A DNA stretch of 64,000 nt from an uncultured delta proteobacterium (lineage in GTDB: Bacteria > Myxococcota_A > Polyangia > Polyangiales > Polyangiaceae): positions 1-64,000 of the forward strand of contig CAIVJW010000032.1 of assembly GCA_903906315.1 (NCBI GenBank). The letters are read 5' to 3'. Made by a program: the position numbers and the translations under genes. The stretch's first letter is position 1; the number at the start of each line of letters is the position of its first letter. The notes under the pieces are model-generated. The model worked only from the letters and a program-made list of their open reading frames with translations. It did no database searches and had not been told where the DNA came from. Positions 1-64,000 of this stretch are shown piece after piece.

Positions 1-178
1 CCACGGCCGAGGCCGCGCCGACCGCGCCGATGGCCGGGAGGAGCGCCGCGACGATCGCGATCCGACGCGCGAACGACGCTCCCTCGTCCGTGCTCACGGT
101 GACGAGGATCGCGACGAGCGCCGCGGCGATCGCGACGGCGGCGGCGTTCCGCGCGAGGCGCGCGTCCCAGGCGATCAC
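1..178 (-). CDS. Membrane protein, N-terminal part (cut by window edge)
   Basis: This is the first 59 codons of a minus-strand gene that leaves the window at its left edge. The frame is open from the preceding stop codon at 239-241, and the only start codon available in it is GTG at 178-176. The visible residues form two hydrophobic Ala/Val/Ile/Leu stretches split by a short polar turn (STDEGASFARR), which looks like two membrane helices. Codons have G or C at nearly every third position, while the other frames are Arg-rich, so the frame is probably real. The family cannot be named from so little sequence. It lies directly downstream of the lipoprotein gene at 239-799 in the same direction. 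Confidence 0.5.
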   Translation of the reverse strand, partial: MIAWDARLARNAAAVAIAAALVAILVTVSTDEGASFARRIAIVAALLPAIGAVGAASAV

Positions 179-238
179 GCGGTCGGCGTAGCACGGCCGG
201 CGCGCGCCGGGCGATCCCCGGCCGCGCGAGCGTGACCG

Positions 239-799
239 CTACGGGGTCGCCGTGCGAGGCGCGGAGAACGTGTAGACCATCGAGCACGGCAGGGCCGCGA
301 AGATGGGCTGGACGTTCGGCGGAGCCGTCGACGCGACGAGGTCGTCGCAGAGCGATCCCGCCTGCATCAGGAACGAGTACGAGAGCTGCCCCGAGAACGA
401 GGTGACGTCGGCGTCCTTGCCCACGAGGGAACCCGAGGCTTTGTCGGCGCGCGCGACGACGCAGTCGGGGCCTGGCGCGGCCTCCGTGCGCATGTTCTGG
501 ACGACCTGCGACTCGACCGCGAACGCCTGCGTGTCGTCGGCGAGCGAGCCGCTGACCTGCGTCGCGCCGTTGTCCCAGAACAGCGTGCCCGCGGCGCGCG
601 CGAGCTTCACGTCGAACTCCCACACGGCGGGCGCGCCGAGCGCGCGGTCGCCGCAGGTGCCGGAGCTGAGCGTCGCGGTGAGGTGGAACGTGCCGAGCGC
701 CGTGCCGGGCTGCTTCGCGTCCTGACTTCCGAAGAGGTCGCCGCAGCCGGTCAGGAGGGGCAGCGCGAAAGCGAGTGGCACGAGTCGGGCCGCGAGCAT
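239..799 (-). CDS. Putative lipoprotein, 186 aa
   Basis: Function unknown. From the ATG at 799 the protein starts with a short basic stretch, a hydrophobic core and a lipobox (LLTGC), so it should be exported and lipidated on Cys. An in-frame start 12 codons upstream at 835 would put a Cys- and Arg-rich extension before the signal peptide and is less likely. The mature part is rich in Ala, Asp, Ser and Thr with scattered Cys, suggesting a small beta-rich domain. No family was recognised. It lies between an unknown minus-strand gene (908-1354) and the partial membrane protein at the left edge. Confidence 0.65.
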   Translation of the reverse strand: MLAARLVPLAFALPLLTGCGDLFGSQDAKQPGTALGTFHLTATLSSGTCGDRALGAPAVWEFDVKLARAAGTLFWDNGATQVSGSLADDTQAFAVESQVVQNMRTEAAPGPDCVVARADKASGSLVGKDADVTSFSGQLSYSFLMQAGSLCDDLVASTAPPNVQPIFAALPCSMVYTFSAPRTATP

Positions 800-907
800 C
801 GTCCGCCGGTAGCAGGGCGGGCCGGCGCGGGCCAAGAAAGCGGGGCGAGGAACGTCAGCAGCCGCCGCGGGCCCCGTGCGCAGCGCCGCGATCGCGCCAG
901 GGCGCGG

Positions 908-1354
908 CTACGGGCGAGGCCGCCCGAGCACGGCGTCGACGGCCTCCTTCGCGTGCACGCCGCTGCGCACGATCCCCGGCGCGCCGGGCTGCAGGGACGC
1001 TATCGACTCGACCAGGATCGACGTCTCGACCCCGTAGCCGTAGCTCGCGAGGGACGCGACGGCCGTCACGCGCTCGCCGTCCTCGAGGCGTCGGAGCGTG
1101 AGGCTGCGGCGCACGCAGCGCGTGTCCTCGGCCCAGCGCGAGAGCCAGGTCGCCGCGTCGGGGCTCGGCGCGACCAGCACGAGCTGCTGGGGGACGTCGG
1201 CCTGAGGGTCGGTGGCGGCCGCCACAGCGTCGCCGAAGCCGCGCACGTGCCGGCAGGTGAGCTCGACCTCGCTGCCATCGACCTCGATCACGAACCCGCC
1301 CGTGGCGCCCACGCGCGGCTCCGACTGATCGTCACCCGGCTCATCCGTCGACAT
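908..1354 (-). CDS. Hypothetical protein, 148 aa
   Basis: An unrecognised protein without a signal peptide or membrane helix, probably cytoplasmic. After about 17 acidic N-terminal residues it has alternating beta/alpha-like segments: a GGFVIEVDGSEVEL strand pair near residues 19-32 and a hydrophobic LVLVAPS strand near residue 58. Trp codons and strong third-position GC support coding. The ATG at 1354 is the only reasonable start. It is preceded by a 326-base gap and followed by the lipoprotein gene in the same orientation. No catalytic motif could be identified. Confidence 0.6.
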   Translation of the reverse strand: MSTDEPGDDQSEPRVGATGGFVIEVDGSEVELTCRHVRGFGDAVAAATDPQADVPQQLVLVAPSPDAATWLSRWAEDTRCVRRSLTLRRLEDGERVTAVASLASYGYGVETSILVESIASLQPGAPGIVRSGVHAKEAVDAVLGRPRP

Positions 1355-1680
1355 GGTGGGAGACTACACCACGGAGCCGAGCTTGACCTCGACCGCGTGA
1401 GCCGGGTCGCCCGAGCTCGCGCAGCATGCAGCGATCCGAACCGCTGGCGAGCGCGAGTCGACGGGACGATCCGCGCGAGACCATCGGGGCGGGATCGAGG
1501 CAGCCTCCCGCACCTCCGATCGCGCGCGATCGCCCGGTGCACGGCCGCGATCGCGGCTTCGGCGACGCCGCGCGGAAGGCGCGCGCGGCCCAGGTCGGGG
1601 TGATAAGGTGCGCGCGCGTGGGCCGTCGCGCGGCGCGATTCGAGCCGCGATCGGCGTGGCCCGCCCCCTCGTCGATCGAG
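1355..1680. other. Intergenic region, divergent promoters expected
   Basis: A 326-base gap between two divergently transcribed genes. A TAAGGT hexamer at 1602-1607 could be a -10 element for the membrane-protein gene starting at 1681, but no matching -35 is obvious. On the minus strand, about 1500-1610 shows codon-like third-position GC without a convincing start or family resemblance. Nothing else was seen. Confidence 0.4.
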
Positions 1681-3762
1681 ATGAACCCCGCACAGCTCCT
1701 CGGCCTCGGCCTCTCGATCCTGCTCTACGGAGCCGGCGTCCACTTCGCGGACCGCGCGCTCGCGCCACACCGGCGGGCGCGCAGCCTCTTGCGCTGGGTT
1801 GCGGTCGCGGTGCCGCTCGTGAGCGCGCTCGTCGTGATGCAGCGCTTCCTCGGCGGCCGCGCCTTCTTCGGCCTCAAGCTGCCCGCCGACTACGCGCGCC
1901 TCGTCGACTGGACGAAGTTCTTCCTCGCGGTCCTCGCGGCGATCGCCGTCTTCTACGAGTCGCACCGCGCGGGCGCTCGACGCCCCCTCGCCGAGCGGTG
2001 GAAGCGCTTCGTCGGCGTGTCGCTCGCGGTCGCGGCGATCTGCGCCTACTTCAACGGCTTCCCGTTCGCGAACAGGGCGTTCGGCTACCCCGCGTACTAC
2101 CACCGCTGGGACCAGTTCCATTACTACATGGGCGCGAAGTACTTCCGCGAGCTGGGGTACGACGGGCTCTATCGCTGCGGTGTCGTCGCCGAGGACGACC
2201 TCGGGACCGTGACCTCCGACGACCCGGCGCGGCCGGCGAAGGTGGACCTCTCGAAGGAGGTCCGCCATCCCGACAAGAAGATCAGGAACCTCGGCGGCGA
2301 CAACCTGCTCATGCCGGTCACGGCGATCCTCGATCACCCCGAGCAGTGCCGCGATCGCTTCGCGCCGGCGCGCTGGGAGGCGTTCAAGGAGGACATCAAG
2401 TTCTTCCGCCTGTCGTCGGACAAGACCTACTGGGAGGACATGCAGAAGGACCACGGATACAACCCGCCGCCGGTGTGGACCGTGGGCGGGTGGGTGTTCG
2501 GGTCGATGTACGCGGCGGGGCACGCGTTCATGCTGCCCGTGATCGGCAAGGTCCTCTGGCTGCAGGTGCTCGCGATGATCGACGTCGCCTACCTCGCGGC
2601 TATGTTCGCCGCGCTGTGGTGGGGCTTCGGCTGGCGCGTGTTCGCCGTCGGCGCGATCTTCTGGGGGACGCAGTCGTCGGCGCCGTTCTACTGGACGGGC
2701 GGCGCGTTCCTGCGGCAGGACTGGCTCTTCTTCCTCGTGCTGGCCGCGGCGGCCGTGCGCAAGCGCTACCCGCGCCTCGCGGGGGCGTCGATCGTGTACG
2801 CGGGCCTGCTGCGCATCTTCCCGGGGCTCGCCGTGATCGGCTGGCTGACGACCGCCGCGTTCCACGTGTGGCGGCACCGCGCCTCGCCGGGCGAGCGCCA
2901 TCGGCCCCTCGTCGCCGCGCTCGCCGCCGCGACCGCGCTCGCGGCCGTCGCCGTCTACTTCACGACCGGAAAGCTTGCGCACGTGGCCGCGTGCGCGATC
3001 GTCGTCGGCGCGGCGTGCGCGGGCTTCTACCGCTTCGTGGTGCCGCGCATGCACGTCGTGCATCAGAAGGTGCTCGTCGGCGGCATCGCCGCGGCGGCCG
3101 TGCTGGTGCCGACGAGCTGGGCGGTCGCCGGGACGGACTCGTACGAGCAGTTCTACGAGCACACGATCAAGGTCCACGACCACACGCCGCTGACCAACCA
3201 CATGGGCCTGCGCGTGCTGGTCGCGCAGAAGACCGCGTGCGTGGCGGATTTCCCCCCCGGCTGGTGCACCGGCGCGCAGTCGGGCCGCATGAAGTACACG
3301 AAGGACACGAAGCTCGTCGATCCGTTCGAGGTGTGGAAGCGGATGCGCGAGGATCGCTACGCGAAGTACCGCCTCGCCGCCTACGCGATCGCGGCGGCGT
3401 CGTTCGTGGCGTTCGCGGCGGCGCTGCGCAGGACGCGATCGCTCTGGATCGCGCAGTGCCTCGGGCAGATCTGGATCATCCTGCTGTCGCAGCTCACCTG
3501 CTACTACTACTCGTTCATGATCCTCACGGCCCCGCTCACCCGGGTGCAGCGATCGCTCGAGGCGCCGCTCTTCGGCCTCGCCGCGCTCAGCCAGATCATC
3601 TGGATCAACACGTACTGGAACGACGACAAGTACACGGCGCTGACGTTCGTCTCGCTGCTGTTCTGCTACGCGCTGATCGCGGTGTTCCTCCGACGGCGCG
3701 ACGTGGCCGGCTGGCTGGGACGCGCGCGGGCGGCGACGGGATCGAAGGAGGCCGCCTCGTGA
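1681..3762 (+). CDS. Large polytopic membrane protein, GT-C/GT87-like
   Basis: A 693-residue protein with roughly ten or more hydrophobic helices and long loops. The motif HRWDQFHYYMGAKYF (residues 141-155), with an acidic residue after an aromatic stretch in the first large loop, followed by a Tyr-rich GYDGLYRC segment, resembles polyprenyl-phosphate-dependent glycosyltransferases of the GT-C fold (DUF2029/GT87-like). Such enzymes move sugars from lipid carriers on the outer face of the inner membrane. The ATG at 1681 was chosen because the upstream 85 codons of the same open frame are Arg/Pro-rich and unlike a membrane protein. Its TGA overlaps the GTG start of the aminotransferase (GTGA), so the two are translationally coupled. 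The family call is an inference from the motif and topology. Confidence 0.6.
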   Translation: MNPAQLLGLGLSILLYGAGVHFADRALAPHRRARSLLRWVAVAVPLVSALVVMQRFLGGRAFFGLKLPADYARLVDWTKFFLAVLAAIAVFYESHRAGARRPLAERWKRFVGVSLAVAAICAYFNGFPFANRAFGYPAYYHRWDQFHYYMGAKYFRELGYDGLYRCGVVAEDDLGTVTSDDPARPAKVDLSKEVRHPDKKIRNLGGDNLLMPVTAILDHPEQCRDRFAPARWEAFKEDIKFFRLSSDKTYWEDMQKDHGYNPPPVWTVGGWVFGSMYAAGHAFMLPVIGKVLWLQVLAMIDVAYLAAMFAALWWGFGWRVFAVGAIFWGTQSSAPFYWTGGAFLRQDWLFFLVLAAAAVRKRYPRLAGASIVYAGLLRIFPGLAVIGWLTTAAFHVWRHRASPGERHRPLVAALAAATALAAVAVYFTTGKLAHVAACAIVVGAACAGFYRFVVPRMHVVHQKVLVGGIAAAAVLVPTSWAVAGTDSYEQFYEHTIKVHDHTPLTNHMGLRVLVAQKTACVADFPPGWCTGAQSGRMKYTKDTKLVDPFEVWKRMREDRYAKYRLAAYAIAAASFVAFAAALRRTRSLWIAQCLGQIWIILLSQLTCYYYSFMILTAPLTRVQRSLEAPLFGLAALSQIIWINTYWNDDKYTALTFVSLLFCYALIAVFLRRRDVAGWLGRARAATGSKEAAS

Positions 3763-5060
3763 CGACCAACCCGCCGAGCGGGCGCGACCGCGCGCCGAAC
3801 GAGGAGCGCGCGAGCGGCGCGTTCCGCAAGGTGCCGCGCACCGGCGTCATCTACGTGACCGGCGAGGCCGCGCGGCGCGGCTTCACCGGGTCGACCGAGC
3901 AGGGCGAGGACGGCTGGTGCAACCTCGGGCAGGGCCAGCCGGAGATCGGCGCGCTGCCTGGCGCCCCGCCGCGCTGCGAGGCCGTCACCATCGCGGGCGA
4001 CGACCAGGAGTACGCGCCGGTCGCGGGCCTGTGGGAGCTTCGCGAGGCGGTCGCCGACCTCTACAACCGCGCGTACCGGCGCGGGATGCCGTCGCGCTAC
4101 AGCGCCGAGAACGTCGCGATCTCGGGTGGCGGGCGCACGGCGCTCACGCGCGCGGCGGCGGCGCTCGGGCGCATCAACCTCGGGCATTTCCTCCCGGACT
4201 ACACGGCCTACGAGGAGCTGCTCGACGTCTTCCGCCTGTTCTCGCCCATCCCCATCCTGCTCGAGGGCGAGCGCGGCTACGCATTCTCGGTCGGCGACCT
4301 GCGGCGCGAGATCCAGGGCCGCGGCCTCGGCGCGATCCTGGCGTCCAACCCGTGCAACCCGACCGGCAAGCACGTGCGCGGCGAGGAGCTCGCGGCGTGG
4401 GTCGGCACGGCGCGCGAGCTCGACTGCACGATGCTCTTCGACGAGTTCTACTCGCACTACGTGTACGGCCTCGGCGGCCCCGCGCCGATGGAGAGCGCCG
4501 CCCGCTACGTCGAGGACGTCGACGAGGATCCGATCGTGATCTTCGACGGCCTGACGAAGAACTGGCGCTACCCCGGCTGGCGCGTGACGTGGACCGTGGG
4601 GCCTCGCGACGTCATCGACGCGGTCGCGAGCGCCGGCAGCTTCCTCGACGGCGGCGGGTCGAAGCCGATGCAGCGCGCGGCGGTCCCGCTGCTCGGCCTC
4701 GAGCACACGCGCGCCGAGACGGGCGCGATCCAGCGGGTGTTCTCGCACAAGCGCCAGGTCATGCTCGCGGGGCTCGAGAAGATCGGCGTGCAGATCGACG
4801 TGCCGCCGGAGGGGACGTTCTACGCGTGGGGGTCGGTCGCGGAGCTGCCGAGCGGGCTGTCGGACGGGATGAGCTTCTTCCGCGCGGCGCTCGAGCAGAA
4901 GGTGATCGTGGTGCCCGGCGAGTTCTTCGACGTGAACCCGGGCAAGCGCAGGGCGCACCGCGCGTCGCGGTTCAAGAGCCACGTGCGGTTCTCGTTCGGG
5001 CCGAGCGAAGAGGTGCTGGTGCGCGCGCTCGGGCGGCTGGAGAAGCTCGTCCGCGGCTAG
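3759..5060 (+). CDS. PLP-dependent aminotransferase, class I/II
   Basis: A 433-residue fold-type I aminotransferase. Visible motifs are GGRTALTRA (cofactor phosphate region), SNPCNPTGK with the Asn that contacts PLP, LFDEFYSHY with the Asp that pairs with the pyridine nitrogen, DGLTKNWRYPGWR with the Schiff-base Lys at residue 267, and a C-terminal SHVRFSF containing the carboxylate-binding Arg. The amino-acid substrate cannot be read from the sequence. The GTG start at 3759 has an AAGGAG ribosome-binding site at 3745-3750 and overlaps the stop of the membrane-protein gene, so the two are likely made together. That pairing suggests the aminotransferase makes an amino sugar or amino acid used by the membrane enzyme, which is inference. 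Confidence 0.9.
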   Translation: MTTNPPSGRDRAPNEERASGAFRKVPRTGVIYVTGEAARRGFTGSTEQGEDGWCNLGQGQPEIGALPGAPPRCEAVTIAGDDQEYAPVAGLWELREAVADLYNRAYRRGMPSRYSAENVAISGGGRTALTRAAAALGRINLGHFLPDYTAYEELLDVFRLFSPIPILLEGERGYAFSVGDLRREIQGRGLGAILASNPCNPTGKHVRGEELAAWVGTARELDCTMLFDEFYSHYVYGLGGPAPMESAARYVEDVDEDPIVIFDGLTKNWRYPGWRVTWTVGPRDVIDAVASAGSFLDGGGSKPMQRAAVPLLGLEHTRAETGAIQRVFSHKRQVMLAGLEKIGVQIDVPPEGTFYAWGSVAELPSGLSDGMSFFRAALEQKVIVVPGEFFDVNPGKRRAHRASRFKSHVRFSFGPSEEVLVRALGRLEKLVRG

Positions 5061-5072
5061 CGCGGCGCGGCG

Positions 5073-7232
5073 TCACCGGGCCGGCACGGGCGGGTCGAGC
5101 AGCGCCGCCACGCGGGCCACCAGGGCGTCCGCGGTGAACGGCTTCGGTAGCAGCGCCGACGGGGCCGTCGGCAGCGACCGCCGCGCGAGCTCCTCCGGGG
5201 CGTACCCGGAGCACACGAGCACCTCGGCGCGCGGGAAGAGCGCCCGGAAGCCCTCGATCAGCTTGGAGGTCGGCTCGCCCGCGAGCACGCCATCGGTGCA
5301 CAGCAGGTGCACGTCCGCGCGGAAGCGACGGGCGGCAGCGAGGGCCTGTTCGGTCCCGCTCGCCTCGATCACCGTGGCCCCCGCGGCCGCGAGCGCCATG
5401 CGCATCACCTGCCGCACGGGCTCCTCGTCCTCGACCAGGAGCACCACTCGGCCCCCGAGGGGCCGCCGCGGGTGCCGGGCAATGGCCTCGTCGGCCTCCG
5501 CGTCGGCGACCGGCAGCGCGACCGTGAACACGCTGCCCTCGCCCGGCGCGCTCTCGACCCGGATGAAGCCGCTCGCTTGCTCGACGGTGCGGTGCACGGT
5601 CGCGAGGCCGAGCCCCGTCCCCTTGCCGGGCGCCTTGGTGGTGAAGAACGGCTCGAAAAGGCGCGCGCGGGTGGCCTCGTCCATGCCGGCTCCCGTGTCG
5701 GCCACCCGCACGGCGAGGTAGCGCACGCCAGCGCTCCGCAGCGGCTCGGGCACGTCCGCCGCATCGACCAGCGAGGTCGAGAGCACGAGGGTGCCGCCGC
5801 CCGGCATGGCGTCCGCAGCGTTGACGGCCAAGTTCAGCACGATGCGCCCGAACGCGGCCTCGTCCACGAGCGCCGGCGGCAGCCCGGGCGTGGCGACGTG
5901 CTCGACGGCGATGTCCGCCGGGAGCAGGCGCCGGAGGGATCGCGTGAGCGCCGCCAGCGCGCCGTCGACGTCGACGCGACTCGCGACGGGGTCGGCGGTG
6001 CTGCCGAGGGCGAGGAGCTGCCGGGTCAGCTGGCAGGCCTGGTTGGCGGCCTGCTTGATCTCGCCGACCCCCTCGCGGACCACCGCGTCGTGCTGCTCGG
6101 AGAGCTCGTCGGCCCACATCAGGATGACGAGGAGCAGGTTGTTGAAGTCGTGCGCGACGCCCCCGGCCACGCGCGACATCGCCTCGAGGTGCTGCGAGGC
6201 GCGGACCGCCTCGAGGCTCGACCGGCGCTGCACCTCGGCCTCCGCGAGCTCCTTGGCCGCGCGCGCCTCGCGGAGCGACGCCGACGCCGCGCTCCGCCAC
6301 GCGGCCTCGAGCCTCTCGAGGATCCTCGAGAGCGCGACGACGACCAGCGCCGAGGCGAGCCCGAGGAGCAGAGCGGTGCGCACCCAGTTGCTGAAGCGAT
6401 CGGGCCGCGTGAAGCCCACGTCGACGATCGGACCGTGGCCGGTGCTGATCACAGCCCCGATCAGCAGCGTCACCGACAGCAGCCCCGCGAGCGTCAACAG
6501 CCCTCCGCGGCGCCCGAACAGGGCAGTCGCGAGCACGACCACCGCGACCATGACGACGAACGCCCCGGGCGCGAGGCCGACGAAGGGCAGCATCGCAGGC
6601 CCGGTCAGCGCCAGCGCGGCTAGACCGAGCCCCACCATGAGTCGGCGGGGCGCAAGCCAGCGAGCGGCCATCACGACGCCCCACGCGACCAGCATGGGGG
6701 CGATCGGCGACGCGAGCCTCGGGGGCGGTCGAGCGGCGGCGAACGCGGCAGTGATGATGGGCGCGCCGATGCAGACGCCGTCGAGGAGGCTGCGCACGAG
6801 CGACTCGCGCCAGGACTGGAGCTGCTCGCCGGGGGTCGGCTCGGCGCGCGACGGCCGCGCGGGCCCGTGCAACACGCGGTCGTCGGTCGCGACGCGCAGC
6901 TCCGCGAGCAGCGCGCGGACGCCGATGCCGCGACGCGCGGTCTCCGATCGCGCCCAGCCCATGAGCCTCCACAGGGTCACGAGGCTCATGCCGTCGGTGC
7001 CGAGCACGAGGGTCGATCCGCAGGCGCAATTGGCGAGCGACATGGTCCCGAGGGGCGCCCGGGGGAACCACTCGCCCTCCTCGACGTCGTACGAGATGGG
7101 GTCGCCGACGTGGCTGGTGTTCTCGAGGTACTCCCGCAGCGAGGCGTACCGACGACCGCACGCCGCGCAGTCCCGGGGGAACTGCCCTTCCAGGTGCGTC
7201 TGGAGAATGTCGACGACGTCCGTCTGGTTCAT
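5073..7232 (-). CDS. Hybrid sensor histidine kinase with N-terminal Cys-pair domain
   Basis: A 719-residue hybrid kinase. Residues 1-100 form a soluble domain with two Cys pairs (C22/C25 and C69/C71), possibly a zinc site. Several membrane helices follow at about 130-300, then a DHp domain with the phospho-acceptor in VAHDFNNLL (His361). The ATPase domain has the N-box (NLAVNAADA), G1 (VADTGAGMD), F-box (FEPFFTTK) and G2 (GKGTGLGLA). A C-terminal receiver runs from VVLLVEDEEP, with the likely phospho-Asp at 647 and Lys in LLPKPF. It should autophosphorylate and relay to its own receiver. No partner regulator is adjacent. It is convergent with the aminotransferase gene, 12 bases apart. The ligand is unknown. 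Confidence 0.92.
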   Translation of the reverse strand: MNQTDVVDILQTHLEGQFPRDCAACGRRYASLREYLENTSHVGDPISYDVEEGEWFPRAPLGTMSLANCACGSTLVLGTDGMSLVTLWRLMGWARSETARRGIGVRALLAELRVATDDRVLHGPARPSRAEPTPGEQLQSWRESLVRSLLDGVCIGAPIITAAFAAARPPPRLASPIAPMLVAWGVVMAARWLAPRRLMVGLGLAALALTGPAMLPFVGLAPGAFVVMVAVVVLATALFGRRGGLLTLAGLLSVTLLIGAVISTGHGPIVDVGFTRPDRFSNWVRTALLLGLASALVVVALSRILERLEAAWRSAASASLREARAAKELAEAEVQRRSSLEAVRASQHLEAMSRVAGGVAHDFNNLLLVILMWADELSEQHDAVVREGVGEIKQAANQACQLTRQLLALGSTADPVASRVDVDGALAALTRSLRRLLPADIAVEHVATPGLPPALVDEAAFGRIVLNLAVNAADAMPGGGTLVLSTSLVDAADVPEPLRSAGVRYLAVRVADTGAGMDEATRARLFEPFFTTKAPGKGTGLGLATVHRTVEQASGFIRVESAPGEGSVFTVALPVADAEADEAIARHPRRPLGGRVVLLVEDEEPVRQVMRMALAAAGATVIEASGTEQALAAARRFRADVHLLCTDGVLAGEPTSKLIEGFRALFPRAEVLVCSGYAPEELARRSLPTAPSALLPKPFTADALVARVAALLDPPVPAR

Positions 7233-7374
7233 GTGCGGTCGGAGCGCAGGGAGGCGCGGGCCCCGCCGCAGGGTACACCCTCGCCATCGGGAAGCTCCCT
7301 ACGCGAATGCCTGGGGCGACCCGTTCGGAATCGCCCCGCCCTGAGGCGCGCGGCGCGGGGCCGACCCTCGCCGC

Positions 7375-7608
7375 CTACTTCACCCACCTCCGCGCGAGCG
7401 GGACCCCGATCGCCTCGAACGGCGACAGGCGCACGCACCCGCCGATGGGATGGGTCCGAAAGCCGGACGCGCGGCCGTGGCGGAAGCGGGGGCGCGGTTG
7501 CGCGAGGAGCTCACCGTCGACGAGCTCGCCCTCGAGGTGATCGGGGAGCGCCGCGAGATCGGCCCGGAGATCGTCCTCGGACTTCGGCACGGAGGTGCTC
7601 GCGAGCAT
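7375..7608 (-). pseudogene. Remnant of a Uma2-family (DUF820) nuclease gene
   Basis: A 77-codon minus-strand frame starting at ATG 7608. Its first 40 residues (DDLRADLAALPDHLEGELVD, then GELLAQPRPRFRHGRAS) match the start of Uma2/DUF820 proteins, PD-(D/E)XK-like endonucleases common in cyanobacteria and myxobacteria. Its last 20 (VRLSPFEAIGVPLARRW) match their C-terminus. Whole family members are about 180-200 residues, so the central catalytic part is gone, apparently by one in-frame deletion near the ASGFRTHP junction. It is probably not functional. The family assignment is from memory of the motifs. It sits alone in the gap between the sensor kinase and the DUF2505 gene. Confidence 0.6.
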
Positions 7609-7702
7609 GCCCGAGCAGGGCGCGCGCGAGCCGGGGGCGACCGCTCGCGCGGTCCGAAGGCCGCCTCGACGCTCCGTCGGCCCTGGGCTATGCCGCCCGC
7701 AA

Positions 7703-8203
7703 ATGGCCAAGCTCAACCTGACCCACACCATTCGCTGCGACGTCGACACGTTCTGGAAGACGTTCTTCGACGCCGAGTACAACGACAAGCTCTACCTCGG
7801 GGCGCTCGCCTTCCCGGCGTTCAAGGTCACGAGCCAGACCGAGAACGACCGCGAGATCGTCCGCGTCTGCGAGGGCGAGCCGAAGATGGTCGTGCCGGCG
7901 CCGGTGGCGAAGCTGCTCGGGTCGAGCTTTCGCTACAAGGAAGAGGGCCGCTTCGACAAGGCCACCCGGGTGTGGACGTGGAAGATGACGCCCTCGACCA
8001 TGGCCGACAAGATCAAGAACGACGGCGTGCTCAAGGTCGAGGCCGCCGGCGAGGGCGCGTGCCGCCGCGTCGTCGAGATCATCCTCGAGGCCAAGATCTT
8101 CGGCGTCGGCGGGATGATCGAGAGCTCGAGCGAGAAGCAGCTGCGCGACGGCTGGGACGCGAGCGCCAAGTTCATGAACGAGGTCTGGTTCGCGAAGAAG
8201 TAG
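7703..8203 (+). CDS. DUF2505 family protein, 166 aa
   Basis: A small soluble protein whose whole length fits DUF2505, a family with an SRPBCC/START-like alpha-beta fold that may hold a hydrophobic ligand. It starts MAKLNLTHTIRCDVDTFW, typical of the fold's first strand and helix, and ends in the long C-terminal helix (LRDGWDASAKFMNEVWF). No catalytic residues are known for the family. The ATG at 7703 fits the family start; the longer open frame from 7595 adds an Arg-rich extension. A TATGCC hexamer at 7689-7694 could be a -10 element giving a very short leader. It converges with the TPR gene, separated by two hairpins. Confidence 0.85.
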   Translation: MAKLNLTHTIRCDVDTFWKTFFDAEYNDKLYLGALAFPAFKVTSQTENDREIVRVCEGEPKMVVPAPVAKLLGSSFRYKEEGRFDKATRVWTWKMTPSTMADKIKNDGVLKVEAAGEGACRRVVEIILEAKIFGVGGMIESSSEKQLRDGWDASAKFMNEVWFAKK

Positions 8204-8256
8204 CTCGACGCCAGCCGTCGAGAGCGCCCGAGGCCGGACGCAGGGCGCGTCCGGCC
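8204..8256. terminator. Two tandem hairpins between convergent genes
   Basis: Directly after the stop codon at 8201-8203 there is a 7-bp stem (CTCGACG 8204-8210, CGTCGAG 8216-8222, 5-base loop). A perfect 10-bp GC stem follows (GGCCGGACGC 8232-8241, GCGTCCGGCC 8247-8256, 5-base loop). There is no T-tract on either strand. The position between two converging genes suggests a two-way transcription barrier or RNA 3'-end protector. Confidence 0.55.
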
Positions 8257-8267
8257 GCGCGCCCGCG

Positions 8268-9764
8268 TCAGCTCGCGGGAGGAGCCTCCGCCCCACCCTC
8301 GTCGATCGAGGTCACCGCGCGCTTGGCGCGGCGGCGCACGTCGACGTGGAGCGTCTCGTCGAAGTTGATGGCGGTGAAGCACGCGCGCGCCTCGAGCTTC
8401 TTGCCGAGCCGGCTGTAGGCCTCGGCCTCGTTCCAGCGCAGCTTCCAGTCGCGCCGGGGCATGTCGTCGAGCTTCTTCGTCTCGGCGAGGAGCTCGTCGA
8501 AGCGGTCGAGCTTGCCGAGCTCGGTCCAGTGCTCGGCGCGCAGCTCGTCGTCGGCGGGGGCGAGCGCGACGGCCTTCGCGAAGAGCGAGAGCGCCTCGTC
8601 GGTCAGGCCGACCACGAGCTTGGCGCGGGCGAGCGATCGCCACGCGCCGGCGGACTCCGGGTGGGCCTCGACGAACGCCGTGAGGCCGGGGAGCGCGCCG
8701 TGCACGGCCTGGATGTCGGCCGGGTCCTCGGGCCAGAAGCGGATCGCGAGGGCCTCCAGATCGCCCGGATCCGCCTCGAGCGCGCGGTCGATGGAGACCT
8801 TCGCGTCGTCGAGCTTGCCGAGAGCGCCCTGGCACCGACCGAGCTCGACCCAGCCGCCGGCCGACCGGGGGGCCTTCGCGAGGTAGCCCTCGGCGGCGGC
8901 GAGCGCGTCCTCGCGGCGGCCGAGCAGGCGCAGCGCCGTGATGCGCGCGAGCTCGGCGCGCTCCGGGCCGACGTCGCCACCGGCCGCCTTCGCGGCGCGC
9001 TCGGCAGCGGCGAGGACGACGGCGTAGCGCTGCTCGCGCTCGTGGTAGGCGAGCTGCTCGAGGAAGAAATCCGCCGTGCGCGGCTCCTTGTCCCACTCGC
9101 CCGTGAGGTAGTCGGCGACGGCGTCCTTGCGGACGTAGGTGAGCGAGGTCGCGTCGCGCGGGTTCTCGTAGATGGGCGCGAGGACGCCGAGCTTCACGAG
9201 CGCGTCGAGCGCGGGCTGGCAGTCGGGCTTCGCCTCGAGCGCGAGCACCATCTCGTTCAGGGCGTCGTCGACGCGCGAGGCGGCCATGTGGAGGTGGCCG
9301 ATGGCGACGTGGTAGTCGGGGTCGCCCGTGAACGTGGCCTTGACGGCCTGGAACGACTTGAGCGCGCCGGCGTGGTCCCCTGCGTTGGTCTGCGCGAACG
9401 CGATGTTGAGGCGCGCGGCGTGGTCGTCGGCGTCCATCGCCGCGATGCGCTTGAGCGACGACATCGCCTTCTCGTAGTCGTTCTCGGCGAAGGCCTTCTG
9501 CGCGCGCTCCCAGAGCGGCGCCTTGTCGATGAAGGCCTCGAGCGCGGAGACGATCTTCGCGTTCTGCTTGCGCCACGCGCCGCTCTTGCCGAGCTCCGAG
9601 TCGGTGAGGAAGCTCTTGATCCACGCGCGCACGGAGTCGATCTTGAGCCCCTCGTCGGCGAGGCCCTCGAACTGGTCCTTGGGCACGGGGATCCGCGCCG
9701 GGATGCCCTGGCGCCGCGCCATCTTCTCGTCCAGACCGATGAGGACCCACTCTTGCTCAGCCAT
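8268..9764 (-). CDS. TPR repeat protein, 498 aa
   Basis: A cytoplasmic protein built mostly of tetratricopeptide repeats. From about residue 85 it shows the alternating helix pattern with TPR consensus positions (AQKAFAENDYEKAMSSLKRI, then AQTNAGDHAGALKSF and ALGKLDDAKVSIDRALEADP). The first 80 residues are different and may be a specific binding domain. TPR proteins act as scaffolds. The ATG at 9764 is clear. It lies 53 bases downstream of the Ser/Thr kinase gene in the same direction, so it may be co-transcribed and could be its substrate or scaffold (inference). Confidence 0.85.
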   Translation of the reverse strand: MAEQEWVLIGLDEKMARRQGIPARIPVPKDQFEGLADEGLKIDSVRAWIKSFLTDSELGKSGAWRKQNAKIVSALEAFIDKAPLWERAQKAFAENDYEKAMSSLKRIAAMDADDHAARLNIAFAQTNAGDHAGALKSFQAVKATFTGDPDYHVAIGHLHMAASRVDDALNEMVLALEAKPDCQPALDALVKLGVLAPIYENPRDATSLTYVRKDAVADYLTGEWDKEPRTADFFLEQLAYHEREQRYAVVLAAAERAAKAAGGDVGPERAELARITALRLLGRREDALAAAEGYLAKAPRSAGGWVELGRCQGALGKLDDAKVSIDRALEADPGDLEALAIRFWPEDPADIQAVHGALPGLTAFVEAHPESAGAWRSLARAKLVVGLTDEALSLFAKAVALAPADDELRAEHWTELGKLDRFDELLAETKKLDDMPRRDWKLRWNEAEAYSRLGKKLEARACFTAINFDETLHVDVRRRAKRAVTSIDEGGAEAPPAS

Positions 9765-9817
9765 GGGGCTGACCGTAGCGGCCGGCGACGGGCGAGATCA
9801 AGCGGCCGGTGGCGCGG

Positions 9818-12172
9818 TCACGTGACGAGCAGCCAGAGGACCAGCAGGCCGAGCACGGCGATGCCGGAGGCGAACGCGAGCGCGAGCGGCAGGGGCATGC
9901 CCCAGAGCATCGGCTTGAGGCGGGCCTGGAAGGCCAGCGCGTCGAAGGTGCCGAACTTGGCGCGGTCGGCGGGGCCCGGCGCGTCCGGGAGGGCGCGGCG
10001 CGGCGCGGTCTCGTAGGCGCTGGGCGGGATGAGGTTGTCCTGGGACGCGACCGGCCAGCGCGCGCGCGAGTCGAAGGCGACCGCGGGCGGCGGCGAGCTG
10101 GGGAACACCGCGGGCGGCGGCGAGCTCTGGAAGGCCGGAGGAGGAGGCGCGGGGGGCGGGCCGACGGCGACGGCGGCGGCCAGGGCGACGTCGGGCGAGG
10201 CGGGGCGCGCGACGGGCGCCCGGTGCGGATCGGGGGCTGCGACCTGGAGGATGCGGAGATCGCCGCGGCGGGCGGCGTCCTCGAGGGCGAGCGCCTGGTC
10301 GAGGCGCTGCCCCGCGATCGCGAGCCCGGCGCTCGCGGCGAGGCGGAGCGCGTCGTTGGCCATCACCGCGGCCTCGGTCGCCATGCGCGAGGCGGCCTCG
10401 GCCCGCGCAGCGGCGCCGGCCGCCTCGCGCGCCACGTCGGCGAGGCGCGCTGCCTCGCGGGCGAGGCGCTCCACCTCGGCCCGGAGCACGTCGACGGTGA
10501 GGTCGGACGGCGTCGCGGGCGCGGGCGCGCGCTCCTCGCGCGGGCGGGTCTCCTCGGACGGAGGCTCGGCGAGCGGAGGGCGTGGCGAGGACGGCGAGGC
10601 GTCGGCGCCCGGATCGCCGCCCCGGGCCGCGCGCGCGGCGGCGGGACCGATGAGGTCGTGCAGCCTCGAGTCGATCGGGAGGGTGGGCATCTCCTCGGAG
10701 GAGTCGCCGTCCGAGATGGCGTGGGTGATGCGCGGGAGGCCGTGGCCGAGGAGCGAGGCGGCGACGGCGAGGGGTCGCTTGACAGCGGTCGTGCGGCCCT
10801 CGCTCTCCTCGTCGAAGAGATCCGGCATGTGCGCGCGCGGCAGGCGCGTGGCGCCCTTCGCGGACTGCGCGGACTGCGACTGGACGAGCGTGGGGAGCTC
10901 CTCGCCCCAGTCGATGGTGGCCGTGATCGCCACCGGCAGGCCGCGCGTGTCGAGCCCGGCGGGGCGCGGCTCGAGGTCCGTGACCTCGGTCCCGTCGGGC
11001 CCGGGCTTGCGGGCGCGGGTGCGCGCCCCGCGCCGCCCGTCGGCCGTGGGGAGGATCGGCGCGCGCTGGAGCGGCTGGTTGGACGAGCTCGTGTGCGCCG
11101 CGGGAGGCGGCGGGGTGGCGGACCCCTGCGCGCCGGGCGCGAGCTCGCCGGCGACCGCGCGCTCGAACCACCGCATCTGCCGCATGGCGTTGCGCCGGAC
11201 GAAGCGAGCGAGCGCCTCCTCGTTGCCCTCGGTGTAGCCATGAACGCTGAGCCACGCCTCGAGGCGCTGCAGGATCTCGCCCGCGCTCTGGAAGCGCGCG
11301 GCCGGATCGCGCTCGAGGCACTTGCCGACGATCGCGACGAGCTCGCGATCGATCTTCGGCCGCAGCTCGCGCAGGTCCGCGGGGGGCTCGGTCAGCATCG
11401 TCTGCACGACGTCGATCTCGCTCGGCGGCGCCCACGGTCGGCGACCGCTGAAGAGCTCGAAGAGCATCACGCCGAGCGAGAAGACGTCGGTGCGCGCGTC
11501 GACCTCCCTGCCGCGCGCGTGCTCGGGCGACATGTACGCAGGCTGGCCCTTGAGCAGGCCGGTGATGGTCTTGGTCAGGCGCTGCTTGGCCTTCGCAAGG
11601 CCGAAGTCGGCGATCTTGACGACGCCGTCGAAGCTCGTGAGCACGTTGCCCGGCGTGAGGTCGCGGTGCACGAGGTGCAGCAGCTCGCCGTCGGGGCCGC
11701 GCAGCGCGTGGGCGGCTGCGAGGCCGCGGCAGAGGCGCGACGCGACGTAGACGACCATGCGCTCGGTGAAGACCTCGCCCGTCTCGAAGACGGTCTTCAT
11801 CAGGCGCGCGAGCGACACGCCCTGGACGAGCTCGACGGCGAGGTAGGTGCCCTGTGCGTCCTCGCCCCAGCCCGCGACCTCGACGACGTTCGGGTGGCGG
11901 AGCGCCGCGGTCATCCACACCTCGTCGACGAACTGCGTCGCGATCGACGAGTCCTCGGCGAGGTGGGGGTGCAGCCGCTTGACGGCGCACAGCTGGCCCG
12001 CGCGCGGGCCCTCGACGATGCGGCAGAGGTCGACGCGCGTCGTGGTGCCGACGGCGATCTCGGCGAGGTACGCGAACGAGACGGCCCCCACGGCGGCGCT
12101 CGTCGGCGCGCCGGCCTCGGCGCCCTGGCGGGGGCCAGGCCGAGGCGGCGAGCCGTCGCTACGCAGGGCCAT
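9818..12172 (-). CDS. Membrane-anchored Ser/Thr protein kinase
   Basis: A 784-residue Hanks-type kinase of the myxobacterial Pkn type. The kinase domain covers about residues 28-310: CAVKRLHPHL holds the ATP-binding Lys, HRDLTPGN the catalytic Asp171, IADFGLAK the DFG Asp, and AYMSPEHARG the P+1/APE-like segment. The glycine loop is atypical (EIAVGTTTRVDLC instead of GxGxxG). A long Pro/Ala/Ser linker and an Ala-rich coiled segment (about 500-640) follow, then a single C-terminal membrane helix (about 760-783), so the kinase faces the cytoplasm. It sits between the 218-residue protein gene (15-base gap) and the TPR gene in one likely operon. Confidence 0.93.
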   Translation of the reverse strand: MALRSDGSPPRPGPRQGAEAGAPTSAAVGAVSFAYLAEIAVGTTTRVDLCRIVEGPRAGQLCAVKRLHPHLAEDSSIATQFVDEVWMTAALRHPNVVEVAGWGEDAQGTYLAVELVQGVSLARLMKTVFETGEVFTERMVVYVASRLCRGLAAAHALRGPDGELLHLVHRDLTPGNVLTSFDGVVKIADFGLAKAKQRLTKTITGLLKGQPAYMSPEHARGREVDARTDVFSLGVMLFELFSGRRPWAPPSEIDVVQTMLTEPPADLRELRPKIDRELVAIVGKCLERDPAARFQSAGEILQRLEAWLSVHGYTEGNEEALARFVRRNAMRQMRWFERAVAGELAPGAQGSATPPPPAAHTSSSNQPLQRAPILPTADGRRGARTRARKPGPDGTEVTDLEPRPAGLDTRGLPVAITATIDWGEELPTLVQSQSAQSAKGATRLPRAHMPDLFDEESEGRTTAVKRPLAVAASLLGHGLPRITHAISDGDSSEEMPTLPIDSRLHDLIGPAAARAARGGDPGADASPSSPRPPLAEPPSEETRPREERAPAPATPSDLTVDVLRAEVERLAREAARLADVAREAAGAAARAEAASRMATEAAVMANDALRLAASAGLAIAGQRLDQALALEDAARRGDLRILQVAAPDPHRAPVARPASPDVALAAAVAVGPPPAPPPPAFQSSPPPAVFPSSPPPAVAFDSRARWPVASQDNLIPPSAYETAPRRALPDAPGPADRAKFGTFDALAFQARLKPMLWGMPLPLALAFASGIAVLGLLVLWLLVT
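10081..10126. repeat. Tandem repeat, 27-base period, in the kinase linker
   Basis: The same 19 bases (CCGCGGGCGGCGGCGAGCT) occur at 10081-10099 and 10108-10126. They encode two copies of an SSPPPAV-type peptide in the Pro-rich linker of the kinase. This is a small in-frame duplication in a disordered region. Confidence 0.7.
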
Positions 12173-12187
12173 CCGCGCGGGCGCCCG

Positions 12188-12844
12188 TCACACCGGCGCG
12201 CGCGCGGCGGCGAGGGCGGCCGGGACGCCGCCGAGGCTCGCGCGGAGGTACACGTCGAGGTGGTCGTCCTTCGTGCGAATGGCGCGGACGCCGACCACCG
12301 GGGTGAGCACGGCGAGCGCGCGACGCACGCGGCGGTCCTCGGCAACCTGAGGGATCTTCAGCAGATCGAGCACGATCTTGTCGTCCTTCGCGTCGATCAG
12401 CGCGGGCGGGCGCTTGGGCATGAAGGCGACGAGGTTGCCGGGCTTGGACAGGTCGAGCGCGCCCGACTTGATGAGGCCGGCGATCGGCGACTGCGAGTCG
12501 CCGATCACGCTGAGCGACAGCTCGCTGATCCGGCAGACGACGCGAGCCTCCTCGAGGGTCACGTTGAGCTCGTCGACGGTGATGATGAGCGACGCGCGCA
12601 GCATCGTGCCCATCGCGTCGACCGTCGCGGCGAAGCGGATGCCCGGCGGCGCCGGCTCGATGAGCACGTCCTTCGGGGCCTTCTTGCCGCCGCCGAGCTC
12701 GCGCGCGAGGTAGCGGAGCGCGTCGATCGGCACGCCGAACCGGAGGCCGAGCGCGCCCTTGACGGCACGGAGGATCTCCTCGGGGTGTTGCTTCAGGTAC
12801 GTGCCGGCTTGGCGGAGCAGCGCCTTCGGGTCGGGCTTGGGCAT
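12188..12844 (-). CDS. Conserved hypothetical protein, 218 aa
   Basis: A soluble protein without signal peptide. It opens with two helices (KALLRQAGTYLKQHPEEILRA and a GVPIDALRYLARELG segment). The rest alternates short strands with hydrophobic and acidic residues, including LIITVDELNVTLEEARV and IVLDLLKIPQVAE, suggesting a beta-rich lipid- or ligand-binding fold such as the LEA/DUF2993 type; that is only a guess. The ATG at 12844 is supported by the coding frame; upstream codons become Arg/Ala-rich. It lies between plsC and the Ser/Thr kinase on the same strand, so a link to membrane lipids or kinase signalling is possible. Confidence 0.7.
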   Translation of the reverse strand: MPKPDPKALLRQAGTYLKQHPEEILRAVKGALGLRFGVPIDALRYLARELGGGKKAPKDVLIEPAPPGIRFAATVDAMGTMLRASLIITVDELNVTLEEARVVCRISELSLSVIGDSQSPIAGLIKSGALDLSKPGNLVAFMPKRPPALIDAKDDKIVLDLLKIPQVAEDRRVRRALAVLTPVVGVRAIRTKDDHLDVYLRASLGGVPAALAAARAPV

Positions 12845-12957
12845 GGCGGGGGGTCGGGCTCGTCGCTTGCCGGCCGGGCCGGCGTCGGGGTTGTCGGGAC
12901 CGTGTGAGGAGCGGGATGGGAGCGTCGCCCATCCGGGCGCAGGGGCGCAAGAGGCGT

Positions 12958-13758
12958 TCAGACGCGCGGGCTGGCGGGCTCGCGCGTGGGCGGCGCGGGG
13001 TCGACCGGACCGGTGTTGCCGCCGAGCTCGCGGAGGAGGCCGAGGACGGCGGATCGGGCGCCGTCGCGGAGCGCGACCACGCGCTCCACCTCGCGACGCC
13101 CTTCGACGGGGACCGGGAGGGGGGCCCCGACCTTGACGCGGACGAGCTGGCGCTCGTGGGTGCCGGCGGCGATCGAGCCCCGGCGCATCAGCGAGTAGGT
13201 GCCCTCGATGGCGACGGGGACGACGGGTGCGGCGGCTCGTACGGCCGCGTAGAAGCCGCCGTTCTTGAAGGGCTGGAGGCACCCGTCGGGCGTGCGCGTG
13301 CCCTCGGGGAAGATGAGCAGGGGCTTGCCGCGACGGAGCGTGTCCTCGAAGCGACCGATGACCTCGGCCGCCGCGCGCTTGCCGCTCGAACGCTCGACGG
13401 GCACGTGGCCGGCGAGCTTGAGGTGCCAGCCGACGAACGGCACGCTGAGGAGCTCGCGCTTGGCGGCCCACTTGTAGTCGCCGGTCAGCACCGCTCCGAG
13501 CACGATGATGTCGACGATGCTCTGGTGGTTGGACGCGTAGAGGAAGGCGCCGGGTGGCACGTGCTCGAGGCCGCTGACCTCGACGTCGAGGCCGAGGCTC
13601 CGGCAGCTCGACCGACACCACGCGCGCATCGCCCAGAGGCTGGCGGCGTGGTCGCGGGTCAGGGGTCCGAGGGTCAGCGACACCATACCGTAGCCCACCG
13701 TCCTGACGGAGAAGGGCACCCACTGGCGCGCCGCGCGATAGGCCGTCGCGAGGTCCAT
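12958..13758 (-). CDS. plsC: 1-acyl-sn-glycerol-3-phosphate acyltransferase
   Basis: A 266-residue PlsC-type acyltransferase that would transfer an acyl chain to lysophosphatidic acid to form phosphatidic acid at the inner membrane. The catalytic HX4D motif is NHQSIVD (His78, Asp83), block III is FPEGTR (residues 150-155), and the block IV-type PVVPVAIEG follows. An amphipathic or membrane N-terminus (about residues 15-35) fits bacterial PlsC. The length is usual for the family, with a short disordered Pro-rich tail. The ATG at 13758 is well placed. Downstream, on the same strand, are the 218-residue protein, the Ser/Thr kinase and the TPR gene. Confidence 0.92.
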   Translation of the reverse strand: MDLATAYRAARQWVPFSVRTVGYGMVSLTLGPLTRDHAASLWAMRAWCRSSCRSLGLDVEVSGLEHVPPGAFLYASNHQSIVDIIVLGAVLTGDYKWAAKRELLSVPFVGWHLKLAGHVPVERSSGKRAAAEVIGRFEDTLRRGKPLLIFPEGTRTPDGCLQPFKNGGFYAAVRAAAPVVPVAIEGTYSLMRRGSIAAGTHERQLVRVKVGAPLPVPVEGRREVERVVALRDGARSAVLGLLRELGGNTGPVDPAPPTREPASPRV

Positions 13759-13838
13759 GATGCCCCGCTATCACCGCCCGCGCGCCGCGCAAACGCGAAG
13801 GTTCGTGCGCAGTAACCCGCGAGCGGGCGATCGCGAGG

Positions 13839-14762
13839 TCAGAGCCCGGGGACCTTGTAGAGGAAGCCCCAGCCGAGCGTGGCAGGGCGCCCCGCCCGGT
13901 CGTACTTGACCGTGTGGAACGCCGGGTCGACCACCGCTTGGACCGTCGCCCTCCGCAGCGTGCCGACCCACTCGGCCAGCACCACCTCGCCGGGCTTGGC
14001 CTTGAAGCGCACGGGGATCGCGTGCAGCGCGGCCTCGTCGACGATCCGCGCCGCGCCGCCGAAGCCGAGCGCGAGCCAGCGCTTGTGGTCGCCGTCGTCG
14101 AGCGGCGAGACGAGCAGGACGTGGTGGTAGTCGGCGCCCTCCCTCAGCGCGGCGTAGTTGCCGGGCGCGAGCCCCTCGACCTGCTTGGCGATGCGGCCGG
14201 CCTTCAGGCTCGCCTCCGGCGTGCGCGCGTCGAGGTCGGTGTACCGGACGATCAGGCGGTCGCGGATCTGCCGGAGGAAGATGCCGTGCTTCATCGCGCC
14301 CGCGTGCTCGGCGAGCACGGCGTCCCCAGGGCGGAGCTTGGGGTCGTCGGGGACCGGGATCACGTAGCCGGCGTGGACGCGGTAAGGCGGCCCGCCCTTG
14401 CCCTCGAGGAGCAGGTCGTCGCCCTCGAAGCCGCTGACGACGGCGGAGTAGAGCACGAGCGTCGAGCCGAGCTTCGCGTCGGCGATCATGGCCTCGGGAA
14501 ACGCGAAGACGCGCCGGCCGGCGTCGATCTTGACGCGGCGGGGCGGGAGGCCGAGCGGGTTCGGGTCGCGGGACCTCGCGAGCGGCGCGCCGGAGGCGGC
14601 GGGCAGCGCGCCGACCGAGGCGCCGGGCGGCGAGGTGGGCGCGCCCCCGTCGTCGGCGGACGCGCGGGCGCTGCTGCCGGCGATCGGCGCGCTGCGACCG
14701 CACGCCGACGTCGCGGCGAGGAGCGCGGTAACGCCGAAGGCGGTGGCGAACCGTGAACGCAT
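13839..14762 (-). CDS. Putative lipoprotein, 307 aa
   Basis: An exported protein of unknown function. The N-terminus has an Arg-containing start, a hydrophobic stretch and a lipobox-like LLAATSAC, so lipidation on Cys is likely. A low-complexity Ala/Ser/Gly/Pro linker (about 25-70) precedes a globular part of about 230 residues with paired motifs (PGDAVLAEHAGAMKHGIF near the middle and PGEVVLAEWVGTLRRATV near the end), which suggests an internal duplication of a beta-rich domain. The ATG at 14762 was chosen because the open frame upstream is antisense to menE. It lies 64 bases behind menE on the same strand and may be the last gene of that transcript. Confidence 0.75.
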   Translation of the reverse strand: MRSRFATAFGVTALLAATSACGRSAPIAGSSARASADDGGAPTSPPGASVGALPAASGAPLARSRDPNPLGLPPRRVKIDAGRRVFAFPEAMIADAKLGSTLVLYSAVVSGFEGDDLLLEGKGGPPYRVHAGYVIPVPDDPKLRPGDAVLAEHAGAMKHGIFLRQIRDRLIVRYTDLDARTPEASLKAGRIAKQVEGLAPGNYAALREGADYHHVLLVSPLDDGDHKRWLALGFGGAARIVDEAALHAIPVRFKAKPGEVVLAEWVGTLRRATVQAVVDPAFHTVKYDRAGRPATLGWGFLYKVPGL

Positions 14763-14826
14763 CGCGGCGAGTCTCACCCGGCACCTCGGAGCGCGGAAGG
14801 AGAAACGTGACGCAGGGCGCCTCGGA

Positions 14827-16308
14827 TCAGGCGTCGGGCCAGGGGCGGAGCGCGCCCGCCAGCCGATCGGCCGCTCCGGCGCGATCGAGCTTGCCGCTGG
14901 CGGCGACCGGGAGCGCTTCGACGACGCAGCCGCGCCGAGGGCGCTTGTGCGGCGCCAGGCACGCGCGAAGGTCCAAGGCGATCTGGCCGAGGTCGATCGA
15001 GCTCGGATTCGCGGGGACGATCGCGCACGCGACGACCTGGCCCCAGCGGGGATCCGGGACGCCGAAGACGAGGGCCTGCCGCACACCCGGGCACGCCTCG
15101 AGGACGCGCTCGACCTCGGCGGGGGAGACGTTCTCGCCGCCCGTGACCACGAGGTCGGCGCGCCGCCCCTCGACGTGCAGGTGGCCTCGATCGTCGACGG
15201 CGCCGAGGTCGCCCGTGTCGAGGAGGCCGGCGGCATCGAAGGGCTGGTCGAGCGGGGCTCCCCTGCCCTGCCAGTAGCCGCTCAGGCGCGTCGGGCCGCC
15301 AGCGAGGATGCGACCGACCTCGCCTACGCCGGCCGCGGCGCCGTCCGGGCGGACGACGCGCACCGTGGTGCCCGCGAGCGGCACGCCGGAGCCGTCGAGC
15401 GACACGCCGGGGTCACGCGGGGGCTGGGTCGTGACCTGCGAGCAGAGCTCGGTGAGGCCGTAGGTCGTGAGCGCCGGGACGCGCCGGCGCGCGCACTCCG
15501 CGAGCAAGGCGCGGGGCGCGGCGGCGCCGCCGACGAGCACGGCGCGCAGGGAGGCCAGCACGCCCGCGCGGTCCTCCTCGAGGAGAGCGAAGAGCATGGT
15601 GGGCACCACGGAGAGCAAGCTCACGCGGTCGCGGGCGATCGCGGCGAGCACGGCGGTCGGATCGAAGCGCGGCACGATCACGAGCGTCCCGCGCGCCGCG
15701 AGGCAGCGGGTGACGATCGACAGGCCCCCGACGTGCGCGAGCGGCATCGCGAGGAGCCACCGGTCGTCGGCCCGGACGCCGAGGCGGGCGGCGCTCGCCG
15801 CGGCGCTGGCCTCGAACGCTCGACGCGACAGAACGGCGGCCTTGGCGCGGCCCGTCGATCCCGAGGTCTGGACGAACGCGAGCGGCGCCTCGGGGTCGAT
15901 CGCGCGCGGGAACGCATCGTCGGGGCGAGGGCCGCCGAGGCAGCCGCACGCGGCCGAAGCGAGGTCCTCGATCGCCTCGGTGCCGTGGTCACGGAGGCGC
16001 AGATCGAGGGCGGAATCGCGGGCGATCGCGTCGGCCTCGGGTGCGGTGAGGCGCGGGTGGATCGGGACCGCGACCGCGCCGATCTCGGCGATCGCGAGCA
16101 AGGCGACGACCGAGTCGACGCGGGCGTGCGCGACGAGGCCGACGCGCGCCCCCGGCCGCGCGCCGGCGCCGGCGAGCGCGACGCCCACGCGGCGAACGCG
16201 CGCGGCGAGGGTGTCGAACCGGATCGCCTCGCCGTCAGCGAGGATCGCGACGCGGGAGGCGACGCCCGGCTCCTCGACCGCTGCGAGGACGGAGAGGGGC
16301 GAGCTCAT
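14827..16308 (-). CDS. menE: o-Succinylbenzoate-CoA ligase (MenE)
   Basis: A 493-residue AMP-forming acyl-CoA ligase that activates o-succinylbenzoate with ATP and CoA, the fifth step of menaquinone synthesis. The P-loop is FVQTSGSTGRAKAAV, the A5 motif TTYGLTELCS, A7 LLDTGDLG, and the catalytic Lys lies in VAASGKLDRA near the C-terminus. The start ATG at 16308 overlaps the menC stop (ATGA), showing translational coupling. Many ligases share this fold, but its place directly after menC in a men operon makes MenE the best call. Confidence 0.93.
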   Translation of the reverse strand: MSSPLSVLAAVEEPGVASRVAILADGEAIRFDTLAARVRRVGVALAGAGARPGARVGLVAHARVDSVVALLAIAEIGAVAVPIHPRLTAPEADAIARDSALDLRLRDHGTEAIEDLASAACGCLGGPRPDDAFPRAIDPEAPLAFVQTSGSTGRAKAAVLSRRAFEASAAASAARLGVRADDRWLLAMPLAHVGGLSIVTRCLAARGTLVIVPRFDPTAVLAAIARDRVSLLSVVPTMLFALLEEDRAGVLASLRAVLVGGAAAPRALLAECARRRVPALTTYGLTELCSQVTTQPPRDPGVSLDGSGVPLAGTTVRVVRPDGAAAGVGEVGRILAGGPTRLSGYWQGRGAPLDQPFDAAGLLDTGDLGAVDDRGHLHVEGRRADLVVTGGENVSPAEVERVLEACPGVRQALVFGVPDPRWGQVVACAIVPANPSSIDLGQIALDLRACLAPHKRPRRGCVVEALPVAASGKLDRAGAADRLAGALRPWPDA

Positions 16309-17360
16309 GGCGCGGAGCGTAGGCCGAGGCCGGGCGCGGCGACACCGATCACCGCGCCCGCGACGGCGAGCTGCGGCAGGCGCGCGGCGTCCGCCGGAGC
16401 GAGGACGCCCGCGGGGTCGAGGCCGCACGCGAGCGGCTCCCGAGGCAGGGCGAGCGCGAGCTCGCAGGCCGCCGCAAAGCCGACCGGCCCGTCGAAGGCG
16501 TGCGTGACGACGACGTCGCGACCGAGGGCCTGCGCGCGCGCGGCGATCGCGAGGGCGCGCAAGAGGCCGCCCACGATCGCGGGCTTCACGACGTAGACGG
16601 CGCACGCGTCGGCCTCGAAGATCGCCTCCGCCTCGGCCGGATCGGCGAGGGACTCGTCGGCGGCGATCGGCACCGGGGTCGGCCCGAGCCTCGCGAGCTC
16701 GCCGCGCGCGACCGGCTGCTCGACGTAGCGCGGCCGGATCGGCGCGAGCGCGGCGAGGCGATCGATCGCCTGATCCGGCGTCCACGCGGCGTTGGGGTCG
16801 AGGCGGATCTCGACGTGCGGGAGCGCCGCCCGGAGGCGCGCGAGGCCGGCGAGCTCGCGCGCGAAGCCCGCGTCGTCGCGAGCGCGCAGCTTGATCTTGA
16901 TCGCGGCGACCGGACGCGCGGCGATCGCCTCGGCGCGCGCGCACAGCTCGGCGGGCGCGAGGTCCGCTTTCACGAGGCCGTTCACGGCGACGCGGTCGTA
17001 GGAGCGCGGCCCGCCGATCGCCACGCGCAGCGGAACGCCGCGGCGGCGCGCGACCCGATCGAGCAGCGCGGTCTCGATCGCGAAGCGAGCCGACGGAGCG
17101 GCGTGGAGGAGGTGCTCGACCGGCGCGAGCGCCCGCTCGACGACTCCTGCCGCGGCGCCGAGATCGTCGAGGTCCCCGAGCTGGGGGAGCGCCCCGCGGA
17201 TCGCCGAGATCGCCGCGGCGAGGTCGTCTCGCGCGAAGCCGGCGAGCGGTGCCGCCTCGCCGACCCCCTCGCGACCCGCGCCGTCGCCGATCGAGAGGAC
17301 GACGCCGGCGCGCCCGTCGGAAGGCTGGAAGTGCCGGATCGAGGAGCTCGCGACGCGCAC
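16305..17360 (-). CDS. menC: o-Succinylbenzoate synthase (MenC)
   Basis: A 351-residue enolase-superfamily enzyme that dehydrates SHCHC to o-succinylbenzoate. The barrel shows the expected acid/base and metal residues in order: the KxK pair in AAIKIKL, Asp in RLDPNAAW, Glu in YVEQPV, Asp in IAADESLAD, and the second Lys in YVVKPAIVGG. Length fits the family. The start is GTG at 17360, seven bases after the menA stop. Promiscuous N-acylamino acid racemases share these motifs, but the neighbours menA, menB and menE fix the role. Confidence 0.93.
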   Translation of the reverse strand: MRVASSSIRHFQPSDGRAGVVLSIGDGAGREGVGEAAPLAGFARDDLAAAISAIRGALPQLGDLDDLGAAAGVVERALAPVEHLLHAAPSARFAIETALLDRVARRRGVPLRVAIGGPRSYDRVAVNGLVKADLAPAELCARAEAIAARPVAAIKIKLRARDDAGFARELAGLARLRAALPHVEIRLDPNAAWTPDQAIDRLAALAPIRPRYVEQPVARGELARLGPTPVPIAADESLADPAEAEAIFEADACAVYVVKPAIVGGLLRALAIAARAQALGRDVVVTHAFDGPVGFAAACELALALPREPLACGLDPAGVLAPADAARLPQLAVAGAVIGVAAPGLGLRSAP

Positions 17361-17367
17361 GGTCGCG

Positions 17368-18288
17368 TCAGCGCGCGGCGAGCGCGAGGCCCGCCGCGAG
17401 CAGCGTCGAGTACGCGAGGAGCAGGCGCGCCGTGCCCCCGAGGTGCGGGTTGAGCGCGCGGCCCTCGGCGACCGCGACCGACCGCGCGATCGACACGGCG
17501 AGCGGCGCGGAGGCGAGAGGCAGGAGCACCCAGGGCGACCGCACGAGCAAGGCCGCGAGCCCCACCGGGACCACGTACGCGACCGCGAGGAGCAGGACGT
17601 ACTCGCCGATCGCGCCGCGGCGCCCGAGGCGAACGGCGAGCGTGCGCTTGCCCGCGCGCGCGTCGGTCTCGCGGTCGCGGACGTTGTTGACGACGAGCAC
17701 GGCCGTCGCGATCGCGCCGACCCCGATCGCGGGGGGAAACGCGACGATCGGCGCCGCTCCGGTCTGGACGAAGACCGTGCCGACGACCGCGACCAGGCCG
17801 AAAAAGAGGAACACGAACGGGTCGCCGAGGCCGTGGTAGCCGAGCGGCCACGGGCCGCCCGTGTACGCGAGGGCGGCCGCGATCGAGGCGAGGCCGATGG
17901 CGATCACGGGCCAGCCGGCCACGCTCGCGAGGTAGAGGCCGGCGGGGATCGCCAGCACGATCGCGACGGCCATCGCCGCGCGCATGGCCCGCGGTGACAC
18001 GAGCCCCGCCTGCGTGACCCGCAGCGGGCCGAGCCGATCGTGCGTGTCGGCGCCCTTCTCGTGGTCGAACACGTCGTTCGCGAGGTTCGACGCGACCTGG
18101 AAGCAGAGCGCGCCCCACCCCGCCGCGATCGCGGCCATGAGGTGGACCCCGCCCGCGAGGTGCGCGACCGCGGTGCCCACGAGCACCGGCGCCACCGCGA
18201 CGGGCAGCGTCGCCGGGCGGCACGCGAGCACCCACACGGCGAGGCGCCCGGGCGGCGGCGCGGCGGCCGCGGCGTCATCGTGGCTCAC
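17368..18288 (-). CDS. menA: 1,4-Dihydroxy-2-naphthoate polyprenyltransferase (MenA)
   Basis: A 306-residue integral membrane UbiA-family prenyltransferase joining the polyprenyl chain to 1,4-dihydroxy-2-naphthoate to give demethylmenaquinone. The first Asp-rich motif is in [14 protein letters not shown], typical of MenA, and the second is [22 protein letters not shown]. About eight or nine membrane helices are evident. The GTG start at 18288 overlaps the menB stop as GTGA. The prenyl donor is presumably made by the polyprenyl synthase at 24049-25164 in the same operon. Confidence 0.94.
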
Positions 18289-19106
18289 GGCAGCCTGCGG
18301 AACTTCTTGAAGTCGGGCTTGCGCTTCTGGATGAAGGCGTCGCGCCCTTCCTTGCCCTCCTCGGTGAGGTAGAAGAGCAGCGTCGCGTCGCCCGCGAGCT
18401 GCTGCAGGCCCGCCTGCCCGTCGCAGTCCGCGTTGAGCGCGCCCTTGAGCAGCCGGATCGCCGTCGGGCTGTGCTGGAGGATCTCGCGGGCCCACTTCAC
18501 CGTCTCGGCCTCGAGATCGGCGAGCGGCACGACCGTGTTGACGAGCCCCATCTCGAGCGCCTGCTTCGCGTCGTACTGACGGCACAGAAACCAGATCTCG
18601 CGCGCCTTCTTCTGGCCGACGATGCGCGCCATGTAGCTTGCGCCGTAGCCTCCGTCGAAGCTGCCGACCTTCGGCCCCGTCTGGCCGAAGCGCGCGTTGT
18701 CGGCCGCGATCGTCAGGTCGCAGACGAGGTGCAGCACGTGGCCACCGCCGATCGCGTAGCCGGCGACCATCGCGATGACCGGCTTCGGGAGGGTGCGGAT
18801 CTGGCGCTGAAGATCGAGCACGTTCAGGCGCGGGACGCCGTCGTCGCCGACGTAGCCGCCCTCGCCACGCACGCGCTGATCGCCGCCGGAGCAAAACGCC
18901 TCGGGCCCCTCGCCCGTGAGGATCACGACGCCGATCTCCGCGTCGTCGCGAGCGTCGGCGAACGCGGCCTGCAGCTCGCGCACCGTCTTCGGCCGGAACG
19001 CGTTGCGGACCTCGGGCCGGTTGATGGTGACCTTCGCGATCCCCTCGGCCTTCTCGTAGCGGATGTCCTCGAAGCCCTGCACCGGGGCCCACGAAAGCTG
19101 GCTCAT
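18285..19106 (-). CDS. menB: 1,4-Dihydroxy-2-naphthoyl-CoA synthase (MenB)
   Basis: A 273-residue crotonase-fold enzyme that closes the ring of o-succinylbenzoyl-CoA. The oxyanion-hole segments are [14 protein letters not shown] and [13 protein letters not shown], the catalytic Asp lies in GSFDGGYGA, and the family's VNTVVPL and [14 protein letters not shown] segments are present. The ATG at 19106 gives the usual MenB length and has a GAGGAGA ribosome-binding site; an in-frame start 17 codons upstream has neither. It is 44 bases from the menD stop, the widest gap between adjacent men genes, and its own stop overlaps the menA start. Confidence 0.96.
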
Positions 19107-19150
19107 GCGATCTCCTCTCGTCTCGTCTCTCGCGCTCGGAGCCTCGGCTC

Positions 19151-20935
19151 CTACCACTCTCCGCCGATCGCCTCGGTCGCGGCCGCGGCGATGGCCGCGC
19201 GGAGCGCCTCGACGCGCGCGGCCTCGGCATCGCCGACCACGGCTTCGATCAGGGTCGTCCCCGCCCTCCCCCCCCCTGCGGCCAGCGCCGCGGCGAGATC
19301 GGCAGGGCGCCTCGCGCGCGCGAACGCGACGCCGTACGCGCGCGCGAGCGCAGCCAGGTCGAGGTCTGCCGGGGTGGTGAAGAAGCGGCTCAGCGTCCCA
19401 GCCGGCACGCGACGCGCGATCGGGAGCTGGTCGAAGATGCGCCCGCCCCCGTTCTGCAGCACGACGATGACGAGCGGCACGTCGACTGCGCGCGCCGCCG
19501 CGAGCCCCGAGGCGTCGTGCGCGAAGCTCAGGTCGCCGACGAGCAGCCCGACCGGTCGCCCGCTCGCCGCCGCCGCCCCCGCGGCCCCGGACACGAGGCC
19601 GTCGATGCCGCTCGCGCCGCGCTGCGAGAGCACCGGCAACGCGCGCCCGCCCGCGCGGCAGTACGTGTCGAGGTGCCTGACCGCCAAGCTATTTCCGACC
19701 GCGAGCAGCGCCCCCTCCGGCATCGACTCGACGAGGCAGCGCGTCGCGCGCCCCTCGCCGAGCGCGTCGCCCTCGGTCGTTCGGTCGACGAGCGGCGACG
19801 CTACCGCATCGAGCCGCGCCCACTCCATCGCGTACGGCGACGGGCGAACGCGGTCGGCCAGGCGCGAGGCGAGCGCGCGGACGAAGATCGCGGGATCGAC
19901 CTGCACGACGCCGCGCGCCGATCCGTCCGGGTCGGGGAACCCGCTCGGCGCCACCACCCACCGCGGCACGTCGCGCAGCTCCGCGAGCGCGCCGGCCCAC
20001 GCCGACGAGGTCGCGGGCGCGCCGAGCTCGATCACGAGGTCCGGCGCGAGGCGCGCGCGGACCGCCGGCGCGCGCAGCAGGGCATCGAACGACGAGCACA
20101 CGACCGCGCCGGGCGAAGCCGGGCCGAAGCGGACCTGGCTCGTGGCCTCGGCGAGCACCGGGAAGGCGGCCTTGCGCGACAGCTCGCCGACGGCGGCGCG
20201 CAGGCCGTCCTCGCGCGCCGGGCTCGGACCGCACACGAGGAGGCCGCGCGAGGTGGCGGCGACGCGCGCCGCGAGCTCCGCGACGAAGCCGGGATCCGGC
20301 TCGATCCGCCCGGCGACGACGCGAGGCGACCCGCGCGCGACGATCGCCTCGACGTCCGCGCTCCACGGCTCGGAGTCCGGTGCGTCCACCGGCTCGAGCG
20401 GCTTGCGGAAGCGGACGTTCACGTGGACGGGCCCGGGCCGCGCCCCCGTCGCCGCCGCGACCGCCTGCGCCGCGACCCGCGCGATCGCGCGCAGCGCCTC
20501 GGGCGTGGGATCCGGCTGGCCGACGTCGGCTGCGTACCGCACGAACCCGCCGAAGAGGCGGCTCTGATCGATCGTCTGCGACGCGCCGCAGTCGTGCGCC
20601 TCCCACGGGCGATCGGCGGTGATCACCACGATCGGGATCCCCGCCGCATCGGCCTCGACGACGGCGGGCAGGTAGTGCGCGGCCGCCGTGCCCGACGTGC
20701 ACACGAGCACGCTCGGTCGCCCCGTCGCGCGCGCCTGACCGAGCGCGAAGAACGCGGCCGATCGTTCGTCGAGGACCACGTGGGCGCGGATCCCCGGGTC
20801 GTCCGCGATCGCGATCACGAGCGGCGTCGAGCGCGATCCGGGGCTCACGACGACGTCGACGACCCCGCTCGTCGCGAGCCCGCGCAAGAGCACGCGCGCC
20901 CACGCGAGGTGAAGGTTCGTCGGTGCGCCGCTCAC
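19151..20935 (-). CDS. menD: SEPHCHC synthase (MenD)
   Basis: A 594-residue thiamine-diphosphate enzyme condensing isochorismate with 2-oxoglutarate, the first committed menaquinone step. The N-terminal domain has SPGSRSTPL and [12 protein letters not shown] (the Glu that activates ThDP), followed by [14 protein letters not shown] and ITADRPWE, all typical of MenD. The ThDP-binding [12 protein letters not shown] and [13 protein letters not shown] segments lie near residues 450-500. The GTG start at 20935 overlaps the menF stop (GTGA), so MenF and MenD, which share isochorismate, are coupled. Confidence 0.96.
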
Positions 20936-22335
20936 GACCCGGCCCCCAGCGCCGCGACCATCGGGCGGAGCTTCGCGCGCACCTCGGCCAGCTCGAGCTC
21001 CGGCACCGAGCCGAGCACGATGCCCGCGCCCGCGTAGAGGTCCGCGTGATCGCGCGAGCACAGCGCCGCGCGGATCCCCACCGAGAACGCGCCGTCGCCC
21101 GCCGCGTCGAACCAGCCGACCGCCCCCGTGTACCAGCCCCGATCGTGCCGCTCGCTCCGCGCGAGCCACGCCAGCGCCTCCGCGCGCGGCACGCCGCCGA
21201 CCGCGGGCGTCGGGTGGAGCGCGGCGACGAGGTCGAGCACGTGCCCGCCCGGCCCCCGCTCGGCGCGCACGGGCGTCCACAGGTGGTGGACGTTCGTCAG
21301 CGTTCGCACGCGAGGATCGACCGCAGCCTCCACGCCGACGCACGTCCGCGCGAGCGCCGCGCAGACCGCGCGCACGACGAGATCGTGCTCGGCCCGCTCC
21401 TTCGCGCTCGCGAGGAGCGCCGCGGCGCGCGCGTCGTCGTCGCCCGGGCGCGCGCCTCGACCGATCGTGCCGGCAAGCGCGTCCGCCTCGACGACGCGCC
21501 CGCGCAGCGAGACGAGCCGCTCGGGCGACGCCCCCACGAAGACGCGCCCGTCACGCTCCACCGCGAACCTCGCGCAGTCCGGGTACGCCCGACCGAGCCG
21601 CCCGATCACGGCCGCCAGATCGATCGGCCGATCGAGCGCCACGCGCGTGTGCAGAGAGAGCGCCGCCTTCACGAGATCCCCGGCCTGTATTCGCGCGACG
21701 AGCTCGGCGCAGCGCGCGAGGAACTCCGCCTCGTCGGTCGCGCACGAGACCGCCTCCGCGCGCGCGCCGGTCGCAACCCTGGGCCGATCGTCCGCCCCCG
21801 CAGCGGCCGCCGCCTCGACCGCGTCCGCGAAGGCCGCGGCCTCGCCCTGCAACGCCTCCGCGGCCCGCGACCCCGCCGGGCCCGCGAGGCGCACGAACGC
21901 CCTCACTCCGTCGGTGAAGTAGAGCGCGCGCGGCATCGTGAAGCTCGCGTCGGCGAAGCCCGTCCACGGGGCCGCGCGGGCGGCGGTCGGCGCGAATGCG
22001 AGCCCGCCGAAGAGGCGCGGAGCGGGGGCCCGATCGGCTCCGACCGCGCGCACCTCGGTCACCCCGTCGAAGACGCGGTCAGCGCGCGCGCGCAGGTCCT
22101 CGAAGCGCCCCTCGCCGCGCGCATCGACGCGCACCGCCGCGCCGAACCCCACGAACGCAGAGCGCCCATCGCCCTCGTCCGCGTCCCACACGGTGACCGG
22201 CCCCGCCCCGCCGAGGCGCAGCGCGACCTCGGGCGACACGACCGCCGCGGGGCGCGTCACGACGACGATCGCCTCGACCGCCGGCCGCGACGCGGGCCCG
22301 GGCCCCGCCTCGAACGCCACGCCCGAGAGGCTCAC
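20932..22335 (-). CDS. menF: Isochorismate synthase (MenF)
   Basis: A 467-residue chorismate-binding enzyme turning chorismate into isochorismate. The C-terminal 270 residues carry the family blocks: the ALSLHTRVAL strand after the LVKAALS Lys, VGASPERLVS, LAGTIGRG, the EHDLVV metal site, LTNVHHLWTPV, LHPTPAVGG and DRGWYTGAVGW. The N-terminal half is Ala-rich and variable, as usual. The GTG start at 22335 overlaps the menG stop. Salicylate or anthranilate synthases share the fold, but the men operon context decides. Confidence 0.94.
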   Translation of the reverse strand: MSLSGVAFEAGPGPASRPAVEAIVVVTRPAAVVSPEVALRLGGAGPVTVWDADEGDGRSAFVGFGAAVRVDARGEGRFEDLRARADRVFDGVTEVRAVGADRAPAPRLFGGLAFAPTAARAAPWTGFADASFTMPRALYFTDGVRAFVRLAGPAGSRAAEALQGEAAAFADAVEAAAAAGADDRPRVATGARAEAVSCATDEAEFLARCAELVARIQAGDLVKAALSLHTRVALDRPIDLAAVIGRLGRAYPDCARFAVERDGRVFVGASPERLVSLRGRVVEADALAGTIGRGARPGDDDARAAALLASAKERAEHDLVVRAVCAALARTCVGVEAAVDPRVRTLTNVHHLWTPVRAERGPGGHVLDLVAALHPTPAVGGVPRAEALAWLARSERHDRGWYTGAVGWFDAAGDGAFSVGIRAALCSRDHADLYAGAGIVLGSVPELELAEVRAKLRPMVAALGAGS

Positions 22336-23066
22336 GTGCCTTCCGCTCGCGCCGGCTCGGCGACGTAGAGGTTGGCCGCGCCGAACGCGAACGGCACGAT
22401 CTCGACCACGCGCAGCCCGGAGCCCGCCATCACGGCGCCGAACTCCTCGGCGGGCGGAAACGCCGCGATGGACCGCTGGAGGTAGCCGTACTCCGCGGCG
22501 CCCGATAGCGCCGCGCCCACGCGCGGCACCACGACGTGCACGTGGAAGCGCGCGAGCGCCCCGAAGAAGCCCGATCGAGGCTCGCCGAGCTCGAGGATCG
22601 CCACGCGCCCGCCGCGCCGGGTGACGCGCGCGATCTCGGCGAGCGCGCGCGGCCGGTCGGGCACGTTGCGGATCCCGAACGCCATGCTCACCGCGTCGAA
22701 GCTCGCGTCCTCGAGCGGCAGCCGCTCGGCGTCGCCGAGCACGAACCGCACGCGAGAGTCGAGCCCGAACGCGCGCGCCTTCGCCTCCGCCCGCACGAGC
22801 ATCTCGCGCGACGGATCGAGCCCGACGAGCGTCACCTCGGGGTGCTTGCGCGCGACCTGAAACGCGAGGTCCCCCGTTCCCGTGGCGAGGTCGAGCACGC
22901 GCGCCCCCGACCCGAGGCGCAGCTCGCGCACGGCCCTGCGGCGCCACGCCTGATCCAGGCCGAGCGACAGGATCCGGTTGAGGAGATCGTAGCGGTGCGC
23001 GATGAGGTCGAACATCTCGCCGCTGCCCGCGCGCGGCGCGCCCGTCGGATCGGTCGTCGCGCTCAT
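22332..23066 (-). CDS. menG: Demethylmenaquinone methyltransferase (MenG/UbiE)
   Basis: A 244-residue SAM-dependent methyltransferase for the last step to menaquinone. It begins with the family signature MFDLIAHRYDLLNRILSLG, has the SAM motif VLDLATGTGDLAFQVA, an acidic post-I motif (LVGLDPSREML), and SMAFGIRNVPDRPRALAEIARV, which is diagnostic for UbiE/MenG. The region AAEYGYLQRSIAAFPP also fits. The ATG at 23066 overlaps the stop of the DAHP synthase gene (ATGA). As only menaquinone genes surround it, a ubiquinone role is unlikely. Confidence 0.95.
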   Translation of the reverse strand: MSATTDPTGAPRAGSGEMFDLIAHRYDLLNRILSLGLDQAWRRRAVRELRLGSGARVLDLATGTGDLAFQVARKHPEVTLVGLDPSREMLVRAEAKARAFGLDSRVRFVLGDAERLPLEDASFDAVSMAFGIRNVPDRPRALAEIARVTRRGGRVAILELGEPRSGFFGALARFHVHVVVPRVGAALSGAAEYGYLQRSIAAFPPAEEFGAVMAGSGLRVVEIVPFAFGAANLYVAEPARAEGT

Positions 23067-24046
23067 CGGCCGCCCCCCGTGATCTCGGCGGCGAGGCGCG
23101 CGAGATCCACCATCGGCAGCGCCTGCGGCCCGTCGCTCAGCGCGCTCGCCGGGTCGTCGTGCACCTCGACCATCACGCCCGCCGCGCCCGCCGCGATCCC
23201 GGCGCGCGCGAGCGGCGCCACGAGGTCGCGGCGCCCCGCGCCGTGCGACGGGTCGACGACGACGGGCGCGCGGTGAACGTGCGCGAGCAGCGCCACGGCG
23301 CCGAGATCGAGCAGGTTGCGCGTCGACTCGTCGAACCCGCGCACTCCGCGCTCGCAGAAGACGACCGCCGCGGCGCCGCTCGCGAGCAGGTGCTCGCCTG
23401 CGAGCAACCACTCCTCGATCGTCGCCGCCATCCCCCGCTTGAGCAGCGCCGCGCGCCCCGTCTGCCCGACCGCGCGCAAGAGCGCGAAGTTTTGCATGTT
23501 GCGCGATCCGATCTGGACGAGGTGCGCGTGCTCCGCGACGACGGGCACGTCCGCCTCGCTCATCACCTCGGTCACGACCCTGAGGCCGGCCGCGTCGGCC
23601 GCGCGCCGCATCCAGCCGAGCGCGATCTCGCCGTGCCCGTGGAAGGCGTACGGGCTCGTGCGCGGCTTGAACGCGCCCCCGCGGAGGAACGCCACGCCGA
23701 TCGCCGCGAGCTCGGCGGCGACCCCGCGCGCGTGCGCCTCGGACTCGATGCTGCACGGCCCGCAGAGGAGGACCTTCCGATCGGCCCCGAAGCGCACGCC
23801 CGCGATGTCGACGGTCGGCCCCTGCCGATCGACGAGCGGCCACGCCGGCGTGGACGACGTGACCCCGATCACGCCCTCCACGCGCGCGAGCTCGTCCGGG
23901 TCGACCGCGGCCGAGCACGGAGCGATGACGTAGTGCGCGACCCGACCGCTGCGATCACGCTCGACCCGCGCGACCCACAGGCCCCGCGCGACAATCTCGC
24001 GCAGGACGCGGGACGGGTCGGCGTCACTCTTCAACGAGACGATCAT
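23063..24046 (-). CDS. aroF: 3-Deoxy-7-phosphoheptulonate (DAHP) synthase
   Basis: A 327-residue type I-beta (KDO8P-like) DAHP synthase condensing phosphoenolpyruvate and erythrose 4-phosphate at the entry of the shikimate pathway. An N-terminal regulatory-like domain (residues 1-90, starting MIVSLK) precedes the barrel with LLCGPCSIES, FLRGGAFKPRTSPYAFHG, TEVMSEADV, QIGSRNMQNF, LLKRGMAATIEEWL, CERGVRGF, VVDPSHGAGRR and MVEVHDDPASALSDG. The ATG at 24046 matches the family N-terminus. A GTG two codons upstream (24052) would overlap the previous stop as GTGA and is an alternative. Its place in the operon suggests it feeds chorismate to MenF. Confidence 0.94.
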   Translation of the reverse strand: MIVSLKSDADPSRVLREIVARGLWVARVERDRSGRVAHYVIAPCSAAVDPDELARVEGVIGVTSSTPAWPLVDRQGPTVDIAGVRFGADRKVLLCGPCSIESEAHARGVAAELAAIGVAFLRGGAFKPRTSPYAFHGHGEIALGWMRRAADAAGLRVVTEVMSEADVPVVAEHAHLVQIGSRNMQNFALLRAVGQTGRAALLKRGMAATIEEWLLAGEHLLASGAAAVVFCERGVRGFDESTRNLLDLGAVALLAHVHRAPVVVDPSHGAGRRDLVAPLARAGIAAGAAGVMVEVHDDPASALSDGPQALPMVDLARLAAEITGGGR

Positions 24047-24048
24047 CG

Positions 24049-25164
24049 TCACTTGCTCCGGTGCAGGGTGGCGACCGCGACGCTCTCGAGCGCCGACCGT
24101 GCGCGCCCCGGCGGCACGGCGTCGAGCGACCGGATCGCGGCGCCGCAGAGCTCCTCCGCCGTCGCGAGGCACTGCGCGACGACAGCAGGAGCGGACGCCG
24201 CCGCCGCGAGCCGCGCGATCACGGCGTCGCTGATCTCGGCGTCGGGCGCGACGTGGTCGTCGAGCAGGCGCCGCACGGACGGGTCGCGCTCGGCCGCGAC
24301 GATGAGCGGGTACGTCATCTTGCCCTCGCGCAGATCGCAGAGGACGCTCTTGCCGGTGACGTCCGAGTCGCCAGCGACGTCCAGCACGTCATCGACGACC
24401 TGGAACGCCACGCCGAGATCGCTGCCGAACGCCTCGAGCGCGTCGCACGCGCGACCGTCGACGCCGCCGGCCCGCGCGCCCGCAAACATCGCCCAACGGA
24501 AAAGCGACGCCGTCTTGCCGCGGGCGACCTCGAAGTACTCGTCGCGGCTGGTGCCGGCGCGCCCGCGCCTCGCGAGCTGGAGGGCCTCGGCCACGACCAG
24601 CTCCTTGATGACGCCGAGCATCCGGTCGAGGACGTCGGGGAGCCCCGCCGCACGGATCCGCCCGAGCGCCTCGACGAGCAGCCAGTCGCCGCCGAAGATC
24701 GAGGCCGCGTTGCCGTAGACGATGCGCGCCGCGTCCACGCCTCGCCGCTTCTCTCCGAGATCGACGACGTCGTCGTGCAGCAGCGTCGCCGCGTGCACGA
24801 GCTCGACCGCGATCGCGAGCTCGCGCGCGGCGGGCGTGAAGCCCACGCCCGTTCGCGCCGCGAGCGCCACGCACAGCGGCCGCAGCCGCTTGCCGCCGAC
24901 CGCGAGCAGGTGCTGCGCGCTGCGGTGCGCCAGCGATTCGCCGGCGCCGGTCGTGGCGAGCGCCCCCTCGATTTCGTCGAGATCGCTGCCGAGGAACGCC
25001 CGCATCTCGCCGAGCCGCTCGGCCGTCGCGTCGAGCCCGCGGACGCCGCAGCCGGACTCGAGGCTGCCGAGCACGTCCCGCGCGGCGATCGCGCGCGCCG
25101 CGGGGTGCGGGGCGTACGCGCCGTGCGGATCGAGGAGCTCGGTGGAACCGACCAGGATGCTCAT
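24049..25164 (-). CDS. Long-chain polyprenyl diphosphate synthase
   Basis: A 371-residue trans-prenyltransferase (IspB/HepT type) adding isopentenyl units to make the menaquinone side chain. Motifs: GGKRLRP for diphosphate binding, first Asp-rich motif LLHDDVVD (from Asp131), GNAASIFGGDWLL, and the second Asp-rich motif QVVDDVLD (from Asp258) followed by GKSVLCDLREGKMTYPLI. The residues before the first motif are small or Val, consistent with a long product, but the chain length cannot be stated. The N-terminus has about 45 extra residues. The ATG at 25164 has a GGAGG site. It leads the biosynthetic genes, 88 bases behind the GbsR-type regulator. Confidence 0.93.
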   Translation of the reverse strand: MSILVGSTELLDPHGAYAPHPAARAIAARDVLGSLESGCGVRGLDATAERLGEMRAFLGSDLDEIEGALATTGAGESLAHRSAQHLLAVGGKRLRPLCVALAARTGVGFTPAARELAIAVELVHAATLLHDDVVDLGEKRRGVDAARIVYGNAASIFGGDWLLVEALGRIRAAGLPDVLDRMLGVIKELVVAEALQLARRGRAGTSRDEYFEVARGKTASLFRWAMFAGARAGGVDGRACDALEAFGSDLGVAFQVVDDVLDVAGDSDVTGKSVLCDLREGKMTYPLIVAAERDPSVRRLLDDHVAPDAEISDAVIARLAAAASAPAVVAQCLATAEELCGAAIRSLDAVPPGRARSALESVAVATLHRSK

Positions 25165-25252
25165 TCGAAGGGACCTCCGGAGACGAGCGCGCCCGTCCGC
25201 GCCGCGAGGCGACGCGCCGGATCACGCCGAGAGAGAACGCCGAGGAAGCGGG

Positions 25253-25804
25253 TCAGGCCTTGCGCCGCTGCACGGAGCGGAGCGGGAAGCTCACGAGATC
25301 ACCGAAGCGCGTGAAGTCCACGCGCCGCGACTTGATGAAGCCGTCGAGGGCCGTCTGGGCCACGAGCACGAACGCGAGCAGGCGGTTGGCGCGGTCGAGG
25401 GCCACGACCGCCTCCGCGCCGCGCGCGCGCCCGAGGATGGCAGCGGCCTCCTCGAGGCGCTGCCGGACCGAGCCGGCGAGCAGCCGCTCGCGCTCGTCGA
25501 AGACCTTGGAGATCATCTTCCAGAAGTCCGTCTCGGCCTCGAAGAACTCGCGTCGCTCGCCCGGCCGCCACACGCGCCGGACGACGCCCCAGCGCTGCAG
25601 CTCCGTCAACGCCATGCTGACCGCGCCGGCGGACATCTGCAGGCGCTCGCCGATGTCGGCCGCGGGCGTGGGGGTCGCGCCGAGGAAGAGCACCGTCCAC
25701 ACCCGGCCGAGGACCTTGCGGAAGCCCCAGTGCTCGATGATGTCGCCGATGGCATCGGCGGCGAGCAGCTCCGCGCGGAGGATGTCGGGGGAGGGCGAGG
25801 TCAT
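25253..25804 (-). CDS. GbsR/MarR-type transcriptional regulator, 183 aa
   Basis: A winged-helix regulator resembling the GbsR branch of the MarR family. The DNA-binding part is around residues 22-85: GFRKVLGRVWTVLFLG, then TPAADIGERLQMSAGAVSMALTELQRWGVVRRVW, in which SAGAVSMALTEL is the recognition helix, with the wing at RPGERREFF. The C-terminal half is helical, probably a dimerisation and sensing domain. It is transcribed towards the menaquinone operon (88-base gap), so it may be co-transcribed with it. Two palindromes sit in its own promoter, which suggests autoregulation. Ligand unknown. Confidence 0.85.
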   Translation of the reverse strand: MTSPSPDILRAELLAADAIGDIIEHWGFRKVLGRVWTVLFLGATPTPAADIGERLQMSAGAVSMALTELQRWGVVRRVWRPGERREFFEAETDFWKMISKVFDERERLLAGSVRQRLEEAAAILGRARGAEAVVALDRANRLLAFVLVAQTALDGFIKSRRVDFTRFGDLVSFPLRSVQRRKA

Positions 25805-25824
25805 GGCGAACGCGGACGCTTGAA

Positions 25825-25844
25825 GTTTCAGAACCTTCTGAAAC
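25825..25844. promoter_or_regulatory. Inverted repeat, probable repressor operator
   Basis: A perfect 9-bp inverted repeat: GTTTCAGAA (25825-25833) and TTCTGAAAC (25836-25844), separated by CC. It begins 21 bases before the regulator's ATG (25804) and overlaps the predicted -10 and start of transcription. Its AT-rich arms stand out in this genome. This is the expected place and shape for an autoregulatory MarR/GbsR dimer site. Confidence 0.75.
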
Positions 25845-25871
25845 CTTGTGCCGAGAACTCGGCAGTGTCAA
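25843..25871 (-). promoter_or_regulatory. Predicted promoter of the regulator, with palindromic spacer
   Basis: On the minus strand a perfect -35 TTGACA (25871-25866) is followed by a 17-base spacer and a weak -10 (CAAGGT, 25848-25843). The spacer contains a second perfect palindrome, TGCCGAG (25849-25855) and CTCGGCA (25858-25864) around AA. A weak -10 with a palindromic spacer suggests tight control, possibly by a second factor, since this repeat differs from the one at 25825-25844. Confidence 0.6.
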
Positions 25872-26108
25872 GCGCGAGGGACGAGTTTTCTGCGGCGTGC
25901 GCACCGCGTGCGGCGGCGTGCGCCGCGGCGACCGCGGGCCGGCCCCGTCGTCGCGACGCCGCGCGCGGAGGCTCTCGACGACCTCGACCCGGGCTCGCGA
26001 GAGTCGGGATATTCCCTGCGCCGGAGCCTCGCGCCGCAGGCTGCTCGGCCGAGTCACCCGGGCTACTTTCCAAGGCGGCCCCGCGAGGCGTACGATCACC
26101 GCAGTTTT

Positions 26109-26990
26109 GTGAACCGAGTCGTCGTCCTACCCGAACACGGCCGCCTCCTCGTGGCCACCGACCTGCAAGGGAACGTGGGCGACTTCCTGCGCGTCGAGGC
26201 GGTCTTCGAGGAAGCCCTCGGCGCCCCGGGCGGCGCGGTCCTCGTCGTGACGGGGGACCTGGTGCACGGCCCCGAGATCGACGAGCGGGACTGGCCGGAC
26301 TACCTCGGGACGTTCTACCGCGGCGACTCGAAGGAGGTGCTGGAGCGGGCGTTCGAGCTGCAACAGCGCCACCCCGGGCGCGTGCACTACCTGCTCGGCA
26401 ACCACGAGCACGCGCACGTCGGCGGGCCGGTCGTGTCGAAATTCTTCCCCGACGAGGCGCGCCGGCTCGAGGACTTGCTCGGGCCCGCCGAGACGTCGCT
26501 GGTCCGCGACTGGATTTCCTCGTGGCCCTTCATCGCGGTCGCGCCGCTCGCCGGCCTGTGCATGTTGCACGCGGCTCCGCACGCCAGGATCGAGAGCGCC
26601 GCGGAGGTCGAGCGGCTTCCCCTCGACGGCTTCTTCGACGTGCCGCTGGAGGAGATGGCGACGCGCGGCGCGCTCGGGGCGCTGCTCTGGGCGCGCACGA
26701 CGACCACCGAGCGCGGCAACGAGTTCCTCCGCGCGCTCGACCCGCGGCTCCGGGTCGCGGTGTACGGGCACGACGTCGTGCGCACGGGCTTCGCAATCGA
26801 CCGCGAGCCGCTGCTCTGCGTGTCGACGAGCTTCGGCTGCTTCGACGGCGACAAGCTCTACCTGAGCTGGGACCTGTCGGATCGCGCGGCGAGCGCCGCG
26901 GACGTCGCCTCGCGCGGGCTCGTGGCGCTGCACCCGACGGCGCCCCAGGTGCACCGCGACCCGACGATCTCGTCGAGCGGCGTGCGCTGA
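26109..26990 (+). CDS. Calcineurin-like metallophosphatase, 293 aa
   Basis: A soluble phosphatase of the metallophosphoesterase superfamily, nearest in layout to PPP-type Ser/Thr phosphatases. The metal-binding blocks are in order: ATDLQGN (replacing GDxHG), VTGDLVHGPE (replacing GDxVDRG), LLGNHEHAHVG (GNHE), a His in MLHAAPH and YGHDVVRTG (GH). The first block has lost its usual GDxH form, so metal binding may be altered. The GTG at 26109 begins the recognisable domain; no ATG is available nearby. With kinases in the window it could reverse their phosphorylation, but nothing here shows that. Confidence 0.8.
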   Translation: MNRVVVLPEHGRLLVATDLQGNVGDFLRVEAVFEEALGAPGGAVLVVTGDLVHGPEIDERDWPDYLGTFYRGDSKEVLERAFELQQRHPGRVHYLLGNHEHAHVGGPVVSKFFPDEARRLEDLLGPAETSLVRDWISSWPFIAVAPLAGLCMLHAAPHARIESAAEVERLPLDGFFDVPLEEMATRGALGALLWARTTTTERGNEFLRALDPRLRVAVYGHDVVRTGFAIDREPLLCVSTSFGCFDGDKLYLSWDLSDRAASAADVASRGLVALHPTAPQVHRDPTISSSGVR

Positions 26991-27026
26991 GCCGAGGGGC
27001 GACCGCGGAGCACGTCGACGAGCGCG

Positions 27027-27250
27027 TCAACCGATGGCGACCAGGCCGAGGACGACGTCGTCCCACTCGTCGTCGACGAGGCGCGCTGCGTCGTCGAAGC
27101 ACTCGACCATCGCCTCGCGCGCGACGTCGGGCCATGCCTGGTGGGAGTGGCCCGTGAGCCGCACGCGATCGGCGGCGAGGAAGCGCGCGTAGGCGCCGCG
27201 CAGCGCGCCGAGGTCCGCGACGAGGTCGGACGCGGTCGCTTCGCGCTCAC
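27027..27250 (-). pseudogene. Small coding frame with an apparent one-base frameshift
   Basis: Between about 27245 and the TGA at 27029-27027, the minus strand has one frame with near-perfect third-position GC and a natural composition (ATASDLVADLGALRGAYARF, later AWPDVAREAMVECFDDAAR). That frame has no usable start except an internal GTG at 27164. A GTG at 27250-27248, overlapping the lipoprotein stop as GTGA, is one base out of phase. Either one base has been lost after the start, giving a broken gene that would encode about 74 residues, or there is a sequence error. No family was recognised. Confidence 0.55.
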
Positions 27251-28374
27251 TTCGCCGGCCGCGAGAACTCGACGCGCAGGGTGCTCTCGGCCGTGGTGCT
27301 CTGACCGGGGGCGCTGCCTTGCGCGACCTCGACGTCCATCGCCGACTCGACGGTCATCGTGCCGCTCTCGGGCGCGACGCTCGCGAGGTCGAGGCGCGTG
27401 ACGCCCCTGCCCGACGATCGGAACCTGCGCACGCGCGCCGTCACGCCGTCCGGAAGCCCGGGCGTCTGCACCCTTTCGCTGGCGGCGACCTGGGTGAGCG
27501 TCACATCGAGCACCGCCTTGCCGCCTTCGCGCGCGGTGAGCGTGTAGGTCGCGAGCTGGAGCAGGTCGGGACCGGCCGCCGAGACGCGGGAGACGACGCG
27601 CCAGCGGGCGCCGACGCCGACCGGCTCGGACGGGAGCGGCGCGACCATGGCCTCGAAGGACTGGCTCACTCCGCCGAGGATCTGGGCACTGGCCCGAGGC
27701 GCGTCGGCGGGCGCCTTGGCGACGAGATCGTGGACCCGCCCGCTGGCGCTCACGCGATAGCTGAGCGCGAAGCCCTTGAGCCCGTCCATCGCCGGCCGCA
27801 GCGCGTCCGCCATCGCCGCCTGCGCGGCGCCGCTTGGCTCGACGGCGACCCGGGTGAGCTTCGCGTCGACGTGGGCGTCACCCTTCGCGTCGACGTCGCC
27901 GGTCGTCATGTCGAGGGTGAGCGCGAGGCGCGGGATCGCGGTCGGCTGCACGGCGCGGTCGGCGTTCTTGACGCCCATCGTCATGTCGAGCGACATCCCG
28001 AGGGGCACGCGCGCGCCCTTCGCGAGGGCGTACGCGAGCGGGGCGCGCGGCTCGGCCCCCGGCTCGACGAGGCGGACCGTCGGGGCGCGGCCCGCCGCGA
28101 CCACCTTGTCCGCGACGCCGGCGCCGAGGATGCCGCTCGCGGGAGCTGCCGGGAAGTCGCCATCGGCGACGCCTGGGCGCACGGACGGGGCCGACGCGGA
28201 GCTCCCGGGCCCGAGGACGGCCGCAAGCTCCGCGGTCGACGCGGGCGGCGAGGCGGACGCCGAGGCGGCGGTCTGGCCAGCGGAGGGCGTGGCGGGCTCG
28301 CACGCGGTCACGAGGAGCACGGTCGCGGCGATCGTGGCGCGCGCGGCGAGGCTTCGGTAGGGCGGAGGCCACAT
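27247..28374 (-). CDS. Putative lipoprotein, 375 aa
   Basis: An exported protein with a signal peptide ending in a lipobox (VLLVTAC at about residues 19-25), then a low-complexity Ala/Ser/Pro linker to about residue 70. The remaining 300 residues look beta-rich, with several Leu/Asp/Thr strands (RLALTLDMTTGDVD, and TMTVESAMDVEVAQG near the end), somewhat like lipoprotein families of the DUF6263 kind. That link is a guess. The ATG at 28374 is clear. It is divergent from the giant kinase gene (28532), and its stop overlaps the GTG of the frameshifted small gene. Confidence 0.75.
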   Translation of the reverse strand: MWPPPYRSLAARATIAATVLLVTACEPATPSAGQTAASASASPPASTAELAAVLGPGSSASAPSVRPGVADGDFPAAPASGILGAGVADKVVAAGRAPTVRLVEPGAEPRAPLAYALAKGARVPLGMSLDMTMGVKNADRAVQPTAIPRLALTLDMTTGDVDAKGDAHVDAKLTRVAVEPSGAAQAAMADALRPAMDGLKGFALSYRVSASGRVHDLVAKAPADAPRASAQILGGVSQSFEAMVAPLPSEPVGVGARWRVVSRVSAAGPDLLQLATYTLTAREGGKAVLDVTLTQVAASERVQTPGLPDGVTARVRRFRSSGRGVTRLDLASVAPESGTMTVESAMDVEVAQGSAPGQSTTAESTLRVEFSRPAK

Positions 28375-28531
28375 GAGCTCCGCTTACCACGGAGGCGCGG
28401 CGGCCGACCACCACGGCCGGTCGGCGCCGTGGCGAGGGCGCTCACGAACCTGGCTCGTTCGACGCTGCGAGCCTTGCGCCGCGACGGAAAGGTTGCTTCC
28501 TTCATGGCAGGCGGGCGACGGTTCCGGCCGC

Positions 28532-31500
28532 ATGCGGACGCGAAGCAACTTCCTCGAAGGGCTCCTCGGGCTCCACGCCTTCGACACGCTCGAAGTGCGT
28601 CGTGGCGCGTTCCGACAGAGCTTCGCCCAGCTCGGGCTCGACGCTCCTGTGGATGCGTCCGGTCTCCTCGACGGGATCCGGCCCGAGGCGCTCGCCGCGA
28701 GCGCGCAGCTCGCCCTCGCGGACGGCCTCTTCGACGACCTCTCGTGGCTTGCGCCGCAGGCCGCCGCGGTCGCGCTCTACGAGATCGCGAGCGCGCTGCC
28801 GGTCGGGGACGAGAAGCGCGAGATCGGCCGCCGGGTGCTGGCGATGTTCCACGAGGGCGACGCCGCGACGTTCGTCACGCTCGCGTGCCGCATGGCCACG
28901 ACCTCGTCGCGCTGGCTCGCGGGCGCCGGCGTCCGCGCGCGCATCGCGTTGAGCTTGTCACTGCCCGCGACCGCCGGCGTTCCGGTCGATCCGCTCGCGC
29001 TCGCGCTCGCCGCACGCCGCGAGCTCGCTCGGACCTGGATCGCGGGCGAGGGCGCCGGATCGCTCCCCCAGCGCCGCCTCGCCGCGCGCCTGCTCGAGCG
29101 CGCCGCCCGCGAGGCCGCGCGCCGCGCAGCTCAAGACGACGTCAGCGCGCTGCGCGTGTTCCGCGGGGTGCTCACGCTGCGCGACACCGGCGGCGCGACC
29201 GGGCCCAGGTCGAGGGCCGCGCTCTACGCGGCCGACTCCGTCACGTCGACGTGGCGCGCGCTGCTCGCCGACCGCGAGACCCTCGTCTGGCGGCACGTCG
29301 CCTCGGCGCGCGGCCTCCTCGTGCACGCGCTGCCGGAGCTCGGCGATCACATCGAGGACCTCCTCGATCCGGAGCTCTCGCCCACGGAGTGGCGACGGGG
29401 CGCGACCTCGCTCGTCGCGAGCATCGCGTGCGTGCCCGAACGCGCGCTGCCGCGGGCGATCGCGCTCCTTCGAGGGCCGCTAATCGAGCAGGACCCAGGC
29501 ATCGCGACCGCCATGATCTGGGGCCTCCCGCGCGCCGCCGACGCCGAGCCCGAGGCGGCCGAGGAGCTTCTCCGCGCCATCGTCGCCGCGTCGCCCATTT
29601 CGATCGCGGAGGGCCTCGTCGAGCTCGAGGCGGAGCTCGGATCGTTCGGCGCGCGCAGCGTCGAGGCGTGCGCCCGCGCGCTCACCTCGTCGCTCTCCGC
29701 TCCCGGACCGGACGACGGGTTGACGGCGCTCGCGCGCGCCGTGCTGCGCGATCTCTCCGGGGGCGAGGAGAGCGAGCTCGGCACCGCGATCCACCGCGCC
29801 GTCGACGCCTTCGTCACGGAGGGATCGCGCGCGGCGCACGCCTACGCGGTCGACGCGCTCGCGGTCGCCGAGGGCATGGTGAGCGCGCTCGAGGCGCTCG
29901 ACGTCGACGACGAGGAGACGGCGCAGGCGAGCCTGAGCCGCCGCACGTCGGTCGGGCTGCTCCGAGACCTCGACGCGGGCCTGCTCGAGTCCGGGGCGCT
30001 GAAGAGCCTGCTCCTGCTCGACCGGCGGGCGAGCGACGAGGCGTCCGGCGTCGTCGAGCTCGACGACCTCGACGAGCGCCTCGCGGCGTTCCTCATCCGC
30101 CGCGAGCGCGAGCCGTCCCCGCCCAACCCGCCGCACCTCACGCTCCACCAGCGCCAGCTCCGCGCGCTGCTCCACCTCGTCGACGGCGAGAGCGCCGACT
30201 TCGGAGACGACCAGGAGCACCGCGCGCGCGTCCGGGCGCGCTGGACGGCAGCGTCGAGCGTGCTGCTCTCGCGGATGCTCGGGGAGACGGCAAGCTCCCC
30301 GCTGCGCCGCGCGACCGCGGCGACCCTCGCGCGAACGCTCGACGCTCTCGTGCGCGACGGCGCCGCGGACCCGTCCGACGTCCTGCTATACGCGGCGACG
30401 CACGTCCGCGCCCCCGAGGACCTCGCGGTCCTCGCCGAGGCCAGCATGCACGCCGACGTGCGGCAGCTCCTCGCGCGCTACGCGGCCTTCGCCGGCAGCG
30501 ACGCCCGCGCCGGCGAGCCGCTCTCGACCGACCCGGCCTCGCTCGCGCGTACCGAACCGCGGATCCGCGCCCGCATCGCCGCGCTGAAGACGCTCGTCGA
30601 CGAGGTGCCCGCGGACGCGTCCCAGCGGACGGACGTCGTCGCCGGGACGCTGTCGCGCCTCGCGCGCGCCATCGAGAGCGTCCTGTCGGCGACCTCGCTG
30701 ATGGCCCTCATCCCGGGTCCCTCGTCGGCGGATCGATCGGCGCTCGACGCGCTCCAGACCGCGATCGCGCGGCTCGGCCAGCTCACCGTCGGCGCGCGCC
30801 ACCGGTGCGGCGAGGAGATCGACGACGCCACGCCCAGCCTCGCGACCACGGTGCCCCTCGCCGTGGCGGCCAAGCGCGCGGTCGACGAGGAGCCCGGGCC
30901 GCGCCTCGACCTCGGGCACGCCATCGACTCGACCGTCCAGGCCGCGAGCGCGAACATCCCTCTCGCGATCGCCGACGTCGTCGGCCTCGTCCTCGACCGC
31001 CTGCTCGACCTGCCTGCCGAGCGGTCGAGCCGACAGGACTACCGCGTCGCGCCACCAACCGAGATCGCGCTGCCCGCGTGGCTACCGAGCCGCCGCACGC
31101 TCGGCGGGTTCTACGTCGTCCGCCCGCTCGGCGGCGGAGCGTGCGGCAGCGTGTTCGTGGTCACGCGCGCCGACGAGCGGCACGACCTCGACGCCGAGCG
31201 TTTCGCGCTCAAGGTCCCCGACTACGACGCGATCGCGGCCCGCAGCGTGTCCGAGGCCGAGTTCCTGCGCCTGTTCCGGCAGGAGGCGGGCGCGCTGCTC
31301 TCCGTCCCCGAGCACGCCTGCCTCGCGCGCTTCGTGACGTTCGACGCCGGCGCGCGACCGAAGCCGATCCTGGTCATGGAGCTCGTCGAGGGCGCGTGCC
31401 TCGACCAGCTGCTCGCCACGCGCAGCCTGACGGTCGCGACCTCGCTCTGGGTGCTCGACCGGATCCTCGCCGGGCTCGAGGCCATGCACGGGGTCGGCGT

Positions 31501-32005
31501 CGGCCACCTCGATCTCAAGCCCTCGAACGTGGTGCTGCGCGGAGGGACCGATCCCGTGCTCGTCGACTTCGGCCTCGCCGGCCGCCACGTCCGCCCGGGC
31601 TGCGCGACGGTGTGGTACGGCGCGCCCGAGGTCTGGGGCATCGTGCGCGACGGCGCGTGCGGCACACCGATGGAGGCTGACGTGTACAGCTTCGGGTGCC
31701 TCGCCTACGAGGCCCTCACGGGCGAGTCCTTGTTCGATGCCCCGAGCGACGTCGCGCTGATCTCGGCGCACCTGGTGCACGACGGCCTACCGGACCCGGT
31801 CAAGCGCCTCGCGCGCGTGCCGCGCTTCGAGCAGCTCGCCTCGTTCCTCTACGGCTGCCTGCGCCACGCGCCGCGCAACCGCCCGCGCGCGGACGAGCTC
31901 CGCTCCGCGCTGGCCGACCTCGCGCCCGCCCTCGTCGGGCTGCCGTGGCCGCTCACTCCGAACGCAGCGCCACCGCTCCGCAACTCCGCCCGCCCTACCC
32001 GCTGA
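28532..32005 (+). CDS. 1157-aa protein with C-terminal Ser/Thr kinase domain
   Basis: A very large cytoplasmic protein. About 855 N-terminal residues are alpha-helical, Ala/Leu/Arg-rich and without recognised motif, possibly HEAT/ARM-like. A kinase domain follows: GGGACGSV glycine loop (from Gly867), FALKVPD with Lys894, GHLDLKPSN with catalytic Asp994 (HLD rather than HRD), LVDFGLA with Asp1012, and YGAPEVWG. The non-RD motif means activation need not depend on activation-loop phosphorylation. The ATG at 28532 was preferred to the open frame upstream, whose composition is different. Myxobacterial kinases usually carry the kinase domain at the N-terminus, so this order is uncommon. No membrane helix is seen. 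Confidence 0.88.
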   Translation: MRTRSNFLEGLLGLHAFDTLEVRRGAFRQSFAQLGLDAPVDASGLLDGIRPEALAASAQLALADGLFDDLSWLAPQAAAVALYEIASALPVGDEKREIGRRVLAMFHEGDAATFVTLACRMATTSSRWLAGAGVRARIALSLSLPATAGVPVDPLALALAARRELARTWIAGEGAGSLPQRRLAARLLERAAREAARRAAQDDVSALRVFRGVLTLRDTGGATGPRSRAALYAADSVTSTWRALLADRETLVWRHVASARGLLVHALPELGDHIEDLLDPELSPTEWRRGATSLVASIACVPERALPRAIALLRGPLIEQDPGIATAMIWGLPRAADAEPEAAEELLRAIVAASPISIAEGLVELEAELGSFGARSVEACARALTSSLSAPGPDDGLTALARAVLRDLSGGEESELGTAIHRAVDAFVTEGSRAAHAYAVDALAVAEGMVSALEALDVDDEETAQASLSRRTSVGLLRDLDAGLLESGALKSLLLLDRRASDEASGVVELDDLDERLAAFLIRREREPSPPNPPHLTLHQRQLRALLHLVDGESADFGDDQEHRARVRARWTAASSVLLSRMLGETASSPLRRATAATLARTLDALVRDGAADPSDVLLYAATHVRAPEDLAVLAEASMHADVRQLLARYAAFAGSDARAGEPLSTDPASLARTEPRIRARIAALKTLVDEVPADASQRTDVVAGTLSRLARAIESVLSATSLMALIPGPSSADRSALDALQTAIARLGQLTVGARHRCGEEIDDATPSLATTVPLAVAAKRAVDEEPGPRLDLGHAIDSTVQAASANIPLAIADVVGLVLDRLLDLPAERSSRQDYRVAPPTEIALPAWLPSRRTLGGFYVVRPLGGGACGSVFVVTRADERHDLDAERFALKVPDYDAIAARSVSEAEFLRLFRQEAGALLSVPEHACLARFVTFDAGARPKPILVMELVEGACLDQLLATRSLTVATSLWVLDRILAGLEAMHGVGVGHLDLKPSNVVLRGGTDPVLVDFGLAGRHVRPGCATVWYGAPEVWGIVRDGACGTPMEADVYSFGCLAYEALTGESLFDAPSDVALISAHLVHDGLPDPVKRLARVPRFEQLASFLYGCLRHAPRNRPRADELRSALADLAPALVGLPWPLTPNAAPPLRNSARPTR

Positions 32006-32013
32006 CGCCGGCC

Positions 32014-32033
32014 CTCCGCGTTCGATCGCGGAG
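32014..32033. terminator. Hairpin between convergent genes
   Basis: A perfect 7-bp stem, CTCCGCG (32014-32020) and CGCGGAG (32027-32033), with a 6-base loop, in the 42-base space between the converging kinase and zinc-ribbon genes. There is no T-tract. Confidence 0.45.
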
Positions 32034-32047
32034 AGCCCAGCGGCACG

Positions 32048-33346
32048 CTACTTCTTGGTCGGCGCGACGGGCTTTGTCGGCGCGGTCGGCTTGATCGGGA
32101 CGGCCGTGGCCGTCGTCGGCGGCTTCGCCGTCGGCGGCGTCGCGGGCGGCACGGCGACCGGGGGCGGCGCCACCGGCGACGGCGCACGCATCGCGGGCTG
32201 CGAGGCCGCCGGCTGCGAGACGACGCGCGGCTTCTTGCCTGCATCCATCGCCAGCGCGATGCCGACGACGACCGCGACGATGGCGAGCGAGAAGAAGAAG
32301 ATCTTCCAGAACGACCACGGCGCCTTGCCGACGACCTCGCCCGTCTGGCCGTTCACGAGGAAGCGGTAGGGCTTGTCGCCGTAGCGGTAGGCGGCGATCC
32401 AGATCGGCAGCAGCACGTGCTTGAACGTCACCGCGGAGAACTGGTTCTGCACGCTGAGGTTGCGCTGCGTGTCGCCCGGCACGTCGCGCGAGCACTTCTG
32501 CTCCTGCCCCGCCGACATCGACAGCTGCGCCGTGCCCCACGCGGGCATCAGATCGACGGCGTACGACTCGGCCCGCCAGCCTGCTAGGTAGTGCGGCTGA
32601 TACGGGATGAGCTGCTTCGTGTCGAACGTCTGGAACTTCGCGACCAGCTCGGGGGGCAACCCCTTGCCCGCGCAGACGAGCGTGTCGTCGTAGAAGTCCG
32701 ACCGCTGCCCCCACGCAGACTCCCAGCGGACCTTCTGCACCCGGCGCGACTGCTGGTTGCCGTTCGAGTCGGTGTAGTACTCGGTCTCGTAGTAGTAGTA
32801 GCCGGCGTCGGCCGTCCAACGCGACGCCACCTGCGCGTCGAAGGTCCAGAAGGGGATGTAGACGCCCCCCATCTCCTGGAGCTTCGCCATCTTCCGGAGG
32901 TCGTTCGGCCGGAACCACAGCGATCCGAGCCACTGCGCGAAGAGGTTGTTCGCGGCGGCCTTGTCGACCTTGAACGGGACGAGCGACTCGGGCCGGATCT
33001 GGGTGCCCGCAGCCTCGCGCGACAGGACCTGGTGCGAGCCGCAGAACGCGCACTTCGCGGTCTGCTCGCCGGCCGAGACGCTGACGGTGGCGCCGCAGTC
33101 GTTGCAGGCGACCTCGGTGACGGGCGCGCCGAGACCGCGCTGAGCGAGCCGGAGCCCCTCCTCGATGGGGATCTCGCGCGGCGCCGCGGCGGGGCCTGCG
33201 TGCGACTCCGGCACCGCCTGCTGGTGCCCGCAATAGGGGCATTTCAGCGCCTGCGAGCCCGCGTCGTAGTGGAGCTTCGCGCCGCAGTTCCCGCAGGGGA
33301 ACGACTGACCAGCTTCGTTCGGCGGTTCTACCGCGGGGTATTCCAC
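32048..33346 (-). CDS. Zinc-ribbon membrane-anchored protein, 432 aa
   Basis: Two zinc ribbons open the protein: Cys18/21/36/39 (CGNCGAKL to CPYCGH) and Cys81/84/99/102 (CNDCGATV to CAFCGS). A central domain of about 220 residues follows with many Tyr/Trp (GVYIPFWTFDAQVASRW, AGYYYYETEYYTD), then one membrane helix near residue 350-370 and a Pro/Thr/Lys-rich tail. Similar proteins are usually annotated only as zinc-ribbon proteins; no activity is known. The GTG at 33346 has a GAGGAG site six bases upstream and is preferred to the GTG at 33367. It converges with the giant kinase gene. Confidence 0.8.
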   Translation of the reverse strand: MEYPAVEPPNEAGQSFPCGNCGAKLHYDAGSQALKCPYCGHQQAVPESHAGPAAAPREIPIEEGLRLAQRGLGAPVTEVACNDCGATVSVSAGEQTAKCAFCGSHQVLSREAAGTQIRPESLVPFKVDKAAANNLFAQWLGSLWFRPNDLRKMAKLQEMGGVYIPFWTFDAQVASRWTADAGYYYYETEYYTDSNGNQQSRRVQKVRWESAWGQRSDFYDDTLVCAGKGLPPELVAKFQTFDTKQLIPYQPHYLAGWRAESYAVDLMPAWGTAQLSMSAGQEQKCSRDVPGDTQRNLSVQNQFSAVTFKHVLLPIWIAAYRYGDKPYRFLVNGQTGEVVGKAPWSFWKIFFFSLAIVAVVVGIALAMDAGKKPRVVSQPAASQPAMRAPSPVAPPPVAVPPATPPTAKPPTTATAVPIKPTAPTKPVAPTKK

Positions 33347-33427
33347 GTCCGTCTCCTCGCGGCGCACGCTACCACGAACCCGCGGCTGGGCGTCCGCGTC
33401 GGGAGCGCCCCCCAGGGCGCCGCGCCG

Positions 33428-35596
33428 CTAGCGGGTGCGAGAGACCGGCGTCTTCGCGCGCCCGGTACGCGTGGACGCGGGGCCGCGCGCGCTGTCGGGC
33501 GCCGCCACGACCGCCGCGGCCCGCGCGCGCGCCGCGCCCGCGCCGTCGACGTCGATCTCGACGCCGAGCGCACGACACCTGCGCACGAGCCGGTCGGCGT
33601 CCACGTCCGGCACGACGAGCAAGCCAGCGGGCGGCGACGGATCGACGAAGAGCTCCGACGCCGGCTTGCGGGTGCGCAACAGCTCGCGGATCTCCGGGTC
33701 CTCGATCCACAGGAAGCCGGAGGCAGCGACGAACGCCGCGCGGCCCATCACCACGCTCGCCTGCACGAGCAGCCGCGACAGCCCCTCCGACAGCGGCGCG
33801 ATCGCCTCGATGCGCCCCCGCACGGCGTCGGTCTCGAGCCCGGCGGAGAGCGCGCGCGCGATCGACGGCGGCGTCAGGACGAGGTCGAGCTCGGCCCCCA
33901 CGCGCCCGAGCTCGGCGAAGTGAACGAGCGCGAGCACCGCCGCGACCCGCGTGGCGGCGCCGATGCGGAGGACCTGCGTGTCGAGGAAGCGCGCGGGGGC
34001 GACGTCGAAGGCGGGCTCACCGCTCTGAAGCATCGCGCGGCCGCGCGGCGTCATGCGGAGCGCGGTCGCCTCCCCTCCGGCGCCGACGTCCTCGGGACCG
34101 CCGCCGAGATCGAGGATGCCGAGCACCGGCAGCGTCTCGAGGGCAATGCGGCGCGCGACCTCGAGCACCGTCGGCGGATCGATCGCGGCGCGCTCCGCCC
34201 AGCGCCGGAGGAGGCGCTCGATGCCGGGGATGCGCTCGTCGGCCGCGAGGTAGCCCTCGAGCGCCTGCCACGGGACCCATCGCCCCTCCCCGAGGTCGGT
34301 GAGCGCCTCGAGCACCATGTGCCGGAGCGCGCCGATCGGGCTCGCGTCGCGCGCGTCCGCCGCGACCCGGAGCACCTCGCGATCGGTCCGCGCCTCGTCC
34401 CACGCGCCGCCCCGACGCCACGTCGTGAACAGGAGCGACGTGAGCTCGTGCAGCGCGAGCGATCCGGGCGGCGTCGCGACCGACGCCGCGCTGGAATCCC
34501 AGAGACCGACCGCGCGCGACAACGCGACGACCATGCCGACCGCGTCGACGTCGCGGCCGATCCGCTGCGCGAGGCGCGTGACGAGCGAGCGCGGGGTGCC
34601 GACGCCCGGGCGCACTTCGTTGCCCGGCTCGCGCACCGCGAACGCGAGCGCGACCGCGAGCGGGGCGGGATCCGCGGCGAAGCGGGCGCGCCGCGGAGCG
34701 TGGTCCTCCTCGATCACGAACGACCGGATCTCCGAGCGGCGCAGGTCGCGCTGCGCTCGACGCGCGGCGCCCACGATCGTCGCCACCTCGGTCGGTACCG
34801 CGTGCCGGTTGGGGTGGATCGGGATCAGGAACGCGCGGCGCTCGAGCGCGAAGCCGGCACCGCGACGGCTCGCCGTCACGCCGCCCGCGCCGCGCAAGCG
34901 CATCGGCTCACGCTCGAGATCGAGCAGCTCCTGGGTGTCGACCTCGCCGCCGACGCTCTCGACCGCCTCGAGGAGACGGCGCTCGACCGGCGCGAGCTTG
35001 TCGATCTCGACCGCGAGCCGCCCGGGATCGCGCAGCACTTCCCACGCCACCTCGAGCGAGAGCGCGATCGGCGGCGTCGCCGGACGCCCCAGGTGATGCG
35101 ACGCAATCGCGCTCACGGTCTCGAACGGGGCCTGCGCGATCAGCGCGCGGAGCGAGCGGGGATCCTCGCTCTCCCAGCTCTTCAGCTGGACGAGGAACGC
35201 CGCGGGCAGGACGAGCTGGATGCCGCCCCCCGTCTTGCGTGCGTACACGACGCCGCGCCCGAGCAGCGCTTCGAGCCCAGCAGGAACCACCGGCACGACG
35301 AGCAAGCCGCCGGCCTCCGCGAGGCGATGCAGCAGCTCGCGCGATGCGGTCGGCAAGCGGGCCGGCTCGCGCACGTCGGGCAGTCCGACGAGCGCGCGGG
35401 CGGCCTGCGACGGCACGTCGATTCGCTTGTTCGGGTCGATCCGGATGCCGAGTCGCCCGATCAGCGCCTCGAGCTCGGACTCGGGCAGCGCCCGGAGGAT
35501 CTCGTCCAACCGGCGAGGGCCCGCATCGGGAAGCTCGCTGGCGGGGGCGGCACCGCGAGCGCGGCGAGTTCGAGTGGATTCTGCTGCGGGTTCCAT
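33428..35596 (-). CDS. XPB/Ssl2 N-terminal-like (helicase-associated) protein, 722 aa
   Basis: A long soluble protein with no nucleotide-binding motifs. The layout fits the XPB/Ssl2-like N-terminal (Helicase_C_3) family: a series of winged-helix-like segments (RELLHRLAEAGGLLVVP, VERRLLEAVESVGGEVDTQELL, APFETVSAIASHHLG) and a C-terminal module, FLWIEDPEIRELL then GLLVVPDVDADRLVRRCRALG. Such proteins occur apart from the XPB helicase in actinobacteria and myxobacteria; their role is unknown but presumably concerns DNA. The ATG at 35596 was chosen because the open frame upstream to 35785 loses normal composition. An alternative is simply a WH-repeat protein of other function. Confidence 0.7.
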   Translation of the reverse strand: MEPAAESTRTRRARGAAPASELPDAGPRRLDEILRALPESELEALIGRLGIRIDPNKRIDVPSQAARALVGLPDVREPARLPTASRELLHRLAEAGGLLVVPVVPAGLEALLGRGVVYARKTGGGIQLVLPAAFLVQLKSWESEDPRSLRALIAQAPFETVSAIASHHLGRPATPPIALSLEVAWEVLRDPGRLAVEIDKLAPVERRLLEAVESVGGEVDTQELLDLEREPMRLRGAGGVTASRRGAGFALERRAFLIPIHPNRHAVPTEVATIVGAARRAQRDLRRSEIRSFVIEEDHAPRRARFAADPAPLAVALAFAVREPGNEVRPGVGTPRSLVTRLAQRIGRDVDAVGMVVALSRAVGLWDSSAASVATPPGSLALHELTSLLFTTWRRGGAWDEARTDREVLRVAADARDASPIGALRHMVLEALTDLGEGRWVPWQALEGYLAADERIPGIERLLRRWAERAAIDPPTVLEVARRIALETLPVLGILDLGGGPEDVGAGGEATALRMTPRGRAMLQSGEPAFDVAPARFLDTQVLRIGAATRVAAVLALVHFAELGRVGAELDLVLTPPSIARALSAGLETDAVRGRIEAIAPLSEGLSRLLVQASVVMGRAAFVAASGFLWIEDPEIRELLRTRKPASELFVDPSPPAGLLVVPDVDADRLVRRCRALGVEIDVDGAGAARARAAAVVAAPDSARGPASTRTGRAKTPVSRTR

Positions 35597-35989
35597 CTTG
35601 GGGTCGGTCGACGCCGGGCCCGCCCGAGGAGGGGCGAGGCCGTGTCGTCCGCTGCGGGGCTCCGTCGGAACGCCCCCGTAAACCCGGCGAAATGGCGCCG
35701 CGGCCGCGTGAGCGTGAGCCTCGAAGGGTACACCGGGGGGCCTGCCCCACGCAGCAAAAGAGCGCACGCCGCGCGGCGAAATCACCTTGATTCCATTGCA
35801 GAAATGCGATCTCTCGCCGTGCTGCGCAGCGACGTCGCGTGCTCGCTCGCCGAGACGCAGCCGTTGCGCGCGCGGGGTCGGACCGAAGGATCGACGAGGT
35901 GACGTCGACGCGCGCGGCTCGCGCCCTCGAACGCCCGCGCGCCATCCGTAATGGACTCTTCGCGAGCGGTGCTAGGATGCGCTCCCCGC
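35597..35989. other. Intergenic region between divergent genes
   Basis: A 393-base gap. About 35776-35815 is notably AT-richer (CGAAATCACC then TTGATTCC) and is the likeliest place for promoter elements, but no clear -35/-10 pair was found. A TAGGAT hexamer at 35973-35978, 11 bases before the ATG of the HD gene, may be its -10 element. Confidence 0.4.
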
Positions 35990-37294
35990 ATGATCCTCCG
36001 AGATCCGGTCCACGGGCTCGTGGCCTTCGAGAGCGAGGAGGACGCGATCGTCACGCGACTCCTCGCCACCCGCGAGGTGCAGCGGCTACGTCGCATCCGC
36101 CAGCTCGGCCTCACCTCGCTCGCGTTCCCCGGCGCGGAGCACACCCGCTTCGCCCACGCCATCGGCGCGGCGCACGTCATGCAGCGCTTCCTCGCGCGCC
36201 TGCGGCAGATCGACGGCGAGCTGCCCTTCTGGCGCCGCGTGACGAGCGAGCGCGCGCGCGACGCGATCGCCGCGGCGCTGCTGCACGACGTCGGTCACGG
36301 CCCGCTCTCGCACCTGTTCGAGGACGCGATGCCCGGCGCCATGCGCCACGAGGCGTGGACCGAGCGCATCCTGCTCGACCCGACCTCCGAGGTGAACCGG
36401 GTGCTCGTCCGCGACGACCCGAACCTCCCTCGCCGCGTGGCGGAGCTCGTCCGCGGCGAGCACGAGCTGCCGTACCTCGCAAAGGCGGTGAGCGGCACGT
36501 TCGACGTGGACCGCTGCGACTACCTGCTCCGCGACGCGCACGCGACGGGCGTCCGCCACGGGGAGTTCGACCTCGCGTGGCTGCTGCGCAGCCTGCGGCT
36601 CCGAGCCGACGACGGCGACGGCGCGCCGGGCCTCGCGATCGACGGCGCGAAGGGCCTCTCGGCGATCGAGTCGTTCATCCTCGCGCGCCTGTTCATGTTC
36701 CAGCAGGTGTACTTCCACAAGTCGACGCGCGCGGCAGAGTGGATGATCGGCGCGATCCTGCGCCGCGCGGTGGCCCTCGTCCGCGACGGCGCGCGCTTGC
36801 CCGTCTTCCCGCCCGCGTTCCAGGCGGCGGCGAGCGGCGAGCTGCCCGCGCTCGACCAGTACCTCGAGCTCGACGACGCCGTGCTGCTCGGCGCCATCCA
36901 TGCTTGGGAGGACGCCAAGGACCCGGTCCTCGCCGACCTCTGCAAGCGCCTGCGAGCGCGCGCGCTGTTCAAGACGATCGAGATCTTCGAAGCGCAGCGC
37001 CAGGGTCCCGCGGCAGCCGAGTCCGAGGAGTGTCGACGCGCGCTCGAGACGGCGCGCGAGATCTCGCGCGAGGCCGGCCTCGATCCCGACATCTACGTCG
37101 GCATCGACGTCGCTACGGACACGCCGTTCGGCGACGACGACTCCATCACGGTGGTCTACCCGCGCGGCCGACCGCGCCGCCCTTCCGAGGTCTCCTTCCT
37201 CCTCGACCGGCTGCGCGGCGAGACCGTCACCCGCGTGCGCATCCTCTTCGCGCCGGAGCTCCGCGCCGCCGTCCGCGAGGCGCTGATCCGTTGA
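35990..37294 (+). CDS. HD-domain phosphohydrolase (SAMHD1/YwfO-like), 434 aa
   Basis: A soluble HD-superfamily hydrolase. It begins MILRDPVHGLVAF, the hallmark start of the dGTPase-like YwfO/SAMHD1 branch, with FAHAIGAAHV (His56), LLHDVGHGPLSHLFE (His99-Asp100) and FDVDRCDYLLRDAHATG supplying the metal site. The family hydrolyses dNTPs to nucleosides and triphosphate or acts on related nucleotides; the exact substrate is not readable. The C-terminal 150 residues are less conserved. The ATG at 35990 matches the family N-terminus. Its TGA overlaps the TTG start of the next gene (TTGA), beginning a tight three-gene set. Confidence 0.9.
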   Translation: MILRDPVHGLVAFESEEDAIVTRLLATREVQRLRRIRQLGLTSLAFPGAEHTRFAHAIGAAHVMQRFLARLRQIDGELPFWRRVTSERARDAIAAALLHDVGHGPLSHLFEDAMPGAMRHEAWTERILLDPTSEVNRVLVRDDPNLPRRVAELVRGEHELPYLAKAVSGTFDVDRCDYLLRDAHATGVRHGEFDLAWLLRSLRLRADDGDGAPGLAIDGAKGLSAIESFILARLFMFQQVYFHKSTRAAEWMIGAILRRAVALVRDGARLPVFPPAFQAAASGELPALDQYLELDDAVLLGAIHAWEDAKDPVLADLCKRLRARALFKTIEIFEAQRQGPAAAESEECRRALETAREISREAGLDPDIYVGIDVATDTPFGDDDSITVVYPRGRPRRPSEVSFLLDRLRGETVTRVRILFAPELRAAVREALIR

Positions 37295-37953
37295 GCCCGC
37301 GGGCCCACGGCCACCGATCGGCCCGCGGCCTGCTCGCCGCGGCGATCCTCGCGGCCTCGATCGCGCGCGCGCCCCCTGCCCGCGCCGCCGACCCGGACGG
37401 CGCGTACGGGCGCTTCGACGGCGACCTCGAGCTCGGCCTCGGCGCCGGCGCGGCGCTCGCGCAAGGCGGCCCTGCGATCGTCGCGTCCGGCAGCGCGGTG
37501 TACCTCGGCACCGCGGGGGTCTACGCGCAATACACCGACGCGCTCGGCGCCGAGCAGCCTCGCACCGCGCGATCCCTCGCCGCCGGGGTCGTGCTGAGGC
37601 CGCTCTTCCTGGGCCGCTACGCCCGCGATCTCGAGCGCGGCCCGGCGCGGCTCGATCTGCTCGTCGACTCGCTCGCGCTCGAGCTCGGCGCGGTCTTCCG
37701 CGCACCCACCCGCGCCACCTTCGAGCCGACTCCGGGCCTCGAGGTCGCAGTCGAGGCCGCCTTGCCGATCCTCCCTGAGGCGAGCGGCCCGTACCTCGCC
37801 CTGCGCGCCGCCCTCCGCCTCGCGCCCGAGGACCTCGCCGCGCGCGGCCGCGGCAGCGTCTTCGAGGCCGGGGGGCTGGTCTCGGTCGTCTTCGCGTGGC
37901 GCGCGATCGTCGCCACGCACCTCGTCGATGCTCGCGACGAGCTCGTCCGGTGA
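37291..37953 (+). CDS. Secreted, probably outer-membrane beta-barrel protein, 220 aa
   Basis: The frame starts with TTG at 37291, overlapping the previous stop (TTGA), and gives a classical signal peptide: a basic start, a hydrophobic Ala/Leu core, and a likely cut after APPARA near residue 32. The mature protein shows alternating residues and repeated short strands (DLELGLGAGAALAQGG, GVYAQYTDALG, GLVSVVFAWRAIVATH), suggesting a small beta-barrel in the outer membrane. No family was recognised. The stop overlaps the glycerate kinase GTG (GTGA). TTG is the only start that keeps the complete signal peptide. Confidence 0.7.
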   Translation: MSPRAHGHRSARGLLAAAILAASIARAPPARAADPDGAYGRFDGDLELGLGAGAALAQGGPAIVASGSAVYLGTAGVYAQYTDALGAEQPRTARSLAAGVVLRPLFLGRYARDLERGPARLDLLVDSLALELGAVFRAPTRATFEPTPGLEVAVEAALPILPEASGPYLALRAALRLAPEDLAARGRGSVFEAGGLVSVVFAWRAIVATHLVDARDELVR

Positions 37954-39188
37954 TCACGCCGGAGGCGCTCGTCGACGCCGTGCGCGAGGCCATCGCGCAG
38001 CTCGATCCCTCCGACCTCGTCGAGGCCGCGCTCGGCGAGCCGCCCGCAGGCGACGGGCGCGTGCGCGTGATCGCCGCCGGAAAAGCGGCCTTCGCGCTGG
38101 CAACGGGCGCGATCCGGCGCTGGGGCTCGCGCGTCGACGACGTGCTCGCGGTCGGAACCGAGGACCTCGACGACGGCCCTCTCGCCCGCGCCGCACGCAT
38201 CACCGCGGTCACCGCGATCCGCGCGGGTCACCCCTTGCCGGACGCGCGCAGCGAGCAGGCCGCGCGTGAAGCGCTGCGACGCGCCCGCGAGCTCGAGGCC
38301 GGCGACGTGCTCCTCGTGCTCGTGTCCGGAGGTGCGTCCGCGCTGCTCGCGCACGCCGCCGAAGGCGCCTCGCTGCCGCGCAAGGCAGCGCTCGTGGCCG
38401 CGCTGCTCGCCGCCGGCGCTCCGATCGAAGCCGTCAACCTCGTGCGGCGGCACGTCTCGCGGATCAAGGGAGGACGCCTCGCGCGCGCGGCGGGCGCGGC
38501 CGAGGTCCGCACGCTCCTCCTGTCCGACGTCGTGGGCGGGGCGCCGTGGGACATCGGCTCGGGGCCGAGCACGGCCGACCCTACCCGCGTCGAAGAAGCC
38601 CGCGCGGCCCTGCAAACCTTCGCGCCGACCTTCGCCGCCGAAGCCGCATGCTGGCTCGACGAGTCGCTCAAGCCTGGCGAACGAGCCGATCCCGCGCCGC
38701 GCACGCTCGCCGACCCGGACGCCCTCGCGCACGCCGTCGCGAGCCGCCTGCGGGCGCGGGGCCTCGACGCGACCGCGCTCCCGGGCGAACGCGGCACCGT
38801 CGAAGCGATCGCGGCCGCTCGAGCCAACGCCGCGCGATCGCTCCCCGCAGGCTGCGCGATCGTGATCCCGTGCGAGCCGACCGTCGCGTTACCCGCCACT
38901 CGCGGACGCGGCGGCCGCGCGGGCCGCACCGCCCTGATCGCAGCGGCGGCGCTCCCCGAGGGCGTCGCGCTCCTCTGCGCAGCCACCGACGGCGTCGACG
39001 GCTCGTCGGGTGCCGCAGGCGCCCTCGTCACACGCGCGGCCCTCGACGCCGTCCCGCGCGCGCTCGTCGACGCGACGATCGCCGCCTACGACGACGCACC
39101 TCTTCACCGTCGCCTCGGCACGGCCGTCGACCTCGGTCCGACGGGCACCAACCTCACCGACGTGCACGTCCTCGCGCGACTCGCGTGA
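37950..39188 (+). CDS. Glycerate 2-kinase (GckA/TtuD, MOFRL type)
   Basis: A 412-residue kinase that phosphorylates D-glycerate, normally at O2, linking the serine or glyoxylate pathways to glycolysis. Family features: VIAAGKAAFALA near residue 30, LVLVSGGASALL, NLVRRHVSRIKGGRLA, LLLSDVVGGAPWDIGSGPS, and the MOFRL part near the C-terminus with LLCAATDGVDGSSGAAGA and TGTNLTDVHVLAR. Length matches the family. The GTG at 37950 overlaps the preceding stop (GTGA), so it is coupled to the HD and barrel genes; why these three belong together is not clear. Confidence 0.93.
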   Translation: MITPEALVDAVREAIAQLDPSDLVEAALGEPPAGDGRVRVIAAGKAAFALATGAIRRWGSRVDDVLAVGTEDLDDGPLARAARITAVTAIRAGHPLPDARSEQAAREALRRARELEAGDVLLVLVSGGASALLAHAAEGASLPRKAALVAALLAAGAPIEAVNLVRRHVSRIKGGRLARAAGAAEVRTLLLSDVVGGAPWDIGSGPSTADPTRVEEARAALQTFAPTFAAEAACWLDESLKPGERADPAPRTLADPDALAHAVASRLRARGLDATALPGERGTVEAIAAARANAARSLPAGCAIVIPCEPTVALPATRGRGGRAGRTALIAAAALPEGVALLCAATDGVDGSSGAAGALVTRAALDAVPRALVDATIAAYDDAPLHRRLGTAVDLGPTGTNLTDVHVLARLA

Positions 39189-39208
39189 GCCGCGGCGACC
39201 GTCGCCCG

Positions 39209-40246
39209 CTACGGCGGTGCGGCGGCGGCGGAACCGTCCCCGATCGCCTCGCGAACGGCCAGCGCGAGCGCGCAGCTGTTCGCCTGCCGCTGACGCGCGT
39301 CGAGGACGTCGTCGTCGACCGCCGACGGCGTGCCGCCGAGCAGTTGCCCGCCCGCCTCGCGCCGGATCCGCACGACGTTCTTGCCGTCGGAGAGGCGCCA
39401 CACGCCGACGCGCGCCAGGTGCTTTGCAGCCTGGATCGCCTGCGTCGCCGTCCCACCGTCTCGCGCCGTGACCCCCGCAACCGGCTCGTCGAGCACGACG
39501 ATGAGGTACTGCGCTCGCGTGAGCAGATCGATCGCGACCGGAAGATCGTCGCGGACCGTGTCCTGAAACATCGCGGAGAGCAGCCGCAAGCGCAGCTCGG
39601 TCCCAGCGTCCTGAGCGTCCCGCACCCAATCGTCCGACAGCACGTTCATGGTGCGGTACGCGACGCGCAGGTTGTAGGGCTGCGCCGGCACCGTGCAGCG
39701 GTCGAGCTCGTTGCAAGTCTGCCCCACGGCGCAGTCGCGCGTGCGCTTGCACTCCGGCCCCGCGAGCGGACTCGGGTTCGACACGCGCAGGAGGCACGCG
39801 GTAAAGGCGTCGCGCAGCGAGCTCTTCAGCCCCTTGCGGAGCGTGTCGACGTCCTTCGCCTCCTCGACCCGCAATCGGAGGTAAAGGCCCGGTCGATCGC
39901 GAAAGTCCCAGCCCTTGAGGGCCTCGCGGTCCACGACCTCCGCGCCGGCATCCCGCGCGAGGTCGAGCGCCCACCCCTCGACCGAGCCACGCAGGCTCGT
40001 CCACTTGGGTCCGAGCTCGACGGCGACCGCGCGCTGCTCGGCCATCAACTTCTGCCGCGCGCTCTCGAGCTGCCCCTGGGACCACTTCCAGTGAAGGATG
40101 CCCGTGGCGGCGAGGATGACCGCGGTCCAACCCCAGAAGCGGGCCGGGGGGAAGCGCCTCTTCCCCCTCGCCTGCCGCGCCTCGTCAATCGCCTTGAGAC
40201 CGCGCTGCCGCGCCTCCTTCGGCGGGGCCTCGCGCTGCGGCGCCAT
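39209..40246 (-). CDS. Bitopic membrane protein with CX5CX5CX5C motif, 345 aa
   Basis: One membrane helix at about residues 36-53 after a basic, Arg/Lys-rich cytoplasmic start; the rest should be periplasmic. A coiled segment (about 55-80) leads to a domain with four evenly spaced Cys (166, 172, 178, 184), like the small Cys motifs common in myxobacterial envelope proteins, probably two disulfides. It is the last gene of the minus-strand motor cluster, three bases behind a TolR-like gene, so it probably belongs to that machine as a periplasmic partner (inference). No family was recognised. Confidence 0.75.
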   Translation of the reverse strand: MAPQREAPPKEARQRGLKAIDEARQARGKRRFPPARFWGWTAVILAATGILHWKWSQGQLESARQKLMAEQRAVAVELGPKWTSLRGSVEGWALDLARDAGAEVVDREALKGWDFRDRPGLYLRLRVEEAKDVDTLRKGLKSSLRDAFTACLLRVSNPSPLAGPECKRTRDCAVGQTCNELDRCTVPAQPYNLRVAYRTMNVLSDDWVRDAQDAGTELRLRLLSAMFQDTVRDDLPVAIDLLTRAQYLIVVLDEPVAGVTARDGGTATQAIQAAKHLARVGVWRLSDGKNVVRIRREAGGQLLGGTPSAVDDDVLDARQRQANSCALALAVREAIGDGSAAAAPP

Positions 40247-40249
40247 CGT

Positions 40250-40831
40250 TCAGCCGCCGCTCTTCGAGATCTTGCCAACCATGAAGCTGACGTTCGGGTA
40301 GCCCGCAAACGCAGCCGTCTGGAACACGCTCTTCACCACGAGCGCGGGCACGTTCTCGTCGACCTGCAGGATGCAGACGCCCGGGAACGGCCTGTTGGGC
40401 TGCAGCTGCTTCCAGAGCTCGCGCTTGTTCTTCATCATGCTGAAGAGCTCGTCGAGCTTCTGCAGGCGGCCGAGCTCCTCGATCGCGCGGGTCGACCCTG
40501 CGAGCTGCCCGTCCACCAGAATCTGATTGCCGTTCACGGCGATCATGGGGGCGTCAATGACGTCCTCGACGTTCTCCGCCTTGGGCAGCTTGACGCTCTT
40601 GTCGACGCCGATCTCGCCCGACGCCGAGAACGACATCAGGAGGAAGATGACGGTCACCATGAGGAAGTCGATGTAGCTCGTCAGGTTGAGGGAGGTGTTG
40701 GCCGATCTGGCCCCATGCCCCATCACCTTGCTCCACACGAACTTCAGCGGCACGCTGTGCATCAGCCGAGAGCCCGGCTTGTGAATGACGTGCGCGTGCG
40801 GGTTGTGGTGCTTCCTCGAAAAATGGTCCAT
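40250..40831 (-). CDS. ExbD/TolR-type motor protein, 193 aa
   Basis: A bitopic protein with a cytoplasmic, His-rich N-terminus (residues 1-45), one membrane helix starting TSYIDFLMVTVIFLL, and a periplasmic domain. Asp55 sits at the position of the proton-conducting Asp of TolR/ExbD. The periplasmic part (IAVNGNQILVDGQL, then CILQVDENVPALVVKSVF) has the usual strand pattern. It would pair with the TolQ-type protein at 41493-42149 to use proton motive force. It is the second of two TolR-like genes in this cluster, 12 bases behind the first. Confidence 0.9.
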   Translation of the reverse strand: MDHFSRKHHNPHAHVIHKPGSRLMHSVPLKFVWSKVMGHGARSANTSLNLTSYIDFLMVTVIFLLMSFSASGEIGVDKSVKLPKAENVEDVIDAPMIAVNGNQILVDGQLAGSTRAIEELGRLQKLDELFSMMKNKRELWKQLQPNRPFPGVCILQVDENVPALVVKSVFQTAAFAGYPNVSFMVGKISKSGG

Positions 40832-40843
40832 CGCGCGCTCCCG

Positions 40844-41413
40844 TCAGCGGACCGAGAAGGTCATGTTGAAGACGGGGATCTGCTTGACCGACCCGTCGTT
40901 GAACTTCATGTCGCGCTTCGTCGTGTAGAGCGCGTCCAGGACCGCGACGATCTCCTTGAAGGGAGTGCGGTTGTCGCTGTGCAGGATGCACTGGTCGAGC
41001 TTGCGGTCGCTCGGGTCCCAGTGATTCTTCTGCTGCTTCCACTCCTCCTCGAGCTTCTTGGCGAGCTCCGGGAAGCGGATGATCTTGCGGTCGGCCTGCT
41101 CCGTCTCGACCTGGGTCTTGGGGACCTTGATCTCGCTGACGACGGTGGCGCCCTGCTTCCAGACGAGCCCGAACTCGTTCTCGCCGATGTGAAGGTTGAG
41201 CACCTTCTCCGGCGGAACCGGCTGCAGCTCGACCGTCGGATTCGGGGGGCCCGGCACCTGCGCGTCGGCGTTGATGCGCGAGTTCGTCACCCAAACGGCC
41301 GTGATCAGCAAGAAGGCGACCGTGACCATCAAGAGATCGATGAACGGGATCATATTGATCTCCGTATTGGTCGAGCGCTTCTTGGACTCACCGCCGACGT
41401 CGACGCCACTCAT
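40844..41413 (-). CDS. ExbD/TolR-type motor protein, 189 aa
   Basis: A bitopic TolR/ExbD homologue. After a short charged start comes INMIPFIDLLMVTVAFLLIT, with Asp26 as the conserved proton-path residue. The periplasmic part is longer than in TolR, rich in Lys and Glu (KKLEEEWKQQKNHWDPSDRK), and includes two strand pairs. It is 79 bases downstream of the TolQ-type gene and 12 bases before the second TolR-type gene. The two TolR paralogues differ clearly in their periplasmic domains, so they are probably not redundant. Confidence 0.92.
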   Translation of the reverse strand: MSGVDVGGESKKRSTNTEINMIPFIDLLMVTVAFLLITAVWVTNSRINADAQVPGPPNPTVELQPVPPEKVLNLHIGENEFGLVWKQGATVVSEIKVPKTQVETEQADRKIIRFPELAKKLEEEWKQQKNHWDPSDRKLDQCILHSDNRTPFKEIVAVLDALYTTKRDMKFNDGSVKQIPVFNMTFSVR

Positions 41414-41492
41414 GTGCGAGCTCCCTTCCGATTGCTGTCACGAAGGCGGCTGCGGCGGCCACGCGTGCCGCCGCAGCTCGCGCCGGGGGTGA

Positions 41493-42149
41493 TCAGGCCT
41501 GGTTGACGGCCGCGAGGTTCACCTTCTGGCGATTCGAGACGACGAGGTTGAGGATCTGGACCGACGCCTCGTTGATGTCGTCCTCGATCGACTGGGTCTT
41601 GCCGTTGAGCACGGCGAAGCCGATGAGGCCGACGATGGCGACGCCGAGCCCGAACGCCGTGCAGTTCATGGCCTCCGAGATGCCCTGCGCGAGCACGCGG
41701 GCCTTCTGGCTCGGGTCGACCGACTCGCCGGCGACGGAGCCGAAGGACTTGATGAGGCCGGTCACGGTGCCGAGCAGGCCCGAGAGCATCGCCAGGTTGG
41801 CGAGGAGGGCGAGGTAGTTCGTCCGCGCGCCGACCTTGGGCATCTCGCGGAGCGCGGCCTCGTCCATCGCGGCCTGAACCTCCTCATCGGGACGGTTCAC
41901 CTTCACGAGGCCGGCCTGCACGATGCGGGCGAGGGGCGCGTTCGCCGCGGAGCACATCTTCACGGCCTTGGCGACGTCGCCCGCGAGGATGCACTTCTGC
42001 ATCGTGGCGAGGAAGACGTCCTTGTTGATGGACGAGCCGAAGAGGAAGAGGGAGCGCTCGACGATGATGCCGATGGTGATGATCGACCAGAACAGGATGA
42101 ACCACATCCCCCAGCCGCCCTCTTTGAAGTGTTCGTACGCAGCGTGCAT
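41493..42149 (-). CDS. MotA/TolQ/ExbB-type proton channel protein, 218 aa
   Basis: A three-helix inner-membrane protein of the MotA/TolQ/ExbB family. The first helix is MWFILFWSIITIGIIVERSLF. A cytoplasmic region (about 40-110) precedes the other two helices, which carry LSGLLGTVTGLIKSF and EAMNCTAFGLGVAIVGLIGF, the family's conserved blocks. It would form the stator ring around TolR-like dimers. The ATG at 42149 has a GGAGAT ribosome-binding site, and the in-frame region upstream is not coding-like. It is the first gene of the minus-strand cluster; a predicted promoter lies at 42213-42242. Confidence 0.93.
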   Translation of the reverse strand: MHAAYEHFKEGGWGMWFILFWSIITIGIIVERSLFLFGSSINKDVFLATMQKCILAGDVAKAVKMCSAANAPLARIVQAGLVKVNRPDEEVQAAMDEAALREMPKVGARTNYLALLANLAMLSGLLGTVTGLIKSFGSVAGESVDPSQKARVLAQGISEAMNCTAFGLGVAIVGLIGFAVLNGKTQSIEDDINEASVQILNLVVSNRQKVNLAAVNQA

Positions 42150-42212
42150 CTGATCTCCTCCGGTTCGCCTTCGATGATGGCCACGTGAAGTACATCCGCG
42201 TGGATGGCCCGC

Positions 42213-42242
42213 ATCTTCGCGATTGAGACGCGCGCACGTCAA
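42213..42242 (-). promoter_or_regulatory. Predicted promoter of the minus-strand motor cluster
   Basis: On the minus strand TTGACG (42242-42237) is a good -35. After 18 bases, GAAGAT (42218-42213) is a weak -10. The leader to the ATG at 42149 would be about 57 bases. Confidence 0.4.
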
Positions 42243-42669
42243 GACAGATTTGGTCGGCCGCGATCGTCTCGTGACGGCGAAAAATTCCAACGACTCTAGG
42301 AGGTTATTCACCTCACCTGCGAAGGCTCGAGCGCACGTTGCCCCTCGCTCGAAGCCGGCGTCGTCGCGCTCCCGCCGAGACATTCCGGTGTCGAGAGAAG
42401 TTTGCAGAGTGAACGCCCGACGCCGCAGCGTCGCGGCGGCAGACGCTCCTCGTCGGCGCAACCTCGCCACCTCCCTCCTCAGTTGAGGAAGCGGGCCTCG
42501 ACGAGGTCTCGCGCGAAGCGCGCGGTGCGGCGGGCCGGTTGCGCTACGGCACGCGGGGAGCGGGACCCCCACCGATTCGGTCGAGCGGCGCGAGCCGCAG
42601 CGTGGCCCCTGCCGCGCAACGGGGAGAGCGCACCGCGAATGGTTCTCGCGGGGTCGAACAGGACGAAGC

Positions 42670-42699
42670 TTGCGCGCAGGATCTGGCGACGGTTATAGT
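42670..42699 (+). promoter_or_regulatory. Predicted promoter of the plus-strand motor cluster
   Basis: A -35-like TTGCGC (42670-42675), an 18-base spacer and a good -10, TATAGT (42694-42699), the best -10 match in this region. Transcription would start about 155 bases before the ATG at 42861. Confidence 0.5.
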
Positions 42700-42860
42700 C
42701 GGGCCGCGCGCGCGTCCATCGACGTGCAGCGCGTACGCGGCGACGGGGCCTTCCAGGGCCTCGAGCCCCTGCGGCGATCGAGGCGAGCGCCGCGGGGATC
42801 CCGGTCAAATCGGGCGACCCGGATCCGGTTCATGCGACGCTGAGGAAAGGAACTTCGAGG

Positions 42861-43538
42861 ATGCGTCATCTGCTGATGTTGGCCGCCGAGGGTGGTGGCG
42901 AAGCGAGCGCGGTTCAGGCCATCAAGGACAACCCGACGTTCCTCCTGATGAACCTGATCGTCTCCGCGATCGTGATCACCATCATCATCGAACGCACCGC
43001 CTTCCAGCTCGGGCGGTACCGGGTCAACTCCAAGGAGTTCTTCGCCCAGATCAAGAAGCTCGTCGCCGCCGGTAACATCGACCGGGCGATCAAGCTCTGC
43101 GACGCGAGCGACTACCCGATCCTGCAGCTCGTGAAGGCGGGCCTGACCCACGCGAACAAGGGCGCGGACGAAATCGACGCCGCTCTTTCGGAGAAGCTCT
43201 CCGAGCTCAAGCCCCAGGTGGAGAAGCGCATCGGCGCCCTGTGGTCCCTCGCGAACATCGCGACGCTCATCGGCCTCATCGGCACGGTGGCCGGCCTGAT
43301 TCACACGTTCGCCTCGATCTCAGCGCAGGGTCTCTCGGCGTCGGACAAGCAGCGCATGCTGTCGAACGGCATCGCGGAGGCCATGTACAACACGGCGTTC
43401 GGCCTGAGCATCGCCGTCGTCTGCATGATCGCGCACGTGCTCATCCACACGCGCTCGAAGGCCATCCAGCACGACCTGGAGTCCACCACCGAGCGCGTCT
43501 TCAACCTGCTGACCATCAGCGGCAAGCCCGGCTACTAG
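42861..43538 (+). CDS. MotA/TolQ/ExbB-type proton channel protein, 225 aa
   Basis: Second TolQ-type protein of the window. Its first helix (FLLMNLIVSAIVITIIIERTAF) is preceded by a short periplasmic start. The cytoplasmic region contains ILQLVKAGL, and the later helices carry ATLIGLIGTVAGLIHTF and EAMYNTAFGLSIAVVCMIAH. It differs clearly from the minus-strand paralogue, so the two motors are separate rather than a recent duplication. The ATG at 42861 follows an AGGAA-type site. Two TolR-type genes follow on the plus strand. Confidence 0.93.
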   Translation: MRHLLMLAAEGGGEASAVQAIKDNPTFLLMNLIVSAIVITIIIERTAFQLGRYRVNSKEFFAQIKKLVAAGNIDRAIKLCDASDYPILQLVKAGLTHANKGADEIDAALSEKLSELKPQVEKRIGALWSLANIATLIGLIGTVAGLIHTFASISAQGLSASDKQRMLSNGIAEAMYNTAFGLSIAVVCMIAHVLIHTRSKAIQHDLESTTERVFNLLTISGKPGY

Positions 43539-43553
43539 CCCGAGGCTCGGTCC

Positions 43554-44117
43554 ATGGCCGAAAACGAAGAAGCCCCGCTCAGCCCTGCTCAGCGGTCAAG
43601 AATCCGGCGGCTCTCGCAGCCGCGCGAGCCGGACGTCGGTGAAGAGGCCGGAGAGATCCAGCTCGTGCCGTACCTCGACATCATCACCAACGTGATGATG
43701 TTCGTGCTCGCGAGCATCTCGGTCACCTTCGTCGCATCCATCGACACCACGCCGCCTTCGATCGGCGGCGGGAAGGTGCGCGTCGATGCCTCGCAGAAGG
43801 CGCTCAACCTGTCTGCAGTCATCACGAGCCAGGGCGTGTCCCTGAAGACGTCGGGCGGCAACGTCTCGACGGGCTGCCAGGACGTCGGTGCCGGCATCAC
43901 CGTGCCGAAGGCCGGCGAGGACCACGACTACAAGTCGCTCACCGCCTGCGCGAAACGCCTCAAGAACGCGCGCCCCGAGTTCAAGGAGGAGACGCAGGTG
44001 ACCATCACGGCGAGCCCCGGCATCGAGTACCAGACCGTGATCGGCGTGATGGATGCGCTGCGCAGCGACGGCGTCGAGGAGCTGTTCCCCGAGGTCCACT
44101 TCGGAGTGGCGCGATGA
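43554..44117 (+). CDS. ExbD/TolR-type motor protein, 187 aa
   Basis: A bitopic TolR-like protein. The cytoplasmic tail is about 40 residues, then LVPYLDIITNVMMFVLASI with Asp42 at the proton-path position. The periplasmic part has two Cys (in GCQDVG and TACAKR) that could form a disulfide, and it ends in the typical YQTVIGVMDALRSDGVEELFPEVHFG. It lies 15 bases after the TolQ-type gene, and its TGA overlaps the next ATG (ATGA), so the two TolR-like proteins are translationally coupled. Confidence 0.92.
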   Translation: MAENEEAPLSPAQRSRIRRLSQPREPDVGEEAGEIQLVPYLDIITNVMMFVLASISVTFVASIDTTPPSIGGGKVRVDASQKALNLSAVITSQGVSLKTSGGNVSTGCQDVGAGITVPKAGEDHDYKSLTACAKRLKNARPEFKEETQVTITASPGIEYQTVIGVMDALRSDGVEELFPEVHFGVAR

Positions 44118-44725
44118 CCGGCGACCGGCCCAGCTCCCCGCAGCCCGCCAGGAAGGCGAGCATCGTCCGCTACAAGGCGGCGCTGCGAAAGTCCGTCCGG
44201 CGCAACGCCAAGGAGCCGGAGATCGACTTCTTGAACATCACCGCGATGCTCGACCTGATGACGATCATCCTCGTCTTCATGCTCAAGAGCGTCGGGTCCT
44301 CTTCGGCGTCGATCCCGCAGTCCAAGGATCTGACCTTGCCGGTGAGCTTCATGTCGACCGATCCCGCCCAGGAGGGTGTCGTCGTCATGATCTCGAAGTC
44401 GCAGATTCTGGTCGGCGACAACTCGACGCCGGTGCTGATGCTGCCGAGCCGGGAGCAACTGTCGCAGTCCGGGGTCGACGCGAAGTACAAGAAGAGCGGG
44501 CCGAACGATCTCTACATCGTCCCTCTCGCGAACGCGCTCACTCACGCGCGGGACATGGACAAGCAGATCCGCATCGCCAAGAAGCTCGATCCCTCGAGCT
44601 CTGAAGCGATCATCGTGGCGGATGCGACGACGCCCTACCGTCTGCTCATCGAGGTGCTCTTCACCCTCGGACAGAGCGAGTACGGAAAGTATCACATGAT
44701 GGTAATGAGCGGCAAGAAGCGCTAG
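44114..44725 (+). CDS. ExbD/TolR-type motor protein, 203 aa
   Basis: The second TolR-like protein of this module. Its cytoplasmic part is about 40 residues and very basic (RKASIVRYKAALRKSVRRNAK). The helix FLNITAMLDLMTIILVFML follows, with Asp47 at the proton-path position. The periplasmic domain is about 140 residues, with IIVADATTPYRLLIEVLFTLG as the family's C-terminal block. Together with the two upstream genes it gives one TolQ plus two TolR, the composition of the AglRQS gliding motor of Myxococcus. A strong terminator follows. Confidence 0.92.
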   Translation: MTGDRPSSPQPARKASIVRYKAALRKSVRRNAKEPEIDFLNITAMLDLMTIILVFMLKSVGSSSASIPQSKDLTLPVSFMSTDPAQEGVVVMISKSQILVGDNSTPVLMLPSREQLSQSGVDAKYKKSGPNDLYIVPLANALTHARDMDKQIRIAKKLDPSSSEAIIVADATTPYRLLIEVLFTLGQSEYGKYHMMVMSGKKR

Positions 44726-44787
44726 CCGCGTCGTATCTCGATCGGGCCGCCAGCCGCCCGGGTCCCCTCCTCACGAGCGGGGATCGA

Positions 44788-44834
44788 CGCCGACCCCCTC
44801 CGCCCCTCGTGGCGGAGGGGGTCGGCGCGTTTTT
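44788..44834 (+). terminator. Strong intrinsic terminator
   Basis: A perfect 17-bp stem (44788-44804 with 44811-44827; core CCGACCCCCTCCGCC) with a 6-base loop CCTCGT, followed after two bases by TTTTT (44830-44834). It lies 63 bases after the stop of the last motor gene and is the only classical stem-plus-T-tract terminator noticed in the window. Confidence 0.92.
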
Positions 44835-44932
44835 GGGGGTGGAGCGGCGCCCACGCAGCGGGCCCCGTGGTGACGACGCCGGGCGGGCCCCGGGGTCGCC
44901 CTCGCACGGGGCCGCGAGCGTGCGGGAGGCCT

Positions 44933-47900
44933 TCAGTCGACCGAGAACAGCTCCTCGAGGTCGGACTTCGTGAGCTTCTTCGCGCCGCCCGCGTCCTCGC
45001 TGAGGACCGACGCCACGAGCTCTCGCTTCTTCGCCTTGAGCAGGAGGATCTTCTCCTCGATCGTCCCCTGCGCGACGAGGCGATAGGCCGTGACGACCTT
45101 CGTCTGACCGATGCGGTGGGCGCGATCCGTCGCCTGTTGCTCGACCGCCGGATTCCACCAGGGGTCGAAGTGGATCACAGTGTCGGCGGCGGTGAGGTTG
45201 AGGCCCGTCCCGCCCGCCTTCAGGCTGATCAGGAAGAGGGGCACGCTCGGGTCGTTCTGGAAGTGATCGACCCGCTCCTGGCGGTCCTTGGTCGAGCCGT
45301 CGAGGTACTCGTACGGGACGCCGTCCTCCTTCATCGCGCGCTCGATGATCTTCAGCATCATCACGAACTGGCTGAAGATGAGGACCTTGTGGCCACCCTC
45401 GATGGCCTCGGAGACGAGCTCGCGCAGCGCGACGAGCTTGCCGCTGTCCTCGTCGGTGAAATCACGCGGCAGGCCGAGCAGGCGCGGATCACAGGCGGCC
45501 TGGCGCAGCTTCGTGAGGCCCGCGAGGATCTGCAGCTGCGCCTTGGCCAGGCCCATGCGCTCGACCTCGCCGAGGACCTGCGCGCGGACCTCGCGAGCGA
45601 CCTGCTGGTAGACCGCCTTCTGGTCGCCGCAGAGCTCGCAGACCTGATCGGTCTCGATCTTCTCGGGCAGATCCTTGGCGACCTCGGCCTTCGTGCGGCG
45701 GAGGATGAACGGGTGGATGATCTGGCGCAGGCGCTGCGCCGTCTTGTAGTCGCCGCCCTCGATCGGGCGCGAGAATCGCGACTCGAACTTGTCGAGGCCA
45801 CCGAGGAGCCCGGGCGAGACGAAGTCGAAGATCGACCAGATCTCCGAGAGGCGATTCTCGATCGGGGTGCCCGTGAGCGCGAGGCGTCGGCTCGCGCGGA
45901 GCCGCTTGGCGGCGGCCGCTGTGGCGCTCATGGGGTTCTTGATGTGCTGCGCCTCGTCGAGGATCGCGTGCGTGAGGTCGAGGTGGGAGAGAAACTCCTC
46001 GTCGCGGCGAAGGAGCGCGTAGCTCGTGATGATGACCTCCGCCTGCTTCACGCTCTCGATCTGCTCCTTGCGGTCGGCGCCGTGCCAGAGCGCGACCGTG
46101 AGCGTGGGCGAGAACCGCGCGAGCTCGCGCTCCCAGTTCGTCACGACGCTGGTCGGCGCGACGATGAGGGCGCAGAGCTTCTTCTCCTCCTGCTTCGTGA
46201 CGAGCAGGAGCGCGATCGTCTGGACCGTCTTGCCGAGGCCCATGTCGTCGGCGAGCACGCCGCCCGAGCCGATGTCGTGGATGAACTTGAGCCACGACAG
46301 GCCCGCCTCCTGGTAGGGGCGGAGCGTGGCCTTGAGGCCCCGCGGCTTCTTGGTCTGCTCGATCTCCTCGATGCCGCCGAGCTTCTGGAAGAGATCGCGC
46401 GCGGCCGGCGAGACGTTGGCGCCTGCGGCCTGCTGCAGGAGCTCCTGCACGCGCCCGGCGTGGGCCAGCGGGATCTTCCCGTTGCGGCCCGCAGCGGTGA
46501 GGAGCTCGATTTCGCGGTCGAGCATCGCGCGGACGGCGTCAGGGTCGAACGGGGCGAAGGAGCCGTCCTCGAGGCGGACGTACTTCTTGCCCTCCATGAG
46601 GCAGCGGCGGAGCTCGTCGCGGTCGACGCCGACGCCCTCGCTCTCGAAGGAGAGCTTGACGTTCAGCCAGTCCATGCCGCTCGTGACCTTGGCGAACGCG
46701 CCGATGGGCTTGCCGCGCACCTGCGTGTCGACGAGGTCCTCGGGGACGAAGAGGTCCCAGGTGTCGGGGAGCTCGGCGAGGCCGTCGGTCCAGAAGGTGA
46801 GCGCCTGATCGCCGCGCGCGATGAACGTCTGACCGTCCTTGTCGGAGGTGAGGCCGAGGGCGATGAGGCGCCCGGCGGCCTCCTGCTGCGCGGCGATGTC
46901 GACACGCACGCAGCGCGCGCGCTTCATCCCCTCCTCGGGGGGCTTCACGATCACGGGCGGGGTCATGCCGTCGGCGCGGACCGAGAGCTCCTCCTCGCCG
47001 TAGGCGGCGAAGAGCTGCACGTGCGCCTCCATCAGCGATCCGCCGGCGCGCATGCGGAACGTCGGCACGAGGTCGGTCACGTCGGCGATCTGCGAGAGCT
47101 CGGGGAGCTCGGCGCCGACCTCGAGCGCGATCTTGGGGAGCCCCTGCATGATCACGCGGCCGAGCTCGCTCATCGGCTCGCCGATCGTGGGCGACCGGAG
47201 CAGGCGCCGCATCGCAGCCGGCGAGACGCGCTTGTCGACGCGCCGCGCGATGCCCTCCTGCGTGTCGACATGCCAGCCGGGCCAGCCCTCGAACCAGCCG
47301 CCCTGGAGGAGCGAGAAGCGGCGCCGATCGTTCTGCCGCTCGAAGCTCGTCTTCAGGATGATGGTGTCGCCGCCGACGAGCTCGAGGTCGAAGCGCGGGC
47401 GCAAGAAGTCGTCACCGAAGCGGAGCTGCATGAGCGCGGGCTCGAGCAGGACGCGCTGCCCCTCGAGCAGAGGGAGCAGATCGGAGACGTCCTCACCGCG
47501 CACGTCCACGGCGGGGTGGCGAGGGTTGCCGCTCTCGAAGCGCGAGAGCAGGCGCAAGGCGTCGCGATCGGGGGTCGGGTAGAGCGCCTGCCACGCGAGG
47601 GCGGCGGAGGGCAGCACGGGCACGCGCGCCTCGGCGTCGAGCACCGTCACGGTGAGCGCACCCTGGCGCACGTGGAGGCGGAACTCGACGCGGCGACCGC
47701 CGCTGACGCCCTCGGGCGGGAGCCACGCACCGATGCCGGTCTGGCGCGCGGTCGCGTCGAGCGCGGGCGCGGTGAGGACGGCGGCGTTGCTGACGCGCTC
47801 CGCGGCGGCGAACCCGGAAGCCGGCGCGCTGACCGCGCTGCTGGTCTGCGGGACGACGGTGATGAGGTGTCCACGGCGGTCGCGGCGGCGCATGCGCTTG

Positions 47901-48277
47901 AGCGCGTCTCCGCCGGCATGGGCGGTCGGCGGCGGCGGCGGCGGCGCCGGCTCGCGCCGAGGCTGCTGGCCGCGCGCCTGGTCGCGCACGCTGATGAGCA
48001 GCGCGGCGACGTGCTTGCAGTGCTGCCCGGCCTTCGCGTACGCCGGGCAGTTGCACGCGGACTTGATGCCGTCCGGCGTGAGCTCGACCGAGACGGGGTA
48101 AGGCTCCGAGTCCGTGGGGCGAACGATGCCGCTCGCGCGGGCCTCGCTCACGGTGATGTCCTCGACGACGCGGCGCCGGAAGTACTCCAGGCCTCGGAGG
48201 AAGGTGCGCGCGCCGAGCAGGCGGCGCAGGCCACGGTCACTCAGGGTGGAGAGGGCGTCGGCGATCGGGGGCGGCAC
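44933..48277 (-). CDS. SNF2-family helicase with SWIM zinc finger, 1114 aa
   Basis: A Swi2/Snf2 ATPase. The N-terminal SWIM finger has the CxC-x9-CxH pattern (Cys75, Cys77, Cys87, His89). A large middle region (about 120-600) fits the bacterial SNF2-associated domain. The ATPase shows GVLADDMGLGKTVQT (Walker A Lys683), Walker B DEAQHIKN (Asp774), LTGTPIENRLSEIW, and in the C-terminal lobe LIFSQF, SLKAGGTGLNLTAAD and DRAHRIGQ. Such enzymes translocate on duplex DNA and remodel protein-DNA complexes. The start is GTG at 48277. It is a single gene convergent with the motor module. It resembles housekeeping RapA/HepA-like SNF2 proteins more than a defence set, since no partner genes are next to it. 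Confidence 0.94.
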   Translation of the reverse strand: MPPPIADALSTLSDRGLRRLLGARTFLRGLEYFRRRVVEDITVSEARASGIVRPTDSEPYPVSVELTPDGIKSACNCPAYAKAGQHCKHVAALLISVRDQARGQQPRREPAPPPPPPTAHAGGDALKRMRRRDRRGHLITVVPQTSSAVSAPASGFAAAERVSNAAVLTAPALDATARQTGIGAWLPPEGVSGGRRVEFRLHVRQGALTVTVLDAEARVPVLPSAALAWQALYPTPDRDALRLLSRFESGNPRHPAVDVRGEDVSDLLPLLEGQRVLLEPALMQLRFGDDFLRPRFDLELVGGDTIILKTSFERQNDRRRFSLLQGGWFEGWPGWHVDTQEGIARRVDKRVSPAAMRRLLRSPTIGEPMSELGRVIMQGLPKIALEVGAELPELSQIADVTDLVPTFRMRAGGSLMEAHVQLFAAYGEEELSVRADGMTPPVIVKPPEEGMKRARCVRVDIAAQQEAAGRLIALGLTSDKDGQTFIARGDQALTFWTDGLAELPDTWDLFVPEDLVDTQVRGKPIGAFAKVTSGMDWLNVKLSFESEGVGVDRDELRRCLMEGKKYVRLEDGSFAPFDPDAVRAMLDREIELLTAAGRNGKIPLAHAGRVQELLQQAAGANVSPAARDLFQKLGGIEEIEQTKKPRGLKATLRPYQEAGLSWLKFIHDIGSGGVLADDMGLGKTVQTIALLLVTKQEEKKLCALIVAPTSVVTNWERELARFSPTLTVALWHGADRKEQIESVKQAEVIITSYALLRRDEEFLSHLDLTHAILDEAQHIKNPMSATAAAAKRLRASRRLALTGTPIENRLSEIWSIFDFVSPGLLGGLDKFESRFSRPIEGGDYKTAQRLRQIIHPFILRRTKAEVAKDLPEKIETDQVCELCGDQKAVYQQVAREVRAQVLGEVERMGLAKAQLQILAGLTKLRQAACDPRLLGLPRDFTDEDSGKLVALRELVSEAIEGGHKVLIFSQFVMMLKIIERAMKEDGVPYEYLDGSTKDRQERVDHFQNDPSVPLFLISLKAGGTGLNLTAADTVIHFDPWWNPAVEQQATDRAHRIGQTKVVTAYRLVAQGTIEEKILLLKAKKRELVASVLSEDAGGAKKLTKSDLEELFSVD

Positions 48278-48454
48278 GGCTTCTCGGGGGCTCGTTCGGT
48301 GAAAGTGGGCGGTCGTTCGCCCCGACCGGCCGGTGACCCTGGGCGGGCCGGGGCGATCGGTGCGGGCGGAGCCGAGGGCTGGGCCCCCGGGACAGGTCGA
48401 TTTTTCGGCCCTGCGAGCAACGGATCGCTCGACGGGAAGTGCGTGGCAGCGCGG

Positions 48455-50818
48455 CTAGAGAAAGAACGGCAAGAGGACGAGCGTCACCACGGAGAGCATC
48501 ATCACGAGCACCACGAGCGCCGGCCCGAGGAGGTCCTTGAGCGGGTCACCGACGGAGTCGGCGTTCGCGGCGGCGAGGTACGTCGGGTTGTCGGCCCGCG
48601 CCCCGGCCTCGTCGACCAGGTAGCGTCCGCCGTGGGCGCCGGTCGCGATGTATTTCTTGGCGTTGTCCCAGGCCCCCCCCGCGTTTCCGAGGAGGAGCGA
48701 CCCGATGACGCCGGCGATCGTCCCGGCCACGATGAGGGCCGCGACCGAATCAGCAACGGCCAAAGGATTATCCTCAGTCCGCGCGAAGCGCAAGGCGAGG
48801 CCCAACGCGAGCGGCGCGGCGACACCTACGAGCGCGGGCAGGACCATCTCGCGGAGCGCCGCGCGGGCGACGATCTCGGCGCAGGTCGCCTGGTCGGGCG
48901 TGAGCGCAGCGGGAGAGCCGAGAATCGCCCGGCCAACGCTCGAGGGAGGGCGCGACGGGCTTCCTCGAAGCGTCGCGCTATCCGGGCCGAGCCGACCGTC
49001 CCGTAGACGACGGGCGTCGATCTGCCGAACGGCCTCATCGAGGACGCGGCGCGCAGTGCGCGAGGTCGCGCCGACGCACCGCCCGGCGAACCAGGCGACC
49101 AGGACGACGCCGAGCAAGGCGCCGACGTAGACCTCGAGCCCTTGCGCGGACGAGAGGTGCGGTGCGGCTTCGAGGTGGAGCGCCTGCATCGCGGCGGATC
49201 CGACGGGCGCGGGGGCAGCAGGCACGGCCACGGCCGCGAGGATGGGGCCCGCGCGGCGCTGCGCTTCGAGGACGAACGCGCCGACGAGCGGGAGCGCCCC
49301 GAGCACCGTCGCCCCGACGAGGTACGTGCGCGAGTGGGCGCGCGCGGTGTTGCCGACCGCGTCGAGCACCATCGCGCGCCCGCGGACGTCGGGACGGTCG
49401 CGCCCGAAGCTCATGACGACCACGCCGCTCGCGCCGTCGAGGATCGCGCCGAGCGTGCCCATCGCGAGCACGTACGGGGCGGTCGTGAGGAGACCCATCG
49501 CGGCGACCGCGACGCCGTAGAGACCGCCGCCGGCGAGGCCCGTCCGGGCGCCGACGACGTGCGCGCCGACGAGGGTTGCGAGCATCGCCGCGAGGCCGAT
49601 CAGCCCGGAGCCGAACGCGCCGGCGCCGCCCAGCAAGAGCGCGAGCGGGACGCCGCCGCGCGAGGCCTCGGCGAGCTCGCGTGCCGGCCTGCGCCCCTGC
49701 TCGGTCGCGTGACGCGCGAGCTGGAAGAGCGCGACGCCGAGCAGCACGCCAGCGAGCCCGCAGGCGAAGAAGCGGAGCCAGGCCGAGCCGAGCAGCCACT
49801 TCGACGCGCCGGCCAGCCCGACCGACGCGAGCAGAGCCGTGACATGGAGCCCGCGCCCGAGCGCGTTGAGCGGCTCCTCGCGGTCATCGGTGCGCACCAC
49901 CATGACGCCGAACGCGGATCCGATCAGCCCGAGCGCGCGAGCGACGAGCGGAAACAGGAGGAACGCGAGGGCGCTCGGGAGCGAGGGGTTCTCCCGAAAT
50001 ACGATGCCACCGACGAGCATCGCGCCCAACGTCTCGACGGCCGTGGCGGCGAACATCGTCGTGCCGTCGGCGGCTGCGCCCCCCACCGCATCGCCGGCGA
50101 GATCGATGGTCGCGGCCGGGTTCTCAGGGTCGTCCTCGTCGAGACCGAGCTCGCGCGCGGCGAGGTCCGCGCCGACGTCGGCCGCCTTGGCGTACGCGCC
50201 GCCGCCGAGCTGCGCCAGGAGCCCCGCGAACGCCGCGCCGAGCGCGTAGCCGGCGACCAGGACCGGGATCGACGGCGCGACGCGGAGCGCGCCGGAGGGG
50301 TCGCCGCCGAGCCCGCCCTTGTACGCCATGACCGCGACGAACAGCCCCGCGGTGCCCAGGATCCCGACCGCCACGGCGACGAGGCCCGAGACCGCTCCGC
50401 CGCGGAGGCCGATCTGCAGGGCGAGGTCGAGCGACCTGCGCGCCGCGGCCGCGGCACGTTCGTTCGCGCGCGTCGCGGCCCAGAGGGCCGTCCTCCCGAT
50501 GGCGAGCGAGCTCGCCGCGCCCAGGGCGAGCGAGAGCGTCAGCCAGACACCGAGCTCGAGCGCGGGCACCGGCAAGGCCTCGCCCGCCCGCCGCACGAGC
50601 CCGTACGCGAGGAACACGCCTGCGCCGAGGGCTGCGCACAGCGCACCGATCGTGCTGCTCTGCCGCCGGAAGAACGTCTCCGCCGCGGCGCGGACGGCCG
50701 CGGCGACCTTTGGCGCGTCGCCGTCCCCGACGGGGCGCGCGAGCACCCAACGCCCGAGCCCCGCCGCAAAGGCGAGGGCCAGCACGCTGATGGCGAGGGT
50801 GAGCGCGAGCTCGATCAT
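48455..50818 (-). CDS. Divergent membrane-bound pyrophosphatase homologue, 787 aa
   Basis: A polytopic protein of about 16 helices in the H+/Na+-translocating pyrophosphatase (HppA) family. Retained blocks: GGGAYAKAADVGADL, EDDPENPA, LDAVGNTA, NAGGAWDNAKKYI and SVGDPLKD. Changes from the canonical enzyme: the block normally DNVGDNVGD reads DLAGDAVGG (third Asp lost), KVE after ADL is missing, and the usual DAYGP Asp is Gly (GTLGAILDG). These residues bind Mg-pyrophosphate, so ordinary pump activity is doubtful. It is also longer than most members (about 670-770). The ATG at 50818 is clear. It lies 223 bases downstream of the TolC-type gene. Confidence 0.85.
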   Translation of the reverse strand: MIELALTLAISVLALAFAAGLGRWVLARPVGDGDAPKVAAAVRAAAETFFRRQSSTIGALCAALGAGVFLAYGLVRRAGEALPVPALELGVWLTLSLALGAASSLAIGRTALWAATRANERAAAAARRSLDLALQIGLRGGAVSGLVAVAVGILGTAGLFVAVMAYKGGLGGDPSGALRVAPSIPVLVAGYALGAAFAGLLAQLGGGAYAKAADVGADLAARELGLDEDDPENPAATIDLAGDAVGGAAADGTTMFAATAVETLGAMLVGGIVFRENPSLPSALAFLLFPLVARALGLIGSAFGVMVVRTDDREEPLNALGRGLHVTALLASVGLAGASKWLLGSAWLRFFACGLAGVLLGVALFQLARHATEQGRRPARELAEASRGGVPLALLLGGAGAFGSGLIGLAAMLATLVGAHVVGARTGLAGGGLYGVAVAAMGLLTTAPYVLAMGTLGAILDGASGVVVMSFGRDRPDVRGRAMVLDAVGNTARAHSRTYLVGATVLGALPLVGAFVLEAQRRAGPILAAVAVPAAPAPVGSAAMQALHLEAAPHLSSAQGLEVYVGALLGVVLVAWFAGRCVGATSRTARRVLDEAVRQIDARRLRDGRLGPDSATLRGSPSRPPSSVGRAILGSPAALTPDQATCAEIVARAALREMVLPALVGVAAPLALGLALRFARTEDNPLAVADSVAALIVAGTIAGVIGSLLLGNAGGAWDNAKKYIATGAHGGRYLVDEAGARADNPTYLAAANADSVGDPLKDLLGPALVVLVMMLSVVTLVLLPFFL

Positions 50819-51041
50819 GCTCCGGAGCCGGGACGTGGCGGCGATGGACGCAGCCCGGTGGCGCCGTCGGCGCCCCGCCGAACGCGCGGCAGGCGGACGG
50901 CCATCAGGGCCGTGAGAGAGCCCGCGCGGAGTGGCCGCGTGGAGTCACCCAGGCCGGGGCCGACGCCGTGACGCCGGCCACGATGGGCCCCTAGCCCGAC
51001 CGCCTTTCGCGAGCAAGCGCCGCGGACCGCGCGGCGCGGGC

Positions 51042-52595
51042 TCACCGCCCCTTCGCTGCGGCGTCGGCGCCGGTGGCGTGCGCGAGGCGGGTGCGCGCCA
51101 CGTGCAGGCCGATGCGAGCGTTGAGCTGGTTGAGCCGCGCGCGCGTCAGCTCGGTCTCGGCATCGACGATGTCGACGCCCGTCGCCTTGCCGTTGCGAAA
51201 GAGCTCGCGCCGGACGCGCAGGGATTCCTCCGCGGCGGTGCGCCCCCGCTCGGCGGCCTCGATGCTCACCGCCGACTTGTGCACGTCGTGGTAGGCGCTC
51301 GCGACCTCCAGCCGGAGGCCGTCGCGCAACGCCTGCTTCTGCTGCGCGACGCCCTCGGTGCGCGCGCGCGCTTCGGCCACGTTCGCGGGCGCCGTGAACG
51401 TGTCGTTGACGACCCAGGTCAGCCGCGCGCCGACGTCCCACGTGAAGTCGAACTGGTCGTGCGCGGGAAATACGCGCTGATTCGGGTTCTGGTAGATGGC
51501 GTCGGCGAAGGCGTCGATTCGCGGCAGATACCCCGCGCGCGCGACCGACTCGACCTCCTTCAGCGAGTACTCCGTCTCGTCGAGCGCCCGGATCTCGACG
51601 CGGCGGTCGAACGCCATGCGCTGCGCCGCCTCGAGCGACTCCGACGGCGGCTCGGGCGTCTCGTGCATCACGTCGACGCCGATGGCGAGCGGCTTCTCCG
51701 GACCCGTCCCGAGCACGGTGCGAAGCTGCTCCTCGGCGAGCGCGGAGTACGCGCCGGCCTCGGCCTCGGCCTGCTCGGCGCCGGCGACCTGCGCCTCGAG
51801 GCGAAGCACGTCCGCCTTCGACAGCAGACCGACCTCGAAGGTCTGCTTCGCGTCGACGAGGTGCGCCTTGGCCTGCGCGACGGCCTCACGGGCGACGATG
51901 GCGCCGCCGCGCGCCCGCACCCAGTTGTAGAACGCCACCTTCGCGTCGGCGGCCTCCTGCAGCCCGAGAGCCTCCAGCTCGAGCCGCTTGGCCTTCTCGC
52001 CGTGGCTCTGCGCCGAGTACGCCTGCGACAGCCGCAGCACGTAGTCGGAGACCGGCACGGCCACCTGCGCCTGGAACGTGTACTGGTTGAGGAAGACCGG
52101 CAGGTTGAAGGCCTGGGCGCCCACCGGCGTCCCCTTCGAGTCGACCACGCACTGCGGCCCGCCAGCGGGCACCCCGGGGCACGTGCCGACCAGCAGCGCT
52201 CCCTCGTTCTTGGCGCCCACGAGCGCGCCGTTGCCGAAGCTCAGCGTGAGCGGGGACAACCGCACGTAGCCGGCGGTGCCGGTCACGCGCGGGAAGAAGC
52301 TCGCGAAGGCCTGATCGACGCGCGCGGCGGCGGCCCGGAGCTCCGCCTGCTTCACGCGGATCGACGGCCGGGTGCGGGCTGCCACGGCGCCGACCTCGTC
52401 CGGCGTCAGGCCGCCCGGAACCGGCGCGAGACCCGTCGCGATCGGGTCCACTGCCCGCTCCGCCAGCACCGGGGGCGCGACGGATGTCGGCGTCGCGGCC
52501 GGGGTCTGTGCCGCGGCCGGAACCGCGACGAGCGTCAGGAGCCCGCAAAGCAGCGCCGCGCCCCCGCGCATCCCCCCACTGGTCCTCGCCCTCAT
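51042..52595 (-). CDS. TolC-family outer-membrane efflux protein, 517 aa
   Basis: An outer-membrane channel of the TolC family. A signal peptide (hydrophobic ALLCGLLTLVAVPAAA, cut after about residue 29) is followed by an Ala/Pro linker and two long helical repeat regions typical of OEP proteins (AAARVDQAFASFFPRVTGTAGY; LRLEVASAYHDVHKSAVSIEAAERG). The segment QYTFQAQVAVPVSDYVLRLSQ matches the first barrel strands. The ATG at 52595 has an AAAGG site upstream; GTG at 52604 is an alternative three codons earlier. No inner-membrane pump or adaptor gene is adjacent. Confidence 0.9.
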   Translation of the reverse strand: MRARTSGGMRGGAALLCGLLTLVAVPAAAQTPAATPTSVAPPVLAERAVDPIATGLAPVPGGLTPDEVGAVAARTRPSIRVKQAELRAAAARVDQAFASFFPRVTGTAGYVRLSPLTLSFGNGALVGAKNEGALLVGTCPGVPAGGPQCVVDSKGTPVGAQAFNLPVFLNQYTFQAQVAVPVSDYVLRLSQAYSAQSHGEKAKRLELEALGLQEAADAKVAFYNWVRARGGAIVAREAVAQAKAHLVDAKQTFEVGLLSKADVLRLEAQVAGAEQAEAEAGAYSALAEEQLRTVLGTGPEKPLAIGVDVMHETPEPPSESLEAAQRMAFDRRVEIRALDETEYSLKEVESVARAGYLPRIDAFADAIYQNPNQRVFPAHDQFDFTWDVGARLTWVVNDTFTAPANVAEARARTEGVAQQKQALRDGLRLEVASAYHDVHKSAVSIEAAERGRTAAEESLRVRRELFRNGKATGVDIVDAETELTRARLNQLNARIGLHVARTRLAHATGADAAAKGR

Positions 52596-52753
52596 CGAAG
52601 TCACCCTTTCTTCTCGCTCGAGGACGGCCGCGGCCGGCCGCCCGGGTCACCCCGTAGCGCAGACGACCGGAGAACGCACGCGCGAGCGCGGCTCGAGCCC
52701 GCCGCGGTGGGGGCCGCCGCGGCCCGATCGCCCATCCGCACCCGCCGCGCGAA

Positions 52754-54142
52754 TTGTCGCTCAAGCCCGGAGGGAAACCCCCGTACTTCCCATTCGTGGC
52801 GCAGAAGCTCACCTCCTCCGCGCCCATCCGCCACGGCGGACCGCGCTTCCCGTCCGAAGCAACGCGGGCAGGCGCCGCGGCGGTCGAAGCAAACGCGGCA
52901 GCGGTCACCGACACCGCCACGGACGCGGGTCGGGGCGGCGAGCACCGCACGCCGTGGGCAACGCTGGCCGCCCCCAAGCTCCGGGTCCTCATCGTCGACG
53001 ACGAGCTCGCGCTGACACGGAGCCTCGCGCGCGTGCTCGCCAGCCACGGGTTCGGCGTCGTGCCCGTCGGCGACGGGGCTGCCGCGATCGCCGCGCTGCA
53101 AGGAGGGCGCTTCGACGTCGTGCTCAGCGACATCCGGATGCCGACGATGGACGGCGTCGAGCTGCTCCGCGCGCTCCACACCCTCGACCCGGACCTCCCG
53201 GTCCTCCTGATGACCGCCGACCCTCGCGTCGAGACCGCGGCCCAGGCGGTCGAGCTCGGCGCGCTACAGTACCTGCTAAAACCCGTGCCCGTGGACGACC
53301 TCGTGCTGGGCATCCGGCGCGCCGTCGAGCACAGCCAGACACTGCGCCGACAGCGCGAAGCGCTCGAGCTCATGCGCGAGAATCCGCTGGTCGAGGGTCG
53401 CGCCGACCTCGCCATCCACCTCGACCGTTGCCTCGCGACGCTGTGGGTCGCATTCCAGCCGATCGTTCGCAGCGGCGACGGCAGCCTCTTCGGCTACGAG
53501 GCGCTCCTCCGCAGCACGGAGCCGACCCTCCCCCACCCTGGCGCCGTGATCGACGCCGCAGAGAAGCTCCACCGCATCCACGAGCTCGGGCGACGCGTGC
53601 GCGCCCTCGCGGCCGAGTCCTTCGCCCCGATGTGCGCCTGCGACACGCCGGACGGCGCGGCGGGTCCCCTGCTCTTCGTCAACCTGCACACGCGCGATCT
53701 CCTCGACCCGTCACTCACGGATCGCAGCGAGCCGCTCGCTCGCCTCGCCCACCGGGTCGTCCTCGAGGTCACCGAACGCGCCGCGATGGACGACGTCGGC
53801 GACGTGCGGGCGCACATCGCGACGCTCCGCGCGATGGGCTACCGGATCGCGCTCGACGACCTCGGCGCGGGCTACGCGGGGCTGACGAGCTTCGCCCTCT
53901 TGGAGCCCGACTTCGTGAAGCTCGACATGTCGCTCGTGCGCGACGTCCACACGTCCCCGCTCAAGCAGAAGCTCATCGGGTCCATGACGGGCCTCTGCAA
54001 GGACATGGGCATGCAGATCGTCGCGGAAGGCATCGAGACCGTGGAGGAGCGAGCCCCGCTCCTCGACCTCGGCTGCGACCTGATGCAGGGCTACCTGTTC
54101 GCGAAGCCCGGCCGCGCGTTCCCCGCGCACGTCTGGCCGTAG
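52754..54142 (+). CDS. Receiver-EAL c-di-GMP phosphodiesterase, about 462 aa
   Basis: A response regulator with an EAL output. After about 75 variable residues comes a receiver (LRVLIVDDE, phospho-Asp126 in VLSDIRMPTMDG, LLMTADP, Lys in YLLKPVPV). The EAL domain follows: YEALLR (Glu249), VNLHTRDLL, LEVTERA, ALDDLGAGYAGL, VKLDMSLVR, IVAEGIET and MQGYLF. All the metal- and substrate-binding residues I could check are present, so it should cleave cyclic di-GMP. The start is uncertain: TTG at 52754 opens the frame, and GTG at 52796 is an alternative. It is divergent from the TolC gene, and no histidine kinase is adjacent. Confidence 0.92.
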   Translation: MSLKPGGKPPYFPFVAQKLTSSAPIRHGGPRFPSEATRAGAAAVEANAAAVTDTATDAGRGGEHRTPWATLAAPKLRVLIVDDELALTRSLARVLASHGFGVVPVGDGAAAIAALQGGRFDVVLSDIRMPTMDGVELLRALHTLDPDLPVLLMTADPRVETAAQAVELGALQYLLKPVPVDDLVLGIRRAVEHSQTLRRQREALELMRENPLVEGRADLAIHLDRCLATLWVAFQPIVRSGDGSLFGYEALLRSTEPTLPHPGAVIDAAEKLHRIHELGRRVRALAAESFAPMCACDTPDGAAGPLLFVNLHTRDLLDPSLTDRSEPLARLAHRVVLEVTERAAMDDVGDVRAHIATLRAMGYRIALDDLGAGYAGLTSFALLEPDFVKLDMSLVRDVHTSPLKQKLIGSMTGLCKDMGMQIVAEGIETVEERAPLLDLGCDLMQGYLFAKPGRAFPAHVWP

Positions 54143-54336
54143 CGCGACGCGACGCCGGTCCGTCGGGCCGCAGGGCGAGGCCGGATCATCCCGAATCGAC
54201 CGCTCGTCGCATGCTGGTGAGCTCGCTCGGCCTCGCGATCACGTGAACGCGGAGCCGACCGGAGGCCCGTCCCCGACGGCGCCCGGAAGGCCTCGTCCGC
54301 CACCTCGACCCGAGGCTCCCGGCCACGAGCGCCTGG

Positions 54337-54621
54337 CTACTCGGCGTGCGAGAGCCCGACCTTCGCGGCGAGCGCGTCGATCACCCCGAGCAGCAGTTCA
54401 TCCGGGGCCGTGGCCACGATCGTCTCCCAGCCGAGCGCCTCGACGAGCCCCGCCGGCGAGCCGTCGCCGGACGCTTCGACGCCCACGAGCCACTGCGTCA
54501 GGTCCTCCCTCGAGAGCCGGTCCTCCTCGAGCAGGAGGCAGAGCCTCGCTACCGGTGCGTCGAGGTCGTTACCTCGCGGGGAGCTCTCCAAGCAGGCCTC
54601 CTTCGCGCGATCCGGCGCCAA
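54337..54621 (-). CDS. Small hypothetical protein, 94 aa
   Basis: A short frame with strong third-position GC and natural composition, especially its second half (DLTQWLVGVEASGDGSPAGL, then PDELLLGVIDALAAKVG), likely a small helical protein. The first 20 residues (MAPDRAKEACLESSPRG) look less natural, so the true start could be a later codon. No family was recognised. It lies alone, opposite in direction to its neighbours, between the EAL gene and the first Mla permease gene. It might be the end of a decayed gene. Confidence 0.5.
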   Translation of the reverse strand: MAPDRAKEACLESSPRGNDLDAPVARLCLLLEEDRLSREDLTQWLVGVEASGDGSPAGLVEALGWETIVATAPDELLLGVIDALAAKVGLSHAE

Positions 54622-54758
54622 TCGACGCTGCGCTACGCATGCGATCCGCAGTTCTACCGGCTCGCCCCGGGGGCGGCCAGGCCTTCCGCGGCCCGGCGCG
54701 CGCCATGGGGCGAATCGGAACCGCGACCTCGGCGATTCGGCTAAGCTCGGCCGCGACG

Positions 54759-55583
54759 ATGAGCCCCCGGAAGCCGCGCGCAGCCGCTCCCTTGCGGCGC
54801 ATGCCCGAGACCAAGAAGGCGACGCAGGCGGCCGGCGAGGCGTTCCTGATGATCACCGAGACGGTCGGCGGCATGGGCGTGCTCGCAGGCCGAATCGTGG
54901 CCCGGCTCGCGACGCTCAACGTCGACGGGGCCGAGGTGTGGCGCAACCTCTACCGAATGGGGGTCAAGTCCATCCCGATCGTGATCGTGACCGCCCTGTT
55001 CACGGGCGCGATCATGGTCATCCAGGCAGCCCCGCTCGTGGAGCGCTACGGCGCCCACGGCCTGCTCGGCTGGGGCGCTGGCTTCGGCACGCTCCGCGAG
55101 ATCGCGCCGCTCCTCACGGCGCTCATGATCAACGGCCGCGTCGGCGCGAACAACACCGCCGAGCTCGGCACGATGGTCGTGACGGAGCAGATCGACGCGC
55201 TGCGGGTCCTCGCCATCGACCCGATCAGCTTCCTCATCGCGCCGCGGTTCATCGCGATCGTCACCACGCTGCTGCTCTCGACGATCTTCGCCGACGCCCT
55301 CGCGCTCTTCGGCGCGGCGTACTCGGGCCTCGGCCTGCTCGGCGTCGCACCCGGCGTCTTCTACAACGGCCTGACGAGCGGCCTCCTCGGCATCGGCGAC
55401 GTGCTCGGCGGCCTCGTCAAAAGCATCGTCTTCGGCATCGTCATGGCGCTCGCGAGCTGCCAGTACGGCCTCGGCGTGACGGGCGGCGCGCCCGGGGTCG
55501 GCAAGGCCGTGAACGCCACGGTCGTCGCCTCGGCCGCCGGCATCTTCATCCTCGATTACGTCGTCTCCTTCATGCTGGACTGA
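54759..55583 (+). CDS. MlaE-type ABC transporter permease, 274 aa
   Basis: A permease of the MlaE family, which moves phospholipids across the envelope with MlaF and MlaD. Five or so helices follow a basic start. The family's central block is clear: LLTALMINGRVGANNTAELG, then MVVTEQIDALRVLAIDPISFLIAPR. The ATG at 54759 was chosen from the coding frame; a second ATG at 54801 is an alternative. A TAAGCT hexamer (54742-54747) may be its -10. The second permease gene starts two bases after its stop, so both are translated from one message. Confidence 0.88.
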   Translation: MSPRKPRAAAPLRRMPETKKATQAAGEAFLMITETVGGMGVLAGRIVARLATLNVDGAEVWRNLYRMGVKSIPIVIVTALFTGAIMVIQAAPLVERYGAHGLLGWGAGFGTLREIAPLLTALMINGRVGANNTAELGTMVVTEQIDALRVLAIDPISFLIAPRFIAIVTTLLLSTIFADALALFGAAYSGLGLLGVAPGVFYNGLTSGLLGIGDVLGGLVKSIVFGIVMALASCQYGLGVTGGAPGVGKAVNATVVASAAGIFILDYVVSFMLD

Positions 55584-55585
55584 CC

Positions 55586-56437
55586 ATGGCGAGAACGGTC
55601 GCAAGCCCCACGATCGTCCCGCCCGCGCAGAGCGAGCTGCGCGCGCTCGCGCCCGAGCCGACGGGCGTGGCGATCCTCGGCGCGCGCGCGATCGAGCTCG
55701 CGCGCGTGGGCCACGAGCTCTACTCCGTCTTCGTCCGCACGCTCTACTACTGCGCGCGCGGCCGCCGGGAGCCCGGCGCGATCCTCCAGCAGATGTACGA
55801 GATCGGCAACCGGTCGGTCTTCTTCCTGACCGTCGTCATGGGCTTCATCGGCATGATCCTCGTCTTTCAGGCGGGGTTGCAGGCGAAGCGCGTCGTCCCC
55901 GATCTCACGCTGCTCGGCGCGACGTACCTCGAGCTGCTCATCCGCGACCTCGCCGCGTCGATCGGCGCGCTCATGCTCGCGACGCGCGTCGGCGCCGGCA
56001 TCGCGGCGGAGATCGGCTCGATGGTGGTCACCGAGCAGGTCGATGCGCTCCGCATGACCGCCGCCGACCCGATCGACTACCTCGTCAAGCCGCGCTTCAT
56101 CGCGAGCGTGCTCATGACGACGTGCCTCATCATCTGGAGCGCGGCGGTCGCGTTCGGGTCCGGCATGATCACCGCGTACACGGCCTTCGACGTCCAGCCT
56201 CGCACCTTCATGAACATGAGCCTCGTCGACGCGGGCGACCTCACCATCGGCCTCGCCAAGTGCGTCGCTTATGGCGCAGCGATCCCCGTCGTGTCGGCCC
56301 ACTCGGGGCTCTCGACGTTCGGCGGCTCCGAGGGCGTCGGCTGGGCGACGACCCGCGCGGTCGTCAACTCGTCGCTCGCCGTCATCATGCTCAACATGTT
56401 CATCTCGGCCGCGGGCTTCCTCGTCTTTCCGGGCTGA
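55586..56437 (+). CDS. Second MlaE-type ABC transporter permease, 283 aa
   Basis: A paralogue of the preceding permease with a longer N-terminus (about 35 extra residues). It has the same core block, LMLATRVGAGIAAEIGSMVV then TEQVDALRMTAADPIDYLVKPR, and about five helices. The two permeases differ through most of their length, so they may form a mixed dimer rather than act separately; bacterial MlaE is normally a homodimer. The ATG at 55586 is two bases after the previous stop. It converges with the ATPase gene, 18 bases apart. Confidence 0.88.
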   Translation: MARTVASPTIVPPAQSELRALAPEPTGVAILGARAIELARVGHELYSVFVRTLYYCARGRREPGAILQQMYEIGNRSVFFLTVVMGFIGMILVFQAGLQAKRVVPDLTLLGATYLELLIRDLAASIGALMLATRVGAGIAAEIGSMVVTEQVDALRMTAADPIDYLVKPRFIASVLMTTCLIIWSAAVAFGSGMITAYTAFDVQPRTFMNMSLVDAGDLTIGLAKCVAYGAAIPVVSAHSGLSTFGGSEGVGWATTRAVVNSSLAVIMLNMFISAAGFLVFPG

Positions 56438-56455
56438 CGCCCGACGGGCGGCGCG

Positions 56456-57196
56456 CTACTCGATCGGCCCGTCGGCGCGGCCCGTGATGAACTGCTGCAC
56501 GACCTCGTCGGCCGCGGCGCGAAACTCGTCCTTGCTGCCGAGCTTCCGCACGACGCCCTGGTAGAGCATCACGATGCGATCGGCGATCGTGAAGATCGAG
56601 ACGAGGTCGTGGCTCACGACGATGCTGGTGACCCCGAGCGTGTCGCTGAGCTCGCGGATCAGCTTGTCCACGCGGCGCGCGCTCACCGGATCGAGGCTCG
56701 TCGTCGGCTCGTCGAACAGCACGTAGCGCGGGTTCAACGTCAGGGCGCGCGCGATCGCGACCCGCTTGCGCATGCCGTCGCCGAGCTCCGGCGGGAAACG
56801 GTCGGCGAAGTCTTCCATGTGCACCTGCTCGAGCAGCCGCTGGGCCTCGGAGAGCGCCTCCTTGAGCTTCAGCCCTTTGTGCTTGCGCAGCGGGAGCGCG
56901 ACGTTCTCGGCGCAGGTCATCGAGTCGAACAGCGTCGAGTGCTGGAAGACCATCGCGCACTTCATCCGCACCGGGTACATCTGCTTCTCGTCGAAGCGGC
57001 TGACCTCCTCGCCGTCGAGCCAGATCTCTCCCCCGTCCGGGTAGAGCAGGCCGACGAGGTGCTTGATGAGCACGCTCTTGCCGACGCCCGAGCCTCCGAT
57101 GATGAAGAAGACCTCCCCATCCTGGACGTCGAACGAGACGTCCGTGAGCACGGTCTTCGGCCCGAACGACTTCTTCACGTGGCGGAAGGAGATCAT
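56456..57196 (-). CDS. MlaF-type ABC transporter ATPase, 246 aa
   Basis: The ATP-binding subunit. Walker A is GGSGVGKS (from about residue 34), the Q-loop lies in MVFQHSTLFDSMT, Walker B is YVLFDEPTTSLDP, and the switch His is in VVSHDL. The signature motif is ELGDGMRKRVAIARAL, where family members usually have LSGGM: the Ser is Gly and one Gly is Asp. MlaF homologues in other phyla also vary here, so it may still work. It is encoded opposite to both permeases, an unusual split of the operon, and diverges from the MlaD-type gene (57347). The ATG at 57196 is clear. Confidence 0.92.
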   Translation of the reverse strand: MISFRHVKKSFGPKTVLTDVSFDVQDGEVFFIIGGSGVGKSVLIKHLVGLLYPDGGEIWLDGEEVSRFDEKQMYPVRMKCAMVFQHSTLFDSMTCAENVALPLRKHKGLKLKEALSEAQRLLEQVHMEDFADRFPPELGDGMRKRVAIARALTLNPRYVLFDEPTTSLDPVSARRVDKLIRELSDTLGVTSIVVSHDLVSIFTIADRIVMLYQGVVRKLGSKDEFRAAADEVVQQFITGRADGPIE

Positions 57197-57346
57197 GGGC
57201 GGGGGCCGAGGGTAGCGCGAACCGGCCGCCGCGTTCGCGTCGATCGCCGTCCCCTCGATCTCGACGGCGGCCGACCGGCGATCCGCTCCGCGACGCCCCC
57301 CCATCGAGGCTTCCCCCGCGCGCGCGAATTCGGCGATGATGCGCCC

Positions 57347-58366
57347 ATGTCGAGCCCGCGGTCGATCGAGGTCAAGGTCGGTATTCTCATCCTGACGGCC
57401 GTCGGGCTGCTGGCTGCGTTCATCCTCGTCATGGGCGGCCTGAACTTCCAGCCGACCTACCCCATCTACGTCGACTTCGACAACCCGGGCGGCCTGCAGA
57501 CCGGCGCGCCCGTGAAGATCGCCGGCGTGAAGGTCGGCAAGATCGTCGACGTGCAGTTCCGCGGCGCCGAGCCCAAGACCAACAAGCGCGAGCCGCTCGT
57601 CCGCATGAAGGTCACCGTCGAGAAGCGGTACGCCCAGAGCGTCCACGAGAACTCGATCTTCTACGTGACGACGCAGGGCGTGCTCGGCGAGCAGTTCCTC
57701 GCCATCGAGCCCGGCTCGAGCGACCGTCCCGTGCTCGCCGAAGGCGGCGTGGTCCGGGGCCTCGATCCGCCGCGCCTCGACATGCTCCTCTCCGAGAGCT
57801 ACGAGCTGCTCCACACCGCGGTCTCCGCGGTGCGCGATAACCGCGCCGAGTTCTCCGAGGCCTTCGACGGCCTACGCCAGACGTTGAAGGGCACCGGCGG
57901 CTTCTTCGACCGCAACGGGCAGAAGATCGACCGCATCACCTCGAACGTCGAGCAGCTCACGGCCGACGCGCAGGGCCTGATGAAGAAGGCCGGCGACAAG
58001 TACGTCGACAACGCGCAGATCGACCGCATCCTCGCCAACGTCGACCACGTCACCATCGCCGCCGCGAAGGACGTGCCGCCGATCATGGCCGACGCGAAGG
58101 AGACGCTCGCGAGCGCCAAGCGCATCGCGAATTCCCTCGGCAACGAAGCCGAGCTCGCGAAGATCAAGCAGGTGGTGTCCGACGCGTCCGACCTCGTCAA
58201 GATGGCCAAGGGCGCGACGTCCGACGCGCAGGCGCTCCTCTCGCACGTCAAGCGCGGCAAGGGCACCGTGGGCGCGCTCGTGATGGACGAGCAGCTCTAC
58301 GACGACCTCCAGGAGATGGCCCGGGACCTGAAGCACAACCCCTGGAAGTTCTTCTGGAAGGAGTGA
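57347..58366 (+). CDS. MlaD/MCE-domain lipid-transfer protein, 339 aa
   Basis: An MCE-family protein anchored by one helix (residues 9-30, KVGILILTAVGLLAAFILVM). The MCE domain follows at about 35-120: YVDFDNPGGLQTGAPVKIAG, VKVGKIVDVQFRG, TQGVLGEQFLAIEPG. The C-terminal 200 residues are helical, with repeated Asp/Lys/Ala segments that fit a coiled-coil stalk. MCE rings carry lipids through the periplasm between MlaFE and the outer membrane. It is divergent from the ATPase gene across a 150-base gap, so both may share a control region. The ATG at 57347 is clear. Confidence 0.92.
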   Translation: MSSPRSIEVKVGILILTAVGLLAAFILVMGGLNFQPTYPIYVDFDNPGGLQTGAPVKIAGVKVGKIVDVQFRGAEPKTNKREPLVRMKVTVEKRYAQSVHENSIFYVTTQGVLGEQFLAIEPGSSDRPVLAEGGVVRGLDPPRLDMLLSESYELLHTAVSAVRDNRAEFSEAFDGLRQTLKGTGGFFDRNGQKIDRITSNVEQLTADAQGLMKKAGDKYVDNAQIDRILANVDHVTIAAAKDVPPIMADAKETLASAKRIANSLGNEAELAKIKQVVSDASDLVKMAKGATSDAQALLSHVKRGKGTVGALVMDEQLYDDLQEMARDLKHNPWKFFWKE

Positions 58367-58367
58367 C

Positions 58368-58424
58368 CGCGGCCCGCCGATGGGCGGCCGCGATCACGCG
58401 CCGCCGCCCGCGATGCGGCGGCGG
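58368..58424. terminator. Two GC hairpins between convergent genes
   Basis: Right after the MlaD-type stop there are two stems: CGCGGCC (58368-58374) with GGCCGCG (58386-58392), and GCCGCCGC (58400-58407) with GCGGCGGC (58415-58422). Neither has a T-tract. The arrangement is like that at 8204-8256. Confidence 0.5.
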
Positions 58425-58435
58425 CCCCCCGGGGC

Positions 58436-58651
58436 TCACCCCAGCGTGACGATGGGGTCGCCCTCGGTGACGGGCTGCCCCTCCTTCACGTGAATCGTCT
58501 CGACGCTCCCCTCGTCCTCGCTCTCGACGGGCATCTCCATTTTCATCGACTCGAGGATCGCGACGACGGTCCCCTCCTCGACGGCGTCGCCCGCCTTGAC
58601 CTCGATCTTCCAAACCGTGCCGGTGATATGCGCCTTGATGACCTTCGCCAT
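58436..58651 (-). CDS. Stand-alone biotinyl/lipoyl carrier domain, 71 aa
   Basis: A complete biotinyl domain and nothing else. The fold is recognisable from AHITGTVWKIEVKAGDAVEEG to the modification hairpin ESMKMEMP (Lys37), then VETIHVKEGQPVTEGDPIVTLG. MKM is the motif for biotin protein ligase, so it should carry biotin for an acyl-CoA or similar carboxylase, but no carboxylase gene is in the window. The ATG at 58651 fits the domain; the frame upstream to 58756 is poor. It converges with the MlaD-type gene. Confidence 0.88.
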   Translation of the reverse strand: MAKVIKAHITGTVWKIEVKAGDAVEEGTVVAILESMKMEMPVESEDEGSVETIHVKEGQPVTEGDPIVTLG

Positions 58652-59013
58652 GAGGCGGCGGAAGGTACCGGACCGCGTGGTCAATTGGAATCCCCGTCCT
58701 TCGAGCGCGCCGCGAGGGGAACAGCTCCACCGCGCTCGGACGAGCGCGCGCAGCACCGCCCCGCGATCGGCCCCACGTCATCGGCCCCCACGCGCGCTCG
58801 CGACGCGCTATGCTCGCGCTCGAGCTCGAGGGACGGGCGGGACGGCGCACCCCCCCCTCGGCTCCCGGAATTGCTATCGAAGCGAGCGCTCTTCGCGGTA
58901 AGCTCCGCGGTCGCCCGGCGAGTCACGACGGAAGATTCTCAGGAAGGCGCTGGCGCCAGGCAGGAGGCCGCACCTCCGCCAGCTGCCCACGAGGTCGAAG
59001 GAGCCACGAGGTC
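58652..59013. other. Intergenic region, no gene seen
   Basis: A 362-base gap between divergent genes. It is GC-rich with a few AT-richer spots (AATTGCTATCG near 58869-58880, GATTCTCAGG near 58933). No clear promoter pair, repeat or coding frame was found. A likely ribosome-binding site, GAAGGAG, ends about 12 bases before the ATG at 59014. Confidence 0.4.
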
Positions 59014-59775
59014 ATGTCGGAACAGAAGGAAAGCTCGGTCCTCTTCTCCCTCAAAGAGCTGATGAACCTCGAAGAGGATCGCATCAGGTCCGAGGAGGCC
59101 GAGAAGACCGCGGCCGCGCATGCGGCGGAGCGGGCCCGCGCGGACGCCGAGCGATCCGCTCGCGACGCCGAGGAATCGCGGATTCGTGCGGAGGAGGAGC
59201 GTCGTCGCCTGGAAGAGCTGCGCGGGCGCGAGGAGGCGGCCCGACTCGAGGCCATCCGCCACGCCGAGATCGAGAAGGCGCGGCTCGAGTCCGAGCAGCG
59301 CGCCCGCCTCGAGGCGCTCACCGCCCAGCAGCAGCACGAGAAGGCCCTCGCGACGCTGCAGCACGACGAGTCCAAGAAGAGCCTGCGGCGCATGCTCATC
59401 GGCGGCAGCCTCGTCGCGGTCCTCGCGGCCAGCGGCCTGGGCTTCTTCCTCTACCAGACGCAGCAGCAGGCGAAGCTCGCCGGCCAGCAGGCGGAGGAAG
59501 AGAAGCGCGCCGCCGCCGAACAGAAGAAAGAGTTCGAAGACCGCCTGAAGAAGATGGACGAGAAGCAGGCCGGCCTCCTGGACCAGCTCGCCAAGACGAC
59601 GGACGAGAAGCAGAAGGCCGAGATCCTCGCGAAAATCGAGGAAGAGAAGCGCAAGGCCGACGAGCTCAAGAAGAAGGGCACGGGCGGCCCGATGCCCGGC
59701 ACCGGCGGGCCGGCGAGCACCCCGAAGCCCGCGTGCAAGTGCGCAGCGGGCGACCCGCTCTGCAACTGCCTGTAG
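59014..59775 (+). CDS. Coiled-coil membrane protein with Cys-rich tail, 253 aa
   Basis: A protein with a long Glu/Arg/Ala heptad-like coiled coil on the cytoplasmic side (residues 20-118), one membrane helix (about 127-147), a second Lys/Glu coiled coil (150-215) and a Gly/Pro/Thr linker. The tail holds four Cys in CKCAAGDPLCNC. No family was recognised; the two coiled coils suggest a scaffold or spacer. The ATG at 59014 has a GAAGGAG site. It is five bases before pyrF and co-directional, so it may share a transcript, with no obvious link in function. Confidence 0.8.
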   Translation: MSEQKESSVLFSLKELMNLEEDRIRSEEAEKTAAAHAAERARADAERSARDAEESRIRAEEERRRLEELRGREEAARLEAIRHAEIEKARLESEQRARLEALTAQQQHEKALATLQHDESKKSLRRMLIGGSLVAVLAASGLGFFLYQTQQQAKLAGQQAEEEKRAAAEQKKEFEDRLKKMDEKQAGLLDQLAKTTDEKQKAEILAKIEEEKRKADELKKKGTGGPMPGTGGPASTPKPACKCAAGDPLCNCL

Positions 59776-59780
59776 CGCCC

Positions 59781-60515
59781 GTGCACCGGCCTTCCGGGGC
59801 GCGCGCCCGCCTCGTCTTTCCGCTCGACTTCCCCAACCTGACCGAAGCCCGACCGATGGCGGAGCGCGTCGCGCCCGCCGTCGGCGTGCTCAAGGTCGGG
59901 CTCGAGCTGTTCGTGCGCGAAGGCGCAGCGGCGGTCGAGCTCGCTCGCGGGCTCGGCCTCGAGGTCTTCCTCGACCTCAAGCTCCACGACATCCCCGAGA
60001 CCGTCGACCGCGCCGTCGCGGCGGCGATCACGCTCGGCGTGCGCTACCTGACCGTGCACGCCGGCGGCGGTCGCGCGATGCTGGACCGCGCCGCCTCGAG
60101 GGCCGCCCAGGCCCCGGATCCGCTCACGATCCTCGCGGTCACGGTGCTGACGTCGCTCGACGCCGCCGACCTCCAGAGCCTCGGGGTCGCCGAGCCGCCG
60201 CGCGATCACGCGACACGGCTCGCGCGCCTTGCGTGGGACGCCGGCGTGCGCGGCTTCGTGACCTCGCCGGCCGAGGCCTCCGCTCTGCGCGCCGAGCTCG
60301 GCCCCCAGGCCCTGATCGTGACGCCGGGAATCCGACCGATCGGCGCCGACGCGTTCGACCAGAAGCGCGTCGCGACGCCGGCCCGCGCCATCGCCGACGG
60401 CGCCGACCTCCTCGTCGTCGGGCGTCCCATCCGCGACGCGGCCGACCCGCTCGCGGCGGCTCACGCGGTCGTCGCCGAGATCGAGCGATCTCTCGCCGCT
60501 CGGGGCGCGTCATGA
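59781..60515 (+). CDS. pyrF: Orotidine 5'-phosphate decarboxylase
   Basis: A 244-residue OMP decarboxylase, the last enzyme of UMP synthesis. It shows LVFPLDFPNL (first barrel strand, Asp for ribose binding), GVLKVGLELF, the catalytic Lys/Asp array FLDLKLHDIPETV, LTVHAGGG, IVTPGIRP and LLVVGRPIRDAADP. The GTG at 59781 gives the family's usual length and follows the previous stop by five bases. Its stop overlaps the ATG of the RlmB-type gene (ATGA). Confidence 0.95.
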   Translation: MHRPSGARARLVFPLDFPNLTEARPMAERVAPAVGVLKVGLELFVREGAAAVELARGLGLEVFLDLKLHDIPETVDRAVAAAITLGVRYLTVHAGGGRAMLDRAASRAAQAPDPLTILAVTVLTSLDAADLQSLGVAEPPRDHATRLARLAWDAGVRGFVTSPAEASALRAELGPQALIVTPGIRPIGADAFDQKRVATPARAIADGADLLVVGRPIRDAADPLAAAHAVVAEIERSLAARGAS

Positions 60516-61246
60516 GCCGCCTCATCCTCGGCATCCAGCCCGTCCGCGAGGCCATCCGAGCCCACGGCTACGGGCTCGAGCAGGTGCTCGTCGAGCGCGG
60601 CGACAACCCGAAGCTGCAGGCGATCGGCAGGTTCGCAACCGACCAGGGCATCGCCGTCGAGGAGCGATCGCGCGGCGACCTCGACCGCATGGCCGCCGGC
60701 GGCCGGCATCAGGGCGTCATCGCCCTCGCGCCGGAGCTCCGCCTGCGCCGCCTCGAGGAGCTCGTCGTCGAGCCGACGTCGATCTTCATGGCCCTCGACG
60801 GCGTGATGGATCCGCAGAACTTCGGCGCGGTCATCCGCAGCGCGGTCGCGCTCGGAGCCCGCGCCATCCTCTGGCCCGAGCACGCCTCGGCGCCGCTGTC
60901 CCCGGCGACGTTCCGCGCGTCGGCAGGCGCCATCGAGCACGCGACGCTCTGCCGGGTGCCCTCGCTCCCGGACGCGCTGCTGTCGCTCGCGAGCCAGGGC
61001 GCGACCGCGGTCGCGCTCGACGCGCAAGGGCCTACCGAGCTCGGCGCCCTCGATCTCGCGGGGCCCGTCGTCATCGTCGTCGGGGCCGAGGACAAGGGCG
61101 TCCGGCGGCCCGTGCGCCGCGCTTGCCACCACGCGGCGCGGCTGCCGATGAGCGGCCCCATCGGGTCGCTCAACGCCTCGGTCGCGGCGGCGCTCGCGCT
61201 CTACGAGGTGCTGCGGCAACGCCAGACCCGGTCCCTCACGCCGTAG
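60512..61246 (+). CDS. rlmB: RlmB/TrmH-type rRNA 2'-O-methyltransferase
   Basis: A 244-residue SPOUT methyltransferase. An N-terminal substrate-binding domain (ILGIQPVREAIRAHG, through RHQGVIAL) is followed by the trefoil-knot catalytic domain with ALDGVMDPQNFGAVIRSA (motif 1), VVIVVGAEDKGV (motif 2) and LPMSGPIGSLNASVAAALALYE (motif 3). RlmB methylates the 2'-O of a guanosine in 23S rRNA; a TrmH-like role on tRNA is possible but less likely given the N-terminal domain. The ATG at 60512 overlaps the pyrF stop. Confidence 0.92.
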   Translation: MSRLILGIQPVREAIRAHGYGLEQVLVERGDNPKLQAIGRFATDQGIAVEERSRGDLDRMAAGGRHQGVIALAPELRLRRLEELVVEPTSIFMALDGVMDPQNFGAVIRSAVALGARAILWPEHASAPLSPATFRASAGAIEHATLCRVPSLPDALLSLASQGATAVALDAQGPTELGALDLAGPVVIVVGAEDKGVRRPVRRACHHAARLPMSGPIGSLNASVAAALALYEVLRQRQTRSLTP

Positions 61247-61254
61247 CCCGAGGC

Positions 61255-62544
61255 GTGCCCACGGACGCCGCGCCCGCGAGCCCCGGCCCGGCTGCCGCAC
61301 CACCCCTTGGCGGCTCGTCGGCACGGGACCTCGTGCGGCGCGTATGGGTCAGCGCTCGCGTGGCCATCCTCGCCGCGCTGCCCATCAAGCTGGCGCTCGC
61401 GACCGGCACCGACCTCTCGCCCGACGAGGCGTACTACCTGGGCGCAGCCCGCCTCGACGGCGTGCGCCCCCGCCTCGTCGACCACCCGCCGATGGTCGTC
61501 TGGCTCTCCGGCCTCGGCGACCGCCTGCCTGCCCTTCCCCTCGAGCTCCGCGTCCGCCTGCCCTTCGTGGCGCTGTCGGTCGCCCTCACCCTCGCGTGCG
61601 TCGCGGTCGCGGACCGCCGCGGCGCCGGGCCGCGCGGGCGATCGCTCGTCGCGCTGGCCACGAGCTTCGGCCTGCTCCCCATGGTCGGCGGCTTCCTCGC
61701 GACCCCCGACGTGCCCGCCCTGCTCGCCGTCGTCGCCGCGCTCGGGTGGGCGGTCCCGCAGGCCGGGCCGAGCCGCCCGCGCCACGCGGTCGCGACGATC
61801 GCCGCGGGCATCGCCATCGCGCTGGGTGCCCTGTCCAAGGTCGTCGTGCTCCCGCTCGCCGTCGCCATCGCGGTGGCCGCTCGCAGTCGCTCGACCGCGG
61901 CGCGGATCGCGCTGCTCGTGCCGATGGTGCTCGCCTACGCGCTCCTCGCACCGAGCCTCACGTTCCAGCTGCGACACGCGTTCGGCGCCGGCGCGGTCGA
62001 CCCGGCAGGCGCGTTCGCCGCGCTCGCCGCCGCCGCCTCGGCGCAGGTGCTCCTCTGGTCGCCGTGGCTGCTGGCCCGAGGCGTCGTCGCGCTGCGCCGG
62101 GCCCCTACCTCCCCCGAGTCGCTGGTCGTCGCGGCGCTGACCGTGCTCGTCGCGATATCGGCGGTGGTGCGAGCGACGCCGCCGGAGCCCAACTGGTGGG
62201 CCCCAGCCGCCCTCGCGCTGGTGATCGCGGCGGGCGCGCGGACCGACGAAGCCACCAAACAAGCCGCAAATCGAGCCGCGGAGTTGGCCGACCGGGCGCG
62301 GCCTGCGATCGTGGCGTGGCTCGCAGCGCCGACCCTGCTCGCGGCGGCGCACGCGCTCCACCCCTTCCTCCCCCTGCCGACCCGGGCGGACCCGACGGCC
62401 CGGCTGCACGGCTGGCGCAGCGCCCGTCCGCCGCTCGACGCGCCGGGCGTGGGCCCGTACGCCTCCGCCGCCGAGCGCTGCGCGAACGCCAGCGACTGCG
62501 CCGATCTTCGCTTGTATTTCGATAGGTTAAACCGCAACCAATAA
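61255..62544 (+). CDS. GT39/PMT-like membrane glycosyltransferase, 429 aa
   Basis: A polytopic protein of about nine helices with the GT-C signature DEAYYLGAARLDGVRPRLVD then HPPMVVWLS in the first extracytoplasmic loop, close to that of ArnT/PMT_2 proteins (DE...Y, DHPPM). It would transfer a sugar from a polyprenyl-phosphate donor to lipid or protein on the periplasmic face. The length is near the short end of the family. The GTG at 61255 lies eight bases after the RlmB-type stop. The last codons (DRLNRNQ) include the rare TTA and are AT-rich compared with the rest. Confidence 0.82.
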   Translation: MPTDAAPASPGPAAAPPLGGSSARDLVRRVWVSARVAILAALPIKLALATGTDLSPDEAYYLGAARLDGVRPRLVDHPPMVVWLSGLGDRLPALPLELRVRLPFVALSVALTLACVAVADRRGAGPRGRSLVALATSFGLLPMVGGFLATPDVPALLAVVAALGWAVPQAGPSRPRHAVATIAAGIAIALGALSKVVVLPLAVAIAVAARSRSTAARIALLVPMVLAYALLAPSLTFQLRHAFGAGAVDPAGAFAALAAAASAQVLLWSPWLLARGVVALRRAPTSPESLVVAALTVLVAISAVVRATPPEPNWWAPAALALVIAAGARTDEATKQAANRAAELADRARPAIVAWLAAPTLLAAAHALHPFLPLPTRADPTARLHGWRSARPPLDAPGVGPYASAAERCANASDCADLRLYFDRLNRNQ

Positions 62545-62870
62545 GGCTCCTTCGAGGGTACTCCCCCGCCCCACCTTTCGCTGCGTTTCCCCGCTGAACG
62601 CGGGGGCAGGAGGCGGGGCGGTCCCTTCCACTGAATGGAGCCGGCAGCGGTCGGGAGCCCACGACGAAAACCGCCGTGATTTCGAACCGCTGCGACGCAT
62701 CTCGAAGGGGTCGCCGGTACGATTCCCGCACGTCTAAAGTACCTCGCGAACAACGAGGGCAGCGCGTGGAAGTGCCCGAAGTCGCACGGAATGCCCCTCG
62801 AGAACCGCGCGAGGTCGCCGCGCCCGACGAGCCTGGCCGTCGTTCGCGCGAACCGACCGGCCGAGGCCGC
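62545..62870. other. Intergenic region between convergent genes
   Basis: A 326-base gap. The first 80 bases hold a nested hairpin (listed separately). Around 62740-62820 both strands show codon-like third-position GC (plus-strand KYLANNEGSAWKCPKSHG; minus-strand GDLARFSRGIPCDFGHFHAL), but no start, family or complete frame could be established. Confidence 0.4.
62566..62621 (+). terminator. Nested hairpin after the GT39-like gene
   Basis: An outer stem CCGCCCC (62566-62572) with GGGGCGG (62615-62621) encloses an inner perfect stem CCCCGC (62589-62594) with GCGGGG (62600-62605) and a 5-base loop. It starts 22 bases after the stop codon. There is no T-tract. Confidence 0.45.
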
Positions 62871-64000
62871 TCAGCGGACGCGCGCGAGCACGCGGGCGAA
62901 CCGCGCGAGGGCCTCGTCGAGGTCCTCGGCCGTCGTGTCCTCGCCGAGCGACACGCGGACCGCCGACGAGGCGCGGTCGACCCCGACCATCGCGCGAAGC
63001 ACGGGCGAAGCCTCGGCCGTGCCCGCGCTGCAGGCCGCGCCGGCCGAGACGGCGACGGCCTCGAGGTCGAGCGCGGCGCAGAGCTCCTCCCCGCGCCAGC
63101 CAGGCCAGGACAGGTTGATCACGTGCGGCGCTCGAGGCGCCTCGCCGTTGCGGTGCGGCCCCGCGCCTCGGGCTGCGCCCAGCTGCCCGAGCGAGGCCTC
63201 GAAGGCGTCACGGAGCGGGGCCAGTCGCGCGTACGCGTCGACGGTGGTCCGCGCGCGCTGCGCGGCGACCTCGAAGCCGGCGCACGCGATGGGGTCTTGG
63301 GTCCCCGGGCGAAGGCCGCGCTCCTGCGCGCCGCCTGCGACCAGCGATCGCAGCCGGATCCCGGGCCGGACGGCGAGCGCGCCGACACCCTTCGGACCGC
63401 GGATTTTGTGCGCCGCGATCGTCAGGATATCGGCGCCGGCCCATGCGTCCGGCGACAGCCGGCCGGCGGCCTGGACGGCGTCGACGTGCACGATCGCGCG
63501 ATGGGCTCGCGCGCGCTCGAGCACGGCGGCGACGGGCTGGAGGACGCCCGTCTCGTGGTTCACGGCCTGCTGCGAGACGACGACCTCGGTCGCGCCGCGG
63601 GCCAACGCGCGCAGGATCCCGGCCTCGACCGAGTCGGCCTCGACGACGCCGTCCGCCGCCACGCTCGCCCACTCGACGACCGTACCGACCGCCTCGAGCC
63701 GCTCGGCGACCCGGGTCACGGAGGGGTGCTCGAGGCGGCTCGTCACGAGCGCCCGCCGGGGCTCCTCTGGACCGAGGAGCCCGCGCAGCACCAGGTTGTT
63801 CGCCTCGGTCCCGCCGGAGGTCAGCGTGACGTCGCGCGGGTCGACGCCGAGGAGCGTCGCGACCGCCTCGCGCGCACGCTCGACGCGGTCCCGCGCCCTG
63901 CGGCCGGGACCGTGGACGCTGGCGGGGTTGGCCCAGTCCGACTCGAGCGCCGCCTGCATGGCCGCCACGACGTCCGCGTGCGGCGGAGTCGTCGCGTTCC
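62871..64000 (-). CDS. Cysteine desulfurase (IscS/NifS type), cut at window edge
   Basis: The frame runs past the right edge. The visible residues begin NATTPPHADVVAAM, which is the classical start of these enzymes just after the first few residues, so only about 10 N-terminal residues are missing. PLP motifs: LTSGGTEANNLVL, HEHP-type EHPSVTRVAE, QQAVNHETGVLQPV, and the Schiff-base Lys in AAHKIRGPKGVGAL. The catalytic Cys lies in AGAACSAGTAEASPVLRAM, as in the IscS/NifS group. It would take sulfur from Cys for Fe-S cluster or tRNA thiolation. No iscU or scaffold gene is visible. Confidence 0.93.
   Translation of the reverse strand, partial: NATTPPHADVVAAMQAALESDWANPASVHGPGRRARDRVERAREAVATLLGVDPRDVTLTSGGTEANNLVLRGLLGPEEPRRALVTSRLEHPSVTRVAERLEAVGTVVEWASVAADGVVEADSVEAGILRALARGATEVVVSQQAVNHETGVLQPVAAVLERARAHRAIVHVDAVQAAGRLSPDAWAGADILTIAAHKIRGPKGVGALAVRPGIRLRSLVAGGAQERGLRPGTQDPIACAGFEVAAQRARTTVDAYARLAPLRDAFEASLGQLGAARGAGPHRNGEAPRAPHVINLSWPGWRGEELCAALDLEAVAVSAGAACSAGTAEASPVLRAMVGVDRASSAVRVSLGEDTTAEDLDEALARFARVLARVR

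Follow-up and report, generated by a model that had tools for sequence, protein, structure and literature searches.

Motors of the MotA/TolQ/ExbB family are built as a ring of Q subunits around R subunits, with an Asp as the proton site. The closest described counterparts of the locus analyzed here are two gene sets of Myxococcus xanthus. One is the gliding motor AglRQS (MXAN_6862-6860, cluster M1), whose AglR, AglQ and AglS proteins measure 245, 162 and 194 aa, with ExbD domains at residues 15–158 and 28–176 (PMC3169522). The other, M2 (MXAN_3003-3005), is the only additional complete set in that species (PMC3858216; PMC3169522). Cells deleted for MXAN_3004 showed no appreciable change in motility and formed viable spores, and two-hybrid assays detected no binding of the AglR homologue MXAN_3003 to GltG or NfsG (PMC3858216, PMC3169522). 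Since the deletion left motility and sporulation without defect, M2 has no known job. Agl and Glt homologues have also been described in Sorangium by Luciano et al, whose supplementary maps may already show the two motor sets as neighbours (PMC3169522).

The combination of one Q with two R proteins also occurs in the TonB-type exbB-exbD-exbD operon around MXAN_1448 of M. xanthus (PMC8546572) and in the vWA-linked tolQ and two tolR genes of PVC bacteria (PMC12204202). Compared from the published reports, these operons share the composition but differ in their Ton or vWA linkage. The original prediction had noted one TolQ plus two TolR proteins as the make-up of AglRQS; because these other operons have the same composition, we dropped it as a mark of AglRQS.

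Layout of the divergent locus

The window, a stretch of 64,000 nucleotides, contains two TolQ-TolR-TolR operons lying back to back over a 711-bp region, as open reading frames, translations and Pfam searches all confirm; the six module genes belong to MotA_ExbB or ExbD with scores over the gathering score. Module A, on the minus strand, starts with the TolQ/MotA-type subunit P0001, the AglR orthologue (41493..42149; 218 aa counted from the ATG; PF01618, 87.6 bits), followed by the first TolR/ExbD-type subunit P0002, of AglQ type with Asp26 (40844..41413; 189 aa; PF02472, 54.7 bits), and the second, P0003, of AglS type with Asp55 (40250..40831; 193 aa; PF02472, 37.7 bits). The operon ends with a fourth minus-strand gene, P0004 (39209..40246; 345 aa), without a Pfam or NCBIfam family match. 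Module B, on the plus strand, consists of the TolQ/MotA-type P0005, an AglR paralogue of M2 type (42861..43538; PF01618, 88.6 bits), and the first and second TolR/ExbD-type subunits P0006 (Asp42; 43554..44117; PF02472, 35.6 bits) and P0007 (Asp47; 44114..44725; PF02472, 34.0 bits). The span initially given for the locus, 41493–44725, holds both Q genes and the plus-strand TolR genes but leaves the minus-strand TolR genes (40250–41413) and the fourth gene (39209–40246) outside. A 359-aa open reading frame listed at 41493–42572 is a start-codon extension of the P0001 gene. The two Q proteins share 35% identity.

All four TolR-like proteins do keep the membrane Asp that had been predicted for them (residues 26, 55, 42 and 47), and it is invariant across the order in each of four R alignments of 21 rows apiece. 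The residue is likewise present in 130/130 RA1, 121/121 RA2 and 72/72 RB2 proteins.

Annotation of the locus agrees with the original prediction that no TonB, TolA, TolB or Pal gene lies beside the modules. A glycerate-kinase-like gene (DUF4147/MOFRL) flanks one side; on the other are an SNF2 helicase gene and an H+-pyrophosphatase homologue (PF03030; 48455–50818, minus strand). The PF03030 homologue recurs near module B (L040, L041, L043, L046, L057, L085), also beyond Polyangiales, and in several genomes immediately adjoins it, placing a proton pump gene next to a putatively proton-driven motor.

The control region between the operons (42150..42860) is exactly 711 bp long, within the 330–1146 bp (median 639) spanned by the spacers of 20 loci from the order. 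In an alignment of five same-family loci its ribosome-binding ends are conserved, and a TTGCGC-N18-TATAGT block at 42670–42699, 161 bp ahead of module B, is conserved in four of the five close loci. A strict scan for sigma-70 promoters and terminators across the 711 bp returned no matches; the block is a candidate promoter judging by its sequence. Divergent transcription from one region suggests that both modules are regulated jointly.

Phylogenetic placement of the two modules

We identified AglRQS and M2 of M. xanthus DK1622 indirectly, through relatives, protein lengths, domain positions and published papers. In Pyxidicoccus fallax, the set A proteins are 245, 161 and 194 aa long with ExbD domains at 14–157 and 29–177, whereas those of set B (15–157 in a 173-aa protein, and 42–189) do not fit AglRQS; because the lengths and ExbD positions of set A, and not of set B, match M. 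xanthus, set A is AglRQS. Asp28 of AglQ was also considered as a discriminator and rejected: the Myxococcaceae have Asp at position 28 in both sets, and so the assignment relies on lengths and domain positions. We take the second complete set of Myxococcaceae to be M2, M. xanthus having no more than two such sets (PMC3858216).

A concatenated Q+R1+R2 tree separated the two modules with support of 100/100. Clade A includes AglRQS of six named Myxococcaceae/Archangiaceae, and clade B the second set from five of those six genomes. In the Q-only tree, P0001 grouped with the set A Q proteins of named Myxococcaceae and Anaeromyxobacter (support 93/92, not starred), while Escherichia coli TolQ and ExbB and the genome's own Tol/Ton-type Q proteins fell outside the module clades at 100/100. 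Neither module thus lies inside a TonB- or Tol-associated group, the outcome that would have spoken against the original prediction. The R tree places R1 apart from R2 and A broadly apart from B, as in the Q tree, with unstable deep R1 branches.

P0001 is 52–54% identical to the AglR-type Q of Myxococcus and Pyxidicoccus versus 35–36% to the second-set Q, the best match of P0002 outside the order is RA1 of Myxococcaceae, and P0003 clusters with RA2 of Myxococcaceae in the R tree. Phylogeny thus identifies the minus-strand module (P0001–P0003) as the AglRQS gliding motor. It has a single TolQ-like gene followed by two different TolR-like genes (Q-R-R), both of whose products carry the membrane Asp, and it groups with Myxococcaceae AglRQS, away from TolQR and ExbBD as well as from the second Agl-like set. 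It resembles M. xanthus AglRQS in the Q-R1-R2 order, both Asp residues, its clade and the location of Glt genes elsewhere in the genome; the Polyangiales operon differs by the addition of P0004 and of divergent module B, while AglRQS in the Myxococcaceae loci we read stands alone, ahead of a HAD-type phosphatase gene. The nearest named Q to that of the window, from Sorangium, is 89% identical, indicating that the window comes from a Polyangiaceae relative. Further TolR copies of the module A type lie either downstream of the main locus or away from it (L055:9915-10948, L168, L224).

The likeness to AglRQS originally proposed for both modules therefore reflects real homology for one of them, and the minus-strand module alone is AglRQS. 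The plus-strand module (P0005–P0007) is, on the trees, a separate ancient clade and a different paralogue, split from Myxococcaceae AglRQS at 100/100 and joined in the Q, R and concatenated trees to the second complete Agl-like set that Myxococcaceae carry. P0005 is 42–43% identical to that set versus 36–37% to the AglR type, and P0006 and P0007 cluster in the R tree with RB1 and RB2 of Myxococcaceae, respectively. Module B is thus best matched to M2 (MXAN_3003-3005), which is likewise a second complete Agl-like set in a phylum-wide clade. In Myxococcaceae, the M2 set has topA and trmFO as neighbours and no linkage to AglRQS (in M. dinghuensis we read it between topA-like and trmFO-like genes), whereas the Polyangiales set adjoins AglRQS in back-to-back orientation. 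That the two modules may have separate jobs, as originally suggested, agrees with the published M2 data, which come from another species, M. xanthus.

Relatives of module B in other Myxococcota families sit inside GltD-GltE-Q-R-R-GltG-outer-membrane-protein-export clusters, hence motors of this kind can work with Glt-like machinery. These clusters (L071-L073, L075, L088) have module-B-side motor genes in common with the window; unlike it, they are embedded in Glt-like and polysaccharide-export genes and have lost the R1 Asp, and no such Glt-like or export genes lie beside the window locus. The first TolR-like subunit lacks the membrane Asp (N, S or G instead) in 8/8 Glt-linked loci of the module-B-side motor (L071-L073, L075, L064, L065, L088, L085). 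Overall, 9 of 79 RB1 proteins lack it and all the rest keep it, as does the second TolR, RB2, throughout; the Glt-linked motor may naturally work with a single Asp. In the Q tree, the module B sequences of two genomes belonging to a different class (L082, L083; G114, G088) nest within Polyangiales, a position suggestive of horizontal transfer. The module B alignment was also run against viral contigs and found no relatives there.

Conservation of the pair and of the fourth gene

Both modules are present across Myxococcota. Among 59 Polyangiales genomes, the module A Q gene was found in 55 and the module B Q gene in 54. Both modules share a contig in 49 and are close and divergent in all 49, so the predicted conservation of the pair across Polyangiales held in the survey; most of the remaining genomes have contig ends or low completeness. 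Each of the 20 loci read, from several families, has the arrangement Q-R-R | Q-R-R in divergent orientation, and the same six genes in the same layout in all 20 argue against chance. The pair also occurs in the named organisms Sorangium cellulosum So ceGT47 and Polyangium sp. y55x31. One genus (G004, G135) retains A and has lost B, showing that A does not need B. Outside the order, A and B genes are on different contigs in four sister-order genomes (G096, G122, G131, G196) and apart in seven Myxococcaceae/Archangiaceae genomes, so that linkage is a Polyangiales trait in these samples; as the survey covers a sampled genome set, exceptions may exist. An M2-type motor beside the gliding motor in nearly every Polyangiales genome with usable contigs points to a shared context, and makes this pairing a tractable place to look for the job of M2.

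The P0004 family was detected in 32/32 genomes of the order and in 0/156 others of the phylum (E ≤ 1e-5), and the gene directly follows R2 of module A in 30 of the 32. Its AlphaFold2 model (mean pLDDT 89.5) consists of a helix at residues 35–98 and then a globular domain; the first third of the helix is predicted to cross the membrane, the rest forming a periplasmic stalk to the globular head. Cysteines C151 and C325 are invariant, making a disulfide between them in the periplasm plausible. Foldseek returned nothing for the model at E ≤ 0.001. VIA-align gave Z scores of 4–6 to PelC, CsgG, the TolB N-domain and LpoB-like periplasmic domains; these lie within the range expected for unrelated models and offer only a lead. 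A TonB/TolA-type transducer was considered and rejected, as P0004 has no TonB_C or other family match and its membrane helix lacks a conserved His. Most likely, P0004 is a periplasmic accessory of the AglRQS motor, serving to anchor or couple it. This order-specific family is a candidate for a new subunit in a bacterial gliding motor that is otherwise well studied. Divergent second copies occur away from motor genes (G000:C271:14434-15144, L219; also in G013, G148, G021 and G007).

AglRQS and M2 were already known. As far as we found, the order-wide divergent pairing and the P0004 family are new: no report of either turned up in the literature that we searched.

Proposed mechanism and alternative readings

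In the window genome (8.79 Mb in 455 contigs), MotA_ExbB genes number five and ExbD genes six; the genome also encodes the Glt partner expected of AglRQS, GltG above all. Contig C127 carries genes for a GltD-like protein (1280 aa), a GltE-like protein, an 86-aa protein, GltG (326 bits), a TPR protein and a giant TPR protein, in an order much like that of M. xanthus cluster G1 (PMC3169522); the 86-aa gene, between the GltE-like gene and GltG, is gltF-like. A second full-length GltG-family match (307 bits) lies on a different contig. GltG-family matches occur in every genome of the order sampled, with GltG scores below the 650-bit equivalog cut-off in the window genome (326) and in all 282 sampled genomes. 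Module A of the sister-order genome G196 has a full-length GltG gene (423 bits) as its neighbour. Two further single Q-R pairs of the window genome are each followed by a TonB-like gene, indicating that Ton/Tol-type duties are covered elsewhere in the genome. A flagellar MotA (284.6 bits on the MotA model) is encoded on another contig beside MotB-like and basal-body genes, and the module Q proteins score below 17.5 bits on MotA-type models, which sets both modules apart from flagellar MotAB stators. Besides the gliding motor set, the window genome (G000) thus has flagellar genes: MotA, MotB-like, FlgA/FlgG-like, FliF-like and FliG-like genes on contig C107 (L076).

We consider it probable that the locus encodes two proton-driven inner-membrane motors of the AglRQS superfamily, A being the AglRQS orthologue for Glt and B the M2 paralogue. 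In module A, a ring of TolQ-like AglR would surround two different TolR-like axle subunits, AglQ and AglS; because both R genes have the Asp and R1 and R2 are different proteins, an R1–R2 pair would form the axle, although the stoichiometry is presumed. If the analogy with 5:2 motors holds, protons passing the membrane Asp would produce movement, and this movement would reach the Glt complex, whose GltG and TPR proteins are encoded elsewhere in the genome, for gliding or other surface transport. Coupling to Glt, binding of AglR to GltG and a gliding role in this organism are transferred from the described system and would hold by analogy. P0004 would be a fourth, membrane-anchored periplasmic protein gained by the Polyangiales AglRQS operon, coupling or anchoring the motor, and module B a second motor driving another partner, with the divergent promoters allowing joint control.

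That both modules are ordinary Tol- or Ton-type energisers is scarcely credible. They share MotA_ExbB and ExbD domains with such systems, but the trees contradict this reading by leaving E. coli TolQ/ExbB, and the Ton/Tol-type pairs of the window genome, outside; the Q proteins score only 65.8 and 63.4 bits against the 221-bit NCBIfam cut-off for TolQ, and 38.1 and 41.0 against the 206.2-bit cut-off for ExbB, and the locus has no TolA, TolB, Pal or TonB gene. Order-wide physical linkage could instead reflect one mixed motor with subunits swapped between the modules. We regard this as improbable, given that A and B are unlinked in sister orders and Myxococcaceae, that Q, R1 and R2 form separate co-inherited families and that one genus lost module B alone.

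A more serious alternative concerns the output of module A, which might be AglRQS by descent yet work here mainly in other surface transport, such as moving polymers or spore coat in the manner of Nfs, in place of gliding. M. xanthus AglRQS also drives Nfs in sporulation (PMC3858216), the window genome has flagellar genes, and at least two full-length GltG homologues lie on different contigs; against this, its own cluster retains the gltD-E-F-G order of gliding cluster G1. We hold this version possible but doubtful. The preferred reading of two separate motors could also be extended to a two-motor surface machine, in which AglRQS with P0004 and a co-expressed M2-type motor act in opposite or complementary fashion and set direction or load. 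We think this unlikely; if it were true, Polyangiales would reveal the M2 function that is missing in M. xanthus.

Myxococcota-type AglRQS genes also turned up in records titled Comamonas sp. (L114, BNCN01000005.1) and Klebsiella pneumoniae (L148, CAMDBH010000001.1), where the labels look wrong or the assemblies contaminated.
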